Origin: Candidatus Enterococcus courvalinii
Lineage (GTDB): Bacteria > Bacillota > Bacilli > Lactobacillales > Enterococcaceae
Assembly (NCBI RefSeq): GCF_017315945.1
Contig: NZ_JAFLWI010000016.1
Span: forward strand, 124,001 to 188,000
DNA: 64,000 bases
Direction: 5' to 3'
Shown in pieces: positions 1 through 64,000 of this stretch. The translations under genes were made by a program, and so were the position numbers. The notes under the pieces are model-generated. The model ran no database searches. It had not been told where the DNA came from and saw only the letters and a list, made by a program, of their open reading frames with translations. The stretch's first letter is position 1; every line of letters begins with the position of its first letter.

Positions 1-460
1 AATTAGCATGAATGCCATACTTCTCGGCTAATTCAAATAAAGCTTGACCAACTGCTTGATCCCCGACGGAATGTGTCTCCATGTGCACTGGAAACTCACC
101 AAGTAATTCTTTAAAATATAAAATTTGTGCGTCCATTTCTTGTTTGATTTCATGATAGTCGAATGTCAACGTCCCGCCATTTTTATAATGACTAGAAGAG
201 AGAAACATGCCGTTTTCATCCACTAAACTAGGAATTTTTTTCGCATCTGTCACTGGTTTTCCTAAAGTAAAATTGATATGCAAATTGATTTCCACGGTTG
301 GATTAGTTGCTTGTATCAATGATGCCCCAGCTTTGGCTTCAGGCATATTCACCATTAAAGAGGTGCTTTTCACGATTCCTTCTCTCACACTTTTTGCAAT
401 TCCCAAATTAATAGCCTCTGACATTCCTAAGTCATCTGCGTTTAAAATAAATTTTCTCAT
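1..460 (-). CDS. ChbG/YdjC-family carbohydrate deacetylase, partial (3' end outside window)
   Basis: This is the N-terminal 153 residues of a YdjC/ChbG-type zinc-dependent deacetylase; family members are about 250 residues and remove N-acetyl groups from phosphorylated amino-sugar oligosaccharides in the cytosol. The hallmark NADDLG stretch is at residues 7-12, a HIN metal-site segment follows at about residue 60, and HMETHSVGD is seen near residue 125. Two ATG codons are adjacent (460 and 463); the inner one is 7 bases from GGAAGG and is preferred. It starts 22 bases after the bglP stop, so it belongs to the licT-bglP operon and probably trims an acetylated beta-glycoside imported by that PTS. 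A full-length paralogue lies at 17936. The substrate is inferred. Confidence 0.85.
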   Translation of the reverse strand, partial: MRKFILNADDLGMSEAINLGIAKSVREGIVKSTSLMVNMPEAKAGASLIQATNPTVEINLHINFTLGKPVTDAKKIPSLVDENGMFLSSSHYKNGGTLTFDYHEIKQEMDAQILYFKELLGEFPVHMETHSVGDQAVGQALFELAEKYGIHAN

Positions 461-481
461 CATTCAGCCTTCCTTTTTCAC

Positions 482-2317
482 TTACTTCGTTTGAATCAGA
501 TGATTTTTATCTGTTAATGAAACCTTGACTTCTGGATAATCAAGTGTATTTGTCAAAACGACTGCTGTTGTCGTATCATAGTCAGCTAATTGACTGAAAT
601 CGACTTGTCCAATGACTTGTCCTGCAGTTACTCGATCACCTTGTTTGACCTGCCAAGAAAAACCTTTTCCATTTAATTCTACTGTATTCAAACCAATATG
701 GATCAATAATTGCTTGCCATCATCAGCAGTAAACCCAATCGCATGTTTCGTTTGAGCAATTAGCTCCACGACGCCGTTAACAGGTGCGTATACAGTGCCA
801 TCACTTGGTTTGATTGCAAATCCTTCCCCCATGCTTTTTGAAGAAAATACCGGATCGTTGATTTCTGAAATTGGCAAATATTCTCCATTTAAAGGAGCTA
901 CTACTAAGTCCGCTTCATATAAGTCAGTAGAGGCAACTGATTCTGCTAGAATGATTTCCTTTTCTTCATTAATTGTTTTCATTTGCTTACGCATCCACCA
1001 AGCAGTGGCGCCTAGCGCAACGAAAAATGACACACCATTTGCTAATAATTGTGCACTAAAATTATTTCCTGGTCCTACAAACATCGAGAATGTAAAAATA
1101 TTTGCTACTGGTGTAAATGAATAAGCTTTAGTTTCAAAAAATCCACTGATTGCTCCACCAAGTGCTGCAGAAATCGAACCAATAATGAAGGGCATTTTAT
1201 ACTTTAAGTTAATCCCATAGATAGCAGGCTCTGTGATTCCAAAAAATCCTGATAATGAAGCAGATGCAGCAATTTCTTTGTCTTTTCCTTTTCTCAAAAA
1301 CAACCAAGCACCCACTACAGCACCAAATTGACCAAATACACCATTTGATCCAATTGGTAAAATCGTATCTGCACCAGTGTTTTGAATATTGATTAAAGCA
1401 ATCGGTAAAATTCCCCAATGTAAACCAACCATTACTAATAATTGGAATAAGCCACCTAATAAAGCACCAGCTAAAATCGGACTAAACGCATACATGCTGA
1501 AGTATGCTGTCCCAATTAGATTTGCGATTCCATTTCCTAGAGGACCAATCAAAGCAAATACCGCAATCCCGGTAATGATCATTGTAAAGAAGGGAACAAA
1601 TACGGTATGAGTAACTTTAGGCAATACTTTTTTAACGCCACGTTCAATGTAACTTTGTGCCCAAATCGCTAGGATTGTTGGCACTACAGCGCCACCATAA
1701 GTTTTGAAACTAATCGTTAACCCTAACAAGGACGCACTATCTAAAATACTAGCATCAGTCAATGGATAGATCATTGCCGCTGCTATTGCCAAAGCAATAA
1801 ATTGATTTGTCTTAAATCGATTCGCTGCTGTTACTGCGATAAATAAGGGTAATAACGTAAAGACACCAGAAGCCAAGATACTCAATAATTGATATAGTCC
1901 GCTATCTGCCGGCAAAATGTTGTACATGGAAAGTGGAATCAAAAACCCTTTTAAAATCCCCGCAGCTGCCAGCACTCCGATATAAGGAGTAAAAATAGCT
2001 GAAATTGTCGCAAATAATTCATCGTACCATTTTTGTTTCTCTTTTGGTTCATCTATTTGTTCTTCTGCATCTTCTGGTAATAGTTTGACTAATTCATCAA
2101 AGACATCCACCACATCACTTCCAATCACTACTTGATGCTGCCCTCCAGATTCCACATATTGAATCACACCAGGTACTTCTTTGATTTCTTCTTTCTCAAC
2201 TTTTTGTCCATTGTTTAAATAAAAACGCAAGCGTGTTGCGCAGTGTGTTAATGATGAAACATTTTCTTTTCCTCCCACTGCTTCTAAAATTGCTTGTGCT
2301 CTTTGTCGATCGTCCAT
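482..2317 (-). CDS. bglP: Beta-glucoside-type PTS transporter, EIIBCA
   Basis: A 611-residue PTS permease in the B-C-A domain order of BglP/BglF. It takes up and phosphorylates an aryl- or alkyl-beta-glucoside at the membrane. The EIIB domain (about 1-85) has the phosphorylatable cysteine in THCATRLRF (Cys26). The multi-spanning EIIC domain covers about 105-455. The EIIA domain (about 480-611) has the active histidine in LLIHIG (about His540). The ATG at 2317 follows AAGGAGG by 6 bases; the open frame extends 15 codons further but without a ribosome site. It lies downstream of licT, separated by a RAT/terminator switch, so expression should depend on LicT and substrate. The exact sugar cannot be read from sequence. 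The operon here has no 6-phospho-beta-glucosidase within the window; one could lie to the left. Confidence 0.93.
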   Translation of the reverse strand: MDDRQRAQAILEAVGGKENVSSLTHCATRLRFYLNNGQKVEKEEIKEVPGVIQYVESGGQHQVVIGSDVVDVFDELVKLLPEDAEEQIDEPKEKQKWYDELFATISAIFTPYIGVLAAAGILKGFLIPLSMYNILPADSGLYQLLSILASGVFTLLPLFIAVTAANRFKTNQFIALAIAAAMIYPLTDASILDSASLLGLTISFKTYGGAVVPTILAIWAQSYIERGVKKVLPKVTHTVFVPFFTMIITGIAVFALIGPLGNGIANLIGTAYFSMYAFSPILAGALLGGLFQLLVMVGLHWGILPIALINIQNTGADTILPIGSNGVFGQFGAVVGAWLFLRKGKDKEIAASASLSGFFGITEPAIYGINLKYKMPFIIGSISAALGGAISGFFETKAYSFTPVANIFTFSMFVGPGNNFSAQLLANGVSFFVALGATAWWMRKQMKTINEEKEIILAESVASTDLYEADLVVAPLNGEYLPISEINDPVFSSKSMGEGFAIKPSDGTVYAPVNGVVELIAQTKHAIGFTADDGKQLLIHIGLNTVELNGKGFSWQVKQGDRVTAGQVIGQVDFSQLADYDTTTAVVLTNTLDYPEVKVSLTDKNHLIQTK

Positions 2318-2352
2318 TTCTTTTTCCTCCTTGAAAATTGTTCGTAAAAAAC

Positions 2353-2406
2353 AAAAAACCAAAAAAACTAGCCCTCTTCAATCAAAAGAGAGTCGCTTTT
2401 TTGGTT
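2353..2406 (-). terminator. Conditional terminator between licT and bglP
   Basis: Read on the minus strand, CTCTTTTGATTGAAGAG forms a hairpin directly followed by a run of seven T. The flanks AACCAAAAAA and TTTTTTTGGTT can extend the stem. Its upstream arm overlaps the RAT at 2402-2430, so the two structures exclude each other. Confidence 0.8.
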
Positions 2407-2430
2407 ATGCCTGGTCGAACCAGTTACACT
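2402..2430 (-). promoter_or_regulatory. RAT antiterminator site upstream of bglP
   Basis: The minus strand carries TAACTGGTTCGACCAGGCAT just after the licT stop. It matches the BglG/LicT ribonucleic antiterminator pattern and nearly repeats the site at 3319. LicT bound here would block the overlapping terminator and let transcription enter bglP. Confidence 0.8.
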
Positions 2431-3248
2431 CAAATTTCACTTATTTTTTTGATGTGGATCAGCAGATAAAGCAAGTCTTCTTCGTCCAACGTCCACCCGT
2501 AAGACTCTTGTAAGTAATGCTCGATTTTCTTGACACACTGCGCTTCTTGTACATATTGTGCTCGCAGTGTTTGATACAATTCATTTTTTCGATACTCAGT
2601 TGTCTCATGGTTAAGCTTTCGAGCAATAAAATATTTAAGATGTGTCACAAAACGCAAATAATAAAACGAATCTTCTGAGAACTCTTTATGGAAATGATAC
2701 GTAATAATATTGTTCACATCACTGATAATTTTAATGTAAGGATCCACTTTTTCACGCTCACCAAGACTTGCTTGACTATTGATAAAATGTAAGGCATAGG
2801 CGTGTGCCTCTTGTCTAGGTATTTCTTTACCTGTTTCTTCAGCCAAGTAGTTCACCGCCCAATTGCCCAATGCAAATTCTTTTGGGAAAAATTTTTCGAT
2901 CTCAATTCGAAACGGTGCACTCAAAGAAATTCCTTGGTCCAAACGTTGCAACATATAGTTTGTGTGATCCGCAACATTTAAAAACAAAAGATCTGTCGTT
3001 GGTAACTGGAGTTCTTGCTCAGCTTTTTTGACAATTTGATGAGAGTAATTCATGACTTCTAACGGAAATTGAGCCAAATTGATTCCCTTTAGATTTGAGT
3101 CATTTAGTTGATACACTTTTTCGACTTCATCTTCTGCAATCGTTTTAGGAAATTTTCCAAAGCCAATTCCCACTTCTGCAACAATGACTTCTTTGCCATC
3201 TTTCATCGCTAATGCAAAATTGTTATTGATACTCTTGATGATCTCCAA
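2430..3248 (-). CDS. licT: BglG/LicT-family transcriptional antiterminator
   Basis: A 272-residue RNA-binding antiterminator. Residues 1-55 are the CAT domain (SINNNFALAM start), followed by PRD1 (about 65-170) and PRD2 (about 175-272), whose histidines are phosphorylated by PTS proteins. In this family the EII of the cognate PTS inactivates the protein when no sugar is available and HPr activates it. The start is TTG: it aligns with the usual MKIxKIxNNN beginning of the family and follows GGGGGTGG; there is no in-frame ATG nearby. Two RAT/terminator pairs, one before licT and one before bglP, are its evident targets, so it controls its own synthesis and the transporter. Confidence 0.93.
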   Translation of the reverse strand: MEIIKSINNNFALAMKDGKEVIVAEVGIGFGKFPKTIAEDEVEKVYQLNDSNLKGINLAQFPLEVMNYSHQIVKKAEQELQLPTTDLLFLNVADHTNYMLQRLDQGISLSAPFRIEIEKFFPKEFALGNWAVNYLAEETGKEIPRQEAHAYALHFINSQASLGEREKVDPYIKIISDVNNIITYHFHKEFSEDSFYYLRFVTHLKYFIARKLNHETTEYRKNELYQTLRAQYVQEAQCVKKIEHYLQESYGWTLDEEDLLYLLIHIKKISEI

Positions 3249-3272
3249 CTCACCACCCCCAATCTAAGACAA

Positions 3273-3322
3273 TAAAAAAGCCAACATTAATACACTGCTT
3301 CCACAGTCTATTACATGCTGGT
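3273..3322 (-). terminator. Conditional terminator in the licT leader
   Basis: On the minus strand a long stem, CCAGCATGTAATA paired with TATTAATGTTGG plus CTG/CAG near the loop, is followed by CTTTTTTATT. It sits between the promoter and licT and its first arm overlaps the end of the RAT, the classic LicT switch layout. Confidence 0.8.
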
Positions 3323-3349
3323 TGATGCCTGGTCGGACCAGTAACACGC
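3319..3349 (-). promoter_or_regulatory. RAT antiterminator site in the licT leader
   Basis: Minus-strand GTTACTGGTCCGACCAGGCAT matches the LicT/BglG RAT pattern and shares its core with the site before bglP. It overlaps the terminator stem at 3273-3322. Confidence 0.8.
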
Positions 3350-3362
3350 CTTTTATGTGAAC

Positions 3363-3391
3363 ATCATAACGGTATCTACCGCAAAAGTCAA
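3363..3391 (-). promoter_or_regulatory. licT-bglP operon promoter with adjacent cre-like site
   Basis: Minus-strand TTGACT (3386-3391) and TATGAT (3363-3368) are separated by 17 bases. Just upstream, 3399-3412 reads TGTAACCGTTTTTT on the plus strand, matching the CcpA cre consensus TGWAANCGNTNWCA at 12 of 14 positions, so glucose repression is likely. Confidence 0.75.
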
Positions 3392-3474
3392 CAACAAATG
3401 TAACCGTTTTTTATTTTTTATTACAATTGTTATCAAACTCATCTATTTTTTGAGCAAGACTAGCAGAACTGATT

Positions 3475-3521
3475 CAAAAAATTGAACCTTCTGCCCGATC
3501 GTTTCGTGGCAGAAAGTTCAA
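3475..3521 (-). terminator. Terminator of the riboflavin operon
   Basis: A 14-base arm pair, TTGAACTTTCTGCC and GGCAGAAGGTTCAA with one mismatch, is followed on the minus strand by TTTTTT. It lies about 55 bases after the ribH stop. Confidence 0.85.
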
Positions 3522-3577
3522 CTTCTAATTTTCCTTATTTTTTAAGGAAGCAAATGAACGAAGTCATCCTACTGTAC

Positions 3578-4048
3578 TCAGTTATTAGTGAGTTGTTGTG
3601 TTAAAGAAATCATTTCAAGCAATCCTTGAGCCACACTCGCACCATTGTTGCCAGCTTTCGTCCCTGAGCGTTCAATTGCTTGTTCAATCGTTTCTGTTGT
3701 TAGCACGCCAAACATGACTGGCGTTTCCGATGCTAAACCAACTTGTGCCACTCCTTTTGCCACTTCGTTACTAACCAATTCATAATGCGTCGTTGCTCCA
3801 CGAATCACTGCACCAAGAGTCAGTACGCCATCATATTGATTCATTGCCAAGATTTTCTTGGTCATAAAGGGGATTTCAAATGCTCCGGGAACCCAATAAA
3901 CATCAATATCCTCTTCGTTCACGCCGTGGCGGACTAAGCTATCGACTGCTCCACTTAATAGTTTCGATGTAATAAATTCGTTAAATCGTGCAATGACAAT
4001 CCCGATTTTTTTCGTATTTCCATAAAAGTGTCCTTCAAAAGTATGCAT
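3578..4048 (-). CDS. ribH: 6,7-dimethyl-8-ribityllumazine synthase
   Basis: A 156-residue lumazine synthase that condenses 5-amino-6-ribitylamino-uracil with 3,4-dihydroxy-2-butanone 4-phosphate, the penultimate riboflavin step. Family features include [12 protein letters not shown] near the N-terminus, the WVPGAFEIP substrate loop, [12 protein letters not shown] and the histidine in that loop. I place the start at the ATG at 4048, 6 bases after GGAG; the longer frame to 4066 begins with TTG and overlaps the ribA stop. The length equals the roughly 154 residues of the Bacillus protein. It is the last gene of the riboswitch-controlled operon. Confidence 0.95.
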
Positions 4049-4062
4049 TGTTTTCTCCATTC

Positions 4063-4491
4063 TCAAATTGATAGTAAGTGATGAAATTTCGTTTTTTTCG
4101 TTTGTAGATACTTGTAATTTTCTTTTTCCGGCGGGATCTCAAGCGGAACGCGTTCAACGACCTCAATTCCTTGTTCCGACAGTTGCGTCACTTTTTCTGG
4201 ATTATTCGTCAATAATTCGATTCTCTTGATACCCATTTTCTTTAGCATTTCTACTGCAAATTGGTATGTTCGCTCATCTGGCTCAAATCCCAAAGCAAGA
4301 TTTGCATCATAAGTATCCATGCCTGTTTCTTGTAACTGATAGGCAAATAATTTATTTTTTAGCCCAATTCCTCTTCCTTCTTGACGCAAATAAAGGATGG
4401 CACCTACTCCTCTTTCCGAAATCAGCTTCATCGCTTCATGAAGCTGGTCACCACAATCACAGCGATGGGAACTAAATACATCACCCGTCAA
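4063..4491 (-). CDS. ribA: GTP cyclohydrolase II segment of frameshifted RibBA
   Basis: This frame encodes most of the GTP cyclohydrolase II half of RibBA, which opens GTP to start riboflavin synthesis. Seen here are [20 protein letters not shown] with two of the three zinc cysteines, the RQEGRGIGL loop, and the C-terminal [11 protein letters not shown] segment. As a separate ORF it would start at a TTG (4491) with no ribosome site and would lack the first zinc cysteine: the expected GDVKNSKEPLLVRIHSEC segment lies upstream in the same frame, before that TTG. It is therefore the 3' part of a broken ribBA rather than an independent gene. Inserting one G in the GGG run at 4542-4544 restores one 392-residue RibBA across 4063-5240. 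Confidence 0.8.
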
Positions 4492-5240
4492 ACATTCAGA
4501 ATGAATCCGTACGAGTAAAGGTTCTTTACTATTTTTGACATCCCTTTTGTTAGCAATAAGTGTTCTTTGCCAGCCTTGTCTTCAAACAAAGTTAATTCGA
4601 AGTCACCGTATGCTGTAGGTAATTGAACAGTTGGTCGTTGATCTTCCAGATACTGTTTCAACTCTTCGACAGTAATAAGTGGCAACTGCCAGCTACGTGC
4701 CAAAACTTTGAGTTGCTCCAAACGTGCCATCGTTCCATCTTCATTTAGAATCTCACATATATAGGCTGCTTCTGATTGATTGGTTAATTTTGCTAAATCA
4801 AGCGCAGCCTCTGTATGTCCTCTTCGTGCCAAGACGCCACCTTCCTTGCCTATCAATGGAAAAACGTGACCTGGTTGATGGAACATCGTCGCTTTCGTTG
4901 TTGTTTGTCCTAAGGCTTTGATCGTCTTTGCTCGATCATAAGCAGAAATTCCAGTACTTGTGGTTTCATAATCAACACTGATTGTAAATGCCGTGCCAAA
5001 AGGATCGGTGTTTTTTTGAACCATCTCCGTTAACTCCAGCTGCTTAGCACGTTTAAGAGAGACTGGCGCACAAATTAGTCCTCGCGCGAATTTAGTCATA
5101 AAATTAATTGTTTCTGGTGAGACTAAGTTTGCGATTCCCACTAAATCTCCTTCTGCCTCCCGAGTTTCATCATCTGCTACGATAATTAAGTTTCCTTTTC
5201 GTAATTCTAGTAACGCTTCTTCGATTCTTTTATGGCTCAT
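4488..5240 (-). CDS. ribBA: 3,4-dihydroxy-2-butanone 4-phosphate synthase part of frameshifted RibBA
   Basis: Residues 1-200 are a complete RibB domain, which converts ribulose 5-phosphate to 3,4-dihydroxy-2-butanone 4-phosphate: VADDETREAEGDL (acidic loop), TSTGISAYDRAKTI and RRGHTEAALDLAKL are all present. The next 30 residues (PTAYGDFELTLFED) begin the GTP cyclohydrolase II domain. After LLLTKG the frame leaves the family sequence and ends 17 codons later, because one base is missing from a G run at 4542-4544. The ATG at 5240 follows AAGGA by 8 bases. RibB activity is likely retained; the second half depends on frameshifting, a sequence error or is lost. It lies between ribE and ribH in the operon. 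Confidence 0.85.
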   Translation of the reverse strand: MSHKRIEEALLELRKGNLIIVADDETREAEGDLVGIANLVSPETINFMTKFARGLICAPVSLKRAKQLELTEMVQKNTDPFGTAFTISVDYETTSTGISAYDRAKTIKALGQTTTKATMFHQPGHVFPLIGKEGGVLARRGHTEAALDLAKLTNQSEAAYICEILNEDGTMARLEQLKVLARSWQLPLITVEELKQYLEDQRPTVQLPTAYGDFELTLFEDKAGKEHLLLTKGMSKIVKNLYSYGFILNV

Positions 5241-5256
5241 CTGTCTTGTCCTTCTT

Positions 5257-5853
5257 TCACTTCTTACAAATTCCTTGTGCCTTTACATACTTTCCTAATA
5301 AGTCAGTTTCAATATTGACCGATTGGCCTTGAATCAGTTTTCCTAAATTTGTTTGCTCTTTTGAGTGTGGAATCAAGCTAACTGAAAATGTCTGCTCCGT
5401 AGTCGCTGTAACGGTTAGACTAACACCATTAATGGCAACCGACCCTTGCGAGATAATTTCACCTCTAAAAGTAGTGGGCAAAGCGAAAACGAAAACAAAG
5501 GCATTTTCTTGAATTCTTTTTTGTACCAAGTGGGTCGTACCATCTATGTGCCCAGTTACCAAATGGCCTTCTAGTCGTCCGTTGTAAGGCAATGCACGTT
5601 CCAAATTAACCAAATCACCAACTTTCATTTGTGAAAAAGTTGTTCGCCGATACGTTTCTGGCATCATTTCCACACAAAAGCTTCGATTGTTGATTGCGAT
5701 TGCTGTTAGACATGTACCATTGATAGCCATACTGTCTCCAATTTGATAATTATCTAGTAAGTGTTCAGAGGCTTCGCAAGTGAGTTCGATCGTGTGTCCG
5801 CGTCGGGTGATTTTAGTTACCTTCCCCTGTTCTTGAATCAATCCAGTAAACAT
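5257..5853 (-). CDS. ribE: Riboflavin synthase, alpha subunit
   Basis: A 198-residue riboflavin synthase, which dismutates two lumazine molecules into riboflavin. It shows the two internally repeated lumazine-binding barrels: MFTGLIQEQGKV at the start, GDSMAINGTCLT near residue 40, and the matching GSVAINGVSLTV near residue 135, plus EGHLVTGHIDGT at about 95. Normal family length. The start ATG overlaps the region just after ribD (one base between the genes). Second gene of the FMN-controlled operon; also called ribC in some species. Confidence 0.95.
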   Translation of the reverse strand: MFTGLIQEQGKVTKITRRGHTIELTCEASEHLLDNYQIGDSMAINGTCLTAIAINNRSFCVEMMPETYRRTTFSQMKVGDLVNLERALPYNGRLEGHLVTGHIDGTTHLVQKRIQENAFVFVFALPTTFRGEIISQGSVAINGVSLTVTATTEQTFSVSLIPHSKEQTNLGKLIQGQSVNIETDLLGKYVKAQGICKK

Positions 5854-5854
5854 T

Positions 5855-6913
5855 TTATACTCTGCTCCCCACGATTTTTATTGTATTATCTAACTTTTTG
5901 ACGGTGACATTGTTCAACTCTGTTACTTTTTCAGCAGGGCGACTAGAGGATATACTTGCGACACTATCACCACCTAAAATTTTTGGCACAATATAAGTAA
6001 TCAACTCTTCCCAACAACCACTTGCCAAAAAAGCATCATGAATCTTTGCACCACCTTCAACATACACAGATTGGATCAAGCGTTCTCCTAATTTCGTTAA
6101 TACATTGGGGATCAAGACTTCCGGCAGATAAATTACTTCAACATGTTTCGGTAATGCCCCACGAATTTCAGACCGTTCTGTAAAAATTAGAACTGGTGCT
6201 GTCTCATCTTGAAAAATAGCAAGATTGTCGCGTTCAACTACTCTTCCTCGTCGATCCAAGATTACTCGATAAAACGGAAACTCGTTTATCGCACTGTTTA
6301 ACGTGGGATCGTCAGTCAAAATGGTTTGACTACCAACCAAAATCGCTTGATAACTCGTTCTTTCTTCTCGAACCTTTTTCATCACATAATCATTTGTTAG
6401 TCTGGTTCGTTGGTTCAATAAGGCTAATTTTCCATCTAGTGATATTGCTTGTTTCAGCGCCACAAATGGCCGCTTCTTTTCAAAAAAATAATTGTAATGT
6501 CGGTTTAAATTTCGAACCTCTTCTTCCAACACGCCAACTAAAACGTGAATCCCATGATCTCGCAGTTTCTTGACTCCTCGACCAGATACTATAGGATTAG
6601 GGTCTAACTGTCCGACCACTACTTGCTTGATTCCAGCGGCAATAATTGCCTCTGTACAAGGTGGTTGTTTTCCGTGATGGTCACAAGGTTCTAAAGTGAC
6701 ATAAATTGTTGAATTGAGTAGTTTTTCGGGAGTATCGCATAAATAATCAATTGCTGCTTTTTCCGCATGTGCCTCGCCATATGCTAAATGTGCACCGACT
6801 GCTAGGACTTGATCGTCTTTCACAATGACTGCACCGACTAAAGGGTTCGTAAATGTTTTCCCACGTCCTTTTTCTGCTGCTAGAATCGCTTGTTTCATAA
6901 ATCGTTCATGCAA
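5855..6913 (-). CDS. ribD: Bifunctional pyrimidine deaminase/reductase RibD
   Basis: A 352-residue fusion that deaminates and reduces the pyrimidine product of GTP cyclohydrolase II. The N-terminal deaminase has the zinc site HAEKAA (about residue 50) and PCDHHGKQPPC (about 75-85). The C-terminal reductase (about 145-352) has FVALKQAISLDGKLA, a TDDPTLN loop and VEGGAKI. The start codon is TTG at 6913, 7 bases after AAGGAGG; the alternative ATG at 6898 would be 22 bases from it. It is first in the operon and lies 27 bases after the riboswitch terminator hairpin. Confidence 0.94.
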   Translation of the reverse strand: MHERFMKQAILAAEKGRGKTFTNPLVGAVIVKDDQVLAVGAHLAYGEAHAEKAAIDYLCDTPEKLLNSTIYVTLEPCDHHGKQPPCTEAIIAAGIKQVVVGQLDPNPIVSGRGVKKLRDHGIHVLVGVLEEEVRNLNRHYNYFFEKKRPFVALKQAISLDGKLALLNQRTRLTNDYVMKKVREERTSYQAILVGSQTILTDDPTLNSAINEFPFYRVILDRRGRVVERDNLAIFQDETAPVLIFTERSEIRGALPKHVEVIYLPEVLIPNVLTKLGERLIQSVYVEGGAKIHDAFLASGCWEELITYIVPKILGGDSVASISSSRPAEKVTELNNVTVKKLDNTIKIVGSRV

Positions 6914-6933
6914 ATGAATTCCTCCTTTCCAAA

Positions 6934-6963
6934 CAAAAAAGCCCCGTGTAATTACACGAGGCC
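6934..6963 (-). terminator. Riboswitch expression-platform terminator
   Basis: Minus-strand GCCTCGTGTA and TACACGGGGC pair with a two-base loop and are followed by TTTTTTG. It lies between the FMN aptamer and ribD, so FMN binding should favour termination. Confidence 0.9.
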
Positions 6964-7038
6964 AATAGTCAAAATAAACTCAAAGAAGCACGACAAAAAA
7001 AGGGACACTTTTCCCGTCATTTTTTCGATAAGTTTTTC

Positions 7039-7162
7039 TTCTCCCATCCAGACTTTAACTGTCGGTTCTAGATTTTCACTAGATCAACCGCAAACTATTG
7101 CGGGTCACGGACTTCAAGTTAGACTTGTCACCGTCGGTCGGGAATTACACCCTGCCCCGAAG
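7039..7162 (-). promoter_or_regulatory. FMN riboswitch (RFN element)
   Basis: The minus strand carries the conserved RFN aptamer pieces in order: CTTCGGGGCAGGGTG, AATTCCCGACCGACGGTGA, GTCCGTGACCCGC, and the closing GTCTGGATGGGAGAAG. It is followed by the terminator at 6934-6963 and ribD, so riboflavin genes should be shut off when FMN is abundant. Confidence 0.97.
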
Positions 7163-7185
7163 AAACATATTCAATTAACAAAAAA

Positions 7186-7214
7186 AGCATACCGTTCAAA
7201 AAAAAGAATGTCAA
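7186..7214 (-). promoter_or_regulatory. Promoter of the riboflavin operon
   Basis: Minus-strand TTGACA (7209-7214) and TATGCT (7186-7191) are 17 bases apart, and transcription would begin just before the FMN aptamer. Confidence 0.75.
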
Positions 7215-7247
7215 CTGCTTTTTCTTGCACTTGATTCGCGGCTTGCT

Positions 7248-8267
7248 TCAAGTCATCGGAAAATGTTTGTGCCGCTTACGGTAATTCAATGGTGTGATTC
7301 CCTTGATTTTTTTGAATGAACGAACAAAGTAACTAGCTTCAACATAACCTAATTGATCGCTAATTTCACTGATTGTTAAATCGGTTGTCTTCAATAATTG
7401 TTCCGCCCAATAAATTTTTAATTTAGCATACATCTGACTAAAGGGTTCTCCAAATTCTTCTTTCAACTGCCGACTTAAATAGCTTGGACTCAAATTTGTC
7501 ACAGCGGCTAACATATTTAAATCGACATGACTTCCTTTATTGGCAAAAATCAAATCAATTGCCGGTTGTAGCATTTTATTTTTGGCTAGATAACTATCTT
7601 TTTCTGCCGCTAGTTGGTTTTCCAATAAAGAGTGACGAATATCTGCTTGCACTGTTTTTAAATCAACTGATTGATCCGGTACTTCTGCTTTTTTAGAAAT
7701 ACGGAGCGTCTGCTTATACGCTTTAATCAAATAATCTTTTTTGATCGCTTCTGTTACGATATATTCACTTAAACTTTCTAACATTGTAGCGGTTTTCTGT
7801 AAATCATTCAGCGTAAACTTCGGATATTGTTCAAATAATTCGTGGTGCTCCTCTTTAAATGTTTCCAGTCTTTTCTGGTCTTCTACTTGCAATACTTGTT
7901 CCAGCTTTTCTTGTCCATCTATGAGCAGAACTTCCCCGGCCATGATTGCACCAACATATTGATTATCAACCATGATTGGAATTGCCATATCAACAATATT
8001 AAAATGGCAACGATAAATAAACGGCTCTCCTGTTCGAACAGCTTCCAGTCCTCCTCTTGAATCACATTTTTCACAATAAACAGCCAATTCAGGATGATTG
8101 CGTACTAGTTGGCAAAAGGGTTGAACTTGGCTATGTCTCGTAATTGGTCTCCCTCGATAATCAACTAAAATAATAGCCAAATGAGTAGCGAGGGCTAGAC
8201 TTTCTTGAACTTTTTCCCATTTATCTAAATCTAAAACTTGTTCGATATCAAATAAAGTTGTGCTCAT
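7248..8267 (-). CDS. PocR-domain AraC-family transcriptional regulator
   Basis: A 339-residue regulator with an N-terminal PocR sensor domain (about 10-165; cysteines in YCEKCDSRGG and RCHF) and a C-terminal AraC helix-turn-helix pair (about 235-335; LSPSYLSRQLKEEFGEPFSQ and ISDQLGYVEASYFVRSFKKIKGITP). PocR domains bind small diols or hydrocarbon derivatives. It is divergent from the glycerol dehydrogenase / dihydroxyacetone kinase operon at 8439, so a role as its activator in response to glycerol or dihydroxyacetone is likely but inferred. GAGGTGA precedes the ATG at 8267. Nothing suggests it controls the riboflavin genes on its other side. Confidence 0.88.
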   Translation of the reverse strand: MSTTLFDIEQVLDLDKWEKVQESLALATHLAIILVDYRGRPITRHSQVQPFCQLVRNHPELAVYCEKCDSRGGLEAVRTGEPFIYRCHFNIVDMAIPIMVDNQYVGAIMAGEVLLIDGQEKLEQVLQVEDQKRLETFKEEHHELFEQYPKFTLNDLQKTATMLESLSEYIVTEAIKKDYLIKAYKQTLRISKKAEVPDQSVDLKTVQADIRHSLLENQLAAEKDSYLAKNKMLQPAIDLIFANKGSHVDLNMLAAVTNLSPSYLSRQLKEEFGEPFSQMYAKLKIYWAEQLLKTTDLTISEISDQLGYVEASYFVRSFKKIKGITPLNYRKRHKHFPMT

Positions 8268-8355
8268 TTCTTCACCTCTAGTTAGTAGTATAGGACGATT
8301 TTGCTAAAATGACAAAATACTCCTATTTCGCAAAATAATTCAACACATTCTCAAA

Positions 8356-8410
8356 AGAAAGCGGTAACAAAGTTCAATGATTCTTTGATGATAACGCTTT
8401 ATGCTATAAT
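8356..8410 (+). promoter_or_regulatory. cre site and promoter of gldA-dhaMKL
   Basis: AGAAAGCGGTAACA at 8356-8369 matches the CcpA cre consensus at 13 of 14 positions. A perfect TATAAT is at 8405-8410; the -35 is ambiguous (TTCTTT at 8381 with 18-base spacing, or TTGATG at 8385 with 14). A second, weaker cre-like sequence (TGATAACGCTTTAT, 8389-8402) overlaps the core. Catabolite repression of glycerol use is implied. Confidence 0.7.
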
Positions 8411-8438
8411 AGTAAACGATAACAAGGAGGAACTACTG

Positions 8439-9575
8439 ATGAGAAAAGCACTAATTTTACCAACCAAATATGTACAAGGTGAAGATGAATTACTGAACTT
8501 AGGTTACTTCGTATCGACTTTTGGCTCTTCTGCATTACTGATTGCAAACCCGGCTGATGTGGATCGTATTCGCCCACAACTTGATGCTACCGCAGAAAAA
8601 TTTGGCGTATCATTTATTGAAGGCGGTTTCAGTGGTGAGGTTACTCGAGCAGAAACAAAACGATTGCAAGAAGTAGCTAAAGAACAACACACTGATTGCA
8701 TTATTGGTTTAGGTGGCGGAAAAGCGATTGATGCTTCAAAAGTTGTAGCTGAAGGTGAAAAATTAATTATTGTTCCAACAATTGCAGCGCAAGATGCGCC
8801 AACCTCTCACTCGGCTGTTTTGTACCATGAAGACGGTTCATTTGACGACTATGCTTATTTTAAACAAAGTCCAAGCGTTGTCTTAGTGGATACAAAAGTG
8901 GTCGCAAAAGCACCTACTCGTTTTTTAGTTGCTGGTATGGGTGACGCACTATCCACTTATTTTGAAGCACGTGCAACGCATCATTCTTATTCCCGCGTTA
9001 ATGCAAGTTTGCCAATGGGTTCAAGAGAAGGATTAACGCCCCCCGCTAGCGGTACTTATGCTGCCTTAGCGATGGCAAAATTATGTTGGGAACATTTACA
9101 AGAAGACGGCTTGAACGCAAAAATTGCTTGTGATGCAAATTTAGTGACTGAATCATTGAGTAAAATTGTCGAAACTAATATTTTGTTATCTGGTTTAGGA
9201 TTTGAAAGTGGTGGTTTAGCTGCAGCTCATGCCATTCATAACGGAATGACTGTTTTACCTGGTGCACATAGCTACCTTCATGGTGAAAAAGTTGCTTTTG
9301 CAACATTAACTCAGTTAGTTCTGGAAGATGCAAAAACGGAAGAAATGAATGCTGTTATGGACTTTATGGCTTCTGTTGGGTTGCCATTGACGCTAGCTGA
9401 TTTAGGTGTGGATCACATTACTTATGAAGAAGCACTTGCAGTAGCAAAAATCGCTTGCATTCCTGAAGAATCCATTCATTCAATGCCGTTCCCAATTGTT
9501 GTCGAAGATGTTGCAAATGCTCTAATTGTCGCTGATCGAATTGGACAAGCCTACAAAGATAGAATGCGAAACTAA
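8439..9575 (+). CDS. gldA: Glycerol dehydrogenase (NAD+)
   Basis: A 378-residue iron/zinc-type alcohol dehydrogenase that oxidises glycerol to dihydroxyacetone with NAD+. Seen are the NAD-binding GLGGGKAIDASK loop (about 90-101), the metal-site segments GMGDALSTYFEAR, AAHAIHNG and SYLHGEKVAF. The ATG at 8439 follows AAGGAGG; the open frame extends 18 codons upstream through the promoter and is not used. It is followed closely by dhaM, dhaK and dhaL, so the dihydroxyacetone made here is phosphorylated by the PTS-dependent kinase: the oxidative glycerol route. Confidence 0.96.
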   Translation: MRKALILPTKYVQGEDELLNLGYFVSTFGSSALLIANPADVDRIRPQLDATAEKFGVSFIEGGFSGEVTRAETKRLQEVAKEQHTDCIIGLGGGKAIDASKVVAEGEKLIIVPTIAAQDAPTSHSAVLYHEDGSFDDYAYFKQSPSVVLVDTKVVAKAPTRFLVAGMGDALSTYFEARATHHSYSRVNASLPMGSREGLTPPASGTYAALAMAKLCWEHLQEDGLNAKIACDANLVTESLSKIVETNILLSGLGFESGGLAAAHAIHNGMTVLPGAHSYLHGEKVAFATLTQLVLEDAKTEEMNAVMDFMASVGLPLTLADLGVDHITYEEALAVAKIACIPEESIHSMPFPIVVEDVANALIVADRIGQAYKDRMRN

Positions 9576-9591
9576 TAAAGGAGTTTTTAGA

Positions 9592-9990
9592 ATGAAAAAA
9601 AGTATCTTACTCGTTTCTCATAGTCAAATGATTACAGATGGGCTCAAAGAAATGATTGAGCAAATGGGTAAAAGTGAAAATGTCGTGCTCTTTTCTCTAG
9701 GTGGAACTTCTGACGGAGAATTGGGTAGCGATCCAACTAAAATTGTAGATGCTGTCAATGAAGCAACTGATAGTGATATCTTTTTTGTCTTCGCTGATCT
9801 TGGCAGTGCTGTCTTAAGTGCTGAACTTGCATATGATTTATTAGAACCAGAGCTACAAGAAAAATATGTTCTAGTAGATGCCCCCTTAGTTGAAGGCGCA
9901 TTCGCAGCTGGAATCACAGCAAGTGTTTCTGATGATCCCGACCATATTGTCAATGAAGCAAAGCAAGCAGCAAAGAAAGGTTGGAACTAA
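9592..9990 (+). CDS. dhaM: PTS-dependent dihydroxyacetone kinase, phosphotransferase subunit DhaM
   Basis: A 132-residue single-domain EIIA(Man)-like protein that receives phosphate from HPr and rephosphorylates ADP bound in DhaL. The active histidine is in ILLVSHSQMI (about His10), and the FSLGGTSDGELGSDP and FADLGSAVLSAE segments fit the EIIA(Man) fold. The ATG at 9592 follows AAAGGAG. Unlike the three-domain enterobacterial DhaM, it is the short form seen in enterococci and lactococci. The dhaK ATG begins one base after its stop region. Confidence 0.93.
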   Translation: MKKSILLVSHSQMITDGLKEMIEQMGKSENVVLFSLGGTSDGELGSDPTKIVDAVNEATDSDIFFVFADLGSAVLSAELAYDLLEPELQEKYVLVDAPLVEGAFAAGITASVSDDPDHIVNEAKQAAKKGWN

Positions 9991-9991
9991 A

Positions 9992-10981
9992 ATGAAAAAA
10001 ATCATTAATGAACCACAAAATATTATTGAAGAAATGCTTGAAGGAATGGTAAAAAGTTATTCAACACTTGTTCATCGCGTCGATGATTCCAGAGTCATTG
10101 CTAAAAATCAAACAGACAATGTGCAAGTCGGATTAGTTTCTGGTGGCGGAAGCGGACATGAACCTGCACACGCTGGTTTTGTTGGTGACGGAATGTTAAG
10201 TGCAGCTGTTCTAGGCGATGTCTTCACTTCTCCTACACCAGATCAAATTGAACGTGCTATCGAAGCAACCAATCAGGGAAAAGGTGTTTTATTAATCGTT
10301 AAAAATTATACTGGTGACATCTTGAACTTTGAAATGGCAAAAGATTTAGCCGAAATGAGCGATATTCCAACCGAAATCGTTGTCGTTGACGACGATATTG
10401 CTGTAGAAGATAGCACTTATACTGCTGGAAAACGAGGCGTTGCCGGAACCGTTCTTGTTCATAAAATTTTAGGTGATGCTGCACGAAACGGTGCTTCTCT
10501 AACAGAATTAAAAGAGCTAGGTGAAAAAGTTGTTCAAGCAACCAAAACGATTGGTGTTGCTTTGTCGGCTGCAACTGTTCCTGAAGTTGGAAAACCTGGT
10601 TTCACTTTAGCAGAAGATGAAATTGAATTTGGCGTTGGTATTCATGGAGAACCAGGCTACCGTCGTGAAAAATTACAACCTTCAAAACAATTAGCACAAG
10701 AATTAGTTGAAAAATTAGTTCAGGCTTATCCAGAAACACCTAAAAAAGTTGGTGTCTTGGTCAATGGTATGGGTGGCACTCCTTTAATGGAACAGTTTGT
10801 CTTTATCAATGATGTATTAACTTTACTTGCGGATAAAGAGATTGACGTTGATTTCCACAAGGTTGGGAACTATATGACCTCTATTGATATGCAAGGTCTT
10901 TCTCTGACATTGATTGATTTGACAACAACGGAATGGACAAACGCTTTAACCAGTCCAGTTGCAACCATTTCATGGGGCTAA
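9992..10981 (+). CDS. dhaK: Dihydroxyacetone kinase, substrate-binding subunit DhaK
   Basis: A 329-residue DhaK that binds dihydroxyacetone covalently and passes it phosphate from DhaL. Key features are SGGGSGHEPAHAGFVGDGML (about 50-69, with His56), VVDDDIAVED, and the hemiaminal-forming histidine in GVGIHGEPGYRR at position 218, the same number as in the E. coli enzyme. The start ATG at 9992 is one base after the dhaM stop, with AAAGG just upstream; a longer frame overlapping dhaM is spurious. Confidence 0.96.
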   Translation: MKKIINEPQNIIEEMLEGMVKSYSTLVHRVDDSRVIAKNQTDNVQVGLVSGGGSGHEPAHAGFVGDGMLSAAVLGDVFTSPTPDQIERAIEATNQGKGVLLIVKNYTGDILNFEMAKDLAEMSDIPTEIVVVDDDIAVEDSTYTAGKRGVAGTVLVHKILGDAARNGASLTELKELGEKVVQATKTIGVALSAATVPEVGKPGFTLAEDEIEFGVGIHGEPGYRREKLQPSKQLAQELVEKLVQAYPETPKKVGVLVNGMGGTPLMEQFVFINDVLTLLADKEIDVDFHKVGNYMTSIDMQGLSLTLIDLTTTEWTNALTSPVATISWG

Positions 10982-11014
10982 CTTAAGAGAATGATTGACA
11001 AAAGGAGAATGACA

Positions 11015-11617
11015 ATGGATTTAACAGTTGAAAAAGTACAAGCATGGTTGAATGATTTTTCTCAAGAAATCGAACAAAACAAACACATGCTCAGTGAATT
11101 AGATACGCCAATTGGTGATGGTGACCATGGAAACAATATGGCTCGCGGCATGGCAGCTTATCAAGAAGCATTTGCTGCACAACAACCAAAAACCATTACT
11201 GATACATTTAAAATCTTAGCGATGTCTTTGATTTCAAAAGTAGGTGGAGCTTCTGGTCCATTATATGGTACGGCATTCATGAATTTTGCCAAAGCAACAA
11301 AAGAAGTTACTGCCATTACGAATGAAGAACAGTTAGGTGAACTTGTACAAGAAGGATTGAACGGAATCCAATTACGTGGAAAAGCCAATGTAGATGATAA
11401 AACAATGGTCGATGTTTGGGCTCCTATAGCCGAAATACTCAAAAAAAATCAACCTTTAACAGCAGAAGCAATCACAGCTGCCAAAGAACAGACAAAAGAT
11501 TTACAAGCCAAAAAAGGACGTGCTTCTTACCTTGGTGAGCGCTCTATTGGTCATATTGATCCAGGTGCTGCTTCCAGCGCCATTTTATTCCAAACGTTAT
11601 TACCTTATCTTAACTAG
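11015..11617 (+). CDS. dhaL: Dihydroxyacetone kinase, ADP-binding subunit DhaL
   Basis: A 200-residue DhaL that holds ADP with two magnesium ions and shuttles phosphate from DhaM to DhaK-bound dihydroxyacetone. The magnesium loop TPIGDGDHGNNMARG (about residues 29-43) and the SKVGGASGPLYGT nucleotide-binding turn are present, as is the conserved RSIGHIDPGAAS near the end. The ATG at 11015 is 7 bases after AGGAG; in-frame starts further upstream are less well placed. Last gene of the operon, followed by a terminator at 11634. Confidence 0.95.
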   Translation: MDLTVEKVQAWLNDFSQEIEQNKHMLSELDTPIGDGDHGNNMARGMAAYQEAFAAQQPKTITDTFKILAMSLISKVGGASGPLYGTAFMNFAKATKEVTAITNEEQLGELVQEGLNGIQLRGKANVDDKTMVDVWAPIAEILKKNQPLTAEAITAAKEQTKDLQAKKGRASYLGERSIGHIDPGAASSAILFQTLLPYLN

Positions 11618-11633
11618 AAAGAAGCAACTGATT

Positions 11634-11660
11634 CCACGCGCAGTACGCGTGGTTTTTTTT
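11634..11660 (+). terminator. Terminator of gldA-dhaMKL
   Basis: CCACGCG and CGCGTGG pair around a short loop and are followed by eight T, 17 bases after the dhaL stop. Confidence 0.9.
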
Positions 11661-11746
11661 GTTTCAATCGCTTTAGCGATTGAAACCGACTAAAGTCATT
11701 AATGAGAAAGAGACAAAGACAATCAAATTGAGTTGTCTTTGTCTCT
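11661..11746. repeat. Two further inverted repeats downstream of dhaL
   Basis: Positions 11661-11686 form a perfect 12-base inverted repeat (GTTTCAATCGCT / AGCGATTGAAAC, two-base centre). Positions 11709-11746 form a 14-base one (AGAGACAAAGACAA / TTGTCTTTGTCTCT, ten-base loop). Neither is followed by a clear T run on either strand. The second may end ptsG transcription from the other side. Confidence 0.7.
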
Positions 11747-11895
11747 TAGTATATATCTTGAATTTTTTTGTTGTTGGAATAAATAGTTTAATGCTACTAC
11801 TATTCGAAAATACGCCTTTTTTTCATAAAAATATGGAAGTAATTTTTGAAAATCGATTCTTATTTTTTTGAGTGGAACACTTCTTTCACAGCTTC

Positions 11896-13863
11896 TTACT
11901 TACTCGTTACTGTCCCAATAATTTCGTTCACTTCACCATCTTGGCCAGTTGTTACTGAGAACGTATCGATTTTATCTGGGTTTGTGAAGACAACGATCAT
12001 GTCAGCTTCTTTACCACTTGCTTTCAAACTTGCTAGATCGACTTTTGCAAGCATTTGTCCACGCCCCACTTGTTGGCCTTCTTTAACAAAGACAGTGAAT
12101 GGTTCGCCATTTAATTGAACGGTATCGATGCCCATGTGAACTAATACTTCAACCCCAGAGTCAGTTACTAAACCAATCGCATGTTTGGTAGGAAAGACAC
12201 TTGTAACTTTCCCAGCAACTGGCGCAAAAATTTCACCTGTTTCAGGAATAACTGCAAAGCCGTCTCCCATCATTTTTTGTGAGAATACTTCATCGCCGAC
12301 TTCAGTGATTGGAATCACTTTACCAGTAGCTACAGCATATACATCTTGTGTTTGTGGTCCTTCAGGTTTGCTGATTTCTTCCGTAACTACTACTGTTCCT
12401 GCTGATTGACTAACAGGACTTCCATGTAATTTACTCATTTCATCAGCAACAAATTGAACTTCTGTCCCAACAATAACCTGGATATTTTGATCATCAATTA
12501 CTTTCACCCCTGGAACACCAGTTGCTTTAATTTTTGATTGATCAACTTGTTTTGTATCTTTCACTTGTAAACGCAGACGTGTTGTACAATTATCGATTGA
12601 TGTTACATTGCTTGCTCCACCAAGAGCAGCATAAATGTTATCTGCCAAAGCAGAAAACTTATCGTTACCAGTTGCTAAATCAGGCGTTTCTTCACCTGTA
12701 CCTTCTTCACGTCCTGGTGTCATCAAGTTGAATTTCTTGATAACAAACATAAAAGTAACATAGTAAACGACAGCCATAACCAAGCCTAGTAAAATCAACA
12801 TATATGGTTTATTCGCAATTGGTACGCGTAAACTTAAGAAGAAATCAATAAAACCAGCACTAAAGTTGAATCCTGCTGTCCAGTGGAAAAGTGCTGCTAC
12901 AAACATTGAAATACCTGTTAAAGCAGCATGAACAACATACAATGGCCAAGCAACAAACATAAATGAAAATTCTAATGGTTCAGTCACACCTGTAAAGAAT
13001 GAAGCAAATGCAGCTGCTAACATCAATGACGCTGTTTGTTTTTTCTTCTCTGGACGAGCACATTGATAGATAGCTAACGCCCCTGCTGGTAAACCAAACA
13101 TCATTACTGGGAAGAATCCAGCTTGATACATTCCAGTAATCCCTTTTGTTCCTTCACTTGCCCAGAATTTACCAATGTCATCAATTCCTGCAAGGTTGAA
13201 CCAGAATACATTGTTCAACGCATGATGCAAACCTGTTGGGATCAACAGACGGTTAAAGAAGCCATATAGTCCAGCACCCACTGCGCCCATTCCAGAAATC
13301 AATTCACCAAATGAAACAAGGGTATTGTAAACTGGTGGCCAAATAAAAATTAATAATGCCGAAATCAAAGTCATTACACCAGCAGTTACAATTGGAACCG
13401 CGCGCTTTCCACTAAAGAAAGATAAAGCCATTGGCAATTTTACTTTACTAAAACGATTGTACATTGCCGCAGCAACTAACCCAGCCAAAATCCCAATAAA
13501 AACATTTTTATTATTGATTGCGCCAAACGCAACATTTACTTGCTCGACATCAACTTTTGTGAACAATGCAACTGATGCACTACTTACTAAAGTCATCGGT
13601 GTCAAGAAAGCAACTAGTCCTGCCAAAGCAGAAGAACCATCTTTGTCTTTCGACATCCCTAATGCTAACCCGACCGCAAATAATAACCCTAAATTATCTA
13701 AAATTGTACTACCAGCTTTGATTAAAAAAGCCGCCAAAATATTATTGCCACCCCAACCACTTGGGTCAATCCAATAACCAATCCCCATGAACAAAGCTGC
13801 TACAGGTAATGTTGCAACTGGCAACATCAATGAGCGACCCATTCTTTGCATATAAGCTTTCAT
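11896..13863 (-). CDS. ptsG: Glucose-family PTS transporter, EIICBA
   Basis: A 655-residue PTS permease of the glucose/N-acetylglucosamine family. The EIIC domain (about 1-390) starts MQRMGRSLMLPVATLPVAAL and contains GLHHALNNVFWFN and the family GVTEPLEFSF signature. The EIIB domain (about 410-490) has the cysteine in SIDNCTTRLRL. The EIIA domain (about 515-650) has the histidine in VLVHMGID. GGGAG precedes the ATG at 13863. It lies 19 bases after a GlcT-type antiterminator gene with its own leader switch, the layout of ptsG, which favours glucose over N-acetylglucosamine. The EIIA domain could also serve the EIIA-less EIICB at 16324. Confidence 0.9.
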   Translation of the reverse strand: MKAYMQRMGRSLMLPVATLPVAALFMGIGYWIDPSGWGGNNILAAFLIKAGSTILDNLGLLFAVGLALGMSKDKDGSSALAGLVAFLTPMTLVSSASVALFTKVDVEQVNVAFGAINNKNVFIGILAGLVAAAMYNRFSKVKLPMALSFFSGKRAVPIVTAGVMTLISALLIFIWPPVYNTLVSFGELISGMGAVGAGLYGFFNRLLIPTGLHHALNNVFWFNLAGIDDIGKFWASEGTKGITGMYQAGFFPVMMFGLPAGALAIYQCARPEKKKQTASLMLAAAFASFFTGVTEPLEFSFMFVAWPLYVVHAALTGISMFVAALFHWTAGFNFSAGFIDFFLSLRVPIANKPYMLILLGLVMAVVYYVTFMFVIKKFNLMTPGREEGTGEETPDLATGNDKFSALADNIYAALGGASNVTSIDNCTTRLRLQVKDTKQVDQSKIKATGVPGVKVIDDQNIQVIVGTEVQFVADEMSKLHGSPVSQSAGTVVVTEEISKPEGPQTQDVYAVATGKVIPITEVGDEVFSQKMMGDGFAVIPETGEIFAPVAGKVTSVFPTKHAIGLVTDSGVEVLVHMGIDTVQLNGEPFTVFVKEGQQVGRGQMLAKVDLASLKASGKEADMIVVFTNPDKIDTFSVTTGQDGEVNEIIGTVTSK

Positions 13864-13882
13864 CTTTTTCTCTCCCTACTTT

Positions 13883-14722
13883 TTAATCACAAACGGCACT
13901 ACGTAAGCGTTCGATGTGGATTGCTAAGTATCCCATTTCCTCACTCGTAATAGACATTTGATATTGTTTAAGTAATAAAACACGAATTTTCTTCGTCATT
14001 TCATAACTTGCTATATATTTTTTCTTGACCATTTTTAAAATATCTTCATCCAAAACAGCGTACTGTTGGTTCTTATAACGTTGTAATAATAATCTCAAAT
14101 GATTTGCTAAACGCGTGTAGCTCAAAGACATCTCTTGTGTATGCAAATCAACCTCAAGTTCTGCCTCGATTAAACGAATCACATCTGAAATAATCGTCAC
14201 TTCTCGAATACTTCGATGATTATTCAATTGATTTCTACGACTTGAATGGATATGAATGGCGATATATCCTGCCTGATCATAGGTAAATGGCACATCTAAT
14301 GTTTTCGTCAAATGTTCCACTGCCCATTGTGCAATTTGAAATTCTTCGTCGTATAAAACTTCGATTTCTCGTAACAATTTGTTGCGAATTACGATACCAT
14401 TTTTCATATTTTCAGCGGCAAATGCGATATGATCTGTTAGTGCAATCAAAATATGTTCATTCAACGGCTCCATCAAAATCGTTTCTGCGTGTTGAATGAT
14501 TTCTTCAGCTGCAAATAAATATTTTTCATCGATTTGATTCAACAAATTTTGCAATCGAAGCTGTCCTTCTGGTTCCATGACAAAAAGGCGCTCGATGTCC
14601 TTCATAAAAATAAGGTCATTTCTTTTTTTATCAAAGCTGATCCCTTTTCCAATTGCAACTTTTTCTTGTCCGTCATCGTCTACCAACACGGCATTCTGAT
14701 TAAAGATTTTTTTAATTTTCAT
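13883..14722 (-). CDS. glcT: GlcT-type PRD transcriptional antiterminator
   Basis: A 279-residue BglG-family antiterminator: CAT RNA-binding domain at about 1-55 (MKIKKIFNQNAVLVDD), PRD1 about 65-170 (LTDHIAFA, AGYIAIHIHSSR) and PRD2 about 175-275 (NHLRLLLQR, MGYLAIHIERL). Immediately upstream of ptsG, and with a terminator/antiterminator leader in front of itself, it matches GlcT, which is kept inactive by phosphorylation from the glucose EII when no sugar enters. No second switch is visible in the 19 bases before ptsG, so the two genes should be read through together from the leader at 14811. Confidence 0.9.
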   Translation of the reverse strand: MKIKKIFNQNAVLVDDDGQEKVAIGKGISFDKKRNDLIFMKDIERLFVMEPEGQLRLQNLLNQIDEKYLFAAEEIIQHAETILMEPLNEHILIALTDHIAFAAENMKNGIVIRNKLLREIEVLYDEEFQIAQWAVEHLTKTLDVPFTYDQAGYIAIHIHSSRRNQLNNHRSIREVTIISDVIRLIEAELEVDLHTQEMSLSYTRLANHLRLLLQRYKNQQYAVLDEDILKMVKKKYIASYEMTKKIRVLLLKQYQMSITSEEMGYLAIHIERLRSAVCD

Positions 14723-14810
14723 AATGAGTTCCTTTTCTGCAGAAATAGGTTTTTGATTTCACAATTAATAATCATTTTCCAGAAATTTTTTGGCCTAAAG
14801 AATTTCTAGA

Positions 14811-14870
14811 CAAAAGAAAAGCATGGAAAAATCACCTGGAAAATTTCTCTCCCACGTCATCTTTCCATGC
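14811..14870 (-). terminator. glcT-ptsG leader terminator / antiterminator
   Basis: On the minus strand GCATGGAAA pairs with TTTCCATGC, with inner ACGTGG/CCAGGT pairing, followed by TTTTCTTTTG. It lies between the promoter and glcT, where GlcT-dependent antitermination is expected. The RAT itself would overlap the first arm; I could not delimit it exactly. Confidence 0.75.
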
Positions 14871-14914
14871 CTAGTATGATCTAGTCACATGAAATCAATA
14901 TTGTTAACACCTAA

Positions 14915-14943
14915 ATTGTATAGACCAAATATCGTTTTGTCAA
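14915..14943 (-). promoter_or_regulatory. Promoter of glcT-ptsG
   Basis: Minus-strand TTGACA (14938-14943) and TACAAT (14915-14920) are separated by 17 bases, about 45 bases before the leader hairpin. Confidence 0.8.
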
Positions 14944-14976
14944 CCGCTTTCTTTATTTTTTTTGTTGACTGTTGAT

Positions 14977-16302
14977 TTAACTTAACTTTGGCCAGAATTC
15001 TTTGTTTGCTTCATGAAGCTCATCTAAAACTTTTTTACCCACCGTATAATTAGAAATTGTTTTGTTTAACATAACTGCTTCTAATGCTGTTTGATAAGAA
15101 CCTGACAAAGCTGCATCGACTGTCATTTTTTCGTAAGCCTTCTGCATTTCCATCAGTCCTTTTTGGAAAGTTGGTATGTGTCCGACGGTAATTGTTTCTG
15201 CCCCCATACTTCCAACATATGCTGGAACTTCAATCACTGCTTCTGGATCAAAATTTGCGATTGAGCCTTGGTTTTTTTTGTTGACCGTAAAGCGTTCGCG
15301 CGTGTTATGGATAATAGCGTATGCAATATCCACAATATAATTTCCATGGACGCCTGCGTGCAAACTGGAATCTTTGGCACTGCCATTAGCAATCACGCGA
15401 CGACATTCTTCATAAATTCGCTTTTCACGCCCTTGCATCACATAATCGCCACGAGTAAATGAGGGATCATCATGGGCAATCATTTCGTCTGGTGTTAAAT
15501 AATACTGCAAGTAACAATTTGGAAAATATTCTGGGAACCGTTTGAATAAGCTAATCATCTGGCGATAGGTATCAATCCAATATTGATCTTCTTTCGTTTC
15601 ATCATTTGATTGTAATAATGTATCGATTTTACCAGAAAGTACGTCTTCTCTTAAGATTGGTAAAAGGTCGGTTCCTGTCTCATCAATGATATTCGTCCAC
15701 CAGCCAAAGTGGTTCATTCCAAAATACTTAAATGTTACGTCACGTAAATCTTTATTGAAATATTTGGCTATCGCACCTTCAATTGAAATCGGCATATCAC
15801 AAATACACAATACATTTGCATCAGGAAATTCTCGATAGATTGCTTCTGAAAGAATGGCTTCTGGATTTGTATAATTGAGAATCCAAGCTTTTGGACAAAT
15901 TTCTTTTACCTTTCGAATAATTTCTAATACTGCTGGAATCACACGCATAGCAAATGAAAATCCACCTAGTCCGCAAGTTTCTTGCCCTACAACACCATTG
16001 TTAAGACAAATTTTTTCATCAATTGCACGTTGTTTGTTCAAGCCTGGTCTAATTTGCATAAATAAGAAATCAGCATCCACTAACGCTTCATCAATGTTTG
16101 TTGTATAGTTAACTGCCACTTTTGAACCTAGTTCTTGATAGTACATTTTCGTATATTGACCAAGTAGTGAAACTCTTTCTTCATCAATATCATATAAAAC
16201 TAATTCACTTAGATTTAATTCTTCTGCACGTTTTCGTAAAACCTCTAAAATTCCTGGTGATTGTGTTGAACCTCCACCAATCATTACAAATTTATTTCCC
16301 AC
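14977..16302 (-). CDS. GH4 6-phospho-glycosidase (6-phospho-alpha-glucosidase-like)
   Basis: A 441-residue family 4 glycoside hydrolase, which needs NAD+ and a divalent metal and cleaves sugar 6-phosphates delivered by a PTS. The N-terminal Rossmann motif is VMIGGGSTQSPGI. The metal/catalytic segment NGVVGQETCGLGGFSFAMR, LNYTNPEAI, and GMNHFGWWTNI are closest, as far as I recall, to GlvA/MalH 6-phospho-alpha-glucosidases. GTG is the start at 16302, after GGGGGAAG. It is the last gene of an operon with a ChbG-like deacetylase and an EIICB, 22 bases after the latter. The bond it cleaves (alpha- versus beta-) cannot be settled from family alone. Confidence 0.85.
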   Translation of the reverse strand: MGNKFVMIGGGSTQSPGILEVLRKRAEELNLSELVLYDIDEERVSLLGQYTKMYYQELGSKVAVNYTTNIDEALVDADFLFMQIRPGLNKQRAIDEKICLNNGVVGQETCGLGGFSFAMRVIPAVLEIIRKVKEICPKAWILNYTNPEAILSEAIYREFPDANVLCICDMPISIEGAIAKYFNKDLRDVTFKYFGMNHFGWWTNIIDETGTDLLPILREDVLSGKIDTLLQSNDETKEDQYWIDTYRQMISLFKRFPEYFPNCYLQYYLTPDEMIAHDDPSFTRGDYVMQGREKRIYEECRRVIANGSAKDSSLHAGVHGNYIVDIAYAIIHNTRERFTVNKKNQGSIANFDPEAVIEVPAYVGSMGAETITVGHIPTFQKGLMEMQKAYEKMTVDAALSGSYQTALEAVMLNKTISNYTVGKKVLDELHEANKEFWPKLS

Positions 16303-16323
16303 TGTTGTCTTCCCCCATTCAGT

Positions 16324-17889
16324 TTAATTATTCATTTCTTTTAGATGCATCACATATGCTTCTACTTTTTCACGTTCTTCTTCAACACCCATCCCAATAA
16401 TGATCTGGATATGCTTTCCTTTATCTACAATACCTGACGCCTTCACGTTTTGTTTCAGTAAGTCGATGTCAACTTTTTGTTCATCTTTTACATCTACTCG
16501 TAGACGCGTATAGCAGTTAACGATACTCTCAATATTTTCCGCACCACCTAAACCAGCAACAATTATTTGTGTTTGCGGTTCAAATTCACTAGCGATACCT
16601 GTTGTAACAACTGTTTCATCAAGTGCTGCAAGCTGAGTTTCACTTTTCTCGCGTCCTAAAGTTGGAATATCTAAACGAACAATCAATTGCTTAAATACGA
16701 CATATTCTAAGACTGCCGTTGCAAGAAACATAATGGGGATCAAATATTGATGCCCGAGACGACTTGGAAATGCAAAGCTGTTGATAATCATATTGATTCC
16801 TGTATCAAATTGAATATTGATTCCTACTAAATTGGTGAAGAATAAGCTTAGTCCGTAAACAACTGAATGTGCTAACCATAAAACAGGTGACAAGAATAAA
16901 AATAAAAATTCTAATGGTTCAGTCACACCCGCTAAAAATGCCGTTGTAACCATTGGAATCAAAATAGCCGCAACCTTTTTACGATTCTCGATTCTGGCTG
17001 TTTTCCAAATAGCAAAAGCAATCCCGATAGGCAATGAAATCGAACCAAAATTAGATAGATAACCAATAGATGGATGCATTGACGTGATTTGACTCGCATT
17101 TCCCAATTCTGCCAGCCAAATATTGTAAGCCCCTTCATAAACTTGTCCTGCAATTTCGGCGCTTCCCCCTAATGGTGTATAAAAAATCGGCATCCATAAG
17201 AAATGATGTAAGCCAAGTGGTAGCAATAAACGATTTAAGAAACCATAAAAGAAAAATCCGGCTGAGCCAGCAGTTGTTGTTGCCTTAACTAAGCTTTCAA
17301 CACCGAAATTAATCATTGGCCAAACATAAGTAATACCCATTGCAAACAAAATCGTAACAAAGACAATCAATAAGTAAACAGACTTTGTCCCAGAGTAAGG
17401 TGAAAGATACCGGTGTAACTTAATCTCACCAAATCGATTCACCATCCAGCCAACCATCACTCCTAATGAGATTCCTAAAAAGACCCCCATGTCTGTGACT
17501 TGGATTCCGAAGACCATTCCTTGACCAGTCCCATAAAGACCTTGCTCACCTGCGATTGCCAAACGATTCGTTAGTGTTAACCATGAATTGTTTGCGTATA
17601 AAAAAAGTAAGTAAGTAATAATTCCTAAAATAGCAGCGTCCGTTTTGAACTTTGGTTTTGCCAAAGCTGCAGCAATACCCACACAAAAAATCGCACTTAG
17701 CTGGCCAATCATACCTGAAGACAAAATGTTAAACACAAAATTCCCGACATCTTTGGTAAAAGTTGGCATCATCTCAAGTTTTAAGATCGCACAGACAGAC
17801 AAAATAATCCCTGTAACAGCCATGAACATCACTGGTTGGATAATTGCCTTAGAAAAGACACTAGCCGATTTCATCACTTTCTCTTTCAT
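16324..17889 (-). CDS. Alpha-glucoside-type PTS transporter, EIICB
   Basis: A 521-residue permease with EIIC (about 1-420, about ten membrane segments, GLHHFLWMPIFY and AGVTEPLEFLFLF signatures) followed by EIIB (about 440-515, cysteine in SIVNCYTRLRV). There is no EIIA domain, so phosphate must come from a separate EIIA or from the EIIA domain of another permease such as PtsG. Domain order and sequence resemble GlvC/MalB-type alpha-glucoside carriers. GGAG precedes the ATG at 17889. Neighbours are a ChbG-like deacetylase upstream and the GH4 hydrolase downstream, so import, deacetylation and hydrolysis may be coupled. Confidence 0.87.
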   Translation of the reverse strand: MKEKVMKSASVFSKAIIQPVMFMAVTGIILSVCAILKLEMMPTFTKDVGNFVFNILSSGMIGQLSAIFCVGIAAALAKPKFKTDAAILGIITYLLFLYANNSWLTLTNRLAIAGEQGLYGTGQGMVFGIQVTDMGVFLGISLGVMVGWMVNRFGEIKLHRYLSPYSGTKSVYLLIVFVTILFAMGITYVWPMINFGVESLVKATTTAGSAGFFFYGFLNRLLLPLGLHHFLWMPIFYTPLGGSAEIAGQVYEGAYNIWLAELGNASQITSMHPSIGYLSNFGSISLPIGIAFAIWKTARIENRKKVAAILIPMVTTAFLAGVTEPLEFLFLFLSPVLWLAHSVVYGLSLFFTNLVGINIQFDTGINMIINSFAFPSRLGHQYLIPIMFLATAVLEYVVFKQLIVRLDIPTLGREKSETQLAALDETVVTTGIASEFEPQTQIIVAGLGGAENIESIVNCYTRLRVDVKDEQKVDIDLLKQNVKASGIVDKGKHIQIIIGMGVEEEREKVEAYVMHLKEMNN

Positions 17890-17935
17890 TCTATTTCTCC
17901 TTTTTTAGTTTGGCTTTATGCAACTAAACTACTTG

Positions 17936-18748
17936 CTAATGATTGACAATCAAGTGACCTGCCGAAACCTCTTGATAATTACACAGCGTGATTTCTTGCT
18001 CGTCCAATAGATTTTTTAATTGTTCAGCACACAAAATTGCAACTTCTTTGGTTCGTTGAAGATGAAAACTTGAGCCAAAGTATAACGATTCATCAACAAA
18101 TGCTGGATGAACCATCAATTCAGTCACCTCATCATCCTCTACTTGCTCCAATACTGATTGGATTTCGACTAAACAAGCAGCCATGTTTTCAGCAAATGAT
18201 TGATTCAGATCACGAATCGAAGGATAATTCATCAAGTCGAGAAATCCACTGATTTGTTTTTGGTAAGGTAAGTTGATTTGTTTTTCCAAATCAAATATAT
18301 TTCGAAAGCATAGCTGATATTTTTCAGCAATTTGTTTCGTAATCGCTAAATTTTCTGGGAACGCGTGCACATGATGATGGCTATCTAAATGGGTTAGTTT
18401 CAACCCGTTTTCCAACAAGTAATCGATTTGGCTTGACCATTCCTGGAAAATCTCTTCCTCTTTCATGAGCGGACGATTTTTTTTATAATCCTCCAACTGA
18501 TAAAATTTCCCTTCTTCATTTGTTAATGACGTTGCAAGTGTCAATGGTTGGCCGCAAGTCAACACAAGATGCCCACCCACGCCAAGTCCCTGATTCTCTT
18601 TTGCAAGCTGAATCGCTCCGTCTCTTCCTGGCATGTTCGCCATCAGAGTAGTCGAAGTCAATGCTCCATCTTGATAGGCTTTGATAATGCCTGCGTTGAC
18701 AGCTGCAGAATAACCAAAATCATCTGCATTGATAATTACTTTTTTCAT
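17936..18748 (-). CDS. ChbG/YdjC-family carbohydrate deacetylase
   Basis: A 270-residue YdjC-fold deacetylase. The catalytic/metal residues are in INADDFGYS (residues 4-12) and HLDSHHHVHAF (about 122-132), and VGGHLVLT supplies the next metal-site segment. In E. coli the homologue ChbG removes an acetyl group from chitobiose 6-phosphate before the GH4 enzyme ChbF can cut it. Here too it is in one operon with a PTS and a GH4 enzyme, being the first gene. The ATG at 18748 follows GAAGG; a 13-codon longer frame lacks a ribosome site. Acetylated disaccharide use is inferred. The paralogue at position 1 is in the beta-glucoside operon. Confidence 0.88.
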   Translation of the reverse strand: MKKVIINADDFGYSAAVNAGIIKAYQDGALTSTTLMANMPGRDGAIQLAKENQGLGVGGHLVLTCGQPLTLATSLTNEEGKFYQLEDYKKNRPLMKEEEIFQEWSSQIDYLLENGLKLTHLDSHHHVHAFPENLAITKQIAEKYQLCFRNIFDLEKQINLPYQKQISGFLDLMNYPSIRDLNQSFAENMAACLVEIQSVLEQVEDDEVTELMVHPAFVDESLYFGSSFHLQRTKEVAILCAEQLKNLLDEQEITLCNYQEVSAGHLIVNH

Positions 18749-18812
18749 ACTTAACCTTCTTTCCTCAAAGAAAATAGATTCATACAATTGTATTTGCTTT
18801 CTTTATAGCCAT

Positions 18813-18841
18813 AGTATAGTATCTTAATAAAGCGCATACAA
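18813..18841 (-). promoter_or_regulatory. Promoter of the chbG-EIICB-GH4 operon
   Basis: Minus-strand TTGTAT (18836-18841) and TATACT (18813-18818) are 17 bases apart. The segment TTGTATGCGCTTTATT overlapping the -35 resembles a weak cre (11 of 14). The divergent RpiR gene begins 66 bases away, so its operator probably lies in this gap. Confidence 0.65.
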
Positions 18842-18906
18842 TGCTTATTCAACAGGATGATTTCGTTTTCACACACTGAAAATATTTTCAAGAGAGGAAC
18901 TATTCA

Positions 18907-19623
18907 ATGACAAAAATTTATTATCTTAATCGTTTATTTCCAAATAACTCATTTCATTCGGATGATGAACGAATGATTGAAAAAATTGTCGAAGCAATCC
19001 ATAGTAATGAAGACTTGGATATTCGCAACATTGCCAAGATCAATTACACCTCTCCTTCATCAATCAGTCGTCTAGCCAAACGAGCAGGATTTAATAATTT
19101 CAAAGAACTTATTTTTTTTCTTTCCAATAAGTTCTCTGCCTCTTCAGTCAATCAAATCGAAGAACTTTCTTTTGTCACAACTAATCATGAGTGGGAAAAA
19201 ATTGATTGTTACTTCAATGAAGCTTTTTCTGAGAGAAAGATTTATCTATTTGGCGAGGGATTTTGCCAGTTTCTCGTTGATTATACTTACCGAAAATTAT
19301 TATTAAAAAAAATTTATGCGATCGACTTAGAGGGAGTGGAAATTAGCCTTGTTACTGACGAAACCCCACACACCTTGATTACTTTTTCTCAATCTGGTGA
19401 AAATCAAAATGGTTTGATCAAGATGAAAGAATGCAAAAATTACGGTGGACATGTCATCACGATCACGGCTAATGAAAATAGTAGCTATGCCAAACAAGGA
19501 GATCTCTCATTTCTGGTCGAAAGTGGTACGGCTGACTCTGGACCAGAAAATCAACAACTCAATTATTTTTTCGGTAATGCTTTAAATTTGATTGAGTACC
19601 TGATTGCCCGTTATACCAATTGA
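18907..19623 (+). CDS. RpiR/MurR-family transcriptional regulator
   Basis: A 238-residue regulator with an N-terminal RpiR helix-turn-helix (about 20-75: SPSSISRLAKRAGFNNFKEL) and a C-terminal SIS sugar-phosphate-binding domain (about 100-235: LFGEGFCQFLVDY, TFSQSGENQNGL, ITANENSSYAKQGD). Such proteins respond to phosphosugars. It is transcribed away from the chbG-EIICB-GH4 operon, which it most likely controls by sensing the phosphorylated disaccharide. GAGAGGAAC precedes the ATG. Confidence 0.88.
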   Translation: MTKIYYLNRLFPNNSFHSDDERMIEKIVEAIHSNEDLDIRNIAKINYTSPSSISRLAKRAGFNNFKELIFFLSNKFSASSVNQIEELSFVTTNHEWEKIDCYFNEAFSERKIYLFGEGFCQFLVDYTYRKLLLKKIYAIDLEGVEISLVTDETPHTLITFSQSGENQNGLIKMKECKNYGGHVITITANENSSYAKQGDLSFLVESGTADSGPENQQLNYFFGNALNLIEYLIARYTN

Positions 19624-19697
19624 TAACATTACTAAATTCACGGTTGTTTCTTCTTGCTTATTGAATTAACACATCGACTTTTACCAATCAATGGTGC

Positions 19698-19787
19698 AAA
19701 AAAGGACGTTAATCTTGTACTGACCGCCAAAACGTTAGATTTTTAATCTATCTTTTGGAAGTGGTACATCTCTTTACGTCCTTTTCT
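19698..19787. repeat. Nested four-stem inverted repeat, probable two-way terminator
   Basis: From the outside inward the arms are AAAAGGACGT / ACGTCCTTTT, GTAC / GTAC, CCAAAA / TTTTGG and TAGAT / ATCTA, all nested around one loop. It lies between the convergent ends of the RpiR and GH16 genes and has A/T-rich flanks on both sides, fitting a bidirectional terminator, though it is larger than usual. Confidence 0.7.
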
Positions 19788-19853
19788 TATATCGTTTTTA
19801 TTTTGTAACTCTTTCAATTTTTTCGTAGCAAAAGCAGGATTTATTTTTGTATT

Positions 19854-21263
19854 TTAGTCAATTATTTCCCATTGACTTCTCCAAGCACCAGTTTGAATAG
19901 AACTACATTCAAGATAGTCTAGGTTATTTTCTATATGGATTACTTGTGTCGGTTTCCAACGATTCACGAACCGAGTGTAATTACCAACTGTTTCTTTTTT
20001 CCACTGTGCGCTGTAATACGTTTCTGGCACTACACCGTGTTCGACATAACCTTTTTGATGCTCATTGTGTAGCAACTCATTTGTTTTTGTATTTTTAATC
20101 AAAAAATACTCACCTTTAGGAACTATTTGCCATTTTTCAAGATTTTCATTTGTCGTTGACAGAATCACCTTGTCTGATTCAGTAGCTAAACTAAGAAATT
20201 CGCCTGTTTCACGATTTTTAATTCCTTGATTTGGTATATCATAGCCCGCATCTTTTTTATAAACTCGTACATAGTCAATTGCCCATTCTTTAGGATAGAC
20301 CTCATTATGTTTTCCTGATCCTGCGTCTGTGTATATATTTAAAATCATCCCCATTGGATAATCTGGTGCTTGATTAATTGTCCTGAACAATTGACCATCA
20401 AAATAAAATTTAAGTGAACCAGGTTCCCATTCCATACCATAAGTATGAAATTCATTAGTTAAGCTATCTACTCCAACTGCTCCTGGAACAACAGCTTCTG
20501 CACCGCCAATTGTTGCTGTTGTACTATCTGTCCACGATCTTGAAAAGAAAGGATCATTCCAACCATATGTGCATACTTGCCATAAGCCTTTCTGGCGATT
20601 TGCTTCTGTAACGTTCTTTGTTCCAACTGGTCGCTGAACATTTTTACTGTAATCAAAAAAAGTTTCAATAATATCAATTTCGCCTGTTTCTTTTGAATTT
20701 TCCCAATCATTCGTATCATTTTGCATGCCAACTAACCACCATGCTTGATGACCGCCACCACTACTATTGGATAATTTTGCTCGGATTTCAAAATAACCAT
20801 ACGTTGTTGCATACCCACCAGTTTTCTCATCCCCCAACAGTTCATTTTCAGGTGAGATAGGAGACATCAGTTTCTTGCTACCACTAAAATTATGAATCCA
20901 GTTTTTATTAAATGATTGAATGGCACTGGATTTGACGCCTGTTGTTCCGTATCCATAATTGTCCTTATCTAGCGTTGGTGCCCAAGCTTTTTGATCTGGT
21001 TGAATGGACTCAATCAATTTTCCATCTTCAAAACGATAATTCGCTTTAGCATCATCCGGATTATCTGCCCAATGTTCCAAATACTTGTCGCTCCATTTTG
21101 ATTGATCTAAAGTTGGTCCATTGAATTCATCGTGAAAATCTAGGGTATAGCCGTTTTTTTCTGGAATTTGTTCCTCTGCTTCTACAACTTTTCCTAAAAT
21201 CAATCCAACACTTGCCACAGCTAGTACAAAAAATAACTTTTTCACAAAAGAAACCCCTTTCAT
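19854..21263 (-). CDS. Secreted GH16 beta-glucanase with C-terminal beta-trefoil-like domain
   Basis: A 469-residue exported glycoside hydrolase. Residues 1-29 are a signal peptide (KK, then FFVLAVASVGLILG, cleavage after VEA). The GH16 domain (about 36-325) carries the catalytic GEIDIIE with Glu195, Asp197 and Glu200, and TYGYFEIRAKL, EWEPGSLKFYFDG and AIDYVRVY. GH16 enzymes cut beta-1,3/1,4-linked glucans or related polymers. The last 130 residues (QGIKNRETGEFLSL, KNTKTNELLHNE) look like a ricin-type beta-trefoil carbohydrate-binding unit. ATG at 21263 is preferred over TTG at 21275; ribosome sites are poor for both. It has no cell-wall anchor motif, so the enzyme is likely released. It stands alone. 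Confidence 0.88.
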   Translation of the reverse strand: MKGVSFVKKLFFVLAVASVGLILGKVVEAEEQIPEKNGYTLDFHDEFNGPTLDQSKWSDKYLEHWADNPDDAKANYRFEDGKLIESIQPDQKAWAPTLDKDNYGYGTTGVKSSAIQSFNKNWIHNFSGSKKLMSPISPENELLGDEKTGGYATTYGYFEIRAKLSNSSGGGHQAWWLVGMQNDTNDWENSKETGEIDIIETFFDYSKNVQRPVGTKNVTEANRQKGLWQVCTYGWNDPFFSRSWTDSTTATIGGAEAVVPGAVGVDSLTNEFHTYGMEWEPGSLKFYFDGQLFRTINQAPDYPMGMILNIYTDAGSGKHNEVYPKEWAIDYVRVYKKDAGYDIPNQGIKNRETGEFLSLATESDKVILSTTNENLEKWQIVPKGEYFLIKNTKTNELLHNEHQKGYVEHGVVPETYYSAQWKKETVGNYTRFVNRWKPTQVIHIENNLDYLECSSIQTGAWRSQWEIID

Positions 21264-21355
21264 TTTTTTATCCAAACAAAGTGTAGCACAGCTTTTTAGT
21301 TGACTTGATTATGATTTGTTATCATGAATCTATTTTTACATTTTGAAAATAGTTG

Positions 21356-21399
21356 CAAAAAAAGAAATGAGAACCAAAGGCTCATTTCTTTTTTTCTAG
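21356..21399 (-). terminator. Terminator of truA
   Basis: AGAAATGAG and CTCATTTCT pair around a short loop and are followed on the minus strand by seven T. It lies just after the truA stop; T runs on both sides would allow either direction. Confidence 0.85.
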
Positions 21400-21415
21400 C
21401 TATTTTCATTATTAT

Positions 21416-22156
21416 TTAGCGGTAATACACTTCATCAAGAAATAGTCCTTGCGCTGGTACTGTTTCTCCCGCACTTTTTCGCACTTTTTGTTCAAAAATC
21501 TCATCAATAGCATCCACTGGCATTTTCCCTGCGCCAATCTCTAACAATGTTCCCATCATGATTCGAACCATTTTATATAAAAAACCATTGCCAACAAAAA
21601 TAAAGTGAAGCATACCTCCATCTTTTTCAATCGTTATTTTTTCAACCGTTCTTGTTGTAGATTTCTTACTCTTCTTCAAGGCAGAAAAACCAATAAAATC
21701 ATGTGTACCTACTAATCGTTTGCAAGCCTCGTTCATCTTATCCAAATCTAATTCTTGTGGAACATAAAAGCTATGATAGCGTTCAAAGGCTGTTGGAATT
21801 GGGTTATTCCAAACATAATAGCTATATTTCTTCCCACTGGCATTGTAACGAGCATGGAATCTTTCAGGTACTTCTTCCACCTTCTTAACGACAATATCAC
21901 CAGGTAAGAACCGATTCAAAAATTCACACATTGCTACTCGGTCCATCGTGGACTCTGTCTTAAAATTAGCAATTTGTCCTCTGGCATGTGCACCGGCATC
22001 TGTACGCCCTGAACCAATAATCTCAATTGTTTCACCCGTCATTTGTTTTAATACGGCTTCAATTTTACCTTGAATCGTTTTATCTGAATCACCAAGGCGT
22101 TGCCAGCCAAGATAGCGACGTCCATCATACTCGATTGTTAATTTGATATTTCTCAT
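21416..22156 (-). CDS. truA: tRNA pseudouridine(38-40) synthase TruA
   Basis: A 246-residue TruA, which isomerises uridines 38-40 of the tRNA anticodon stem. The catalytic aspartate is Asp53 in GSGRTDAGAHA; the start IKLTIEYDGRRYLGWQ, the KKYSYYVWN segment and the FLYKMVRIMMGTLLEIG region are typical. The ATG at 22156 follows AGAGGAG; the open frame extends 15 codons further without support. It appears to be a single-gene unit between the GH16 gene and the flavin operon; in relatives truA often follows the ECF transporter genes, which are not here. Confidence 0.95.
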   Translation of the reverse strand: MRNIKLTIEYDGRRYLGWQRLGDSDKTIQGKIEAVLKQMTGETIEIIGSGRTDAGAHARGQIANFKTESTMDRVAMCEFLNRFLPGDIVVKKVEEVPERFHARYNASGKKYSYYVWNNPIPTAFERYHSFYVPQELDLDKMNEACKRLVGTHDFIGFSALKKSKKSTTRTVEKITIEKDGGMLHFIFVGNGFLYKMVRIMMGTLLEIGAGKMPVDAIDEIFEQKVRKSAGETVPAQGLFLDEVYYR

Positions 22157-22292
22157 TTTTTTGCTCCTCTTATTATGAATGATGCGTTGTGAATGACGCA
22201 AATTCGTTTCTTAACTCATCGCTCATTATACCAAAGATCATTGCTGGTATTAAAAAAATCAACTGTTTTCTACTAATCATCTTTCTTATGCC

Positions 22293-22337
22293 AAAAAACA
22301 ATCAGAAACAACTAGTTGATCGCTGTTCTGATTGTTT
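22293..22337 (-). terminator. Terminator of the apbE-flavin reductase operon
   Basis: Minus-strand AACAATCAGAA pairs with TTCTGATTGTT across a 17-base loop and runs into TTTTTTGG, just after the flavin reductase-PAS gene. Confidence 0.8.
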
Positions 22338-22345
22338 GATTGTTT

Positions 22346-23566
22346 TTATTTTACAGACGCACTGGTTACCGCGTCTACTTCAGTTTCTTCATGTGTGCTA
22401 GCACTGGTTACTGCATCTGGTTTTTCATCATGAACAGACGCACTTGAAACCGCATCTTCTTTTCCAACAAGTTGTTGCCCCGTTTGTTGTAAGTACCACT
22501 CAATAATTGGCTTGAAATCAAGAATGTATTCATTGATTCCAGCGTACTCACCATTTTCATCATGCATTGCTTGGTAATTATGCACAATATATTTTTCTGG
22601 CACTTGTTTTGGTACATGAACCCGTACTGCGTCTGTTGCACCGCTACGTAGTTGTTGGATCACCCACTCTACATTCTTATACGATTTTTCTGGGTGGCAG
22701 TTGGCTAATGGATTCCCTACTTGACCTGGCACACGGGCAGCTAGCATCTCTTTTGCTTCTTGACGTAAATTGTAATATAAAAATTGGTTATTACTATCTG
22801 CAAAAGTTAATTCCATTGGCATTGAATCTAAAAAATAATTGATTTGATCCACGGTCAATAATCCACGATTTAATTTGACGTACGTCTTTCCAGAAACAGC
22901 ACCTACTGCTGCCGAAGCTTTCTCTAACCAATAATCATCTGACATATCAACATCAGGTATTGTTGTCGCAATTGTTCCCGTTGCATGAAGATCTTCAGGC
23001 GGAAGTTTTTTGGGCCCTGCTAGTGTAGAAACTACTTTAATAAACTTCACAAAGCTTGCTAATGTGCTGCCCAAAAACTGAATCGTTCGTTGATCAATCA
23101 AGTTATCTTCTTGGTCAAATGCTTCTTTTGCTTTTCCTAATAAAAACTCATTGCCGGGCATCACTAACGCATTCACACCAGGTGCATCCAAGATTTGACG
23201 TAAGTGTAATTGCGCACGTGAAGTTCCTTGATCGTAATAAGAAGCACCCACGACCATTACAGGTTTATTTTCAAGTGGATGGATTTTAAATGATAGCCAT
23301 TCAAGTACACTTTTCAATCCTGCTGGAACCGTATGATTATGTTCTGGTGTAGCGATGATGACTCCATCAGCCATTAATATTTTACGATTTAATTGTTGAA
23401 TAGCAGGACTATTTGTTTGATCATCATCTTGATTGAATAAAGGTAAATCTTTGATTTCAACAAGTTCTAAAGTAAATAACCCACGATATTGTTTTTTGAT
23501 AAATGCTAATAATTTACGGTTATATGAAAGTTCGGCTGCTGAGCCGACGATACCTATTAATTTCAT
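22346..23566 (-). CDS. NADPH-dependent FMN reductase-PAS fusion with triple flavinylation-like tail
   Basis: A 406-residue protein with no signal peptide. Residues 1-185 are an NADPH-dependent FMN reductase (flavodoxin-like) domain: GIVGSAAELSYN, VIIATPEHNHTVPAGLKSVLEW, VGASYYDQGTSRAQLHLRQIL. Residues about 235-360 resemble the PAS domain of DUF438 proteins (LLTVDQINYFLDSMPMELTF, GNPLANCHPEKS). The tail holds three motifs, DAVSSASV (371-378), DAVTSAST (384-391) and DAVTSASV (398-405), joined by short acidic spacers. These resemble the DxxS/T-G/S-A-T/S sites where ApbE attaches FMN by a phosphoester bond; Ser377, Ser390 and Ser404 would be the acceptors. An apbE gene is in the same operon, two genes upstream. 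I infer a cytosolic multi-flavin electron carrier/reductase. No FMN_bind domain accompanies the motifs. Confidence 0.85.
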   Translation of the reverse strand: MKLIGIVGSAAELSYNRKLLAFIKKQYRGLFTLELVEIKDLPLFNQDDDQTNSPAIQQLNRKILMADGVIIATPEHNHTVPAGLKSVLEWLSFKIHPLENKPVMVVGASYYDQGTSRAQLHLRQILDAPGVNALVMPGNEFLLGKAKEAFDQEDNLIDQRTIQFLGSTLASFVKFIKVVSTLAGPKKLPPEDLHATGTIATTIPDVDMSDDYWLEKASAAVGAVSGKTYVKLNRGLLTVDQINYFLDSMPMELTFADSNNQFLYYNLRQEAKEMLAARVPGQVGNPLANCHPEKSYKNVEWVIQQLRSGATDAVRVHVPKQVPEKYIVHNYQAMHDENGEYAGINEYILDFKPIIEWYLQQTGQQLVGKEDAVSSASVHDEKPDAVTSASTHEETEVDAVTSASVK

Positions 23567-23584
23567 CTTGTTTGCTCCCCTCGA

Positions 23585-24190
23585 TTAAATCGTTTCCCAT
23601 GAAAAGTTTTCAGCTTCACGTTTATTTGCTTGGTGCGCATGCTGCAACTGACTAGTGATTGTCACAAAGAGTAAGAAATCTTTGAATAGTTCGCGTAGCT
23701 TTGCAACTTGCTCTTCATCAACGAGTCGTCCTTGTTCATCAAAAGCTTGCAGGGAATGACCCAATAAAAATTCTGAACTTGGCATAATTCGTGCCTTTAA
23801 CTCTGGTGAATCTAATATTTGGCGCAAATGTGCTTGCGCGCGTGAAGAGCCTAACGTGCCATAAGACGCTCCGGTAATCATCACAGGCTTGTCCACAAAT
23901 GGAAAAATACCATATGAAAGCCAATTTAAGGCATTGATCAATGAAGCGGGAACCGCATGGTCATATTCTGGTGTGCTGATGATTACGCCGTCTGCTTGTT
24001 CAATTTTTTCAGCAATTTCTTTAACAGAAGTTGGTAGCTCTATTTTTTCAGGTTTATTAAACAGTGGTAACTCCTTGATTTCGACAATTTCAATTTCTGC
24101 TTCATTTACAAAATAGCTTTTCATAAATTGTAATAATTCACGGTTTGTTGACCGCACTGAATTTGTTCCTACTAATCCAATAAATTTCAT
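23585..24190 (-). CDS. NADPH-dependent FMN reductase-like protein
   Basis: A 201-residue flavodoxin-fold reductase of the NADPH_FMN_red family: GLVGTNSVRSTNRELL at the start, GVIISTPEYDHAVPASLINALNWL and TGASYGTLGSSRAQAHLRQIL. It aligns along its whole length with the first 185 residues of its downstream neighbour and is probably a duplicate; it lacks the PAS part and the flavinylation-like tail. It lies between apbE (39-base gap) and the fusion gene (18-base gap), so the three are one operon. It may supply reduced flavin or form a heterodimer with the fusion protein; both are inference. Confidence 0.88.
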   Translation of the reverse strand: MKFIGLVGTNSVRSTNRELLQFMKSYFVNEAEIEIVEIKELPLFNKPEKIELPTSVKEIAEKIEQADGVIISTPEYDHAVPASLINALNWLSYGIFPFVDKPVMITGASYGTLGSSRAQAHLRQILDSPELKARIMPSSEFLLGHSLQAFDEQGRLVDEEQVAKLRELFKDFLLFVTITSQLQHAHQANKREAENFSWETI

Positions 24191-24229
24191 CTTCGTTCTC
24201 TTTCCTTTCTAACATCAATCTCTGACAGT

Positions 24230-25171
24230 TTATACGAACGAAACTTTTTCAAATCCGCTTGTATAAACGAATTGGTTCTCTTTTGTTACAATTGCTCCCT
24301 CGATTCCCGTTTGTATTTCAAGCGCTTTCAACACTTCTGAAGCAGATGCACCAAATAAACGCGTAGTCCAGATTTCCCCATCTACGGAAGAATCAGACAA
24401 AATAGTTAAACTTGCTAGTTCATTTTTAACTGGAAAGCCAGTTTTCGGATCAATGATGTGATGATAAACTGACGAACCATTTTGCAAGTAACGTTCATAG
24501 ATGCCAGAGGTGACTAGCGATTGATTATTTAACTTGACTACCGCTAGCGAATCTTCACGCGAACCTTTAGGATTTCGCAAGCCAATACGCCAAAACCCAT
24601 CTGGATGTCTCGGCGCTTCACCAAAAACAACAATATTTCCTCCTAAGTTGACTAAAGCAAATGCAGCTTTTCGTTCACGACAATATTCAACTAATTTATC
24701 TGCAATGTACCCCTTTGCTAACGATCCCAAATCAATCATCATTCCTGGTTTTGTTAGGAAAACACTTTTCATTTGTTCATCTAATTGAATTTGATGTGGA
24801 TCTGTTAATGGTAGTAGCTCAGCTATCTCTGCTTTTGTTGGAACTAGTGCGTCTTCAAAACCAATATGCCACTTCTGTACAACTGGACCAATCGCAATAT
24901 TCAAGTAGCTATTTCTCACACAACTATGTTCTTTCCCTACCTTGATTAGCTCAAAAAGTTCAGGATGGACAACAACTGCTTGTTGTCCAGCAGCCCGATT
25001 AATAGCCATTAATTCAGAAGTTGCATCATGTGCACTGAAGCGATGCTCGTAAACGTGCAACAACTTGTCTAGCTCTGCTAGTAACTGATCTGGTTTTTCA
25101 TGTCCAACTTGTAACGTAATTGTCGTCCCCATCATTTGCCAGACTTTCGTTTCTTCAATCACCTGATTCAT
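24230..25171 (-). CDS. apbE: FAD:protein FMN transferase ApbE, probably cytosolic
   Basis: A 313-residue ApbE-family flavin transferase, which uses FAD to attach FMN to Ser/Thr of target proteins. Seen are MGTTITLQV, the FAD-site DLGSLAKGYIADKLVEYC, NLGGNIVVFGEAP, HHIIDPKTGFPV, and the C-terminal magnesium region SSVDGEIWTTRLFG. The ATG at 25171 is 7 bases after AGAAGG; a 13-codon longer TTG/ATG frame adds no lipobox or hydrophobic stretch, so unlike most Gram-positive ApbE lipoproteins this one should stay in the cytosol. Its likely substrate is the three-motif protein two genes downstream. First gene of the operon. Confidence 0.93.
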   Translation of the reverse strand: MNQVIEETKVWQMMGTTITLQVGHEKPDQLLAELDKLLHVYEHRFSAHDATSELMAINRAAGQQAVVVHPELFELIKVGKEHSCVRNSYLNIAIGPVVQKWHIGFEDALVPTKAEIAELLPLTDPHQIQLDEQMKSVFLTKPGMMIDLGSLAKGYIADKLVEYCRERKAAFALVNLGGNIVVFGEAPRHPDGFWRIGLRNPKGSREDSLAVVKLNNQSLVTSGIYERYLQNGSSVYHHIIDPKTGFPVKNELASLTILSDSSVDGEIWTTRLFGASASEVLKALEIQTGIEGAIVTKENQFVYTSGFEKVSFV

Positions 25172-25239
25172 TTCTGTACCTTCTTTACTTGAACTACAAA
25201 TTCGATGCAACTAATTTTTGTTACTGTTTTCACAATCCG

Positions 25240-25268
25240 AGGATACGCCTGCTAATTTTATTTGTCAA
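25240..25268 (-). promoter_or_regulatory. Promoter of the apbE operon
   Basis: Minus-strand TTGACA (25263-25268) and TATCCT (25240-25245) are 17 bases apart. An upstream dyad, TATAAC-N6-GTTATA at 25290-25307 in very A/T-rich DNA, is a possible operator. Confidence 0.65.
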
Positions 25269-25326
25269 CCATTTTTATATATTTTTTTATATAACTCTGT
25301 TGTTATAATATATTTTTTTATATTAT

Positions 25327-25386
25327 TAAAAAACAAATAAGGGGAAGCAAACAACACATCTTTGTGTCTTGTTCGCTTCCCCTTAA
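25327..25386 (-). terminator. Terminator of the RNPP-type regulator gene
   Basis: AAGGGGAAGC and GCTTCCCCTT pair, with further CAA/TTG and CACA/TGTG pairing inside, then TTATTTGTTTTTT on the minus strand. The stretch 25387-25578, between it and the regulator stop, shows nothing else I can name. Confidence 0.85.
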
Positions 25387-25578
25387 CTATGATTTTCTAT
25401 TTGATGACTAAAAATTATGCAACGACAGACTGTAATCAAGCCCAATTTACAGCGTATTTTGCGCGAATTATAACTTTATTTTATTACCTTATCTTGTTGC
25501 TAGACTCTTCTATTCCTAATCATCTTTGGTAAATTTGTTCAAAATGAGAAGTTATCATAACAAAAATAATTTTTTTCC

Positions 25579-26442
25579 TTAATTAACCAACAGAACCTTT
25601 TTTTTCATAAGATTTAATTCATCAATCAATTTTTTGTTTTTATTAATTTTTGCAAAAGCTAGTGCATCTTGAATCAATTCGAGAACTTCTGCCTTCGACT
25701 TATTTTCGGCTTGTGCGTTCTTCGCTAATTGAGCAGCAGCTCGAGCTAGATAATAAGTTAAATGGTTGTCTGAACAAATGTCGATTGCATAATTTAGCAA
25801 AGCATCACTTGTTTCCAAATCACCATCTTGCGCAAAAAAAACACCACAATGAAAGACGATGTTTAGCACCCGCCAGGTGTCTTCTGTTGTACGAATCGGA
25901 TACGTATAGATTTTTTCAAACACGCGATTGAAATAAACTTCTGCCTTCTCCAATTCTTTTTCTCTAGCATAGACCATCCCAATCCCTGTATATGCCAGTA
26001 AACGAAACAATGTATTCGCCGTTTCTGCCATCAACAACTGATCAAAATGGAACAACACATCCGTGATCGATGCATTCGTAAAAATCATTTCAAACCCTTT
26101 TAGATAGTAGTAACGTGCAATCAAATCAGGATCATCGATCACCTTAGGATCAATAGCTGCTAAAATCTGTGTCAATTGTTCATATTCACTTGTAATCAAT
26201 GAAAACTCTGCTTTTTCTAACTGTTCGTCCAGTTGTGTATTGATTACATTCATCGAAGAAAAAAGTTCGACCAGTGGAAGATTGATTCGATTACATAATT
26301 TAATTAAAATTTTTAACGAAGGGACTTGACCATTATTCTCAAATTTACTCAATGTCGCTTGTGTACAAATTCCTTCAGACAACTCTTTTTGAGATAAGTT
26401 CGCAGCCTTTCTTGCCATAATAAATTTTTCAATGTTCATCAT
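25579..26442 (-). CDS. HTH-TPR transcriptional regulator of the Rgg/PlcR (RNPP-like) type
   Basis: A 287-residue regulator with an N-terminal XRE helix-turn-helix (residues about 5-60: MARKAANLSQKELSEGICTQATLSKFENNGQVPSL) and a C-terminal all-helical TPR-like array (about 75-285). This architecture belongs to Rgg/PlcR/MutR-type proteins, many of which bind short peptide pheromones. No peptide gene with a good ribosome site is visible beside it. It is upstream of, and on the same strand as, the apbE operon but separated by a strong terminator; control of that operon is possible but only by proximity. Start is the first or second of two adjacent methionines. Confidence 0.8.
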   Translation of the reverse strand: MMNIEKFIMARKAANLSQKELSEGICTQATLSKFENNGQVPSLKILIKLCNRINLPLVELFSSMNVINTQLDEQLEKAEFSLITSEYEQLTQILAAIDPKVIDDPDLIARYYYLKGFEMIFTNASITDVLFHFDQLLMAETANTLFRLLAYTGIGMVYAREKELEKAEVYFNRVFEKIYTYPIRTTEDTWRVLNIVFHCGVFFAQDGDLETSDALLNYAIDICSDNHLTYYLARAAAQLAKNAQAENKSKAEVLELIQDALAFAKINKNKKLIDELNLMKKKVLLVN

Positions 26443-26663
26443 TTTCTCTCCAATCAGACCTCACAACAAAATCATTTCTGTCTCGATTTTAGCATGTTTT
26501 CTTTGGGAATGCTTTACTTGGTTAAGATATCAGGTACTTTTTTACTGCTATACATCCGATAGAAGTTTCACTTTTATCCATGTAAAAAAAGTCCAAGAAT
26601 ATCAACCAATCTTTTGGCGCTGATCCTTTTAGAAAACTGGCTGAAAAAAAGAACAAAGACAAA

Positions 26664-26702
26664 CTAAAAAGGACTCTGTGAAGATGCTTGCAGAGTCCTT
26701 TG
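26664..26702 (-). terminator. Terminator of the alpha-mannoside PTS operon
   Basis: AAAGGACTCTG and CAGAGTCCTTT pair around a 12-base loop, followed on the minus strand by TTTTTAG. It lies about 35 bases after the GH38 stop. Confidence 0.85.
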
Positions 26703-26737
26703 TTACCATTCATTTTTGAATGATATTTAGTTATTTT

Positions 26738-29350
26738 CTAGTTGCTTTCTTCTATAGTTATTAAAAGAGATAAATAGTCATAAGGTTTGATTGTTGTTAA
26801 TGCTTGTTTTCTTTCAATCGCATTTACCACGTCACCCATTTTCAAAATTTCTTTTGGCAGAGTGACTTCTTTTGCAGACGGATTAGCGAAACGAACTACA
26901 TAATGACCTTCATTAAAATAAGATGGATAAATCGCTGACACAAGTAGTTCCTCGGGAAATTCGATCAATGAAAACTCTCTTGGGATAGTTAATTCGTTTT
27001 GTAATGGCCAAATCTTATTGTCTATCCGATGAATAAAGACGTTTAAACTTTGTTTTTGATAGGAAATCGATTGATCTAAACGTGACTCGGCTAGTTTTGC
27101 GACTTTCCATTCATCAAAGGCCCCTTGACTTACTGTAAATCCAAAAGTAAAGTGATGTTCACCTATTTCCTGCGCAAGTGGTGTCTGCATCATGATATGC
27201 CCTTCATTCGTCGTATCACCGGAAGCACGCCCTGGCCGCCAGCTAAGGTTGGGTTTTCCAAGTTCACCAGTTGTCGCCATCAATGTGATGTACAATTTTC
27301 GACCAATTCGTTCATACTCCTTCAAGCCATCTGCATAGACAGTTACATAGGCGTTCTCATTTGCAACCGAAACACTTTTATCAAAAATTTCTAAATTTAC
27401 GGGCTTTTCAACCATTCGTTCTTGCCAATCTGCAGGAATGACATCCGGTTTATTTTCGATAAAACCATTTTGAATTTGAGCAATCGATTTCTCAGAGTCA
27501 TCTAGAACATTCACTACCATTCGAATACGATGTGAGTAAATAGTATTTTTTATTGTAATAGTACCCTCCACAACTTCTCCAACACCGATGCTTAGCGTGA
27601 TTTCATAGTCCAACTCGACTTCCTCTGGCTGTTCTGCTAATCGATCTTCCAAATTTTTTGGCAGCTTAGTCTTTCCAGTAATAATCAAGGTTTCTTTAGA
27701 AGAATCCAGTGACACTTCTGCTTTGTCAAAGTTCAACGGGACTTCGTGATCTCCTTCAAGTGGTGAATAATCATAAGTATCGCCAGCATTTCCTGAATCA
27801 ACCAAACGAATAAAATCAGTGTATTCAACGTCTCCGACTGTCAGTATCAGAGAGCCATCACTAAAAGCAATGGCTAACGCATCATTTTTGATTTCCGTCT
27901 TATTCGTTTTTATAGCTTTCTCTAGTTCAGCTTCGCTCTCTTCGAATTCAACAATCGTATATCCTAAGGCAGGGACTTCTACCTCTACTTTGACATCCAG
28001 CTCGTAGTAAGCTGGTTCGTCAAAATATTCATACCCAATGGCCGTCATTCGATAAGCATTTTGACGTTCAGGATAAAATAGTTCTTTTTCAACAATGGCA
28101 TAAGAGCTTCCTTTGAATTGAATTTTTTTTGAATTAGCAACAATATGAACCGTTTTTGGCCCTTGATACTTTGTCGTTGTCGTATTGAATACTAAAACTT
28201 GATTGGCATCTAAATCTAAAGCATCTGCGATTCGTTTGACGATTAGGTTTTCTATTCCATCTGCGATTTCATTCGCTTCCTTGATCCTATGGTTGATATC
28301 CTCCATGACATTATCAGAAACACATCCGCCGATACTGTCATGCGCTTGATTTTCTAACACTTTTTTCCATAAACGACGTAGCAAACCTTTTCCGATACGA
28401 ATCCCATTTTTTTCAGCAATCAGCATCATTGGTTCAATCCGTTTCAAAATCTTTTGTTCGAGTTTGAAATTAGCCAATTTCATCTGTGTCCGAACAGAAC
28501 CAATCGAACGATGAACACGAGAGTAAACGGGTTGTCTCAATTCTCCTTCGTAATGTGGCAAGTTCTTTTTACTACGAATGACTTCAACATAAGAAGGATA
28601 ATCCGAAATTACATTGTCATACTTACTTGAATGATTTATTTCATTGATGATTTGATCAAAGTTAAGTACCATTGACTTTTGATCCACACCAGATGGAACC
28701 AAAATATCTTCATTATTCCCATGTGTATGAAGCATTTCCACCGCAACATCCAACTTATCTTTCACAAACTTAGGCACATCATGAATGGCATCAAGATTCA
28801 TCATGCCAGTCATATACCCATACGGAAAGTTCATTGCATAAACAATTTTATCTCCTAAACCTTTCCAAATAAAATAGGGTGACGGTGTCATCGTTTCAAA
28901 ATTCAATCCCCGCCAACACATAAAATTATCAATTTCTGCTTGCTGCAACAATGTTGGTAAGTTTGCATTAAACCCAAATGTATCCGGTAAGTATCCCACC
29001 ATCATTGGTTCACCATATTTATTAATGGTGTCGCTGATACCGATCATTAAATTACGCAAAATAGATTCTGCATCAACTAACAAAGCATCTGTTTGCGCGT
29101 ACCAAGGCCCGACAAAGAGCCGACCTTCTTTCATTAATCGTCGAATTGTTTCTAGTTTCTCAGGATTGACTTCAACATATTCATCAACAATAGACGTTTG
29201 ACCATCCAAACAAAAATTCACGTTTGGGTTACGTTCTAATTCATCCAAAACTTCAGTAAATACTTGATCGGATAATACGATGGCATCTTCTTTTGTAAAA
29301 TACCACTCGCGATCCCAATGAGTATGTTGAATGACGTGTGCTTTTACCAT
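26738..29350 (-). CDS. GH38 alpha-mannosidase
   Basis: An 870-residue intracellular family 38 alpha-mannosidase. The metal-binding HTHWDREWY is at residues 9-17; the nucleophile region GYLPDTFGFNANLP is near 130-145, and NQAHDSIGGCVSDNV near 335-350. It has no signal peptide. It ends an operon with a fructose-family PTS, like mngB behind mngA in E. coli, where MngB cleaves 6-phospho-mannosyl-glycerate; the same reaction class (an alpha-mannosyl compound 6-phosphorylated during import) is likely. The precise substrate could instead be a mannobiose or glycan fragment. The gene starts 20 bases after the EIIC stop. Confidence 0.92.
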   Translation of the reverse strand: MVKAHVIQHTHWDREWYFTKEDAIVLSDQVFTEVLDELERNPNVNFCLDGQTSIVDEYVEVNPEKLETIRRLMKEGRLFVGPWYAQTDALLVDAESILRNLMIGISDTINKYGEPMMVGYLPDTFGFNANLPTLLQQAEIDNFMCWRGLNFETMTPSPYFIWKGLGDKIVYAMNFPYGYMTGMMNLDAIHDVPKFVKDKLDVAVEMLHTHGNNEDILVPSGVDQKSMVLNFDQIINEINHSSKYDNVISDYPSYVEVIRSKKNLPHYEGELRQPVYSRVHRSIGSVRTQMKLANFKLEQKILKRIEPMMLIAEKNGIRIGKGLLRRLWKKVLENQAHDSIGGCVSDNVMEDINHRIKEANEIADGIENLIVKRIADALDLDANQVLVFNTTTTKYQGPKTVHIVANSKKIQFKGSSYAIVEKELFYPERQNAYRMTAIGYEYFDEPAYYELDVKVEVEVPALGYTIVEFEESEAELEKAIKTNKTEIKNDALAIAFSDGSLILTVGDVEYTDFIRLVDSGNAGDTYDYSPLEGDHEVPLNFDKAEVSLDSSKETLIITGKTKLPKNLEDRLAEQPEEVELDYEITLSIGVGEVVEGTITIKNTIYSHRIRMVVNVLDDSEKSIAQIQNGFIENKPDVIPADWQERMVEKPVNLEIFDKSVSVANENAYVTVYADGLKEYERIGRKLYITLMATTGELGKPNLSWRPGRASGDTTNEGHIMMQTPLAQEIGEHHFTFGFTVSQGAFDEWKVAKLAESRLDQSISYQKQSLNVFIHRIDNKIWPLQNELTIPREFSLIEFPEELLVSAIYPSYFNEGHYVVRFANPSAKEVTLPKEILKMGDVVNAIERKQALTTIKPYDYLSLLITIEESN

Positions 29351-29370
29351 TTACGATTGCCCTACTTTCT

Positions 29371-30420
29371 TTATTCGACTGATGTTTCTTGCGTCGTTTT
29401 TAGATTTTTCTTATATTTGATTGATTTCAAAGCATTGACCATTAACGCAGTAATCATTCCGCCAACTGCAATAGACACGAGGTATAATGGAATATTTGTG
29501 ACAAATGGAATCGCCATGAAAGTTGAAAGCATCGTTTCTTGCGTAATTCCAAAGAAACCACTCAAACCACAGCCGATTGAAGTTCCAACCACAATACTAG
29601 GAATCACACGTAATGGATCTTTCACCGCAAAAGGAATCGTTCCTTCTGTGATACCAACTAACCCCATAATCATTGCTGTCTTGGCATTATCACGTTCGGC
29701 ATCATCATATAATTTTTTATTCAATAAAGTTGCTAAGAACATGCCAAATGGCGGAATCGCAATAGCTAACAGCATTGCTGTACTTGGACCAAAACTTCCA
29801 CTTGAAAATGACGCAACCCCAAAAGCATAGGCAATTTTATTGATTGGACCACCCATGTCAAAGGCCATCATGGCACCTAAAATTGCGGACATTAAGGCCG
29901 CGTTGACACCAGACATTCCTTCTAACCAAGCTGTCAATCCTGCTGTCATTCCTTGAATTGGCGTTGCTAATACATACCATAAAACTAACCCTACTACTAA
30001 AGTTGTTACAAAAGGAATCAACATGATTGATTTTAAACTGATTACTTGCATCGGAACTTTTACTTTTTTCAATGCATTTGCTAAGTATCCACAAGCTAAC
30101 CCAGCAACCATTCCTCCAATAAAGCCCATTCCTAAGTTTTGACACATCATACCTGTAATAAAAGCAGGTGCTAAACCAGGACGATCAGCAATGGAATACG
30201 CGATATAGGCCGAAATCATTGGCACAATAAATTGTAATCCTGTTTGACCAATCATTCGCAAGACACCCCAGAAAGTATCCGTTTGATCCCAAACGCCAGT
30301 CCCACCAAATATTACAGCAATTGAAGTCAACAAACCTGCAGCTACTACTAGTGGAATCATATAGGAAACTCCACTTTGGAAATGGTTTAATATTTCTTTT
30401 CCCTGTTTCTTGATATCCAT
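29371..30420 (-). CDS. Fructose-family PTS EIIC
   Basis: A 349-residue membrane protein of the fructose/mannosylglycerate EIIC family with about nine or ten hydrophobic segments. Typical segments are SYMIPLVVAAGLLTSIA, YIAYSIADRPGLAPAFITG, AFDMGGPINKIAYAFG and GITEGTIPFAVKDPLRVIP. I start at the ATG at 30420 after GGAGG; the open frame runs 23 codons further into the EIIB gene. It forms a transporter with the separate EIIA and EIIB encoded just upstream; in E. coli MngA these are one fused polypeptide. Confidence 0.92.
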   Translation of the reverse strand: MDIKKQGKEILNHFQSGVSYMIPLVVAAGLLTSIAVIFGGTGVWDQTDTFWGVLRMIGQTGLQFIVPMISAYIAYSIADRPGLAPAFITGMMCQNLGMGFIGGMVAGLACGYLANALKKVKVPMQVISLKSIMLIPFVTTLVVGLVLWYVLATPIQGMTAGLTAWLEGMSGVNAALMSAILGAMMAFDMGGPINKIAYAFGVASFSSGSFGPSTAMLLAIAIPPFGMFLATLLNKKLYDDAERDNAKTAMIMGLVGITEGTIPFAVKDPLRVIPSIVVGTSIGCGLSGFFGITQETMLSTFMAIPFVTNIPLYLVSIAVGGMITALMVNALKSIKYKKNLKTTQETSVE

Positions 30421-30442
30421 TGATCCTACCTCCAACAAATTA

Positions 30443-30757
30443 TTAGTTATTGATTCGTGCAATTGCTTCCTTGATTGTTTCTTCTCCATCTTTTACCACT
30501 TCAGAAGTACTCACAGTAAGAATTTCTTTTCCGTCAAAGCGACTGCGCTCTGCCACGTTTGTATCTACCGCAAAGATAACTACATCGGCATCAGCAATTT
30601 CTGCCTCAGACAATTTATTTTCCATTCCCATTGCGCCTTGTGTCTCAACCTTGATTTCAATACCATTTTTCTTAGCAAATTTTTCCAAGTTTGCTTTTGC
30701 CATATAAGTATGTGCGATTCCTGCGATACATGCTGTTACTGCAACCATTTTTGTCAT
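30443..30757 (-). CDS. Fructose-family PTS EIIB
   Basis: A 104-residue EIIB of the fructose family. The phosphorylated cysteine is Cys10 in VAVTACIAGIAHTYMA, the canonical P-loop of this family. It passes phosphate from the EIIA encoded upstream to sugar bound in the EIIC encoded 22 bases downstream. Confidence 0.94.
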   Translation of the reverse strand: MTKMVAVTACIAGIAHTYMAKANLEKFAKKNGIEIKVETQGAMGMENKLSEAEIADADVVIFAVDTNVAERSRFDGKEILTVSTSEVVKDGEETIKEAIARINN

Positions 30758-30776
30758 ATTCCTTCTCCTCCAGTTA

Positions 30777-31223
30777 TTAAAAAGTCAATGCTTTGATTAA
30801 CTCCTCTTTATTTTTTGATTCTTTAATCTCCTTCACAAAATCATCATCCATTAGTTTGCTAGATAACTCTGCAAGAACACGTAAATGCTCATTTCCCTTA
30901 TCAGCTTCTTTGATAGCTAATAAGAAAACGATGTTTACTGGTTGATCGTCTAAAGAACCCCAGTCAACTTCATTCTTTAGTTTGGCAACTGCAACCGTTG
31001 AATCAACTACCGATTGACTTTTCCCATGCGGAATCGCTATGTTATGGCCAATTCCTGTTGTCATATGTTCTTCTCGTTCAAAAACATCTTTTTTAAATTG
31101 ATTAACTTCAGAGACAAACCCGTTAGCTGTCAATAATGTTGCTAATTTATCTACTACTTCTTCTTTAGAGCCAGCCTCTAAGTCTAATACGACATTTCGT
31201 TCGTCGATTTTTTCACGTATCAT
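30777..31223 (-). CDS. Fructose/mannitol-family PTS EIIA
   Basis: A 148-residue EIIA with the active histidine in GHNIAIPHGKSQSV (about residue 65) and the surrounding EEHMTTGIG and KLKNEVDWGSLDDQPVNIVFLLA segments of the family. It abuts the regulator gene upstream (adjacent stop and start) and precedes EIIB by 19 bases. Confidence 0.94.
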   Translation of the reverse strand: MIREKIDERNVVLDLEAGSKEEVVDKLATLLTANGFVSEVNQFKKDVFEREEHMTTGIGHNIAIPHGKSQSVVDSTVAVAKLKNEVDWGSLDDQPVNIVFLLAIKEADKGNEHLRVLAELSSKLMDDDFVKEIKESKNKEELIKALTF

Positions 31224-33146
31224 CTATACCGCCTCTTTCAATATTTTTACTAATTCTTCAAAAGAGGAACTAGCTCTTAGTGTTGTTAGGGCTTGTTGGT
31301 TCGAAACAATTTCATTAAATGTTTCATACAAGCTGTTTAATTCAGGTTTTACCTGTTCGTTTAACGCGAAGAAGAATACTGAATGGACAATGGTCCCGTT
31401 CCAGTCGATACCTTGCGGATTAACATAAATACTAATAACAGGTTCATTGACATACGCTATCTCTGCATGAGGCATTGCAAAATCGTTGAGTGCAGTAGAA
31501 GACAACGTTTCTCGTCGAGTGGCGCTTTCTAAGATACCTACTTTCGCATAGCCTTTTTCTTGAAGAGTACAGGCAATTGTTTTAAGAACATTTTCCTGAG
31601 TATCTTCTTTTTTCTTGCTAAAAAAACAAAACTTCTTATCAAGTAATGAGAAAAATGCACTTTCTGGATCTAATGAAACTTTCAAGTATCGTTGAACTCT
31701 TTGGATATCTGTTTCAAGCATCAGTGGACTTACGACTACTACCGGAAATTTAGCATTCTTGATCGGAATCGTACTGATTACTAATTCATCTGTGATATTT
31801 TCTTCCTGAAGTTCATTGATACTTAAGACTTTTTTGATTTTTACCGAATCTGCAAAATTTCTATTGATTCGCTGTTCCAATAATTTTGAAGTTCCATATC
31901 CACTGCTGCAAACTAACAACACATCAGATTTATTAGGTCTATACCTGTCCAAAAAGGATTGGATATGAAGTGCCACATAAGCAATTTCATCATCATCAAA
32001 CCTCACCAAAAATTGTTTTTCTGTTTTTTCGAGCAACTCGACACTAAGAAAAAAGGCTTGTTTAAATGATGATTTGATTTTTTCTGTATACGGATTATGG
32101 ATATTCACACCTAAACGCAATCGCTTAACAGCTGCATTGAGATGAAGGACGAGGTTATTAATGAGTTCTGCGTCTGCACTAAACTCATTCAACTCGTCAA
32201 GCACCAGTTGCTTAAGTTGCTCCCCCATATCAAGATTAGGTAAAGCAGACTCACTCAAATTATGGTTCATGGCATTTTTTTCAATCGCTGAGATATGAAT
32301 ATCAATATATTCTTGCTCATATTTAGGAATACTAAAATGAAAGTCTTTTTCTAACATATCAATCAAATAGCTAGTGTTTACTAAAATTTCTTTTTCTGCT
32401 CCATCTTCTTGTACTAAAAAATTATTAGAATCAATTCGTTCCAGTGCGATCGCTAGATGAATCGCTAGCGTCTGAAACTCATAATCCGTAAATTGTAACT
32501 GGGTTTCTTCCATGAAACGATTAAGAATCATTGCTACTTTTTTCAAAATTTTCTTATCCAAAAAATTATTTGCTTCGCCTAAGAGATTAATATTCAAATC
32601 CAATAAATCTGATTTATTACTAGAAGCAGTAAAACCGCCCCAATAATAATTCAATACTTCTGACATTAGTTTGCGCTTGCCCTTCTCACTCGCATTGATT
32701 TTCAAACCATTTCGGTCAGAAACCACTACCATTCCGTGCTTCATCACTCTCTTTTTTACTTCTTTAATTGTACTTTCCATCGTTGATCTGCTAACAAAAA
32801 GCTCATCTGCAAGATCTTGTATTTTCAAAGAACCATTTGTATTCAGTAACTTGGCAAATACATAAGTGATGCGATCTTCTGATGTATCCACTTTAGTAAT
32901 CTCAAAATCTGGCAGTAGTTTTCTTAAATGTTCTTTGTCACCTACTAAGGAAACACCTTTTTTTGGTTGGACAACAATTTGTAGATTTATTTCCTTTTCA
33001 ATTACAGCTTTTAAATTAAAAATAGTTTTACTAATTGTTTTTGTCGAAACTTGAAGTTGCTCAGCTAATTCTTGATAAGTGGTGTGATTATTTTCCAACA
33101 GAAAATTTAAAATTCTCATTTGACGATCGTCTAACTTGATACCCAC
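31224..33146 (-). CDS. PRD-containing transcriptional activator (MtlR/BglG-like) with PTS-like domains
   Basis: A 640-residue activator. In order: HTH (about 5-60, TYQELAEQLQVSTKTISKTI), second winged HTH (about 85-150), PRD1 (about 180-285), PRD2 (about 290-390, with IHNPY and IAYVALHIQSF), an EIIB(Gat)-like domain (about 395-480, LLVCSSGYGTSKLLEQRI) and a C-terminal EIIA-like domain (about 495-640, NDFAMPHAEIAYV). Phosphorylation of these domains ties activity to sugar supply. The start is GTG at 33146, 6 bases after AGGAGGT; the upstream ATG at 33167 overlaps that ribosome site. First gene of the alpha-mannoside operon and its probable activator. Confidence 0.9.
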   Translation of the reverse strand: MGIKLDDRQMRILNFLLENNHTTYQELAEQLQVSTKTISKTIFNLKAVIEKEINLQIVVQPKKGVSLVGDKEHLRKLLPDFEITKVDTSEDRITYVFAKLLNTNGSLKIQDLADELFVSRSTMESTIKEVKKRVMKHGMVVVSDRNGLKINASEKGKRKLMSEVLNYYWGGFTASSNKSDLLDLNINLLGEANNFLDKKILKKVAMILNRFMEETQLQFTDYEFQTLAIHLAIALERIDSNNFLVQEDGAEKEILVNTSYLIDMLEKDFHFSIPKYEQEYIDIHISAIEKNAMNHNLSESALPNLDMGEQLKQLVLDELNEFSADAELINNLVLHLNAAVKRLRLGVNIHNPYTEKIKSSFKQAFFLSVELLEKTEKQFLVRFDDDEIAYVALHIQSFLDRYRPNKSDVLLVCSSGYGTSKLLEQRINRNFADSVKIKKVLSINELQEENITDELVISTIPIKNAKFPVVVVSPLMLETDIQRVQRYLKVSLDPESAFFSLLDKKFCFFSKKKEDTQENVLKTIACTLQEKGYAKVGILESATRRETLSSTALNDFAMPHAEIAYVNEPVISIYVNPQGIDWNGTIVHSVFFFALNEQVKPELNSLYETFNEIVSNQQALTTLRASSSFEELVKILKEAV

Positions 33147-33184
33147 GTAAGCACCTCCTGAATACATTTTTATTTTATAACCAT

Positions 33185-33198
33185 TGTTTGCGCTTTCA
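33185..33198 (-). promoter_or_regulatory. cre site before the alpha-mannoside operon
   Basis: Minus-strand TGAAAGCGCAAACA matches the CcpA cre consensus TGWAANCGNTNWCA at 13 of 14 positions, about 40 bases before the regulator start. The promoter itself was not identified with confidence. Confidence 0.7.
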
Positions 33199-33327
33199 TA
33201 CAGAATTTAGTTCATCATTAATGTGGAACTCCATCAGGTATCTAGCAATTATCAAGAGGATTTTCTACAAATTCACATAGAAAAACCAATATTCTATAAG
33301 TTAATTTGTCTTTCTCTTGTAAAAAAG

Positions 33328-33379
33328 ATTAGTAAAAAACAGGAGGCGTGACAAAAGATTTGTCATCCCTCCTGTTTCC
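33328..33379 (-). terminator. Terminator of msrA
   Basis: AAACAGGAGG and CCTCCTGTTT pair with inner TGACAAA/TTTGTCA, followed on the minus strand by TTTTTTACT. It lies after the msrA stop. Confidence 0.88.
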
Positions 33380-33434
33380 AAATAAATGGTGTTCTTTATT
33401 GATTGGAGCTGGGCACTTCTTTCACAACCTTCTT

Positions 33435-34226
33435 TTATTTACATCGCTGAAAAAATAAATAAAGCTGATGCGAATGTTTAATCTTCTTATATCTTTGAGG
33501 TTGCTTCTGATAGAATTGTTGATGATGATTTTCAGCTGGCCAAAACGTTTTTGCTTGGCGAATCTCTGTGACGATAGGTTGGCTATATCGTTTAGATTGA
33601 ATCAGTTGTTCTTTTGACTTTTCAGCCAATCGTCTTTGCTGTTCATTTACAACAAATAGAATTGAACGATATTGTTTTCCTCGATCCTGAAATTGGCCAA
33701 AGGCATCTGTAGGATCTGAGATTTGCCAATAAATTTCCAGTAATTCTTCATACTTTATTTGGCGTGTATCAAAGATGATTTCTACAGCTTCCACATGCCC
33801 AGTATAGCCACCACTGACTTGATCATAATTAGGTTCTTTGGTTTCTCCCCCTGTATAACCAGATAGTACTGAGAGCACACCTGGTTTTGTTTCAAAAGGT
33901 TCAACCATGCACCAGAAGCAGCCTCCGGCAAAAATCGCACGTTCTTGATACAAGGTTGAAGTTATCTTATGTTTACTGTAATCATAAGCTCGCGCGCTCG
34001 CCGACTCCCCCGTAATCCTTAAATAAAAATCCATCACATCTGGTGTCAAATTATCTCGCAATGCTAAAGGACGCAAGTTGACTTCCAGTTTTTCTATTGC
34101 TTGCTTCGTTGGCATCCTTGCACTATTTTCTTTTGCTTCTTCAAATTGTGTTCTTTCCCATTCCCTTGTGTTTGGATTCAAAATAAGATTATAAATATCT
34201 GCTTCCACCTGTGTTATATCCAACAT
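33435..34226 (-). CDS. msrA: Peptide-methionine (S)-S-oxide reductase MsrA with N-terminal extension
   Basis: A 263-residue protein whose residues 95-255 form a standard MsrA, which repairs oxidised methionine. The catalytic motif is AGGCFWC with Cys103, followed by [30 protein letters not shown] and [13 protein letters not shown]. The first 90 residues are an extra helical domain of unknown role ([17 protein letters not shown]). Resolving cysteine is probably Cys262 in FQRCK at the end. Start ATG at 34226 follows GAAGGA. Monocistronic with its own terminator. Confidence 0.92.
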
Positions 34227-34332
34227 AAAATGTCCTTCTTTCAACTTTTCCTCTCGTTTACTTAAAAATGCTTACTTGAAATTTAGCACAAAGCATAACA
34301 ATCTCTTATTTAGTTAAGTTTGCCTATTTTTT

Positions 34333-34968
34333 CTAACTTCGTAATTGAAAAAAGCTTAAACAAATCATTGGCAAATAGTTAAAGAAAAAACTTAAGCGTT
34401 GAAAAAACCCCAATTGTTTAAAAAATGCGAACTGACTAACCGACGGAATCCGCGCTAATCCGTAAAGACCTGCGATCAGCAAACTAATAACCGTTAAAAC
34501 AAGATAAACATGGCTAAGTGCGATTTGACCCCCTTGTCGATAGAACAAAACAAGCAACAACGGAAAAAGTAAAAATCCTGCATAGCCTAGACCAGAACCT
34601 ATGTTATGAACCCAAGTCGAAAAATTCCAAGAACTTTCATTCGTATTTATACTGAATAGCCCAGTAAAAATACAATCACCGATCCCATATAGACCAACTG
34701 CTGTGACTGCAAGCATTGCAAGTGTTTTTGATGTTCCAGCAAATAGTTGATACAGCGCAGGCAATGAAAGAACAAAAAAAAGTCCAGATACAACTGACCA
34801 GATCAAAAAAGCACTTCTAACTGGACTATCTACGTCACCAAACACACTAATCACGGTAGTCATTTGATTCAGCTTAGGATAAAAAAGTCCAAGGATATAA
34901 GGGGTCAACAAATCACTAATCACACCTAATAATAAAAAATAAAAACCATATTTTTGTAAAATAATCAT
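34333..34968 (-). CDS. Six-span membrane protein, DUF998-like
   Basis: A 211-residue integral membrane protein with about six hydrophobic helices and little else. The pattern (a first helix ending in a proline-containing LTPYILG, a VGLYGIGDCIFTGLF helix, HNIGSGLGYAGFLLFPLLL) resembles DUF998 proteins, whose function is unknown. No catalytic residues stand out. It is monocistronic between msrA and the EIIC_2/panE pair. The family call is tentative. Confidence 0.7.
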   Translation of the reverse strand: MIILQKYGFYFLLLGVISDLLTPYILGLFYPKLNQMTTVISVFGDVDSPVRSAFLIWSVVSGLFFVLSLPALYQLFAGTSKTLAMLAVTAVGLYGIGDCIFTGLFSINTNESSWNFSTWVHNIGSGLGYAGFLLFPLLLVLFYRQGGQIALSHVYLVLTVISLLIAGLYGLARIPSVSQFAFFKQLGFFQRLSFFFNYLPMICLSFFQLRS

Positions 34969-35148
34969 TTTATCCCCTACTTTTTAGTGATCATTCCAAT
35001 AATCTAATGATCAAATTTTTTCTCATTTTAACACATATTCTTAGTTTAGTTGTCTTTTGGACAATCGACAGACGTAAAGATAAGTCTCATCTGCAACTTA
35101 GAATTTTTATTGAACGGAAGAATCAATTTGTCAAACTCCATCTCAATC

Positions 35149-35189
35149 AAAAAAAACGTAAGTCAGATGTTGTTGACATCTGACTTACG
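35149..35189 (-). terminator. Terminator of the panE-EIIC_2 operon
   Basis: CGTAAGTCAGATGT and ACATCTGACTTACG pair perfectly around a five-base loop and are followed on the minus strand by eight T. Confidence 0.93.
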
Positions 35190-35229
35190 CATACGTATCC
35201 ATCGATCAAAAATTTCTTAGCAACATCTA

Positions 35230-36282
35230 CTAGCCTAAAAATTTGAACACTTCTTCTCGGTCATACAGTTTAAATACTTTCTCACATAAAACTTGGGTAA
35301 TCAATGCCGCAAAAACAGGAATGACTAACCAACAAAGAACAACAAGAAAGCCATTTAACCCTGCATCTAAAGAAGCTAGCGGACCAACAAGCCCGACCAC
35401 ACCAAAACCAGCAGAAGCAGGTGTACCTGAAATAGAAAAGAGTGCAACAGGAATAGCTGTGATCACTGCGCTAACTAAACAAGGAATAAGAATTACTGGT
35501 TTTCTAAATAAATTAGGCATCATCATTTTCATCGCGCCTAAAGCAATCGCAATTGTCACACCTGATTTGTTCACCTTCCAAGAGTTCACTACTAAAACAA
35601 AAGTCGTTGCCGCTACACCCATTGCAGCCGCACCAGCAGAAATACCATCTAATTGGATTGCCATTCCGATTGCTACTGTTGAAATAGGCGAGATAATCAA
35701 GAAGGCAAAGGAACACCCAATTAAGATAGACATTAATAACGGTTGTAAAGTAGTGAAATTATTAATTAATGCGCCAATTGCAGAAGTAATGGCTGTTACA
35801 TAAGGGAACAGATAAAAACCAAGTAAACCAGCACCTACACCTACAACAATTGGCGTTAACACAATCGAAACCGACCCAAAACTATTTCCAATTAGTAAAA
35901 TCAGCCCGACAGCAATCGACGCTGTTAGCATCGTGTTAATAATATCTCCTGTACCAGCACCAACATAAACACCTGCTTCACCCAACTCAGGTGTGAATTT
36001 GACGACACCAGAACCTACAAAAGAAGCGCCAGCTACAACCATCATTCTCATTGGATCAAATCCAAATTGTAAAGCAATCAAACCACCGATAATCAAAGGC
36101 GTCGCTAGTTGAAAAATAACTGCTAACTGTGCGATTGTTACCGCAAAAGGATACGCACTAAAATATTTTAAAATGGCACCTAATACTGCATTCGGAATCA
36201 ATCCAATAATGATTCCCGTTGCTGTACCAGCAAGAACTTTATTCAGAAAAATTTTCGGTGATATTTTTTGTGAAGTTTCCAT
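35230..36282 (-). CDS. PTS_EIIC_2-family membrane protein
   Basis: A 350-residue polytopic membrane protein (about nine or ten helices) of the PTS_EIIC_2 (PF13303-type) family: KVLAGTATGIIIGLIPNAVLG, LIIGGLIALQFGFDPMRMMVVAGASFVGSG and the glycine-rich ISGTPASAGFGVVGLVGP. Proteins of this family look like isolated EIIC domains, usually without EIIA/EIIB partners, and none is encoded nearby. It follows a ketopantoate reductase gene by 12 bases, so transport of a pantothenate-pathway compound or another 2-oxo acid is a possible role. That is inference; nothing in the protein itself shows the substrate. Confidence 0.8.
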   Translation of the reverse strand: METSQKISPKIFLNKVLAGTATGIIIGLIPNAVLGAILKYFSAYPFAVTIAQLAVIFQLATPLIIGGLIALQFGFDPMRMMVVAGASFVGSGVVKFTPELGEAGVYVGAGTGDIINTMLTASIAVGLILLIGNSFGSVSIVLTPIVVGVGAGLLGFYLFPYVTAITSAIGALINNFTTLQPLLMSILIGCSFAFLIISPISTVAIGMAIQLDGISAGAAAMGVAATTFVLVVNSWKVNKSGVTIAIALGAMKMMMPNLFRKPVILIPCLVSAVITAIPVALFSISGTPASAGFGVVGLVGPLASLDAGLNGFLVVLCWLVIPVFAALITQVLCEKVFKLYDREEVFKFLG

Positions 36283-36294
36283 TCAATCTCTCCT

Positions 36295-37233
36295 TTACTT
36301 TACATTTAAGCTATCTTCTTTTGCATGGACAAGTTCAGTTAAGAAATCACAATAAGGCGTTGCAATATCATATTTCTTACCTTTTCTAGAAATTGCCCCA
36401 TTGATATAATCGATTTCTGTTAATCGATGATTCTTGATTAGGTCTTGGTACATTGAAGGATAATGTAACCCAATTGTTTCCGGGTCAAAACAAGATTCAC
36501 AATGTGCAATGACTTCTGGAATATCTAGTTCAATATTTTCTACTGCTGCCACTTTGGCAAACTCATTAACAATCGTTTCCACCATCTTATGAGCAGTTGA
36601 TGTTCTTCCTAGCTCAGCCATATTAACATCTAAGATCGTACATAGCCCGTTCATTGTTCCATTCACACAAGCTTTACGATAAATAGAATAATGAATATTA
36701 TCAGAAAAATGAGCATTTAGTCCTGATTCAGATAATTTATCCGCCAATTTTTTCGCAGCTACTTCTTTTCCAGCACCTAAATTTTGTAATTCGATTGAAC
36801 CATTGCCAAATAATTTGACCTGACCTGGCCCTTCTAAACCAGCAGTCCACATTGTATTTCCAATATAAATATTTTCCATTGGTACAAACTTCTCAATGAT
36901 ATCTTCATGCCCAATACCATTTAATAAACATAAAACCTCTGTATCTTTTTTGATTAACGATTGGATATCTTGTAACATCTTTTCTAACTGCATCGCTTTG
37001 GTAAACAGAATAATCAAATCCACTTGGTCTTCTTTTTCTACTTCAGATTGAAGAACAATTGGTAGCTGTTCTACCACTTCTTCACCATTAAAATTGGCTT
37101 TTAAGCCATGCTCTTTGATTTGTTGGACATGGTCTGCCCAACCATCAATTAATAATACCTCATTTCTTCCTTGATGAAGCATTAAGCCAAAACGACTTCC
37201 CATTGCGCCAGCGCCTGCAATTGCTATTTTCAT
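36295..37233 (-). CDS. panE: 2-dehydropantoate 2-reductase
   Basis: A 312-residue ketopantoate reductase-family enzyme, which reduces ketopantoate to pantoate with NADPH. N-terminal nucleotide-binding motif IAGAGAMGSRFG, the catalytic-lysine region SIYRKACVNGTMNGLCTIL (about 185-205), and the C-terminal SMYQDLIKNHRLTEIDYINGAI with the conserved glutamate are visible. GGAGG precedes the ATG. It is first of two genes, with the EIIC_2-type membrane protein behind it. The family also includes enzymes acting on other 2-oxo acids, so the pathway assignment is probable, not certain; panB and panC are not in the window. Confidence 0.87.
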   Translation of the reverse strand: MKIAIAGAGAMGSRFGLMLHQGRNEVLLIDGWADHVQQIKEHGLKANFNGEEVVEQLPIVLQSEVEKEDQVDLIILFTKAMQLEKMLQDIQSLIKKDTEVLCLLNGIGHEDIIEKFVPMENIYIGNTMWTAGLEGPGQVKLFGNGSIELQNLGAGKEVAAKKLADKLSESGLNAHFSDNIHYSIYRKACVNGTMNGLCTILDVNMAELGRTSTAHKMVETIVNEFAKVAAVENIELDIPEVIAHCESCFDPETIGLHYPSMYQDLIKNHRLTEIDYINGAISRKGKKYDIATPYCDFLTELVHAKEDSLNVK

Positions 37234-37258
37234 TTATTCTTCCTCCTTTTTTCTTTCT

Positions 37259-37287
37259 ATTATACTCATTTGAGAACTATTTCACAA
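37259..37287 (-). promoter_or_regulatory. Promoter of panE-EIIC_2
   Basis: Minus-strand TTGTGA (37282-37287) and a perfect TATAAT (37259-37264) are 17 bases apart, about 25 bases before the panE start. Confidence 0.75.
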
Positions 37288-37435
37288 TCTTGTTTCGTTA
37301 CTCTTCATTCATCTTCCATACTTATATCCATAATTCCCGTTATTTTATCAATATCTCAATAAAAACAGGAATCGTATTCTTAGTTTCTCTTGCATCAGTC
37401 TGACAGCAAAAAAAAACAATACATTCATAAAAAAA

Positions 37436-37470
37436 TCCCCTACTTCTTCTATCTAAAGAGTAGAGGGTTA
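37436..37470 (-). terminator. Terminator downstream of the 208-residue protein gene
   Basis: CCCTCTACTC pairs with GAAGTAGGGG (one bulge) and is followed on the minus strand by ATTTTTTT. The remaining DNA between 37290 and 37592 shows no gene. Confidence 0.75.
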
Positions 37471-37592
37471 ATTTCGTATCTAGGGAAGTCTTTTATTGAT
37501 TTGATTGGGCGTTTTCTTTTGAAAAAAACTTTACCCCAGATTTTCTTCCATTTTTACAGTTATAACTAGCACTTACCATGGAAAACTACCTA

Positions 37593-38219
37593 TTATTGTC
37601 TATGGGAATAATAATTTAAAATTGGTACTTCTTGATTAATTAGTTCATCTCCCAATAATCTCTCCAGTTTCTTAGCTTTTCCTGACTCAATGGGAACTAT
37701 CCAAGCCCAAACTAAATAATTTCGTAAAAGTTCATCATATTTTGCCAATCGTTCATTGCCATATTGAGTCCTTAAAATGATATTTTCAGTACCAGATAAA
37801 CGATTTGTATTGAGTGGATAAAAAAGATCTCCACCTAAAAAAAGAGCATCAGAAGATGATTTACCCACGGTAACGACCATTCCATCTTCCCTATGTGTTA
37901 CATACAAATATTCATATGGCCTCACTTCACCTAATGAATCAATTATTTCTTGTCCTTTATCTCTAATAGCGATTTCTCTCTCACTCTTATTTAGCAAAAG
38001 CTTTTTCATGTCAAATTCAATCGGTTGTTTTATTTTCGTAAATTCATTTCTACTATTAATCCAATTTGCGATTAATTTTTTCACATGTTCTAGCGTAAAA
38101 TTTGATTTATTAGCTACATACTTTTTTTCTTGTATCAAGGACATTTTGCCGCGAAGTTCAAAACTGAGCCTACATCGATCTTTTATTTCTTTGAAAAGTA
38201 TCTCATCTTCGTTAATCAT
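37593..38219 (-). CDS. Uncharacterised 208-residue protein
   Basis: I do not recognise this protein. It is soluble, has no signal peptide, and falls into a basic, helical N-terminal half (about 1-90, KKLIANWINSRNEF) and a C-terminal half with strand-like segments (EYLYVTHREDGMVVTVGKSSSD). The end, KKLERLLGDELINQEVPILNYYS, is faintly like the last helix and Asn of GIY-YIG nucleases, and YLYV...VGKSS could be their first strands, but the spacing is unusual and I do not assign it. It lies 84 bases after the yehS-like gene on the same strand and is followed by a terminator. Confidence 0.65.
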   Translation of the reverse strand: MINEDEILFKEIKDRCRLSFELRGKMSLIQEKKYVANKSNFTLEHVKKLIANWINSRNEFTKIKQPIEFDMKKLLLNKSEREIAIRDKGQEIIDSLGEVRPYEYLYVTHREDGMVVTVGKSSSDALFLGGDLFYPLNTNRLSGTENIILRTQYGNERLAKYDELLRNYLVWAWIVPIESGKAKKLERLLGDELINQEVPILNYYSHRQ

Positions 38220-38303
38220 AGAACCCCTCTGTTTCCTTAATTTTCATCTACTATCAAAACTAGTCCTCATTGAAACAGCAACCTTTTTTCTGTCGCATGC
38301 CTT

Positions 38304-38810
38304 CTATCCTTTACGATTATAAATTCCAAGGCCCTTAAGGAAATTACGCATATATTTATCTCCGCAAGGCTTAAAATTTCGTTGTCCTTCTTTTCTCAAA
38401 AATGCGCCGATTTCCCCTTTTGATGGATAGATTTCTGCCTCAGAAAAAACATCTAAAATATCATCGGTGGTCATAGACAAGGCGATTTTTAGTTTTTTTA
38501 GTAATACATTGTTGATGTGTTTTATTTCCTTGCTCTTTTGTGGCGTGTCTGCTGTCGACCTATCTTTTTGCGGACCACGAGCTAAGAGAATCAGACCATT
38601 AAGGAATGCGTCAAAAATCTGATTATTAATGGCTTTTTCATACACATTGTTTTCCGCATTGTCTTTGTGCTTGTCTTGGACTTTTGTCAGTACCGCCCTC
38701 GCTTCTTCTTTATTTAATGGTACACCGCCCAACTCAAAAGCTTTCAGCAAATCTGCATCTTTCAAATCAATGGCATAACGTAGTCGCAATAATCTATCGT
38801 TGTTATTCAT
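38304..38810 (-). CDS. yehS: DUF1456 protein, YehS-like
   Basis: A 168-residue protein made of two repeats of the DUF1456 domain (about 1-75 and 90-165): NDRLLRLRYAIDLKDADLLKAFELGG with FDAFLNGLILLARG, and NVLLKKLKIALSMTTDDILDVFSEAE with NFKPCGDKYMRNFLKGLG. The E. coli relative YehS has no known function. A basic 20-residue linker joins the repeats. It precedes the 208-residue unknown gene and could share a transcript with it. Confidence 0.85.
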   Translation of the reverse strand: MNNNDRLLRLRYAIDLKDADLLKAFELGGVPLNKEEARAVLTKVQDKHKDNAENNVYEKAINNQIFDAFLNGLILLARGPQKDRSTADTPQKSKEIKHINNVLLKKLKIALSMTTDDILDVFSEAEIYPSKGEIGAFLRKEGQRNFKPCGDKYMRNFLKGLGIYNRKG

Positions 38811-38895
38811 TTACTTCTCCTAAGTATTTAATATTTACTTCCTTATATACCTTAGCTTCTCTAAAATTTGATTCAGTATTCCTAGTAAAAACGTA

Positions 38896-39375
38896 TCACT
38901 TATGATAAGGTGCCCCCGTATTGATCCGAAACACACGATAAATTTGTTCCACTAAAATAAGGCGCATCAATTGATGTGGATAAGTCATTTTACCAAATGA
39001 GATTTGTGTATTGCTTCGTTTCATCACAGACTCGCTTAGTCCAAGTGATCCACCAATCACAAATGTCAGATGACTTTTCCCTTGAATACCTAATTGATCA
39101 ATTTGTTTTGCAAATGCTTCACTCGTTGGATTTTTCCCATTAATTGCCAATGCAAAGACATAATCATGTTCTTTAATCTTTGAAAGGATGCGCTCGCCTT
39201 CTTTATCTTTGACCTGTTGCATCTGCGCATTACTTAAATTTTCTGGCGCTTTTTCATCAGGTACTTCAATCAATTCTATTTTTGCGTACGCTCCAAGACG
39301 TTTTACATATTCGTTGATTCCTTGAATTAGATACTTTTCCTTTAATTTCCCAACAGATATTATTTTAATATTCAT
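38896..39375 (-). CDS. rlmH: 23S rRNA (pseudouridine1915-N3)-methyltransferase RlmH
   Basis: A 159-residue SPOUT methyltransferase that modifies pseudouridine 1915 in helix 69 of 23S r[19 protein letters not shown] at the start, [14 protein letters not shown], and the knot-forming C-terminus [30 protein letters not shown] are conserved to the last residue. In staphylococci this gene is the SCC insertion site; here its 3' end is intact and no inserted element follows. Divergent from htrA across a 430-base gap with DnaA-box-like sequences. Confidence 0.97.
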
Positions 39376-39470
39376 TTTCTACTCCTTTATCAACACAAAA
39401 TTGCTGCTATTAGCATTTCACTTTAGTTTATCATGCTTTTTTCTTTTTTTCTTCCGCACAAGTGGAAAAG

Positions 39471-39667
39471 TTTTACACACATAGTTATGCACAACATCCA
39501 CAGGTTTATCCACAGAAAACCCTGTTTTTTTCCTTATTTTATCAATATTTTTGATACAAACATATGTTTCTCCCATTTTTATCCACTTTATCAACAACCT
39601 GTGTATAACTTTCGTACTTAGTTTTCCTCAATAAAAATAAAAAGTTTTACACAACTACTGTGGAAAA
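39471..39667. other. Cluster of DnaA-box sequences between rlmH and htrA
   Basis: Three exact TTATNCACA sites lie at 39485-39493 (TTATGCACA), 39506-39514 (TTATCCACA) and 39600-39608 (reverse, TTATACACA). One-mismatch copies lie at 39471-39479 and 39645-39653 (TTTTACACA), 39579-39587 (TTATCCACT), 39588-39596 (TTATCAACA) and 39659-39667 (reverse TTTTCCACA). The surrounding DNA is very A/T-rich. It is either an origin-linked DnaA-binding region or a DnaA-titration/regulatory site. Confidence 0.65.
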
Positions 39668-39731
39668 CAAAAACTAGATTTTTTCATCTGTAAACAGATA
39701 TTTTTCCTAAAGTTTTTCATAAAAAGTTCAC

Positions 39732-39771
39732 AGTCTAAAAGTAGACTAAATTTATCAAATGAGTCTATACT
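39732..39771 (+). promoter_or_regulatory. htrA promoter region with inverted repeat
   Basis: AGTCTA-AAAG-TAGACT at 39732-39747 is a perfect 6-base inverted repeat; its second arm TAGACT can be the -35, 18 bases from TATACT at 39766-39771. The repeat is a plausible response-regulator site for envelope stress; it resembles but does not equal the LiaR/CesR-type AGTCT-N2-AGACT box. Confidence 0.55.
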
Positions 39772-39806
39772 AATGATAGATAAAAAAGTGAACGGAGGAG
39801 GAACAC

Positions 39807-41087
39807 ATGGATAAAAAAGATGTGACACCTAAAATGAAAAAAAATAATCATGGATTTTGGAGAAAGTTAGGACTTGGCCTTGTTGGTGGTGTCCTTGGCG
39901 GATTGATTACCGCAGGGATATTTTATGGTGCTATGGGCTCGTCTTTTACAACTTCTTCAACCAGCGCAAGCGGCAATCAAAATTCTGCTGGTGAAACAGT
40001 CGTTGAGAATGTCAAAGTCAATGTTGAATCAGATATTACCAGTGCTGTTGATAAAGTACAAGGCGCTGTCGTTTCAGTAATCAATTTGCAAAACCAAAAT
40101 CAATCGAGTGAATTCGGTCAGCTCTTTGGACAACAGGAACAAAGCAGTTCTGATGAGAATTTAGAAGCGTATAGCGAAGGTAGTGGTGTCATTTATAAGA
40201 AAGATGGCGATTCTGCCTATATCGTTACAAATAATCACGTGGTCGATGGCCAACAAGGCTTAGAAGTTTTACTGAAAGATGGAAGTAAAGTAAAGGCCGA
40301 ATTAGTAGGAACAGATGCTTATTCTGACTTAGCGGTACTAAAAATCAATGCTGATAAAGTCGACACAGTTGCTTCATTTGGTGACTCCGAATCCTTAAAA
40401 GTTGGTGAACCTGCCATTGCAATCGGCTCGCCACTAGGTTCAGCTTATGCTAACTCAGTAACTTCAGGTATTGTGTCTTCTTTAAATCGTCAAGTAACTA
40501 GTACCAACGAATCAAACGAAACAGTCAATATCAATGCAATCCAAACCGATGCGGCAATCAATCCTGGGAATTCAGGTGGTCCCTTAGTAAACATTGAAGG
40601 ACAAGTAATCGGAATCAACTCAAGTAAGATTGCTAGTACATCAGAATCTTCATCTGACGTAAATGTGGAAGGCATGGGCTTTGCAATTCCAAGTAATGAT
40701 GTAGTGAATGTCATTAATCAATTAGAAAAAGATGGAAAGGTAACCCGTCCTGCACTTGGAATTACAATGGTTGACTTGTCTGCTATCTCTACACAACAAC
40801 AAGAACAAGTATTGAAGATTCCAACTTCAGTGACAAATGGTGTCATCGTAACGAATGTTCAAGCAGCTACTCCTGCTGAAAAAGCGGGATTGAAACAATA
40901 CGACGTTATCACTAAAATTGATGATACTGAAGTTTCTTCTGGGGTAGAATTACAAACTGCACTTTACAAGAAAAAAGTCGGTGACAGTGTCAAAGTGACT
41001 TACTACCGTGGATCTGAAGAAAAAACTGCTACGGTAGAATTGACAATCGATCAATCTTCATTGAAACAAAATAATTCAAATGAATAA
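39807..41087 (+). CDS. htrA: HtrA/DegP-like membrane-anchored serine protease
   Basis: A 426-residue quality-control protease acting outside the membrane. Residues 1-20 are cytoplasmic, 21-45 form one membrane helix (LGLGLVGGVLGGLITAGIFYGA), followed by a Ser/Asn-rich linker. The trypsin-like domain (about 80-300) has the triad histidine in IVTNNHVVDG, aspartate in YSDLAVLKI and serine in NPGNSGGPLVN. A single PDZ domain covers about 315-410 (GVIVTNVQAATPAEKAGLKQYDVI). GGAGGAGG precedes the ATG. Monocistronic with a strong terminator; single surface HtrA is usual for enterococci and streptococci. Confidence 0.96.
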   Translation: MDKKDVTPKMKKNNHGFWRKLGLGLVGGVLGGLITAGIFYGAMGSSFTTSSTSASGNQNSAGETVVENVKVNVESDITSAVDKVQGAVVSVINLQNQNQSSEFGQLFGQQEQSSSDENLEAYSEGSGVIYKKDGDSAYIVTNNHVVDGQQGLEVLLKDGSKVKAELVGTDAYSDLAVLKINADKVDTVASFGDSESLKVGEPAIAIGSPLGSAYANSVTSGIVSSLNRQVTSTNESNETVNINAIQTDAAINPGNSGGPLVNIEGQVIGINSSKIASTSESSSDVNVEGMGFAIPSNDVVNVINQLEKDGKVTRPALGITMVDLSAISTQQQEQVLKIPTSVTNGVIVTNVQAATPAEKAGLKQYDVITKIDDTEVSSGVELQTALYKKKVGDSVKVTYYRGSEEKTATVELTIDQSSLKQNNSNE

Positions 41088-41098
41088 TGATGTGTAAC

Positions 41099-41145
41099 AA
41101 AAAAGGTGGGACAAAACGAAACGACGTTTTGTCCCACCTTTTTCC
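41099..41145. terminator. Two-way terminator between htrA and ytpR
   Basis: AAAAAGGTGGGACAAAACG and CGTTTTGTCCCACCTTTTT pair around a short loop, with T runs on both strands. It serves the convergent htrA and ytpR genes. Confidence 0.93.
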
Positions 41146-41158
41146 ATTCATTTAATTT

Positions 41159-41764
41159 CTATTTAGGAAATGCTTCACCAACAACTGCCTCTTCTGGTAA
41201 GACTAAAATTCCTTTTTCTGCTGGCGCATCTGGCAAATGTAATTCGCGAGCCGAACAGATCATACCATAGCTCTCTACTCCACGTAATGATCCAGGCCAA
41301 ATCATCAAGCCATCAGGCATCATTGCGCCCGGTTTTGCCACAACTACTTTTTGTCCAGCTTCGATATTGGGCGCACCACAAACGATTTGTAAAACATTTC
41401 CATTATCCACTTCTGTTTCTGTAATGGATAAATGATCAGAATCAGGATGTGGGACACATGTTTTAACATAGCCAACAACAATTTTAGGTTCATTATCCGC
41501 AATTAATGTCTCGGTAAAACCAGCTTCTTTAATCAAACGATTTAATTCCGCTAATTGTTCTTGATTAATTGTTACTTGACCATTTCCTTCAATGGTCAAA
41601 TGATCAGAGATGTGGAAAAAGTTCCAAGCAACGATTTGACCAGAAGCATCTTTCACTTGAGCTACATTCCATTTCCGTTCAACTTTATTTTCTGTTCCTT
41701 TGTCGTCGGCTACAACTACCATTAAGGTATCTCCGACATGTGCTTTGTTATAAGCAAAAATCAT
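41159..41764 (-). CDS. ytpR: YtpR-like tRNA-binding domain protein
   Basis: A 201-residue protein with an N-terminal DUF4479 domain (about 1-85) and a C-terminal tRNA-binding (EMAP/PheT-N-like) OB fold (about 90-198: VGYVKTCVPHPDSDHLSITETEVDNG, IVCGAPNIEAGQKVVVAKPGA, SYGMICSARELHL). Matches Bacillus YtpR, whose role is not settled; RNA binding is implied by the fold. Conserved near thioredoxin-like and M42 peptidase genes in Firmicutes, as here, but uspA lies between and a terminator-like hairpin separates it from uspA. Confidence 0.88.
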   Translation of the reverse strand: MIFAYNKAHVGDTLMVVVADDKGTENKVERKWNVAQVKDASGQIVAWNFFHISDHLTIEGNGQVTINQEQLAELNRLIKEAGFTETLIADNEPKIVVGYVKTCVPHPDSDHLSITETEVDNGNVLQIVCGAPNIEAGQKVVVAKPGAMMPDGLMIWPGSLRGVESYGMICSARELHLPDAPAEKGILVLPEEAVVGEAFPK

Positions 41765-41861
41765 GTTCTTTCCTCCATTATCTCTTGCTGGGGTTTATCT
41801 TAACAAAAAAAACACACCTCTGCATGAGATTTTTTTCATTCACGTCATGAAAAATGACCAA

Positions 41862-41910
41862 AAAAAGGGAGTGACAAAAGACAACTTTCGAGTTTGCCAC
41901 CCACTTTTTT
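41862..41910 (-). terminator. Probable terminator of uspA
   Basis: An imperfect hairpin (AAGTGGGTGGCAAA against TTTGTCACTCCCTTT on the minus strand) ends in a T run. It is located about 50 bases after the uspA stop. Confidence 0.6.
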
Positions 41911-41957
41911 TCAACACAGTACTTTCCAACAATTATTGAGTAAAATAAAGCAAAATT

Positions 41958-42419
41958 CTATGCTTCCTCGCCTTTTTCTTCGGTCACAATCAATACATCA
42001 CAAGGTGCTCGACGAATAACATGGCTAGCTACGCTACCGGTCATAAAACGTTCAACAGCATTTAAGCCAGATTGCCCAACCATGATAAGATCAATCTGAT
42101 ATTTTTTTGGTAAATTAACAGCCATTGCTTCTTTAACTGACCCGTAAGCTATAATTCCCTCAATCTTTGTATAATCGACTGATTTTCCATAGTCTTTACA
42201 ACTTTGGATCATTTCTTTAGCATTTTCTGTTCCTTGATCGATCAAGTTTTGATCCATCGGTGCATATCCCATAAAATTATAAAATTGTTGGTCAATCACG
42301 TTGGCCACATAGACTGTCCCGTTATTTCGACGAGCAACTTCTACTGCTTTTTTAAATGCAGCATTTGCTTGTTCGCTACCATCAATACCTACTAAAATAT
42401 TTTTATACTCTTGATCCAT
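41958..42419 (-). CDS. Universal stress protein, UspA family
   Basis: A 153-residue UspA-fold protein. ILVGIDGSEQANAAFKKAVEVA at the start and the ATP-binding signature MVGQSGLNAVERFMTGSVASHVIRRAPCDVLIV (G-2x-G-9x-G-S/T) at about 113-145 are both complete, so it is of the nucleotide-binding type. It lies 21 bases after the thioredoxin-like gene and may be co-transcribed with it. Confidence 0.93.
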   Translation of the reverse strand: MDQEYKNILVGIDGSEQANAAFKKAVEVARRNNGTVYVANVIDQQFYNFMGYAPMDQNLIDQGTENAKEMIQSCKDYGKSVDYTKIEGIIAYGSVKEAMAVNLPKKYQIDLIMVGQSGLNAVERFMTGSVASHVIRRAPCDVLIVTEEKGEEA

Positions 42420-42440
42420 TTCGACCCCTCCTAATAGATG

Positions 42441-42761
42441 TTAATCAACTGTGACACTTTTTAGGAAATCTTCAATCTCTTGCTTTGTTTTACGATTTTT
42501 ATTCACTAATCGTCCTAACTCTTTACCATCTTCAATGACTACAAAACTAGGAATACCAAAAATACTCCAATTTGCAGCAATATCGATATATTTGTCACGA
42601 TCGACTTCAATAAAATTCCAATCAGAAAAATCTTGTTCAATTTCTGGTAGCTGTGGTTTGATAAAACGACAATCACCACACCAATCAGCTGTAAAGAAAA
42701 ATACGTTTTTTCCTTTTTCTACATAACTTGCTAATTCCTCTAGACTTTTTGGAATAATCAT
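42441..42761 (-). CDS. Thioredoxin-like protein
   Basis: A 106-residue single-domain thioredoxin fold. The redox motif is WCGDC (about residues 27-31) in FFTADWCGDCRFIKPQL rather than the WCGPC of TrxA, and the cis-proline loop is GIPSFVV. It resembles the small YtpP/YusE-type proteins of Firmicutes, probably a thiol-disulfide reductase of the cytosol with unknown partners. Precedes uspA. Confidence 0.88.
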   Translation of the reverse strand: MIIPKSLEELASYVEKGKNVFFFTADWCGDCRFIKPQLPEIEQDFSDWNFIEVDRDKYIDIAANWSIFGIPSFVVIEDGKELGRLVNKNRKTKQEIEDFLKSVTVD

Positions 42762-42850
42762 CCGTTTTCTTTCCTCCTACTATCATCTTCTTTACTTAAA
42801 TTATACACCTTTCTCACAAACTGACAAACGTTTGAAGATTTTTGTTTTGC

Positions 42851-42897
42851 TAAAAAAAATCTGATAAAATAGAAAATTTCTATCTTATCAGATTTCT
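42851..42897 (-). terminator. Terminator of pepA
   Basis: AAATCTGATAAGATAGAAA and its near-complement pair with few loop bases and lead into eight T on the minus strand, just after the pepA stop. Confidence 0.88.
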
Positions 42898-42912
42898 TAT
42901 ATTTAGCTTCAA

Positions 42913-43992
42913 TTATTTCCCGTAAACAATCGTATTTACTGTGGATTTGTCTAAGCCTTTCAGTGTTTGAATCAGCATTTCCCTTGCTGCTTCAAAGTCG
43001 CTGATGCTAAACATTGTTTGGTGTGTGTGGATGTAACGTCCCACGACACCAATAACTGTACTTGGGATTCCTTCATTTTGAGTATGAGCAGCACCTGCGT
43101 CTGTTCCACCTTTTGAAACGAAGTATTGGTATGGGATATTGTTTGTTTCTGCAACATCTAATAGATATTCACGTAAACGAGGTAACATGATCAAACCAGG
43201 ATCTTGGATACGCATCAATGTACCTTCACCTAAGTGTCCAAAAGTTCCTTTTTTCGTTACAGTATCATCTGCAGCTGAGCAGTCTACCGCAAAGAATAAA
43301 TCAGGCTTAAATTTATTGACAGATGCTTTTGATCCACGCAAACCAACTTCTTCTTGCACATTTGCCCCTGCAATCAAAGTGTGGCCTAATTTTTCATTTT
43401 GTAACGCTTCTAGTGCTTCTAAAACCATGGTACAACCATAACGATTGTCCCAAGATTTGCTAATAATGTTTTTTCCATTTGCTGTTTTGATCGTTTCAGC
43501 AAAAGGTACGATCGTATCACCAGGTAAGACGCCATAGCTCATGGCTTCTTCACGTGATTCAAATCCTGCATCAAATAAAATATCTGTTACTTCGACTGAT
43601 TTTTGACCGCTTGTTCCACGTAGTAAATGTGGTGGAACGGATGAAGAAATACAAGGATAATTTTTACCAGATGATGTTTTCAAAGTAAAACGTTGTGCCG
43701 AAACAACGTAAGGATTCCAGCCACCTAAAGGAACTACTTTAAATAAACCGTTATCTTGGATTTGAGTTAGCATAAATCCAACTTCATCCATGTGTGCTGC
43801 CACCATTACTCTTGGTGCATCTGCATCTTCATGGTTACGCAACCCAAAAATGCCACCAAGACCATCTAGTTGTAACTCATCAACTAATGGTTCCATGTGT
43901 CCTTCCATATATGCACGAATATCTTGTTCAAATCCACTTGTTCCTTGTAACTCAGTTAGTTCTTTAATACGTTGAAATGTTTTTTCTTCCAT
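42913..43992 (-). CDS. pepA: Glutamyl aminopeptidase, M42 family
   Basis: A 359-residue M42 metallopeptidase that removes N-terminal Glu/Asp from peptides in the cytosol. Metal ligands and catalytic residues are in VAAHMDEVGFML (about residue 65-70), SWDNRYGC (about 180), VQEEVGLRGS (about 212) and FAVDCSAADD (about 235); the last histidine is in GRYIHTHQTMFSI near the C-terminus. Normal length. Divergent from the small membrane protein gene at 44188. Confidence 0.94.
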   Translation of the reverse strand: MEEKTFQRIKELTELQGTSGFEQDIRAYMEGHMEPLVDELQLDGLGGIFGLRNHEDADAPRVMVAAHMDEVGFMLTQIQDNGLFKVVPLGGWNPYVVSAQRFTLKTSSGKNYPCISSSVPPHLLRGTSGQKSVEVTDILFDAGFESREEAMSYGVLPGDTIVPFAETIKTANGKNIISKSWDNRYGCTMVLEALEALQNEKLGHTLIAGANVQEEVGLRGSKASVNKFKPDLFFAVDCSAADDTVTKKGTFGHLGEGTLMRIQDPGLIMLPRLREYLLDVAETNNIPYQYFVSKGGTDAGAAHTQNEGIPSTVIGVVGRYIHTHQTMFSISDFEAAREMLIQTLKGLDKSTVNTIVYGK

Positions 43993-44187
43993 AATAAATC
44001 GTCTAAATTTCAGACTAAACTCCTCTCAGACTTTTATTTGATCCATTCAAAAAAAGTTTTCTCCGAATAAATCGACGTTTTCATTATAACTTATTTTGCG
44101 AAAGATTGGTTATTTATTTCTGCGAAAAACAGAGAGTATGGTAGAATAAACCCAGATACATGAAGTGAAAGAAGGAGGGTTACCTGA

Positions 44188-44541
44188 ATGTCCCAAGAAA
44201 AAGACTACAATTATTTTAAAGGCGGATTAGCGCTTGGTGTTGGCCTTGGTCTCTTGACTGGTGTTGCTTCCACAGTCTGGTATCATCACAAAAAATCATT
44301 GACCGCTGATCAAGTCCTTTTAAAAATTAAAAATGCCTTTTTAAAAGAAGGCTCGATTGAAGGTTCATGGATTTCTTTTGAAAAAGAACCAATTAGAAAA
44401 TTCGCAATCCACTCAAATGGTTATCGTGGGGGAATCTCTCGAATGGAGGATGGCGAAATCGTCTACTATGAATTCTTAGCCGATGCTCATACTGGAACCG
44501 TGTTAGATATTTCCCGAGAAAAGTATGAATCCACTTTTTAA
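44188..44541 (+). CDS. Small membrane-anchored protein, COG5584-like
   Basis: A 117-residue protein with one N-terminal membrane helix (about 10-30, GGLALGVGLGLLTGVASTVWY) and an extracytoplasmic PepSY/YpeB-like region (ADQVLLKIKNAFLKEG to VYYEFLADAHTGTVLDISRE). This matches the conserved 'predicted small secreted protein' found divergent from pepA in many Lactobacillales. Function unknown. AGAAGGAGGG precedes the ATG; a strong terminator follows. Confidence 0.82.
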   Translation: MSQEKDYNYFKGGLALGVGLGLLTGVASTVWYHHKKSLTADQVLLKIKNAFLKEGSIEGSWISFEKEPIRKFAIHSNGYRGGISRMEDGEIVYYEFLADAHTGTVLDISREKYESTF

Positions 44542-44551
44542 TACAAAAAAA

Positions 44552-44600
44552 CAACCCCCATTAGAAGAAAATCTGCACTTTTTCTAATGGGGGTTGTTTT
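44552..44600 (+). terminator. Terminator after the small membrane protein gene
   Basis: CAACCCCCATTAGAAGAAA and its complement TTTCTAATGGGGGTTG form a long stem followed by TTTTG. Confidence 0.9.
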
Positions 44601-44715
44601 GTTAAAAATAACTTTGCTTTTAGCAAAAATGACCTTTATATCTCTGAACTTAACTAGCATTCTAAGTTAATATAAGTTATTCTTAAACTAGTTTTTAAAT
44701 TAAGGAGAGTGCAAC

Positions 44716-45663
44716 ATGAAACAACGTGAAAAAATTGCTGTATTGATTCCCTGCTACAATGAAGAAGCAACGATTTCAACAGTTATTGCTGATTTCAAAC
44801 GGGAATTACCTGAGGCAGATATTTATGTTTATGACAATAATTCAACCGACAAAACTTATGAACTTGCTGTTCGAGGTGGCGCTATCGTCAAAAAAGAACC
44901 ACGTCAAGGTAAGGGAAACGTGATTCGTCAAATGTTTTTTGATATTGATGCTGATTATTACTTGATGGTTGATGGCGATGATACGTACCCAGCTGAAGCT
45001 GTTCATGGCTTACTAGAAAAATTACGTTCAGGTGAAGCTGACATGGTAATCGGTGACCGTTTATCAAACGGTACGTATTTTGATGAAAACAAACGACCTT
45101 TTCATGATTTTGGTAATAACTTAGTCAAAAACTCGATTGCAAAATTATATAAAGCAGACATTAAAGATGTGATGACTGGCTATCGCGGCTTCAATCAAAT
45201 TTTTGTCAAGAGTTTTCCAATTATGAGTTCTGGGTTTCAAATCGAAACTGAATTAACGATCCATGCTTTGGATAAAAAATTCAAACTCGTCGAAGTGCCG
45301 ATTGATTACCGTGACCGCCCCGAAGGTAGCGAATCAAAGTTAAATACTTTTTCAGATGGTTTTAAAGTAATCATGATGATTATCAAAATGTGTAAAGACT
45401 ACAAACCATTACTTTTCTTTGGTATTTGGACAATTATTTTCTTCATACTAGGTTTACTTGTAGGCGTTCCAGTTATTCGTGAGTTTATGGTAACAGGTCT
45501 TATCAGTCGAATTCCATCTGCTATTTTAAGTACTGGGTTAATGACAATGGCTATGCTTTCTTTGATTACTGGTTTGATTCTAGATACTGTCGTGTCGAAT
45601 GCAAAAAAAGAATACGAACTGAACTTGTACCATGTCTATCATGAACAACAAAAAGAAAAGTAG
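44716..45663 (+). CDS. Family 2 glycosyltransferase with two C-terminal membrane helices
   Basis: A 315-residue DPM-like GT2 enzyme. The catalytic domain (1-230) has VLIPCYNEEATISTVI, DNNSTDKT, the metal-site DGDDTYPA and MTGYRGFN. Two hydrophobic helices (about 233-255 and 268-292) then anchor it in the membrane. Such enzymes load a sugar onto polyprenyl phosphate at the inner face. The two following genes encode large polytopic proteins and the three are nearly contiguous (15-base gap, then overlap), so this enzyme may make the lipid-linked donor they use. AAGGAGAG precedes the ATG. Confidence 0.9.
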   Translation: MKQREKIAVLIPCYNEEATISTVIADFKRELPEADIYVYDNNSTDKTYELAVRGGAIVKKEPRQGKGNVIRQMFFDIDADYYLMVDGDDTYPAEAVHGLLEKLRSGEADMVIGDRLSNGTYFDENKRPFHDFGNNLVKNSIAKLYKADIKDVMTGYRGFNQIFVKSFPIMSSGFQIETELTIHALDKKFKLVEVPIDYRDRPEGSESKLNTFSDGFKVIMMIIKMCKDYKPLLFFGIWTIIFFILGLLVGVPVIREFMVTGLISRIPSAILSTGLMTMAMLSLITGLILDTVVSNAKKEYELNLYHVYHEQQKEK

Positions 45664-45678
45664 TGTGAGGAGGTTATT

Positions 45679-47457
45679 ATGAAATTAAATATCTCCTATC
45701 CTTTTTCTAGTTTTCTATTACTATTGGCTACTTTTTTCCTTTCATTTTTAACAGCTTACGGTTTTGGTTCACTGAATCCAGTAGTTATTATAACACTAGC
45801 AGGATTACTTTTAATCGCATTGATGCAAGAAGGAAAACATCTGTTATCATTCAAGCAACCTGAACTTGTTTTTTTAAGTGTGATTTTTTCAATAATTTTT
45901 GCGCTGATTTTAACGACTAAAAATCGGATTCGTTTTGAGAATATCTCTGGAAACTATCACGAAACAACAATTGATTCTTTTGCTATTTCTCAGCTTGTGC
46001 TTTTTATTGCGATACTACTTTATTTCTTTTTGGTTTTACAATATGTACAAATCTTATTACCTAAAATGAAAGTGAAACTGGAAAGATTTGAAACTCAGGA
46101 TTTCCCATTTGCTAGATATTTCATCTCCCTCACGCTACTTCTATTAGTTTGTTGGAGTCCTTATGCGTTAACTTTATATCCTGGTGTAGTTTTACCTGAT
46201 TCATTAAGTTCAGTCGCACAAGCGATGGGTGATAGACCAATAAATAATCATCATCCAGTTTTATTTACGTTGATCGTAAAGTTTTTCGTCCATGATTTGC
46301 CTGTTAGAAGCATCAATCATAGTGTCTTCCTTTTTTCAATCATGCAATCAATTCTTTTAGCAGCTACCATCAGTTATTCTCTCTGCTGGTTACTAAAAAA
46401 GAAAGTGAATAAATTTGTAATTCTTCTAGCAACTAGTTACTTTGCTTTGGCACCTGTTTTTCCAATTTATGCATTAAATATGCAAAAAGATATTTTATTT
46501 TCTGCTGTATGTCTAATATTCTCATTAACTCTGTTTGATTTTGTCGTTGAAAAGAAAGTAACCTTTATAAGAAAATTAATCGTTATTTTATTTGCTTTGC
46601 TCACAACTTATCTAAGAAATAATGGTTTGTATGTTGTGGTTGGTACATGGTTTATTGCTTTGGTTATTTCACTTAAGGATCGACAAATTAAATCCATTTC
46701 CCAAGTGATCGCTGGTTATCTTTTACTCACAGTCTTAGTTATTCAACCACTCATGACTAGGTATACAGTCCCAACAGCTTCCGCTGAACGATTAGGCGTG
46801 CCAATGCAACAGGTCACCAGAGCAATCGTTATGGATGGAGATTTAGCTAAAGATGATTTAGCCTTAATGGATAAAATCCTACCTCTACAAGACTATGAGG
46901 CTTATACACCAAGCTTAGCGGATCCCATTAAATGGCATAAAAATTTCGACAATACTTTCTTAGATGAACATAATAAAGAATTCTTGCTCTTATGGGGTAG
47001 AAATTTACAAAAAAATCTTTCTATTTACACTGATGCTTATATTCTAGAAACATTTGGTTTTTGGATTCCTGGCGTAAAAAATGATTATGGTTTTCTTGAT
47101 ATTCGAGTTAACACTAATAATTATGGTATCACTCAAAGCAATTTAATTGAGCGTTTTACAGGTATCTCAGGTACAAAAAAATTGATTGACGCACGAAATT
47201 TTTTTGGTTCTGGTACACTCTTTTGGTTACTTATTTTTAGTGTCTTTCTTCTACTATCACAAAAAAAATATCGATTTTTATTACTTCTATCACCAGGAAT
47301 ACTTGTCTTTCTAACTATCATGATTGCTACTCCTGTTGCTTTTAGCTTACGTTATGTCTTTATTTTAGCATTGGGACTACCTATCTATCTTTTGATACCG
47401 TTTATCAAATTTGATTTTGAAAAAAAGAAGGGAGCAATCAATTATGAAAGTATTTAA
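45679..47457 (+). CDS. Polytopic membrane protein, GT-C-like (DUF6020-like)
   Basis: A 592-residue integral membrane protein with about 12 or more hydrophobic segments. After the early helices comes a loop with YPGVVLPDSLSSVAQAMGDRPINNHHPVLFTLI, an acidic/histidine loop like that of DUF6020 proteins and of GT-C glycosyltransferases, which use polyprenyl-phosphate sugars. No further motif is certain. It lies between the GT2 gene and another membrane protein gene and overlaps the latter by 14 bases. A surface polymer glycosylation role is inferred. Confidence 0.75.
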   Translation: MKLNISYPFSSFLLLLATFFLSFLTAYGFGSLNPVVIITLAGLLLIALMQEGKHLLSFKQPELVFLSVIFSIIFALILTTKNRIRFENISGNYHETTIDSFAISQLVLFIAILLYFFLVLQYVQILLPKMKVKLERFETQDFPFARYFISLTLLLLVCWSPYALTLYPGVVLPDSLSSVAQAMGDRPINNHHPVLFTLIVKFFVHDLPVRSINHSVFLFSIMQSILLAATISYSLCWLLKKKVNKFVILLATSYFALAPVFPIYALNMQKDILFSAVCLIFSLTLFDFVVEKKVTFIRKLIVILFALLTTYLRNNGLYVVVGTWFIALVISLKDRQIKSISQVIAGYLLLTVLVIQPLMTRYTVPTASAERLGVPMQQVTRAIVMDGDLAKDDLALMDKILPLQDYEAYTPSLADPIKWHKNFDNTFLDEHNKEFLLLWGRNLQKNLSIYTDAYILETFGFWIPGVKNDYGFLDIRVNTNNYGITQSNLIERFTGISGTKKLIDARNFFGSGTLFWLLIFSVFLLLSQKKYRFLLLLSPGILVFLTIMIATPVAFSLRYVFILALGLPIYLLIPFIKFDFEKKKGAINYESI

Positions 47458-48622
47458 AAAAACAACAATTATTTTCTTTTTATTAATTCTTAGTTACTGT
47501 CTAACTTTAGCTGTTGCTTATAGCATTCCGGATCATTTTCTTTCATCTCATATAGACAGCTCAATCAAAGTATTTGAAAAAGAAGGCGAGTATCCTGCAA
47601 TCAATTCCGCCAACGAAACTGGTACAAAATTAGATAATTTTACTGATAAATTGATGGTCAAAAAATCAATGAAGAATCATAAATTATCCCTTATAGAAAA
47701 TATCATGTCGATAAACGGCTATCCTCGGTATTGGCATGGCTATCAAGTGTTTTTACGTCCTTTGTTAGCAGTCATGTCTCTTGGCAGTATTCGAATGATT
47801 TATGCTTCCCTTTTGTTTCTCTTAATTGGAATTGTCTCTTATTTTTTAATAAAAAGAACAGACATTTATTTGGGAATTGCTTTCTTGCTATCTTTAGCTG
47901 TAGCTAACGTGTCAGTTTTCTTTTTTAGTATGCAGTTTTCAAATATTTTGATTCTGTCTTTATTCGCTTTATTATTACTTCTAGTAAAACCAAAATCATT
48001 TCAAGAAAAGAGTAATATTCTTCTTTATTTTTTTAGTATTGGTTCCCTAGCAAACTTTTTTGATTTACTAACAACTCCTTTGATTTCTTGGGGAATTCCT
48101 ATCACCGTCCTTTTCTATCTAAATAGTAAAGATATTAATAGGCAAGATACTTCTTTAGGAAAAAAAATAGGGATGTTCTTATCCACTGGATTTTTCTGGT
48201 CAATCGGTTACGGATTGACTTGGTTAAGTAAATGGATTATTTCTTCAGTTATTCTTAAACAAAATGTTGTAAGAGATGCCTTCAATCGGATTCTTTTTCG
48301 AACAGAAGGCAGTGATAAATATCCTTTACAACGATTGACAATGCTAAAAGAAAACTTCGACTTGATGTATCCTAAAGTAGTTATCTTATTGTTAGCAACA
48401 ACCTGTTTAGTTTTCTTATACCTTGCATATAAAAACCGAACTGGACATTTACCGCTTCAATTTGTGGCTGTGTTCCTGATGATTGCAATAACACCTTATA
48501 TTTGGTACAGCATTTTAGCGAATCATTCACAGATCCATCGTTGGTTTACTTATCGGACACAAATCATCACAACTTTTGCTATTTTAAGTGGCTTTGCTTG
48601 CCTTATTCCTCCTAAAAAATGA
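47444..48622 (+). CDS. Polytopic membrane protein of unknown function
   Basis: A 392-residue protein with a signal-anchor helix at the N-terminus, an extracellular loop (about 30-105, containing NGYPRYWHGYQVFLRP) and about eight further helices. I do not recognise the family; an Arg/His-containing loop after the first helix and the operon with a GT2 enzyme suggest a role in cell-surface polymer synthesis or transport. The ATG at 47444 follows AAGGGAG; a longer frame from 47411 is not supported. Confidence 0.72.
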   Translation: MKVFKKTTIIFFLLILSYCLTLAVAYSIPDHFLSSHIDSSIKVFEKEGEYPAINSANETGTKLDNFTDKLMVKKSMKNHKLSLIENIMSINGYPRYWHGYQVFLRPLLAVMSLGSIRMIYASLLFLLIGIVSYFLIKRTDIYLGIAFLLSLAVANVSVFFFSMQFSNILILSLFALLLLLVKPKSFQEKSNILLYFFSIGSLANFFDLLTTPLISWGIPITVLFYLNSKDINRQDTSLGKKIGMFLSTGFFWSIGYGLTWLSKWIISSVILKQNVVRDAFNRILFRTEGSDKYPLQRLTMLKENFDLMYPKVVILLLATTCLVFLYLAYKNRTGHLPLQFVAVFLMIAITPYIWYSILANHSQIHRWFTYRTQIITTFAILSGFACLIPPKK

Positions 48623-48628
48623 GCAAAT

Positions 48629-48666
48629 AAAAAAGTGAGACAGAAACTTTCTGTCTCACTTTTTCT
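48629..48666. terminator. Two-way terminator between the membrane gene and pepV
   Basis: AAAGTGAGACAGAAA and TTTCTGTCTCACTTT pair around a short loop, with T and A runs on either side, between convergent genes. Confidence 0.92.
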
Positions 48667-48689
48667 TTTAACCAATAATATTACAACTC

Positions 48690-50114
48690 TTACTTAGCCA
48701 AACGATAAATGGCATCTGCATAAATGGCAGTTGCTCTGAACAAGTCATCAAGGCTCATGAATTCATTTGCTTGGTGCATTGTATCTGTATAGCCTGGGAA
48801 CATTGCCCCATAAGCAACACCACGTTTTAATAAGCGCCCATAAGTCCCACCACCAATGATTTGTTCATAGCCTTTTTCACCAGTGTGGTCTTCGTACACT
48901 TGTAAGAGCGTTGCAACCAATGGATCATCCATTGGCACATAATGGGGTTCCATTACACGCGCGCCACGTGTAACAGTTGCACCTTCCATTCCAACTGTTT
49001 TTTCTACGCCGATTTCCAATCCTTCAACAGTTACTCCTTTAGGAAAACGGAAGTTCATATTGATGAAGTTTTCTGCTTGCGTGCTCTCTTCGTCTGCTTT
49101 AAATGCAAATAATCCAGCATTCATCGTTAATTTACCCATTTTTTCATCTTCATAAGCCACACCTAATTTTTCACCATAAAAATCTTCATGGACATAAGCA
49201 GCGGCTACATGGATAAATTGTTTTGCAGCACCACCAAAAGCGTAAGTATCTAAGAAGGTTGCTAAAAATGTTCCCGCATTGATTCCTGATTGTGGGCTTG
49301 CACCATGCGCACCTTTTCCGACTAATTCAATTGATACAAATGTTCCATCTGCTTCAATCATTCCACTAACAGGATTTGCTTCCGTAAATTTAAAGAATGC
49401 TTCTTCCATTGCGATTGCAACGTCAGTATTCGGTACTTCAAGTTTTGCTTCAGCTGTTCCTGGAACCATGTTTTCACGTAAACCAGAAGTGAACGATTTT
49501 AAGACATAGTCGCCGGCATTATTTCCTTGGAAGTGAAGTCCTAAAGAAACATTTCCTTTTTCACCATTGATAATTGGAAATTCTGCATCTGGAGAAAAAC
49601 CAAAATCAGGTTCTTCTTCATGTTCGAAGTAATAAGCCATGTCGCCCCAGCCACTTTCTTCATCACTACCAACAACAAAGCGAACTTTTTTAGATAATTT
49701 CAAGTCTAAGTCTTTGATAATTTTCATTGCATAATAAGCAGCCATACTTGGACCTTTATCGTCACTTGAACCACGAGCAAAGATTTTGCCGTCTTTGATT
49801 ACTGGTTCATAAGGATCAGTATCCCAACCATCACCAGCAGGAACAACATCCATGTGGCCAAAGATACCTAACGTTTCATCGCCTTCACCCATATCAATAT
49901 GTCCCGCATAATTATCAACGTTTTTCACTACAAAACCATCACGTTCGCCATAAGCAAGCATATGTTTTAATGCGTCACGTGGACCAGGGCCAAATGGTGC
50001 ATCTTCCGTCACTTTAGAATCATCACGTTCACTGTTGACGCGTAACAAATTTTTTAAATCTTCAAGCAAATCTTCTTTACGTGCTTCTACTTCTTTTTGC
50101 CAATCAATTGTCAT
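48690..50114 (-). CDS. pepV: Dipeptidase PepV, M20 family
   Basis: A 474-residue zinc dipeptidase of the cytosol, cleaving a wide range of dipeptides. Metal and catalytic residues are in LGIFGHMDVVPAGDGWDTDP (about 83-102), GSSDDKGPSMAA (about 115-126) and the glutamate pair in GSDEESGWGDM (about 150-160); the late histidine is in DTMHQANEF. The long internal lid domain (about 180-385) is typical of PepV. Monocistronic. Confidence 0.95.
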   Translation of the reverse strand: MTIDWQKEVEARKEDLLEDLKNLLRVNSERDDSKVTEDAPFGPGPRDALKHMLAYGERDGFVVKNVDNYAGHIDMGEGDETLGIFGHMDVVPAGDGWDTDPYEPVIKDGKIFARGSSDDKGPSMAAYYAMKIIKDLDLKLSKKVRFVVGSDEESGWGDMAYYFEHEEEPDFGFSPDAEFPIINGEKGNVSLGLHFQGNNAGDYVLKSFTSGLRENMVPGTAEAKLEVPNTDVAIAMEEAFFKFTEANPVSGMIEADGTFVSIELVGKGAHGASPQSGINAGTFLATFLDTYAFGGAAKQFIHVAAAYVHEDFYGEKLGVAYEDEKMGKLTMNAGLFAFKADEESTQAENFINMNFRFPKGVTVEGLEIGVEKTVGMEGATVTRGARVMEPHYVPMDDPLVATLLQVYEDHTGEKGYEQIIGGGTYGRLLKRGVAYGAMFPGYTDTMHQANEFMSLDDLFRATAIYADAIYRLAK

Positions 50115-50260
50115 AAAGTTAATCCTCCACCTTATTAAGTCTTCGTGTTTTATGATACCATAAAATCAAGAAAAAAATAGTTCAAAAAGTCTGACAATTT
50201 CGCCAGCTTGTCGTTCCTTTACAAATGCTCGAATCGTTTAATTTATTGGAGGGATACTTA

Positions 50261-51088
50261 ATGATTCTTGATGAACAATTATTACGAGAGGTAATTACTA
50301 AACGACCTAGTCACTCTCACAAAAGTACGTTTGGTCGAGTTGTTTTGATCGGAGGAAATCAGCAGTATGGTGGCGCAATTATCATGAGTGCTTTAGCTAC
50401 AGTTAATAGTGGCGCTGGGTTGACTACAGTTATAACTGACGAGAAGAACCATGCGCCACTCCATGTTCATCTTCCTGAAGTAATGGTTGCTGACTGGTGC
50501 GATCAAGCGACTTGCCTAACAGCCATTCAACAAGCTGATGTCGTATTGATTGGTCCAGGATTAGGTACTTCTGCTTTCAGTTTAGGCTTACTCCAAACGA
50601 TCTTAGAGGTTCAAACAAAACACCAGTGGTTAGTTATTGATGGTTCTGCATTAACTTTGCTTGCCGAAACAAAACTTTCTTTACCTTACCCTGAACATAC
50701 TGTATTAACACCGCATCAGATGGAATGGCAACGTCTAAGCGGTATTTCTATTGCTGCGCAAACAGATCATTCAAATCAGGAAAAACAAAACGAACTGGGC
50801 GCGATTACTGTCGTTAAAAGTCATCAAACTACTATTTATAATAAAGAAAATATCTATTATAATCAGGCTGGGTCTGCCGCAATGGCAACCGGAGGAACTG
50901 GTGATACCTTGGCAGGAATGATTACGGCTTTTCTTGCCCAATTCCCTAAAAACGATCACACGGTCGCAGCAGCTGTTTATTTACACAGCTTGATTGGAGA
51001 TCACTTAGCGCAAACCCACTATGTTGTACTACCAACATTGATTAGCCAAGCCATTCCACAATGGATGGCACACTTTTGTACAGAATAA
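50261..51088 (+). CDS. nnrD: ADP-dependent NAD(P)H-hydrate dehydratase
   Basis: A 275-residue ribokinase-fold enzyme that repairs hydrated NADH/NADPH. GRVVLIGGNQQYGGAIIMSA near the start, IGPGLGTSAF, the HTVLTPHQMEWQRL segment and the catalytic NQAGSAAMATGGTGDTLAGMI (about 207-227, with the conserved Asp) are diagnostic. It lacks the N-terminal epimerase domain found in fused Nnr proteins. The ATG at 50261 follows GGAGGG. A thioesterase gene follows 16 bases later. Confidence 0.93.
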   Translation: MILDEQLLREVITKRPSHSHKSTFGRVVLIGGNQQYGGAIIMSALATVNSGAGLTTVITDEKNHAPLHVHLPEVMVADWCDQATCLTAIQQADVVLIGPGLGTSAFSLGLLQTILEVQTKHQWLVIDGSALTLLAETKLSLPYPEHTVLTPHQMEWQRLSGISIAAQTDHSNQEKQNELGAITVVKSHQTTIYNKENIYYNQAGSAAMATGGTGDTLAGMITAFLAQFPKNDHTVAAAVYLHSLIGDHLAQTHYVVLPTLISQAIPQWMAHFCTE

Positions 51089-51104
51089 AAAGAGGAGTTT
51101 GATT

Positions 51105-51548
51105 ATGGAAAAATTTACAGGATATCTTCGTACGCCTTTTTACTATGAAACGGACCAAATGGGGATTATTCATCACAGCAATTATATTCGCTGGTTTGAA
51201 GAAGCTCGTGTTGCATTACTAGATCATCTTGATTTTAGTTACCAAAAAATTGAAGAAACAGGAATAATTATCCCAGTTCTTGAAGTCAATTGCCAATACA
51301 AAGAAATGATTCACTACGGTGAGTCAGTCATTATTTATCCAACAATTGAAAAATATACTGGTACACGTTTAGATTTTAGTTATCAGATTTATGGTACTGA
51401 GGATCAAAAATTACGTACGATTGGCAGTAGCAAACATTGTTTTCTCTCCGCAGAAAATCATCGTTTATTAAAACTTAGCCGAATTCAGCCAACGCTTGAT
51501 GAACGATTTAAAAACTATGCCAAATTAGACAACGCCAAAGAAAAATAA
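51105..51548 (+). CDS. Acyl-CoA thioesterase, YbgC-like hotdog fold
   Basis: A 147-residue 4-hydroxybenzoyl-CoA-thioesterase-type protein. The catalytic loop is YETDQMGIIHHSNYIRWFEEARVALL (about residues 13-38; Asp, His). Substrate unknown; family members hydrolyse short acyl-CoAs. The ATG at 51105 is 7 bases after GAGGAG. Likely co-transcribed with nnrD. Confidence 0.9.
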   Translation: MEKFTGYLRTPFYYETDQMGIIHHSNYIRWFEEARVALLDHLDFSYQKIEETGIIIPVLEVNCQYKEMIHYGESVIIYPTIEKYTGTRLDFSYQIYGTEDQKLRTIGSSKHCFLSAENHRLLKLSRIQPTLDERFKNYAKLDNAKEK

Positions 51549-51621
51549 AAAATGACCAAGCATTTTTCTTGTTTTATGCCGTCAAGTTCGTATAATTATA
51601 AGAAAAAAGCAGGTGATGAGC

Positions 51622-51789
51622 ATGTACGTTGTTAAAGTATTACATGGTTATATTGACAAAACTGGCTGCCGCACTCGTGAAAAGAACCCTGACAATCTAC
51701 TCGTTTTTAAAGACAAAAAGAAATCTGAAACTTTCGCCAAACAAATCGGTGGCCGCGTGAAGCTCTTGCAAGAGATGCGTCCTGACTAA
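51622..51789 (+). CDS. Small basic protein, 55 residues
   Basis: A short ORF with a good ribosome site (AGGTG, 6 bases before the ATG) encodes a 55-residue, lysine-rich soluble protein: MYVVKVLHGYIDKTGC, then NPDNLLVFKDKKKSETFAKQ and GGRVKLLQEMRPD. The strand-strand-helix pattern looks like a folded small domain. I do not know its function. An intrinsic terminator follows 22 bases after its stop, which supports a real gene. Confidence 0.7.
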   Translation: MYVVKVLHGYIDKTGCRTREKNPDNLLVFKDKKKSETFAKQIGGRVKLLQEMRPD

Positions 51790-51811
51790 AAATACTTAAA
51801 TCACATCTATC

Positions 51812-51847
51812 AAGCAATACTCTTATCTATTGAGTATTGCTTTTTTG
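51812..51847 (+). terminator. Terminator after the 55-residue gene
   Basis: AAGCAATACTC and GAGTATTGCTT pair with a short loop, followed by six T. Confidence 0.9.
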
Positions 51848-51867
51848 TTTTCATGAATAAATAATAA

Positions 51868-51900
51868 AACCCCGCTCATCTGAGCGGGACTTTATTATTT
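51868..51900. terminator. Terminator of the glycosaminoglycan operon
   Basis: CCCGCTCA and TGAGCGGG pair around two bases; T-rich DNA follows on both strands (GTTTTATTATTT on the minus strand). It lies about 55 bases after the EIIA stop. Confidence 0.85.
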
Positions 51901-51955
51901 ATTCAAACGTAATTTCTCTAGTCCTTTGACAATTGTCATTTTCCAATAAACAACA

Positions 51956-52378
51956 TTAGATTCCTGACTCAGAAATTTCTTCTATCAAAGTATTAGCATT
52001 CTGACTAAACAACGTAATATTGTCTTTACCCGACTGCAAAACTAACTGGCATAATTCAGCTGGTTCTTTAACCAATTCTCTCAATAAACTTGCTTCTAGT
52101 AGCATCCCTAGATTGGTACCACTCAATACAAAAACCTGATTTTTGGAAATGGCTAATTCTACACAAGTTTTAAACGGCGTGCCTCCCAATAAATCGGTAA
52201 AACAGATGACACTATCCTTTGCCTGTAATTCTAACTCAATTTTTTTACGATATGCTTCCAATGTTTCTTCTGCTCTAAAAGGAACGATAGTTAACCCTTC
52301 AAGAGGTCCTGCTATCATCGTCAATGCACTTTTCATCCCAATTGAAAAGTCATTATGTCCCGTTATCAAAAATTTCAT
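51956..52378 (-). CDS. Mannose-family PTS EIIA
   Basis: A 140-residue EIIA(Man)-type protein with the active histidine at position 8 (FLITGHNDFSIGM) and the VICFTDLLGGTPFKTCVELA segment. The usual GHG following the histidine site is GHN here. It is last in the glycosaminoglycan operon, 18 bases after the lyase gene, and completes the B-C-D permease encoded upstream. Confidence 0.92.
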   Translation of the reverse strand: MKFLITGHNDFSIGMKSALTMIAGPLEGLTIVPFRAEETLEAYRKKIELELQAKDSVICFTDLLGGTPFKTCVELAISKNQVFVLSGTNLGMLLEASLLRELVKEPAELCQLVLQSGKDNITLFSQNANTLIEEISESGI

Positions 52379-52396
52379 CTACTATCTCCCATTCTC

Positions 52397-54322
52397 CTAC
52401 TTTATTCTTTGTTTTCTTTCATCCTGATCAATTAGTACGACCTGACCATAAAAGAATTGGTTGAATTCACTAACCAGCAATTTATTCCCACTAACAATAT
52501 CCTCTTGCAATAGGAACAGATCAAACGTCTCCTTTTGATTCTCCAATCTTAAGCCAATTGCTTGGTCAACTATTTTCGTTTCACCAACCTGTTTGACTTC
52601 TACTGGGGAAATTTTGACATCTGTTGGACTGATTACAGTCACCCAAGTATGAGCTGTTTCTTTGCATTGAACTTTGTTTTCGATTCGTTGATGTGTTGTA
52701 AGTTGGTTATACATCTCTGAACTTTTAGCAGTTTCTTGCATCGCTTGTCCTTCAGAAAAATGAATCTTGTACTGATTTTCCTTTATTTTTATATGAACTT
52801 GATTAGCCATTTTTTGAGAAGTAACTTTTGACGATAAATTATAACTAGAAGTTACCTCAGTATTTTCCGGACCAGAAAAGTTATCTAAAATGATTAAAGA
52901 ATTTATTTTTTTTAAATATAAAAATCGCCGTTCAAAAATCATCCATCCTTGATTCCCCTTAGCAGACCAACCACATTCAGCAAAAAAACCTTCAGGAATA
53001 TTTCGTATGTTATGGAATAGTGGCTTTGGTAATTTATCATATCCCCAAGTGTCCCTAATTATAGTATGTGGTTCCTTAGCAACAAATAACGTATTATGGG
53101 CAGCTAGCTCCTTTAATTGAATTCTTTGTTCACTATTTACATAAGTATAGCGACCGCTATCAACGATTATATCTTGTCCATCCAACTGTAAAGTAAAGCT
53201 ACCTATTGATGCATGTCCGTGACCGCTACCATGTAGACCATTAAAGAGTGTAAAATAAATAGCTTGATCTTTGTACACCATCATTCCACTATCTTGACCG
53301 GCAAAAACTGGAGCCAATTTTGTTACTACTGGTGGATAATCAGAATACAAACTTCCTGTCCAAAGCACCGCCAGATTCGAATCCTTTTTCCTCTTTTTTA
53401 AAAAGCCTAGATTTTGATAAATAGCATAAACGTAATGAAAATCCACGTGATCGCTATCATTCAATGGAAGCAACTTCTCTTGATTATCAGCTAAATAGTA
53501 AGTAGTTTGGATAGGTTGAGCTAATTTTCCCCTTAAATCTATAGGAAGAGGCTGTTCAAGATACTCTGAGATTTGTAATAAATAAACATACGTCATGATG
53601 ACTTCATGCTGATAGAGCGGGCTCTGTTCCCAATGCATACCGTCATCATAAAATTGTAAATCAAGTTGTTCCGCCAATCGCTTCCAGATAAACGCTCTTT
53701 GCGCTTCTGTTACTAAATCTGGCAAAAATAAGTCTATCGCAGCCATCCCTCCGATTGCTAGAACACCCCAATTACTCAGACGGTATTTATCAATATAACT
53801 ATTCTCTAAAATTACAAGATGTTCTTGGATTGACCGGTGTAACATTTTTTCAACTTTCGTATTTTTCATGTATGAAAGGGGAAGATAAGTTAAACTTTTC
53901 ATCCAATTAGTTAAGCGCAAACCAACATCTAGTGGGCGCCAACTATTTTCATTCGCAGGATTATCTCTTTCACAGTTTGTAATAAAATCCAACAGTAGCA
54001 TTGTCCATTTCTCCATATAACGTTGCTCTTTTGTTAAAGCATAGCATTGTGCTAGATCCACCATAAAACCATGTCTGCTAAGCATGAATAACCATTCTGG
54101 ATCCTCTTCAGGAAACTTATTCCAACCAGCGTTCTTCAATGAATAAGGTGTTGAGCATGCTTCCATGTCCATTGCATCAGTATAAATAATCTGATCGTTC
54201 ATTAAGAAATTTACTCGAGTAAACAATGGCGCTAAAAATGTTTTTTGTTGTTCAAGATAATTTGAAACCCAATCATCTTTGAAAAATTTCTGTTGGTATG
54301 TCTCAATTCTTTGAAAGTCCAC
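52397..54322 (-). CDS. Heparinase II/III-like polysaccharide lyase, cytosolic
   Basis: A 641-residue protein: an N-terminal alpha/alpha toroid (about 1-330: SWRPLDVGLRLTNWMKSL, YRLSNWGVLAIGG, WEQSPLYQHEVIM) and a C-terminal beta-sandwich heparinase II/III domain (about 350-630: GLHGSGHGHASIGSFTLQLDG, DSGRYTY). The Asn/His/Tyr catalytic set of such lyases is plausibly covered by these. It has no signal peptide, so it acts on glycosaminoglycan fragments already imported, in contrast to secreted heparinases. It lies between the EIID and EIIA genes of the same operon. Confidence 0.88.
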   Translation of the reverse strand: MDFQRIETYQQKFFKDDWVSNYLEQQKTFLAPLFTRVNFLMNDQIIYTDAMDMEACSTPYSLKNAGWNKFPEEDPEWLFMLSRHGFMVDLAQCYALTKEQRYMEKWTMLLLDFITNCERDNPANENSWRPLDVGLRLTNWMKSLTYLPLSYMKNTKVEKMLHRSIQEHLVILENSYIDKYRLSNWGVLAIGGMAAIDLFLPDLVTEAQRAFIWKRLAEQLDLQFYDDGMHWEQSPLYQHEVIMTYVYLLQISEYLEQPLPIDLRGKLAQPIQTTYYLADNQEKLLPLNDSDHVDFHYVYAIYQNLGFLKKRKKDSNLAVLWTGSLYSDYPPVVTKLAPVFAGQDSGMMVYKDQAIYFTLFNGLHGSGHGHASIGSFTLQLDGQDIIVDSGRYTYVNSEQRIQLKELAAHNTLFVAKEPHTIIRDTWGYDKLPKPLFHNIRNIPEGFFAECGWSAKGNQGWMIFERRFLYLKKINSLIILDNFSGPENTEVTSSYNLSSKVTSQKMANQVHIKIKENQYKIHFSEGQAMQETAKSSEMYNQLTTHQRIENKVQCKETAHTWVTVISPTDVKISPVEVKQVGETKIVDQAIGLRLENQKETFDLFLLQEDIVSGNKLLVSEFNQFFYGQVVLIDQDERKQRIK

Positions 54323-54358
54323 TATCTTCTCCTTTTTTCTTCAATGACTTCAAATTGC

Positions 54359-55174
54359 TTATGCCAAAATGCCAAATACAGATGCTAAGATACCAATTGC
54401 AAATAACAGTACCAATAGCTGATAGGTGTTCCACTTTTTCTTTTTAATCAAATAAAATACAAGGATAGTAAGTAGAACAGCCAACATATTCGGCATAATT
54501 TTGTCCAAGATATCTTGAATAGCAATGACTTGTTTTTCTCCTGACTCCACTTTACTAGCGTATTGAATAGCAATATTAGCTTTTACAAAAGATGTAGCTA
54601 AACCAGAGATAACTGTTACCCCTACAATATTTGCAGCGGCAGAGATTTTTCCAATTCGATCACTTAATGTTTCGATAACACTAGTTCCTAATTTGAATCC
54701 CAAATAGCCCATGAGGATTTTAATTGCTAGCATCGTCACTACCATTGAGAACCAAAAGCCCATTGGAGCAAATCCCAGACCATCTAAGGCTAACCCCGCA
54801 AATAACGTAGAGAATAAGGGTGCAATCCCAAACTGAGCGATAGAATCTCCAATTCCTGACATCGGACCCATGAGCGCCATTTTGATACTACGTGTATCCG
54901 AGATGCTTTGATCGTTATCATACATTGCTAACTGCATACTAGTGATAAACGGTACCATTTGAGGATTTGTATTATAAAATTCTAAATTGGCAGTTGCTGT
55001 TTCTTTTAACTTTTCTGGATCGTTTTTATAGATCTTCTTCAAAGCAGGCATAATCGTATTTAAATAACTCACACCTTGGTAAGAGGTATAGTTAAATGCA
55101 TTTTGTAAAAAATATGATCGAAGAGCAGTCATCATATAATCTTTTTGTGTCAATTTTAGTTTTTTAGATGCCAT
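54359..55174 (-). CDS. Mannose-family PTS EIID
   Basis: A 271-residue EIID with the conserved cytoplasmic N-terminal domain (NPQMVPFITSMQLAMYDN, LMGPMSGIGDSIAQFGIAP) and C-terminal membrane helices (LAVLLTILVFYLIKKKKW). The ATG at 55174 follows GAGGAGG and overlaps the end of the EIIC gene by 11 bases, suggesting translational coupling. With the EIIC it forms the membrane channel for unsaturated glycosaminoglycan disaccharides (inferred from context). Confidence 0.93.
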   Translation of the reverse strand: MASKKLKLTQKDYMMTALRSYFLQNAFNYTSYQGVSYLNTIMPALKKIYKNDPEKLKETATANLEFYNTNPQMVPFITSMQLAMYDNDQSISDTRSIKMALMGPMSGIGDSIAQFGIAPLFSTLFAGLALDGLGFAPMGFWFSMVVTMLAIKILMGYLGFKLGTSVIETLSDRIGKISAAANIVGVTVISGLATSFVKANIAIQYASKVESGEKQVIAIQDILDKIMPNMLAVLLTILVFYLIKKKKWNTYQLLVLLFAIGILASVFGILA

Positions 55175-55979
55175 TACTGAAGTCCTCCTCTTCATCCAAT
55201 AAAGTTTGATTATTTGCTACTAAGCTTTTTTCCCCTACAGGTGTTTTATCTTTTCCATAATACTGAATCAGTGCAAAAACTGCACCAACCATTGCAACTG
55301 CCATCGTTGGTAATTCAAGATATGCTACACAAACATAACCTAACAACACGTATGGAATCAGACTTTTTTCTAACATGACCGACATGATCATTGCAAAACC
55401 AATCGCTGGGATAAGTCCGCCAGCTACTGAGAATCCATTGATCAGCCACTCAGGCAGCGCTTCCACGAATGCTTGTAATCCTGGACGGCTCAATGCTGCA
55501 AGTATGCCAATGAGAAAGCCTGCTAAAGCAAACGCAATATAAGTTGAGTGAGAAATAAGCGTGAATTTTTTAAGTCGTCCACTTTCAATAGCATTTTTAG
55601 ACCACTTAGCACTTCCTGAAAAGAACGTATATAATGCAGTCGTCACTAATTGGAATAAAACTGCAAACGGAAATGACAATGCCAACGCAGACTCAGCTGT
55701 TACACCTTGATCTCTCAACGTAATTGCCATAATCGTCCCAACAATTCCCGGACCCACTGGATTTGGTGGAACTGTTCCACCCGCACCTACGCCAAACCCC
55801 ATGTAAGCTAACTCTGCTAAGGCACCAAATTTCAAAGCTGTTGGAATATCTCCTAAAACAACGCCAACAAAAAAGGACATGACCAGTGCTCGGTTCGTAT
55901 AGATTCCCAATAATTGCCCAGAATAACAAAACGCAGTAATTAATCCTATAAGTATTCCTTGTACTAATGTAATCTCCAT
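55164..55979 (-). CDS. Mannose-family PTS EIIC
   Basis: A 271-residue membrane protein of the Man/Sor/Aga EIIC family with about seven helices; GVVLGDIPTALKFGALAELAYMGFGVGAGGTVPPNPVGPGIVG is the family hallmark region near residues 40-80. It lies 19 bases after the EIIB gene and overlaps EIID. Confidence 0.93.
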   Translation of the reverse strand: MEITLVQGILIGLITAFCYSGQLLGIYTNRALVMSFFVGVVLGDIPTALKFGALAELAYMGFGVGAGGTVPPNPVGPGIVGTIMAITLRDQGVTAESALALSFPFAVLFQLVTTALYTFFSGSAKWSKNAIESGRLKKFTLISHSTYIAFALAGFLIGILAALSRPGLQAFVEALPEWLINGFSVAGGLIPAIGFAMIMSVMLEKSLIPYVLLGYVCVAYLELPTMAVAMVGAVFALIQYYGKDKTPVGEKSLVANNQTLLDEEEDFSNGI

Positions 55980-55998
55980 TTTTTATTTCCTCTCTAAA

Positions 55999-56502
55999 TT
56001 AGCTGTTTTTAATTTTTTCCATTAGAGCATCTAAATGCTGCGAGCCATCATTAGACATTGGCGACGTTTTGGTAGTAAATATCACGTGATGTTCATTTTT
56101 CAATTTTTTCAAGTCATTTTTATCTTCTTCGCCCAAATAGATAAATTGAGAAATTTTTTCTTTTCCTTCAGCAGCATGGATATTCCCAATATTTAGTTGT
56201 TCCATTGGAAAACCTAATTCACAAAGTTTTAACGCATCGTGCAAATTTTCGACAACTACAAAAATTGTTTGATGTGGGGCTGCTTTCCAAATCACTTCGG
56301 CAGTGCGTGCAATTGTCCAAAATCGGACATTGATATCTTTCGGTAAAACTGTCTTCATTAAAATTTGTTGCACGTTATCTTCAGCTGCTTTATCATTCGC
56401 ACAAATCACTAAATTGACTCCTAGACTTTTGATCCATAATTGCCCTTGTCCATGTATCAAACGCGCATCTACTCGTACCATTTTTACATTTGGTTTATCC
56501 AT
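55999..56502 (-). CDS. Mannose-family PTS EIIB
   Basis: A 167-residue EIIB with the phosphorylated histidine in VRVDARLIHGQGQLWIKSL (His17) and the conserved FVVVENLHDALKLCELGFPMEQLNIGNIH. The GGQ-type end of the Gat/Aga subfamily is not decisive; association with GH88 and a heparinase marks it as the glycosaminoglycan type. Confidence 0.93.
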   Translation of the reverse strand: MDKPNVKMVRVDARLIHGQGQLWIKSLGVNLVICANDKAAEDNVQQILMKTVLPKDINVRFWTIARTAEVIWKAAPHQTIFVVVENLHDALKLCELGFPMEQLNIGNIHAAEGKEKISQFIYLGEEDKNDLKKLKNEHHVIFTTKTSPMSNDGSQHLDALMEKIKNS

Positions 56503-56524
56503 ATTTTTCCCTCCTATTATTGTT

Positions 56525-57712
56525 TTACCAATACATTTTCCAGTCTTTTTTAAATCGAACTAACGCCTCCAAGTAAAAATAATCTCCCCAAATATTCCCT
56601 TCATTTACTCCTTTACCACTATGCCATGAATACACACCTTCATTTATTAAAGCTGTAATGCCTTCCGTTTTAGATTCCGTATAATTTTCGATTAAGCTTT
56701 TCAGCATTGAATGTTGTGCATACTTGTAAACCAATTTAGATTGATTTGCTTCAGGTAAAAATGTATCCATCAAATTCATTCCACAAATAGCAATGGCTGT
56801 TGCCGAAGTATCTCTGGGTTGATTGGAACCATCTGTAAAAATCAAATCCCAATAACTTACAAAATCTTTTGGTAGCCGATTTAAGAAATAATTTGTGACT
56901 GCTTCAAATAATTCAGTATTCTGTTCATTTGGACAATAAGAACGAAAAAGTGCAATTCCATAAATTAACCAAGATTGTCCACGCGCCCAACTTGACGAAT
57001 CTGAATAGCCTTGACGTGTTTTTCCATAAAGAGGTAGTCCATCTTTCGTATCAAAAAAGAATGTATGGTAGGCAGAAGAATCTTCCCGAATTGCATGTTC
57101 AATAGTCGTATGGTAGTGGTTGACTGCGACTTCACGATACTTTTTGTCTTCCGTCACTTCTGTCGCCCAAAAAAGTAATGGAATATTTAAAAGGCAATCG
57201 ACAATCAAGCGATAATTGTCTTGTTTTCCTAGCTCCCCCCACGCTTGAATAAATTGACCTTTTTCTTGGTAACGTGACAATAATTTTTCTGCTGCCTTTA
57301 AAGACACTTGCTTGGCTTGCTCGTCATCCATAAGTTTATAGGCACTCACACAAGATAAGCTGTACAGGAAACCCAAATCATGATGATCAATCTCAATATT
57401 CTGATCCATCCGATGAATAAAACTTTGAACATTTTTTTCTGCCATTTTTTTAAAATCTTCATCCTGTGTGACCTCATAGCAAAGCCAGAGAATACCTGTC
57501 CAAAAACCATTTGTCCATTCCGTATTAGCCATTGGTACATACGAATTATGTTTAGTCGCTGGTGTAGGATATTGGTCATTCAATTGAGAAATATTTTTTT
57601 TCACTTTCCTCACTACATCAGCTATCGCTTGATCAATCACTTCTTCTGAAATCAACCCTTGACCAAAATATCTCTCACTAGACAATAACTTTTCTTTCTT
57701 TTTTTCCTTCAA
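56525..57712 (-). CDS. ugl: GH88 unsaturated glucuronyl hydrolase
   Basis: A 395-residue family 88 hydrolase, which removes the unsaturated uronic acid from disaccharides made by glycosaminoglycan lyases. The catalytic aspartates are in HHDLGFLYSL (about residue 112) and near YSDSSSWARGQSWLIYG (about 240-255). It is cytosolic. The start codon is TTG at 57712, 7 bases after GGAGG; no ATG is near. First gene of the operon, with its promoter and a GntR operator upstream at 57730. Confidence 0.93.
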   Translation of the reverse strand: MKEKKKEKLLSSERYFGQGLISEEVIDQAIADVVRKVKKNISQLNDQYPTPATKHNSYVPMANTEWTNGFWTGILWLCYEVTQDEDFKKMAEKNVQSFIHRMDQNIEIDHHDLGFLYSLSCVSAYKLMDDEQAKQVSLKAAEKLLSRYQEKGQFIQAWGELGKQDNYRLIVDCLLNIPLLFWATEVTEDKKYREVAVNHYHTTIEHAIREDSSAYHTFFFDTKDGLPLYGKTRQGYSDSSSWARGQSWLIYGIALFRSYCPNEQNTELFEAVTNYFLNRLPKDFVSYWDLIFTDGSNQPRDTSATAIAICGMNLMDTFLPEANQSKLVYKYAQHSMLKSLIENYTESKTEGITALINEGVYSWHSGKGVNEGNIWGDYFYLEALVRFKKDWKMYW

Positions 57713-57729
57713 AAAAATCCCTCCATCAC

Positions 57730-57783
57730 TTAACGTGTTAACCGGTGTAAAAACATCTTAGCTTATTTCCTACTTTTTGTAAA
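57730..57783 (-). promoter_or_regulatory. Promoter and operator of the glycosaminoglycan operon
   Basis: Minus-strand TTTACA (57778-57783) and TAAGAT (57755-57760) are 17 bases apart. Just downstream lies TTAACACGTTAA (57730-57741), a perfect TTAAC-N2-GTTAA palindrome within GGTTAACACGTTAAG. The same word occurs before the GntR gene, so this is its likely operator, blocking transcription from just after the start site. Confidence 0.8.
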
Positions 57784-57899
57784 CCCTTTCTTTTTTAAAA
57801 AAATGAATTTGCTTACTTTATTTTTTATACAAAAAAACACTGAAAAAGATGGATAACTTTTCAGTGTTTGAATCATTCAACTATCTTTCTATAAAAAAA

Positions 57900-58637
57900 C
57901 TATTCTCCAACAATTTCAATTTGATAGAAATCTGGATGGATAAAACTTCGACTGTACTCAATCGGTATGCCATCATTTCCGGAAATCAAACGTCGAATGT
58001 CAAATAAAGAATAACTTTCCTCGTCACCAAAACTTTTCTCAATCAGCTTCAGTGGTTCAAGTTCTTTCATTCCCTCTCTTAATAAAATCGTTCGAACTTC
58101 CATAGCCATCGGAAGGTTCGACATGTGTCCAACTAACCCAAGTTCTTCTGACAGACTTGCGCCATTCACCCAACGCTCTAAAGAATCTTTTTCCAATTTA
58201 TCTCGAAAAAGATAACGATTTTGTATTTTCCATGGTCGACCGTTAGTCAATGCAATCTGACTTATTTTTACGAGCGATCTTTGCCCCGTTTTATCCCCTA
58301 GTTGTTGCGCGATATACTTGTCCTTTATTTGTCCAAAATTCAAAGTGATTGTTTTTTCAATTGATTTTTTCTTAGGATCATTTGGCAAAGAAAGTTGTTC
58401 AGAAAAAAAGACCTTTCTGTGTTTCAAATTTTTTCTAACGAAAGTTCCTTCTCCTTGACGACGAATCAAGTAACCTTCATTGACCAAATCATTTAATGCT
58501 TTTACTACTGTTGTGTTACTGACACCATAGATTTTTTTCAAATCACCTTCGGAGTAAATCTTTTCACCTGCACTAAATTCTCCTGATTCAATTTTTTTGA
58601 TAATATCCTGTTTGATTATTTCATACTTGGATGCCAT
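57900..58637 (-). CDS. GntR-family transcriptional regulator (UTRA domain)
   Basis: A 245-residue repressor: winged HTH at about 5-70 (SGEFSAGEKIYSEGDLKKIYGVSNTTVVKALNDL) and a UTRA ligand-binding domain at about 90-240 (NRYLFRDKLEKDSLERW, GIPIEYSRSFIHPDFYQIEI). It lies directly upstream of the glycosaminoglycan operon on the same strand, with its own promoter. The palindrome TTAACNNGTTAA occurs once before each of the two transcripts, indicating control of the operon and itself. Its effector is probably an imported (phosphorylated) disaccharide. Confidence 0.9.
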   Translation of the reverse strand: MASKYEIIKQDIIKKIESGEFSAGEKIYSEGDLKKIYGVSNTTVVKALNDLVNEGYLIRRQGEGTFVRKNLKHRKVFFSEQLSLPNDPKKKSIEKTITLNFGQIKDKYIAQQLGDKTGQRSLVKISQIALTNGRPWKIQNRYLFRDKLEKDSLERWVNGASLSEELGLVGHMSNLPMAMEVRTILLREGMKELEPLKLIEKSFGDEESYSLFDIRRLISGNDGIPIEYSRSFIHPDFYQIEIVGE

Positions 58638-58648
58638 GTTATTCTCCC

Positions 58649-58701
58649 TTAACCTGTTAACCGTTTATTTACATAATAAATAATTTTTTGTTTTCTGTAA
58701 A
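58649..58701 (-). promoter_or_regulatory. Promoter and operator of the GntR gene
   Basis: Minus-strand TTTACA (58696-58701) and TATTAT (58673-58678) are 17 bases apart; TTAACAGGTTAA (58649-58660) follows in the same position, relative to the -10, as the site before the GH88 gene. Confidence 0.78.
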
Positions 58702-58806
58702 TAGATTGCTTGATTGTGAGAACCTATCGACTAATACTTCTTCGTAATTTTTACGTAGCTCAATGATTATGTGAAAATAACAATTTACGTTGATTGATAA
58801 AAACTG

Positions 58807-58852
58807 CAAAAAAAAAAATCAATTTAAGCATTCTCTGCCTAAATTGATTTTA
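58807..58852 (-). terminator. Terminator of infC-rpmI-rplT
   Basis: AAATCAATTTAGGCA and TGCTTAAATTGATTT pair around a five-base loop and run into ten T on the minus strand. Confidence 0.93.
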
Positions 58853-58903
58853 ACTTAGTTATTTAACTAGAATTTCATCAAGAATACTTAACGAAAATCT
58901 GAA

Positions 58904-59263
58904 TTATTTAGCTAAAGCGTCTTTTGCTTGGTCAGCTAATGCAGTAAAAGCTGCTGCATCATTAACAGCAAGGTCAGCTAACATTTTACGGTTGATGTCG
59001 ATTTCAGCCAATTTCAAACCGTGCATTAATTTTGAGTAGCTCAAGCCATTCATACGAGCTGCTGCGTTGATACGAGCAATCCATAATTTACGGAAGTCGC
59101 GTTTCTTTTGACGACGATCGCGATATGCGTAGTTGTATGAATTCATTACTTGTTCTTTTGCTGTTTTAAATAAAGTGTGTTTTGAACCGTAGTAACCTTT
59201 TGCTAGTTTTAGCATTCTTTTACGACGTTTACGAGTTACTGTTCCACCTTTAACACGTGCCAT
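58904..59263 (-). CDS. rplT: 50S ribosomal protein L20
   Basis: A 119-residue L20, an early assembly protein of the large subunit: [31 protein letters not shown] at the start and [25 protein letters not shown] in the middle. Full family length and typical basic N-terminus. Third gene of the IF-3 operon; L20 is expected to repress the operon through the leader. Confidence 0.98.
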
Positions 59264-59320
59264 GTTTAATTCCTCCTAAAAATAAATCTTCTCATTGAAA
59301 TTTTTCTAAATTTGCGTTGC

Positions 59321-59521
59321 TTATTTCATTTTTGCTAGTTGTTGACGGATACGTTTGAAATCGCCACTAGCAACCATACGTGCTTTACGCAATTGACGGC
59401 GTTGTTTTTTTGTTTTGCCGTGGAAACGGTGACTTGTAAACGCGCGGTAACGTTTCAATCCGCCTTTACCAGTACGTTTGAATCGTTTTGCTGATCCGCG
59501 GTGTGTTTTTTGTTTTGGCAT
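59321..59521 (-). CDS. rpmI: 50S ribosomal protein L35
   Basis: A 66-residue, highly basic L35: [28 protein letters not shown] with the conserved ending [10 protein letters not shown]. It lies between infC and rplT as in nearly all bacteria. Confidence 0.98.
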
Positions 59522-59592
59522 GACTATATTTCCTCCTCAAAATCTTTCGTTATCCGACCATTGACTGTTCAACAATCAGTTAGTCATTCAAA

Positions 59593-60117
59593 TTACTTAC
59601 TGTCGTTTTTCGGTGCCAGCGTCAAGAACATGCTGCGTCCGTCCATTTTCGCTTTTTGTTCCACTGTTGCAATATCAGCAGTTTCTTCAGCTAAGCGATT
59701 TAAGACTTTTTGACCAATCTCTTTATGGGTAATGGCACGGCCTTTAAAACGGATAGAAGCTTTCACTTTATCGCCTTTTTCTAAGAACTTACGTGCATTA
59801 CGAAGTTTTGTATTGAAGTCATTTACGTCAATTGTCGGACTTAAACGTACCTCTTTAACATTGATCACTTTTTGTTTTTTACGCGCTTCACGGTCTTTTT
59901 TCTGTTGTTCAAAACGGAATTTACCGTAGTCCATGATTCGCGCAACTGGTGGTTTCGCACCTGGGGCAACTAACACAAGATCCAAGTTTGCTTGTTCAGC
60001 AATTTGTAATGCTTCTGCTTTTGTTTTAACACCTAACTGCTCGCCTTCTGAACCGATCAATCGTAATTCTCGTGCACGAATGCCGTCGTTAACCATCATA
60101 TCCTTTGCTATGGTCAT
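59593..60117 (-). CDS. infC: Translation initiation factor IF-3
   Basis: A 174-residue IF-3 that binds the 30S subunit and checks initiator tRNA. N-terminal domain [20 protein letters not shown], linker with [15 protein letters not shown], and C-terminal domain [20 protein letters not shown] are complete. The ATG at 60117 directly abuts GGAGGTGA (three bases from GGAGG), which is tight; an in-frame ATA at 60111 lies nine bases from GGAGG and aligns with the start of Bacillus-type IF-3 proteins, which begin at rare codons. The true start may be the ATA. First gene of the operon. Confidence 0.96.
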
Positions 60118-60299
60118 TCACCTCCAAATATTATGAGAGAAAGAAAAGCTTACCGAATTTTCGGTAATAAAAAAACGAGTTCTTTTTATCAGAACCCGCG
60201 CATAATCCACCTAAATAACCGGCGAAAACTATCTAGCCCAGCGACTACGTCAACTAAGGCGAGAAGCGCGTGCTTCTGCTTTTATTTCTCAACTTCACT
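60118..60299 (-). promoter_or_regulatory. infC leader with attenuator (L20-type control)
   Basis: About 180 transcribed, untranslated bases precede infC. On the minus strand CGGGTTCT pairs with AGAACTCG and is followed by seven T (60167-60199), a terminator before the first gene; a second hairpin, TTACCGAA/TTCGGTAA, lies at 60150-60167 nearer the start. This layout fits the L20-controlled leader of Firmicutes infC operons. Confidence 0.78.
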
Positions 60300-60328
60300 A
60301 GTTTATCAAAATTTCTTGAATATGTCAA
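60300..60328 (-). promoter_or_regulatory. Promoter of infC-rpmI-rplT
   Basis: Minus-strand TTGACA (60323-60328) and TAAACT (60300-60305) are 17 bases apart. Confidence 0.8.
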
Positions 60329-60426
60329 CTCCTTATTAAAATAAGGAACTATTTTAATAAGATAATCTAGCATTTTTGCTTAATTTTATTTATCTTTAAG
60401 GTAAGAAAATAATTTGGAGGCAACCT

Positions 60427-61059
60427 ATGAAAAAGAATGATCCTATTTCACCTATCTTATCTCACCTAGAAGAAGGCGATTTTTATTTAGAAGATGAAGA
60501 GCTTTTTTCAAATCTTTTAGTCAAAGATAGCGACCAAAGTTATTTATCAGCAAAGAATTTGATTATAAGAGATAGCCACATTCAAAAATTAACCATGCAA
60601 AAGACTATTTTGGAAAATTTTGAATGCAGCAATGTCATTTTTGACCATTGTGACTTTTCCAATTTAGAATGGATTGGCGCAAGTTTTCATCAGGTGACTT
60701 TTCAACAATGTAAGTTAACCGGAACAAATTTTGCGGAAAGCTACCTTCGTGATTGTTCCTTCAACGAGTGTTTAGCATCGATGGCTTCTTTCAGTAATAC
60801 AAATTTAAAAACAGTCCGCTTTTCTGATTGTCAATTGGAAGACACCGAATTCTATGACGTTCGTTGGAAAAATTTAGCTTTAAGTAACAACCAACTCACA
60901 GGGGCTAATTGGTTCCGCACCCCTCTAAAAGAGTTAGATTTTAGAACAAATGAGTTTACTAAAATTGCACTTTCTCTAGAGAATCTCTCAGGTTTGTTGG
61001 TTGACCAAGAACAAGCTTTAGTAATCGCCGCCAGCTTGGGACTGATTATTGAAGAATGA
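60427..61059 (+). CDS. Qnr-like pentapeptide repeat protein
   Basis: A 210-residue pentapeptide-repeat protein in which nearly the whole chain follows the A(D/N)LXX pattern (FECSNVIFDHCDFSNLEW, FAESYLRDCSFNECL, FSNTNLKTVRFSDCQLEDTEF), forming a right-handed square helix. Length and pattern match the chromosomal Qnr-like proteins of enterococci (EfsQnr, EfmQnr), which bind DNA gyrase and lower fluoroquinolone action when highly expressed. It ends with a C-terminal dimerisation helix (LSGLLVDQEQALVIAASLGL). TTTGGAGG precedes the ATG. Divergent from infC and convergent with the CorA-like gene, one base apart. Confidence 0.85.
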   Translation: MKKNDPISPILSHLEEGDFYLEDEELFSNLLVKDSDQSYLSAKNLIIRDSHIQKLTMQKTILENFECSNVIFDHCDFSNLEWIGASFHQVTFQQCKLTGTNFAESYLRDCSFNECLASMASFSNTNLKTVRFSDCQLEDTEFYDVRWKNLALSNNQLTGANWFRTPLKELDFRTNEFTKIALSLENLSGLLVDQEQALVIAASLGLIIEE

Positions 61060-61965
61060 TTATTTGATTCGCCGCCACAAAGCAACTAGCATCCAAACAG
61101 ATAAAACTAAACTAATAATCAAAGCAATTCCCCAGCCAAATACGGAATGAGTAAAAGGTAACTGTAGATTCATTCCAAAAAATCCAGTGACGATTGTCGG
61201 AACGGTCAACAATAATGACCAGACAGTTAAAAATTTCATCGTGTCATTTAAGTTGTTATTCAACAAGTTATTATAAGTTCCAGATAACTGATCTAAAATT
61301 TGAGATGCCAAATTTGTCATCTCAACTGCTTGCTTAGCTTCAATCAATGCGTCATCCAGTTGTTCTTTTTCGCCTTCAGACATTTTACGATAGATAGCTA
61401 ATGCTTTTATTTGCTCAATCAACACGGCATTTTGTTTTGTCCCTGTCACTAAATAAACTAATCCAATTTCTAAGTCAGATAATTGTAACAAGTTTTGATT
61501 ACTCGTTTTTTCTCTTAACTTTTGATTTAATCTTTGTCGCTCACTATTTACTTCTTCAACTAATGGGAAAAAGGAATCTGAAATTAAGAATAAAGTTTGA
61601 AACAGTAGGCTATATACGCTCATGTTAGGGGTACGTTGTAGCAACGATTCCATAAGGCGTACTACGTAACCAGTATTTTCTGTAGTAAATGTAAAAATCC
61701 CATTCTCTTTCAAAATAAAAGCCATCGGTGTTGTTTCGTAATGGTTTTCACTTTTTCTTTGGTGAGGGACATTGTAAACAAGAAGCATCGCTTCATCAAG
61801 TACATCATACTCTACACGTGCGCGTTCATTTTTATCGAGAGAGTACGTCAACATTTCATCACTTAATTTGTACTCTTCTTTTAGGTTTTTAACACCAATA
61901 ACATTGTCTCGTTGAATGTTTAACCAAAAATTCTGGTCATAATTAAAAAAGCGTTTATTACTCAT
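61060..61965 (-). CDS. CorA-family divalent metal transporter
   Basis: A 301-residue CorA-type channel. The cytoplasmic alpha/beta domain (about 1-235) is followed by two C-terminal membrane helices; the selectivity motif GMN is in GFFGMNLQLP (about 265-270) with the second helix WGIALIISLVLSVWMLVAL and basic end WRRIK. Magnesium or another divalent ion is the expected cargo. It is shorter than E. coli CorA and resembles the second CorA paralogue of lactobacilli and enterococci. Convergent with the Qnr-like gene with no room for a separate terminator. Confidence 0.9.
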   Translation of the reverse strand: MSNKRFFNYDQNFWLNIQRDNVIGVKNLKEEYKLSDEMLTYSLDKNERARVEYDVLDEAMLLVYNVPHQRKSENHYETTPMAFILKENGIFTFTTENTGYVVRLMESLLQRTPNMSVYSLLFQTLFLISDSFFPLVEEVNSERQRLNQKLREKTSNQNLLQLSDLEIGLVYLVTGTKQNAVLIEQIKALAIYRKMSEGEKEQLDDALIEAKQAVEMTNLASQILDQLSGTYNNLLNNNLNDTMKFLTVWSLLLTVPTIVTGFFGMNLQLPFTHSVFGWGIALIISLVLSVWMLVALWRRIK

Positions 61966-62054
61966 TACTTACCTCCTCATAACGGTTTCTCTTACTAGTA
62001 TAAATAAAAAAACTATTCAAACAAGGTAAAAGCCATTGCTTGAATAGTTTTTGT

Positions 62055-62714
62055 TTAATATACAAATTGTTCTTGACGAATTTCCGCTAATTTTTCTTTC
62101 ACAAGTCGGACGACTTCTTCTTTTGCCTGTGGATCTTCGACAAAATTATAACGATCTCCATCAATTTGGATCTTAGGACTTTCATCATAGTCTTCGTACC
62201 ATTGATCATACCGACGATTCAATTCTTGATAATAGTCATATAAAGATGGATCAAAGGATAATTGTTCATACGAACGGCCACGCTTTTCAATTCGCTCCAA
62301 CATGGTATCAAAAGAAACGCGAATATGAATCAGTAGATCAGGATTTTTTTTATGCGCTGCATAAGGTAATTCTTCCATCATATTTTCTAGTAATTCATCA
62401 TAGACACGCACTTCTGTTTCTGTCGCTCTTCCTAAATCTGCATTCAAATGGAACAATAAAGAGTCTTCATAGATTGAACGATCCAAAACATTGTTATCAT
62501 CCTTCATTGCTTGTTTAATACTTGCAAAACGTTTATTTAAAAAATAAATTTGTAATAAAAAAGCATATTGCTCAGGGTTAGCATAAAACAAAGGTAACAC
62601 TTCATTATCATCGATTGATTCATAAAAAGCCTGACTATTAAATTCTTCAGCTATCATTTCTGTTAAACTTGACTTTCCTGCACCAATTGTACCAGCTAAA
62701 ACGATCACGCTCAT
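62055..62714 (-). CDS. Deoxynucleoside kinase
   Basis: A 219-residue deoxynucleoside kinase of the dCK/dGK family, salvaging deoxyadenosine, deoxyguanosine or deoxycytidine. P-loop LAGTIGAGKSSL (residues 6-17), the substrate-site ESIDDNEVLPLFY, the DRSIYEDSLLFHL (DRS) motif and lid IEKRGRSYEQ are present. Which base it prefers is not clear from the sequence. Single gene, with the CorA-like gene 90 bases downstream. Confidence 0.9.
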   Translation of the reverse strand: MSVIVLAGTIGAGKSSLTEMIAEEFNSQAFYESIDDNEVLPLFYANPEQYAFLLQIYFLNKRFASIKQAMKDDNNVLDRSIYEDSLLFHLNADLGRATETEVRVYDELLENMMEELPYAAHKKNPDLLIHIRVSFDTMLERIEKRGRSYEQLSFDPSLYDYYQELNRRYDQWYEDYDESPKIQIDGDRYNFVEDPQAKEEVVRLVKEKLAEIRQEQFVY

Positions 62715-63043
62715 TTACCTCCAACTCACTTCATCACTAAATATTGTATATGTTTTTCAATCTTTTTAAATATACCCCCAATATCTAGTAGTGTCAAATG
62801 GAATTCATTGGAAATGATTTGACGAAAAACTCAAAAAAATTCTTAAGAAAACAGTGATTTTTGGTTAGAAAACGCATTCTTGGTTTTACTTATTGAGCGG
62901 ATTTAGTAAAATAAGGAGGAAATGATTTTTGGTTTGCTTTTTTCTATAGTGTCAAACCAAATTCTCGTTGAGTAGCGCAACTATTTAGGGCGCTTTATTT
63001 TTTGTCTAAAAGTTACTGTTATGTGAGGAAAAGGAGTTAAGTT
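62715..63043. other. Gap between deoxynucleoside kinase and mvk
   Basis: No full gene is seen. The word TAGTGTCAAA occurs at 62789-62798 and again at 62947-62956; GTCAAAT (62793-62799) and ATTTGAC (62817-62823) are inverted. A strong AAGGAGG at 62912-62920 is followed by a 17-codon ORF ending at a small hairpin (AGCGC/GCGCT, 62974-62994) with a T-rich tail, about 40 bases before mvk. It could be a leader/attenuator; evidence is weak. Confidence 0.4.
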
Positions 63044-63994
63044 ATGGCAAACTATGGCCAAGGGGAATCAAGTGGAAAAATTATCTTGATGGGTGAACAT
63101 GCCGTTGTATACGGTGAACCGGCAATTGCCTTTCCATTTTATGCGACGAAAGTCACTGCACAATTTGAAACGTTAGCTGAAGACATCATTCAAGATGAAT
63201 TGTTTTCAGCTTATTATGTAGGAAAGTTGATTCACGCACCACAAGCACTCAAAAATATCAAAGCTTTAGTCACACAGTTAAAACAAGATCATGGTATCAA
63301 GGAGTCAATCAGTCTCACTATTGAAAGTACGATTCCTGCTGAACGCGGAATGGGGTCTAGTGCTGCCGTGGCAGTAGCAATCACACGTGCCTTTTATGAT
63401 TATCTTTCACTTTCATTAACACATGAAACGTTGTTAAGCTATGTTCAGATTTCTGAAAAAATTGCTCATGGCAACCCAAGTGGCATCGACGCTGCCGCTA
63501 CCAGTAGTCATAATCCAATCTATTTTGTTAAAGGGCAGCCTTTCGAGTATTTCACAATCAATTTGGATGCTTTTTTGATTGTTGCTGATACTGGAATCAA
63601 AGGACAGACGCGGGAAGCTGTTAAAGATGTCGCTCATTTATTTGAAAAAAACTCACACAAAACTGGACAAAAAATTCAACAATTAGGACAACTCACACAA
63701 AAAGCAAAACAAGCAATTATCCAGAATAATCCCGAAAATTTAGCACAAGTCATGAATCTGGCACAAGTGACCTTGAGAGAATTAACAATCAGTAATCACT
63801 TTCTAGATTTATTGATTGAAACAGCATTAAATGCTGGTGCTCTGGGAGCAAAATTAACTGGGGGCGGACGCGGTGGTTGCATGCTCGCTCTTGCTAAAAC
63901 AAAAACAGAAGCCCAAGCAATTTGTACCGCTCTGGAAGATGCTGGTGCTGTAGCTACTTGGATTCAAGGATTAGGAGTACATACCCATGTTTAA
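63044..63994 (+). CDS. mvk: Mevalonate kinase
   Basis: A 316-residue GHMP kinase phosphorylating mevalonate, the first kinase of the isoprenoid pathway used by enterococci. GKIILMGEHAVVYGEPAIAFP (residues about 11-31), the ATP loop PAERGMGSSAAVAVAI (about 97-112), the HGNPSGIDAAATS segment with the catalytic aspartate, and KLTGGGRGGCMLAL near the C-terminus are diagnostic. AAAAGGAG precedes the ATG. The next pathway gene begins before its stop, so an mvk-led operon continues to the right. Confidence 0.96.
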   Translation: MANYGQGESSGKIILMGEHAVVYGEPAIAFPFYATKVTAQFETLAEDIIQDELFSAYYVGKLIHAPQALKNIKALVTQLKQDHGIKESISLTIESTIPAERGMGSSAAVAVAITRAFYDYLSLSLTHETLLSYVQISEKIAHGNPSGIDAAATSSHNPIYFVKGQPFEYFTINLDAFLIVADTGIKGQTREAVKDVAHLFEKNSHKTGQKIQQLGQLTQKAKQAIIQNNPENLAQVMNLAQVTLRELTISNHFLDLLIETALNAGALGAKLTGGGRGGCMLALAKTKTEAQAICTALEDAGAVATWIQGLGVHTHV

Positions 63995-64000
63995 AGGAAA
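63987..64000 (+). CDS. mvaD: Start of the next mevalonate-pathway gene, probably mvaD (partial)
   Basis: An ATG at 63987 overlaps the end of mvk in another frame and is preceded by TTAGGAG with 8 bases spacing. The four visible codons read MFKG, compatible with the MxxGKA beginning of diphosphomevalonate decarboxylase, which follows mvk in enterococcal operons. Only 14 bases are seen, so the identity rests on gene order. Confidence 0.55.

Follow-up and report, generated by a model that had tools for sequence, protein, structure and literature searches.

An ApbE-associated FMN_red-PAS_10 fusion with three tandem flavinylation-like tail motifs in Candidatus Enterococcus courvalinii

Genes and features of the locus

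The window analysed here, a 64,000-nucleotide stretch of Candidatus Enterococcus courvalinii DNA, harbors a reverse-strand unit in the order regulator-apbE-FR-fusion, which is also found on Enterococcus faecium plasmids. Its features are as follows.

22285..22345, reverse strand: hairpin followed by a T run, directly 3' of the FUS stop codon; probable terminator (folding against shuffles)
22346..23566, reverse strand: FUS, an FMN_red-PAS_10-tail fusion of 406 aa and 45.1 kDa (ORF call, Pfam, AlphaFold2)
23126..23566, reverse strand: FMN_red domain of FUS, residues 1-147, ChrR/YieF-like (Pfam E 2.4e-36)
22514..22843, reverse strand: PAS_10 domain of FUS, residues 242-351 (Pfam E 1.7e-30)
22349..22462, reverse strand: disordered C-terminal tail of FUS, residues 369-406 (AlphaFold2 pLDDT < 50)
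22436..22456, reverse strand: motif 1, DAVSSAS, residues 371-377, predicted FMN on Ser377
22397..22417, reverse strand: motif 2, DAVTSAS, residues 384-390, predicted FMN on Ser390
22355..22375, reverse strand: motif 3, DAVTSAS, residues 398-404, predicted FMN on Ser404
23585..24190, reverse strand: FR, putative partner FMN_red subunit of 201 aa with the conserved C-terminal peptide NFSWETI (Pfam FMN_red 5e-35)
24230..25171, reverse strand: apbE, FAD:protein FMN transferase of the cytosolic type, 313 aa from ATG (Pfam ApbE 2.5e-74)
25579..26442, reverse strand: REG, an HTH and TPR-like regulator, the fourth gene of the unit

ORF calling and Pfam bear out the original prediction that apbE, a flavin reductase gene and a 406-residue fusion of flavin reductase, PAS domain and tail lie side by side, with gaps of 39 bp between apbE and FR and 18 bp between FR and FUS. 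The tail motifs at residues 371, 384 and 398, with acceptor serines 377, 390 and 404, are likewise as predicted, and the N-terminus of ApbE, read by eye, indeed lacks a signal peptide or lipobox. This ApbE scores 250.6 bits against the PF02424 profile (cut-off 25.6), and a second ApbE encoded by the same genome on another contig (C23) bears the lipobox LVGCGSS. A longer start for the window gene, TTG at 25210, would give 326 aa. The regulator had been overlooked as part of the unit; REG-like genes occur in 54 of 108 fusion loci, and the E. faecium plasmid cassette has one as well. That the two FMN_red genes probably encode the two subunits of one heterodimer had also escaped the original prediction. 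The hairpin downstream of FUS folds with a z of -5.23, and equally good folds arose in 0 of 200 shuffles; a pattern scan restricted to loops of 3-8 did not list it. A promoter scan was uninformative (7 matches, fewer than the 14.8 that shuffles gave on average).

Among the 63 window ORFs of at least 80 aa (19,001 residues), FUS alone matches D-x-x-[ST]-[GSA]-A-[ST], and the cores of 101 distinct homologues hold only 3 motif matches in 36,865 residues. Because FUS is the sole match and homologue cores are nearly motif-free, the tail motifs are not due to chance. The Gly position of the reviewed consensus D-x-x-[S/T]-G-A-[S/T] (PMC12052999) is occupied by Ser in all three FUS motifs; the same source reports that a Gly-to-Ala change cut flavinylation to about half. 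Across 261 relaxed motifs in 101 relatives, this position is Gly in 156 and Ser in 105. Pfam searches up to E 1 found neither FMN_bind nor FAD_binding_2 in FUS, and DUF438 and hemerythrin domains are absent by Pfam as well, PAS_10 being all that FUS shares with DUF438-hemerythrin-PAS_10 proteins. The nearest solved structure to the FUS PAS_10 domain is 2qkp, the C-terminal domain of SMU_1151c, and both 2qkp and another PAS_10 relative, 3cax, are recorded as uncharacterised proteins. No paper combining DUF438, PAS and hemerythrin was found in a literature search.

Spread and relatives of the fusion

The FMN_red-PAS fusion is widespread in the Lactobacillales and present in some Bacillaceae. Among 101 distinct fusions, 4, 5, 48, 33 and 11 carry zero, one, two, three and four strict motifs, respectively, so that most have two or three on a tail of median length 47 residues, and the motifs are kept while the linkers vary. 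One of the four zero-motif cases reflects a broken gene, whose tail was read as empty; the fusion tails without any strict motif belong to three loci (L075, L169 and L181). At least one motif was present in 20 of 20 further fusion loci, one of which (L262) is the same contig as another locus, L166.

The check proposed with the original prediction, a search for the domain order FMN_red-PAS-motif beside apbE in other Firmicutes, yielded 92 of 108 fusion loci with apbE within the stretch and zero to four motifs per fusion. FR adjoins FUS in 107 of 108 loci. All 16 loci that have no apbE nearby belong to genomes encoding an ApbE elsewhere. One of these genomes, the metagenome assembly G510, was found to have an ApbE of the lipobox type only, which speaks against the pairing, and one has an ApbE with an ambiguous start. 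Within the source genus, the fusion is present in 2 of 15 genomes, the same two that have the short ApbE. Together with a Lactococcus precedent (PMC11334425), these patterns support the proposal that a cytosolic-type ApbE goes with a soluble reductase whose tail can be flavinylated. Besides FUS, FR, apbE and REG, no neighbour cluster occurs in more than 15 of the 108 loci; such presence counts are lower bounds since the stretches end at contig ends. A viral origin was rejected: of 54 viral stretches that matched a pattern, none encoded a relative. A role as a defence system was rejected: apbE, FR and FUS have no PADLOC match at E 0.01, and REG matches in its HTH region only.

FUS proteins form one clade (100/99) that groups with the N-terminal domains of a sister fusion (98/99); the branching order inside this group is weak and its bootstrap has not settled. 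In the PAS tree, the PAS domains of 12 fusions form a single group together with two orphan PAS-tail proteins (100/100). Solo PAS genes beside tail-type FMN_red genes group instead with DUF438 PAS domains, on long branches, and PAS may possibly have been recruited more than once, judging from these sequences.

The sister fusion, FMN_red-FMN_bind-FAD_binding_2, resembles FUS in its related FMN_red domain, in pairing with an FR ending in F-x-W, in bearing a flavinylation motif and in having apbE in the stretch (5 of 7 loci), but its single motif lies inside FMN_bind and a built-in FAD_binding_2 domain replaces the PAS domain and tail. By joining both activities in one chain, it lends some credence to the idea that FUS/FR chiefly feeds electrons from NADH into a soluble FAD_binding_2 (fumarate-type) reductase, as a split version of the sister fusion. 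Consistent with this, locus L076 holds a contiguous operon of fumC, a gene for an FAD_binding_2 protein, FR and FUS, and the Limosilactobacillus fermentum pair is divergent from genes annotated as flavocytochrome c and fumarate hydratase. Adjacency is nonetheless seen at these two loci only, and a stand-alone reductase is present in 26 of 38 fusion genomes versus 42 of 67 others in the family (Fisher p = 0.67). With two adjacent loci and no family-wide association, a general fumarate-reductase partnership was rejected, and we consider the donor role as the main function very unlikely.

Motifs on a separate PAS protein in genus g25

The closest biochemical counterpart of FUS/FR is FRedA/FRedB of L. 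johnsonii, an NADH-specific heterodimer that uses FMN as a substrate (Km 20 uM) and forms H2O2 (Valladares 2015, PMC4500961). Like FUS/FR, this system combines two adjacent FMN_red genes with a PAS_10 module; unlike FUS, its PAS domain (LjPAS) is on a separate gene and its flavin is treated as non-covalent, and ApbE is not mentioned in the text (PMC4500961). Table 1 of that paper includes an L. johnsonii strain that lacks the reductase pair. FRedA/FRedB assays were run with added free FMN, and since this was so in a paper without ApbE, a tail is not required for FRedA/FRedB activity. The same 2015 paper already noted PAS-FMN reductase fusions, Lp2732 and EF1227, as relatives of FRedA/FRedB and LjPAS. 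The PAS fusion, which the original prediction had put forward as new, is therefore known, as are FMN_red proteins with one or two flavinylated C-terminal motifs (PMC11334425).

Genus g25 matches the L. johnsonii layout, with an FMN_red pair and a stand-alone PAS protein. All 14 genomes encode a short ApbE at 0.9-2.0 kb from the reductase pair, and none of the 10 pairs read carries a motif. The PAS protein (27.8-28.1 kDa in the six weighed) instead bears up to three tandem motifs, with three in 10 of 12 loci read from the 14 genomes, and its gene lies tens to hundreds of kb from the pair where both share one contig. In all 5 loci checked, the pair shows T9/S14/F44/E73/D75 and S9/S14/F44/E73/Q75, as named for pockets A and B in PMC4500961; Ser106 of that paper is in neither g25 protein, and its Ser111, from pocket B, is in the A-like one. 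In trees the g25 pair does not group with FR and FUS, both proteins sitting at the base on branches flagged as long, with bootstrap not settled. Motif-less homologues beside apbE and motif-bearing unlinked ones had been named as grounds for rejecting the original prediction, and this is literally the arrangement in g25. Because the motifs moved with the PAS module, g25 in our view favours a PAS-tail carrier instead of refuting the prediction. The original prediction had overlooked that a PAS protein encoded apart from the reductases can carry the motifs.

Proposed mechanism and alternatives

We consider it reasonably likely that FUS/FR and ApbE together form a heterodimeric reductase with tail-bound FMN as tethered carriers, a model in which we infer the modification of FUS, the number of sites used, the carrier role, the role of the PAS domain and the acceptor. 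FUS and FR would pair as a soluble heterodimeric NAD(P)H:FMN oxidoreductase, a fused counterpart of FRedA/FRedB plus LjPAS. In one or more tail motifs, the final serine would receive FMN from the neighbouring cytosolic ApbE, and each tail-bound FMN would serve as a tethered flavin substrate that the FMN_red dimer can reduce at its flavin site. Once reduced, the tail FMNs may pass electrons on to O2 and so yield H2O2; in some species the recipient may instead be a soluble reductase. PAS_10, located between reductase and tail, may position the tail or gate assembly.

Precedent for the modification comes from two Lactococcus FMN_red proteins whose C-terminal motifs are flavinylated by ApbE, as judged by UV gel and alanine mutants (Huang 2024, PMC11334425); the Results of that paper describe co-expression with the cognate apbE and its Methods describe lysates treated with Listeria ApbE. 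These proteins share with FUS an FMN_red domain, a motif-bearing C-terminal extension and an apbE neighbour. The paper gives one to two motifs per protein, mostly in Firmicutes, whereas FUS has three, with PAS_10 between domain and tail; the word PAS is absent from PMC11334425, and this last difference rests on its wording rather than on the domains of its tested proteins. Secreted multi-flavinylated proteins (Tong 2023, PMC10339131) resemble the prediction for FUS in carrying three or four covalent FMN per chain, but they are described as extracellular and hold each FMN in a folded domain, whereas FUS has bare motifs on a cytosolic tail. The soluble fumarate reductase of Klebsiella pneumoniae likewise has a cytosolic ApbE serving a soluble redox enzyme, with a different substrate architecture (PMC12052999). 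Our literature search found no measured flavin on FUS or on any member known as PAS-bearing, and no paper joining ApbE flavinylation with an H2O2-forming NADH:flavin reductase of the FRedA/FRedB type; nothing bearing on the fusion was found in the available text of PMC8238504, PMC8965153, PMC5449479 or PMC12504390.

The Lactococcus work also models the C-terminal extension near the reductase flavin sites and argues that flavinylation fixed in place a flavin once held non-covalently (PMC11334425), which points to a tail that merely keeps prosthetic FMN at the FMN_red sites as a covalent cofactor, with redundant extra motifs and no shuttling. Such tethering would help an enzyme like FRedA/FRedB, whose KD for FMN is ~2 uM and which was not fully loaded after purification (PMC4500961). 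Against this, three or four strict motifs are present in 44 of 101 fusions, although a heterodimer offers two sites; in addition, a PAS domain of ~110 residues separates reductase from tail, and g25 carries its motifs on a separate protein. We thus regard anchoring as unlikely. It is also conceivable, if rather improbable, that the PAS-tail senses redox state or flavin and controls reductase assembly, with covalent flavin as signal rather than carrier: preincubation of LjPAS with FRedB cut the initial rate by about half, and the LjPAS gene responds to oxygen, but LjPAS had no further effect after the heterodimer had formed with FMN (PMC4500961), and up to four flavins would seem more than a sensor needs.

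Returning to tethered carriers, we tentatively propose, with less confidence than the model for FUS/FR itself, that PAS_10-tail is a dedicated cytosolic flavin carrier that ApbE loads with two to four FMN, that this tethered rather than free FMN is the natural acceptor of lactic-acid-bacterial NADH reductases of the FRedA/B type, and that flavin number tunes flow to O2/H2O2 or to reductases. The carrier would then come in three forms: joined to a reductase in FUS, encoded apart as a 28-kDa protein of the LjPAS type, and present in orphan PAS-tail proteins. A lactic-acid-bacterium fusion that appears to hold two to four tail flavins would link the H2O2-production and ApbE literatures, place multi-flavin carriers inside the cytosol and provide a reason for the second, signal-less ApbE kept by some lactic acid bacteria. 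Should ApbE modify the PAS-tail, the LjPAS produced in E. coli for in vitro work was probably unmodified, and deletion of apbE should alter the H2O2 output of probiotic lactobacilli. In one serum-response table, Streptococcus mitis genes for an FMN transferase and an NAD(P)H-dependent oxidoreductase both have the value 1.51 (PMC10269507).

The motif-bearing tail and its link to apbE

The unit in the window comprises the following genes:

22346-23566, minus strand: FUS, a 406-aa FMN_red-PAS_10 fusion with three ApbE-type motifs in a disordered tail
23585-24190, minus strand: FR, the partner FMN_red subunit
24230-25171, minus strand: apbE, cytosolic type
25579-26442, minus strand: HTH+TPR-like regulator gene, probable fourth member

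The original prediction paired apbE with an FMN_red-PAS protein bearing tandem motifs, and when we sought this fusion order in relatives and counted the tail motifs, both features recurred. apbE lies within the stretch in 92 of 108 fusion loci, and the 101 distinct fusions drawn from these loci carry between zero and four strict motifs (none in 4, one in 5, two in 48, three in 33 and four in 11). Of the four lacking a strict motif, L165 comes from a broken gene; the repeats carry Ala at position 4 in L169 and L181 and are degenerate in L075. A further 20 loci, at least one of which (L262) repeats a contig already counted, have one to four motifs in every case. Tail linkers vary in length and letters among the 101 fusions, with a median relaxed-motif spacing of 15, and the last relaxed motif stops 1-4 residues short of the C-terminus in 97 of them; the core of the homologues holds only three strict motifs in 36,865 residues. 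Judged from sequence, the FUS-type tail is selected for its motifs. According to the available text of a review, flavin tagging is most effective at the protein end (PMC12052999). The window motifs (DAVSSAS, DAVTSAS and DAVTSAS) have Ser at position 5, off the reviewed consensus D-x-x-[S/T]-G-A-[S/T], and flavin on the window FUS is predicted from motif and context.

ApbE is encoded elsewhere in the genome for all 16 fusion loci without apbE in the stretch. Two of these 16 cases are weak: the sole ApbE found in the metagenome assembly G510 is of the lipobox type, and that of G514 has an unclear start. The available text of Huang and others (PMC11334425), in which the word PAS is absent, reports that flavin is present on two FMN_red proteins of Lactococcus bearing C-terminal motifs and is lost in alanine mutants. 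No paper linking LjPAS, the PAS protein of the published Lactobacillus johnsonii system, with flavinylation was found in the single literature collection searched; four listed papers in which the name FRedA and flavinylation coincide deal, judging by their titles, with riboflavin and acyl-CoA dehydrogenase deficiency in human or yeast.

Separated and exchanged modules in relatives

In genus g25, probably Lactobacillus, the reductases are about 178-197 aa long and motif-free (10 pairs read), and the tail is carried by a separate PAS protein, with three strict motifs in 10 of the 12 PAS loci read among 14 genomes, two in one and one in another that has an internal stop. All 14 genomes also encode a short ApbE, with an open frame of 308-327 aa, at a distance of 933-2041 bp from the reductase pair when measured from one match edge to the other. 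L. johnsonii has the same arrangement of two reductase genes and a separate PAS protein: in the available text of PMC4500961, FRedA and FRedB are encoded in sequence and LjPAS is a 28-kDa PAS protein. Six g25 PAS proteins weigh 27.8-28.1 kDa, and at five of five loci checked the pairs have 10 of the 12 pocket residues named in that text at the stated places, the mismatches being Ser106, in neither protein, and pocket-B Ser111, found in the A-like protein. The same text describes FRedA/FRedB as an obligate heterodimer with two FMN sites (KD about 2 µM) that uses NADH as donor and FMN as substrate (Km 20 µM), produces H2O2, is inactive with the quinones tried and assembles more slowly with LjPAS; it also points out fused homologues, EF1227 among them. 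ApbE is absent from this text.

Sister fusions of about 810 aa, with the order FMN_red-FMN_bind-FAD_binding_2 (two by Pfam scan, the rest by BLAST), have their own FR, and apbE in the stretch at five of seven loci; one of them, L241, is split over two frames. In trees whose bootstrap has not settled, FUS and the sister fusions group together by their FMN_red domains (98/99), as do FR and the sister FR (100/99), a pattern that suggests an old reductase pair and an exchange of the C-terminal module. The window FR has a conserved C-terminal F-x-W-E peptide at 23588-23608; W falls within the last 12 residues of FR in 100 of 107 loci, and F-x-W is close to the end in five of five sister FRs read. 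W-W-I-E repeats precede the motifs in several tail-type FMN_red proteins. An 826-aa FMN_red-FAD_binding_2-FMN_bind fusion, with FMN_bind C-terminal and a small FMN_red neighbour, occurs at L099 (591-3071) and L100 (5744-8224), with no apbE match in either stretch.

PAS_10-tail proteins without a reductase occur at L168 (Atopostipes; 4111-4803), with two motifs and adjoining a full operon, and at L240 (1916-2665), with degenerate repeats. At L239 the fusion lies in overlapping frames, 5014-5556 encoding FMN_red (180 aa) and 5528-6259 the PAS-tail part (243 aa, two motifs), either a naturally split gene or a disrupted one. Three Alkalibacterium species (L149, L150 and L153; about 3.5-4.9 kb) and Aquibacillus (L172, 11733-12986) also have PAS_10-like proteins in the vicinity of the operon; that of L149, the only one scanned, is DUF438-hemerythrin-PAS_10. 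In genus g39 (L279, L282), apbE lies directly downstream of genes for FMN_red proteins of 415-416 aa that have four motifs and share only about 30% identity with FUS.

Proposed electron route and candidate acceptors

In the simplest model that unites these findings, the FR/FUS dimer would act as an NADH:FMN reductase with its flavin substrate tied on, and a tail with several covalent FMN groups would keep the local flavin concentration high and allow the release of several electrons at each encounter. In vitro, the L. johnsonii relative uses free FMN well as an acceptor, according to the available text of PMC4500961. The placement of the separate g25 tail on the PAS protein makes docking or positioning the likeliest role for PAS. 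Against this role stand FMN_red-tail proteins with no PAS in the chain, at 11 loci of genera g86 and g92 (the latter probably Lactococcus): a separate small PAS_10 gene is present at four (L222, L224, L230 and L234; one Pfam-scanned), and none was seen in the stretch read at the other seven. Nine of these loci have one to four motifs, L225 and L229 have only the variant DADTGST, and apbE is adjacent in 10.

Among candidate acceptors, O2 fits L. johnsonii. A reductase of the fumarate type matches L076 and Limosilactobacillus fermentum but not the family overall. At L076 (2803-7781) the genes form the contiguous operon fumC-FAD_binding_2 reductase-FR-FUS, the reductase being a stand-alone protein; in L. 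fermentum (L251, 1195-6353) fumC and the FAD_binding_2 reductase are divergent neighbours of FR-FUS, and the repeats in the FUS tail there carry Ala at position 4. Family-wide, the stand-alone reductase is not associated with FUS (26/38 fusion genomes versus 42/67 others, p = 0.67).

A probable four-gene unit, its plasmids and its distribution

The regulator gene seems to be a fourth member of the apbE-FR-FUS unit; a regulator-like gene is present in 54 of 108 fusion loci, and the order regulator-apbE-FR-FUS recurs on E. faecium plasmids. The proteins of plasmid NZ_CP017793 (L221, 7182-11290) are 97, 88, 96 and 94% identical to the window regulator, ApbE, FR and FUS, respectively, and its DNA match (88.4%) spans window 22343-26541, covering all four genes and some 100 bp of DNA preceding the regulator gene; a strong hairpin and T run 3' of the window FUS fall outside this match. 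FUS matches occur in 95 Enterococcus plasmid records. In five large E. faecium plasmids with incomplete gene tables (L221, L247-L250), the annotation places an IS1216 transposase gene immediately downstream of the unit in all five and immediately upstream in two, and in L250 the FUS match ends at residue 249, followed by IS1216.

Counting one genome per species, with locus stretches cut at contig ends, FUS is found in 2 of 15 genomes of the genus, both of which encode a short ApbE in addition to the long one; 12 of the other 13 have the long ApbE only (one plus an extra fragment) and one has no ApbE. The E. thailandicus FUS is 95% identical to that of the window. FUS was read in 38 of 105 genomes of the family, one copy being cut by a contig end. 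Across the order, matches at E 1e-20 occur in 229 of 395 genomes, FMN_red-only relatives included; of 398 genomes sampled across the phylum, 2 give a match at E 1e-60, and both belong to the same order. A scan of named genomes gave 392 stretches encoding a FUS relative, the best 80 of which include Enterococcus, Vagococcus, Tetragenococcus, Trichococcus, Gemella, Lapidilactobacillus and Bacillaceae (e.g. Oceanobacillus).
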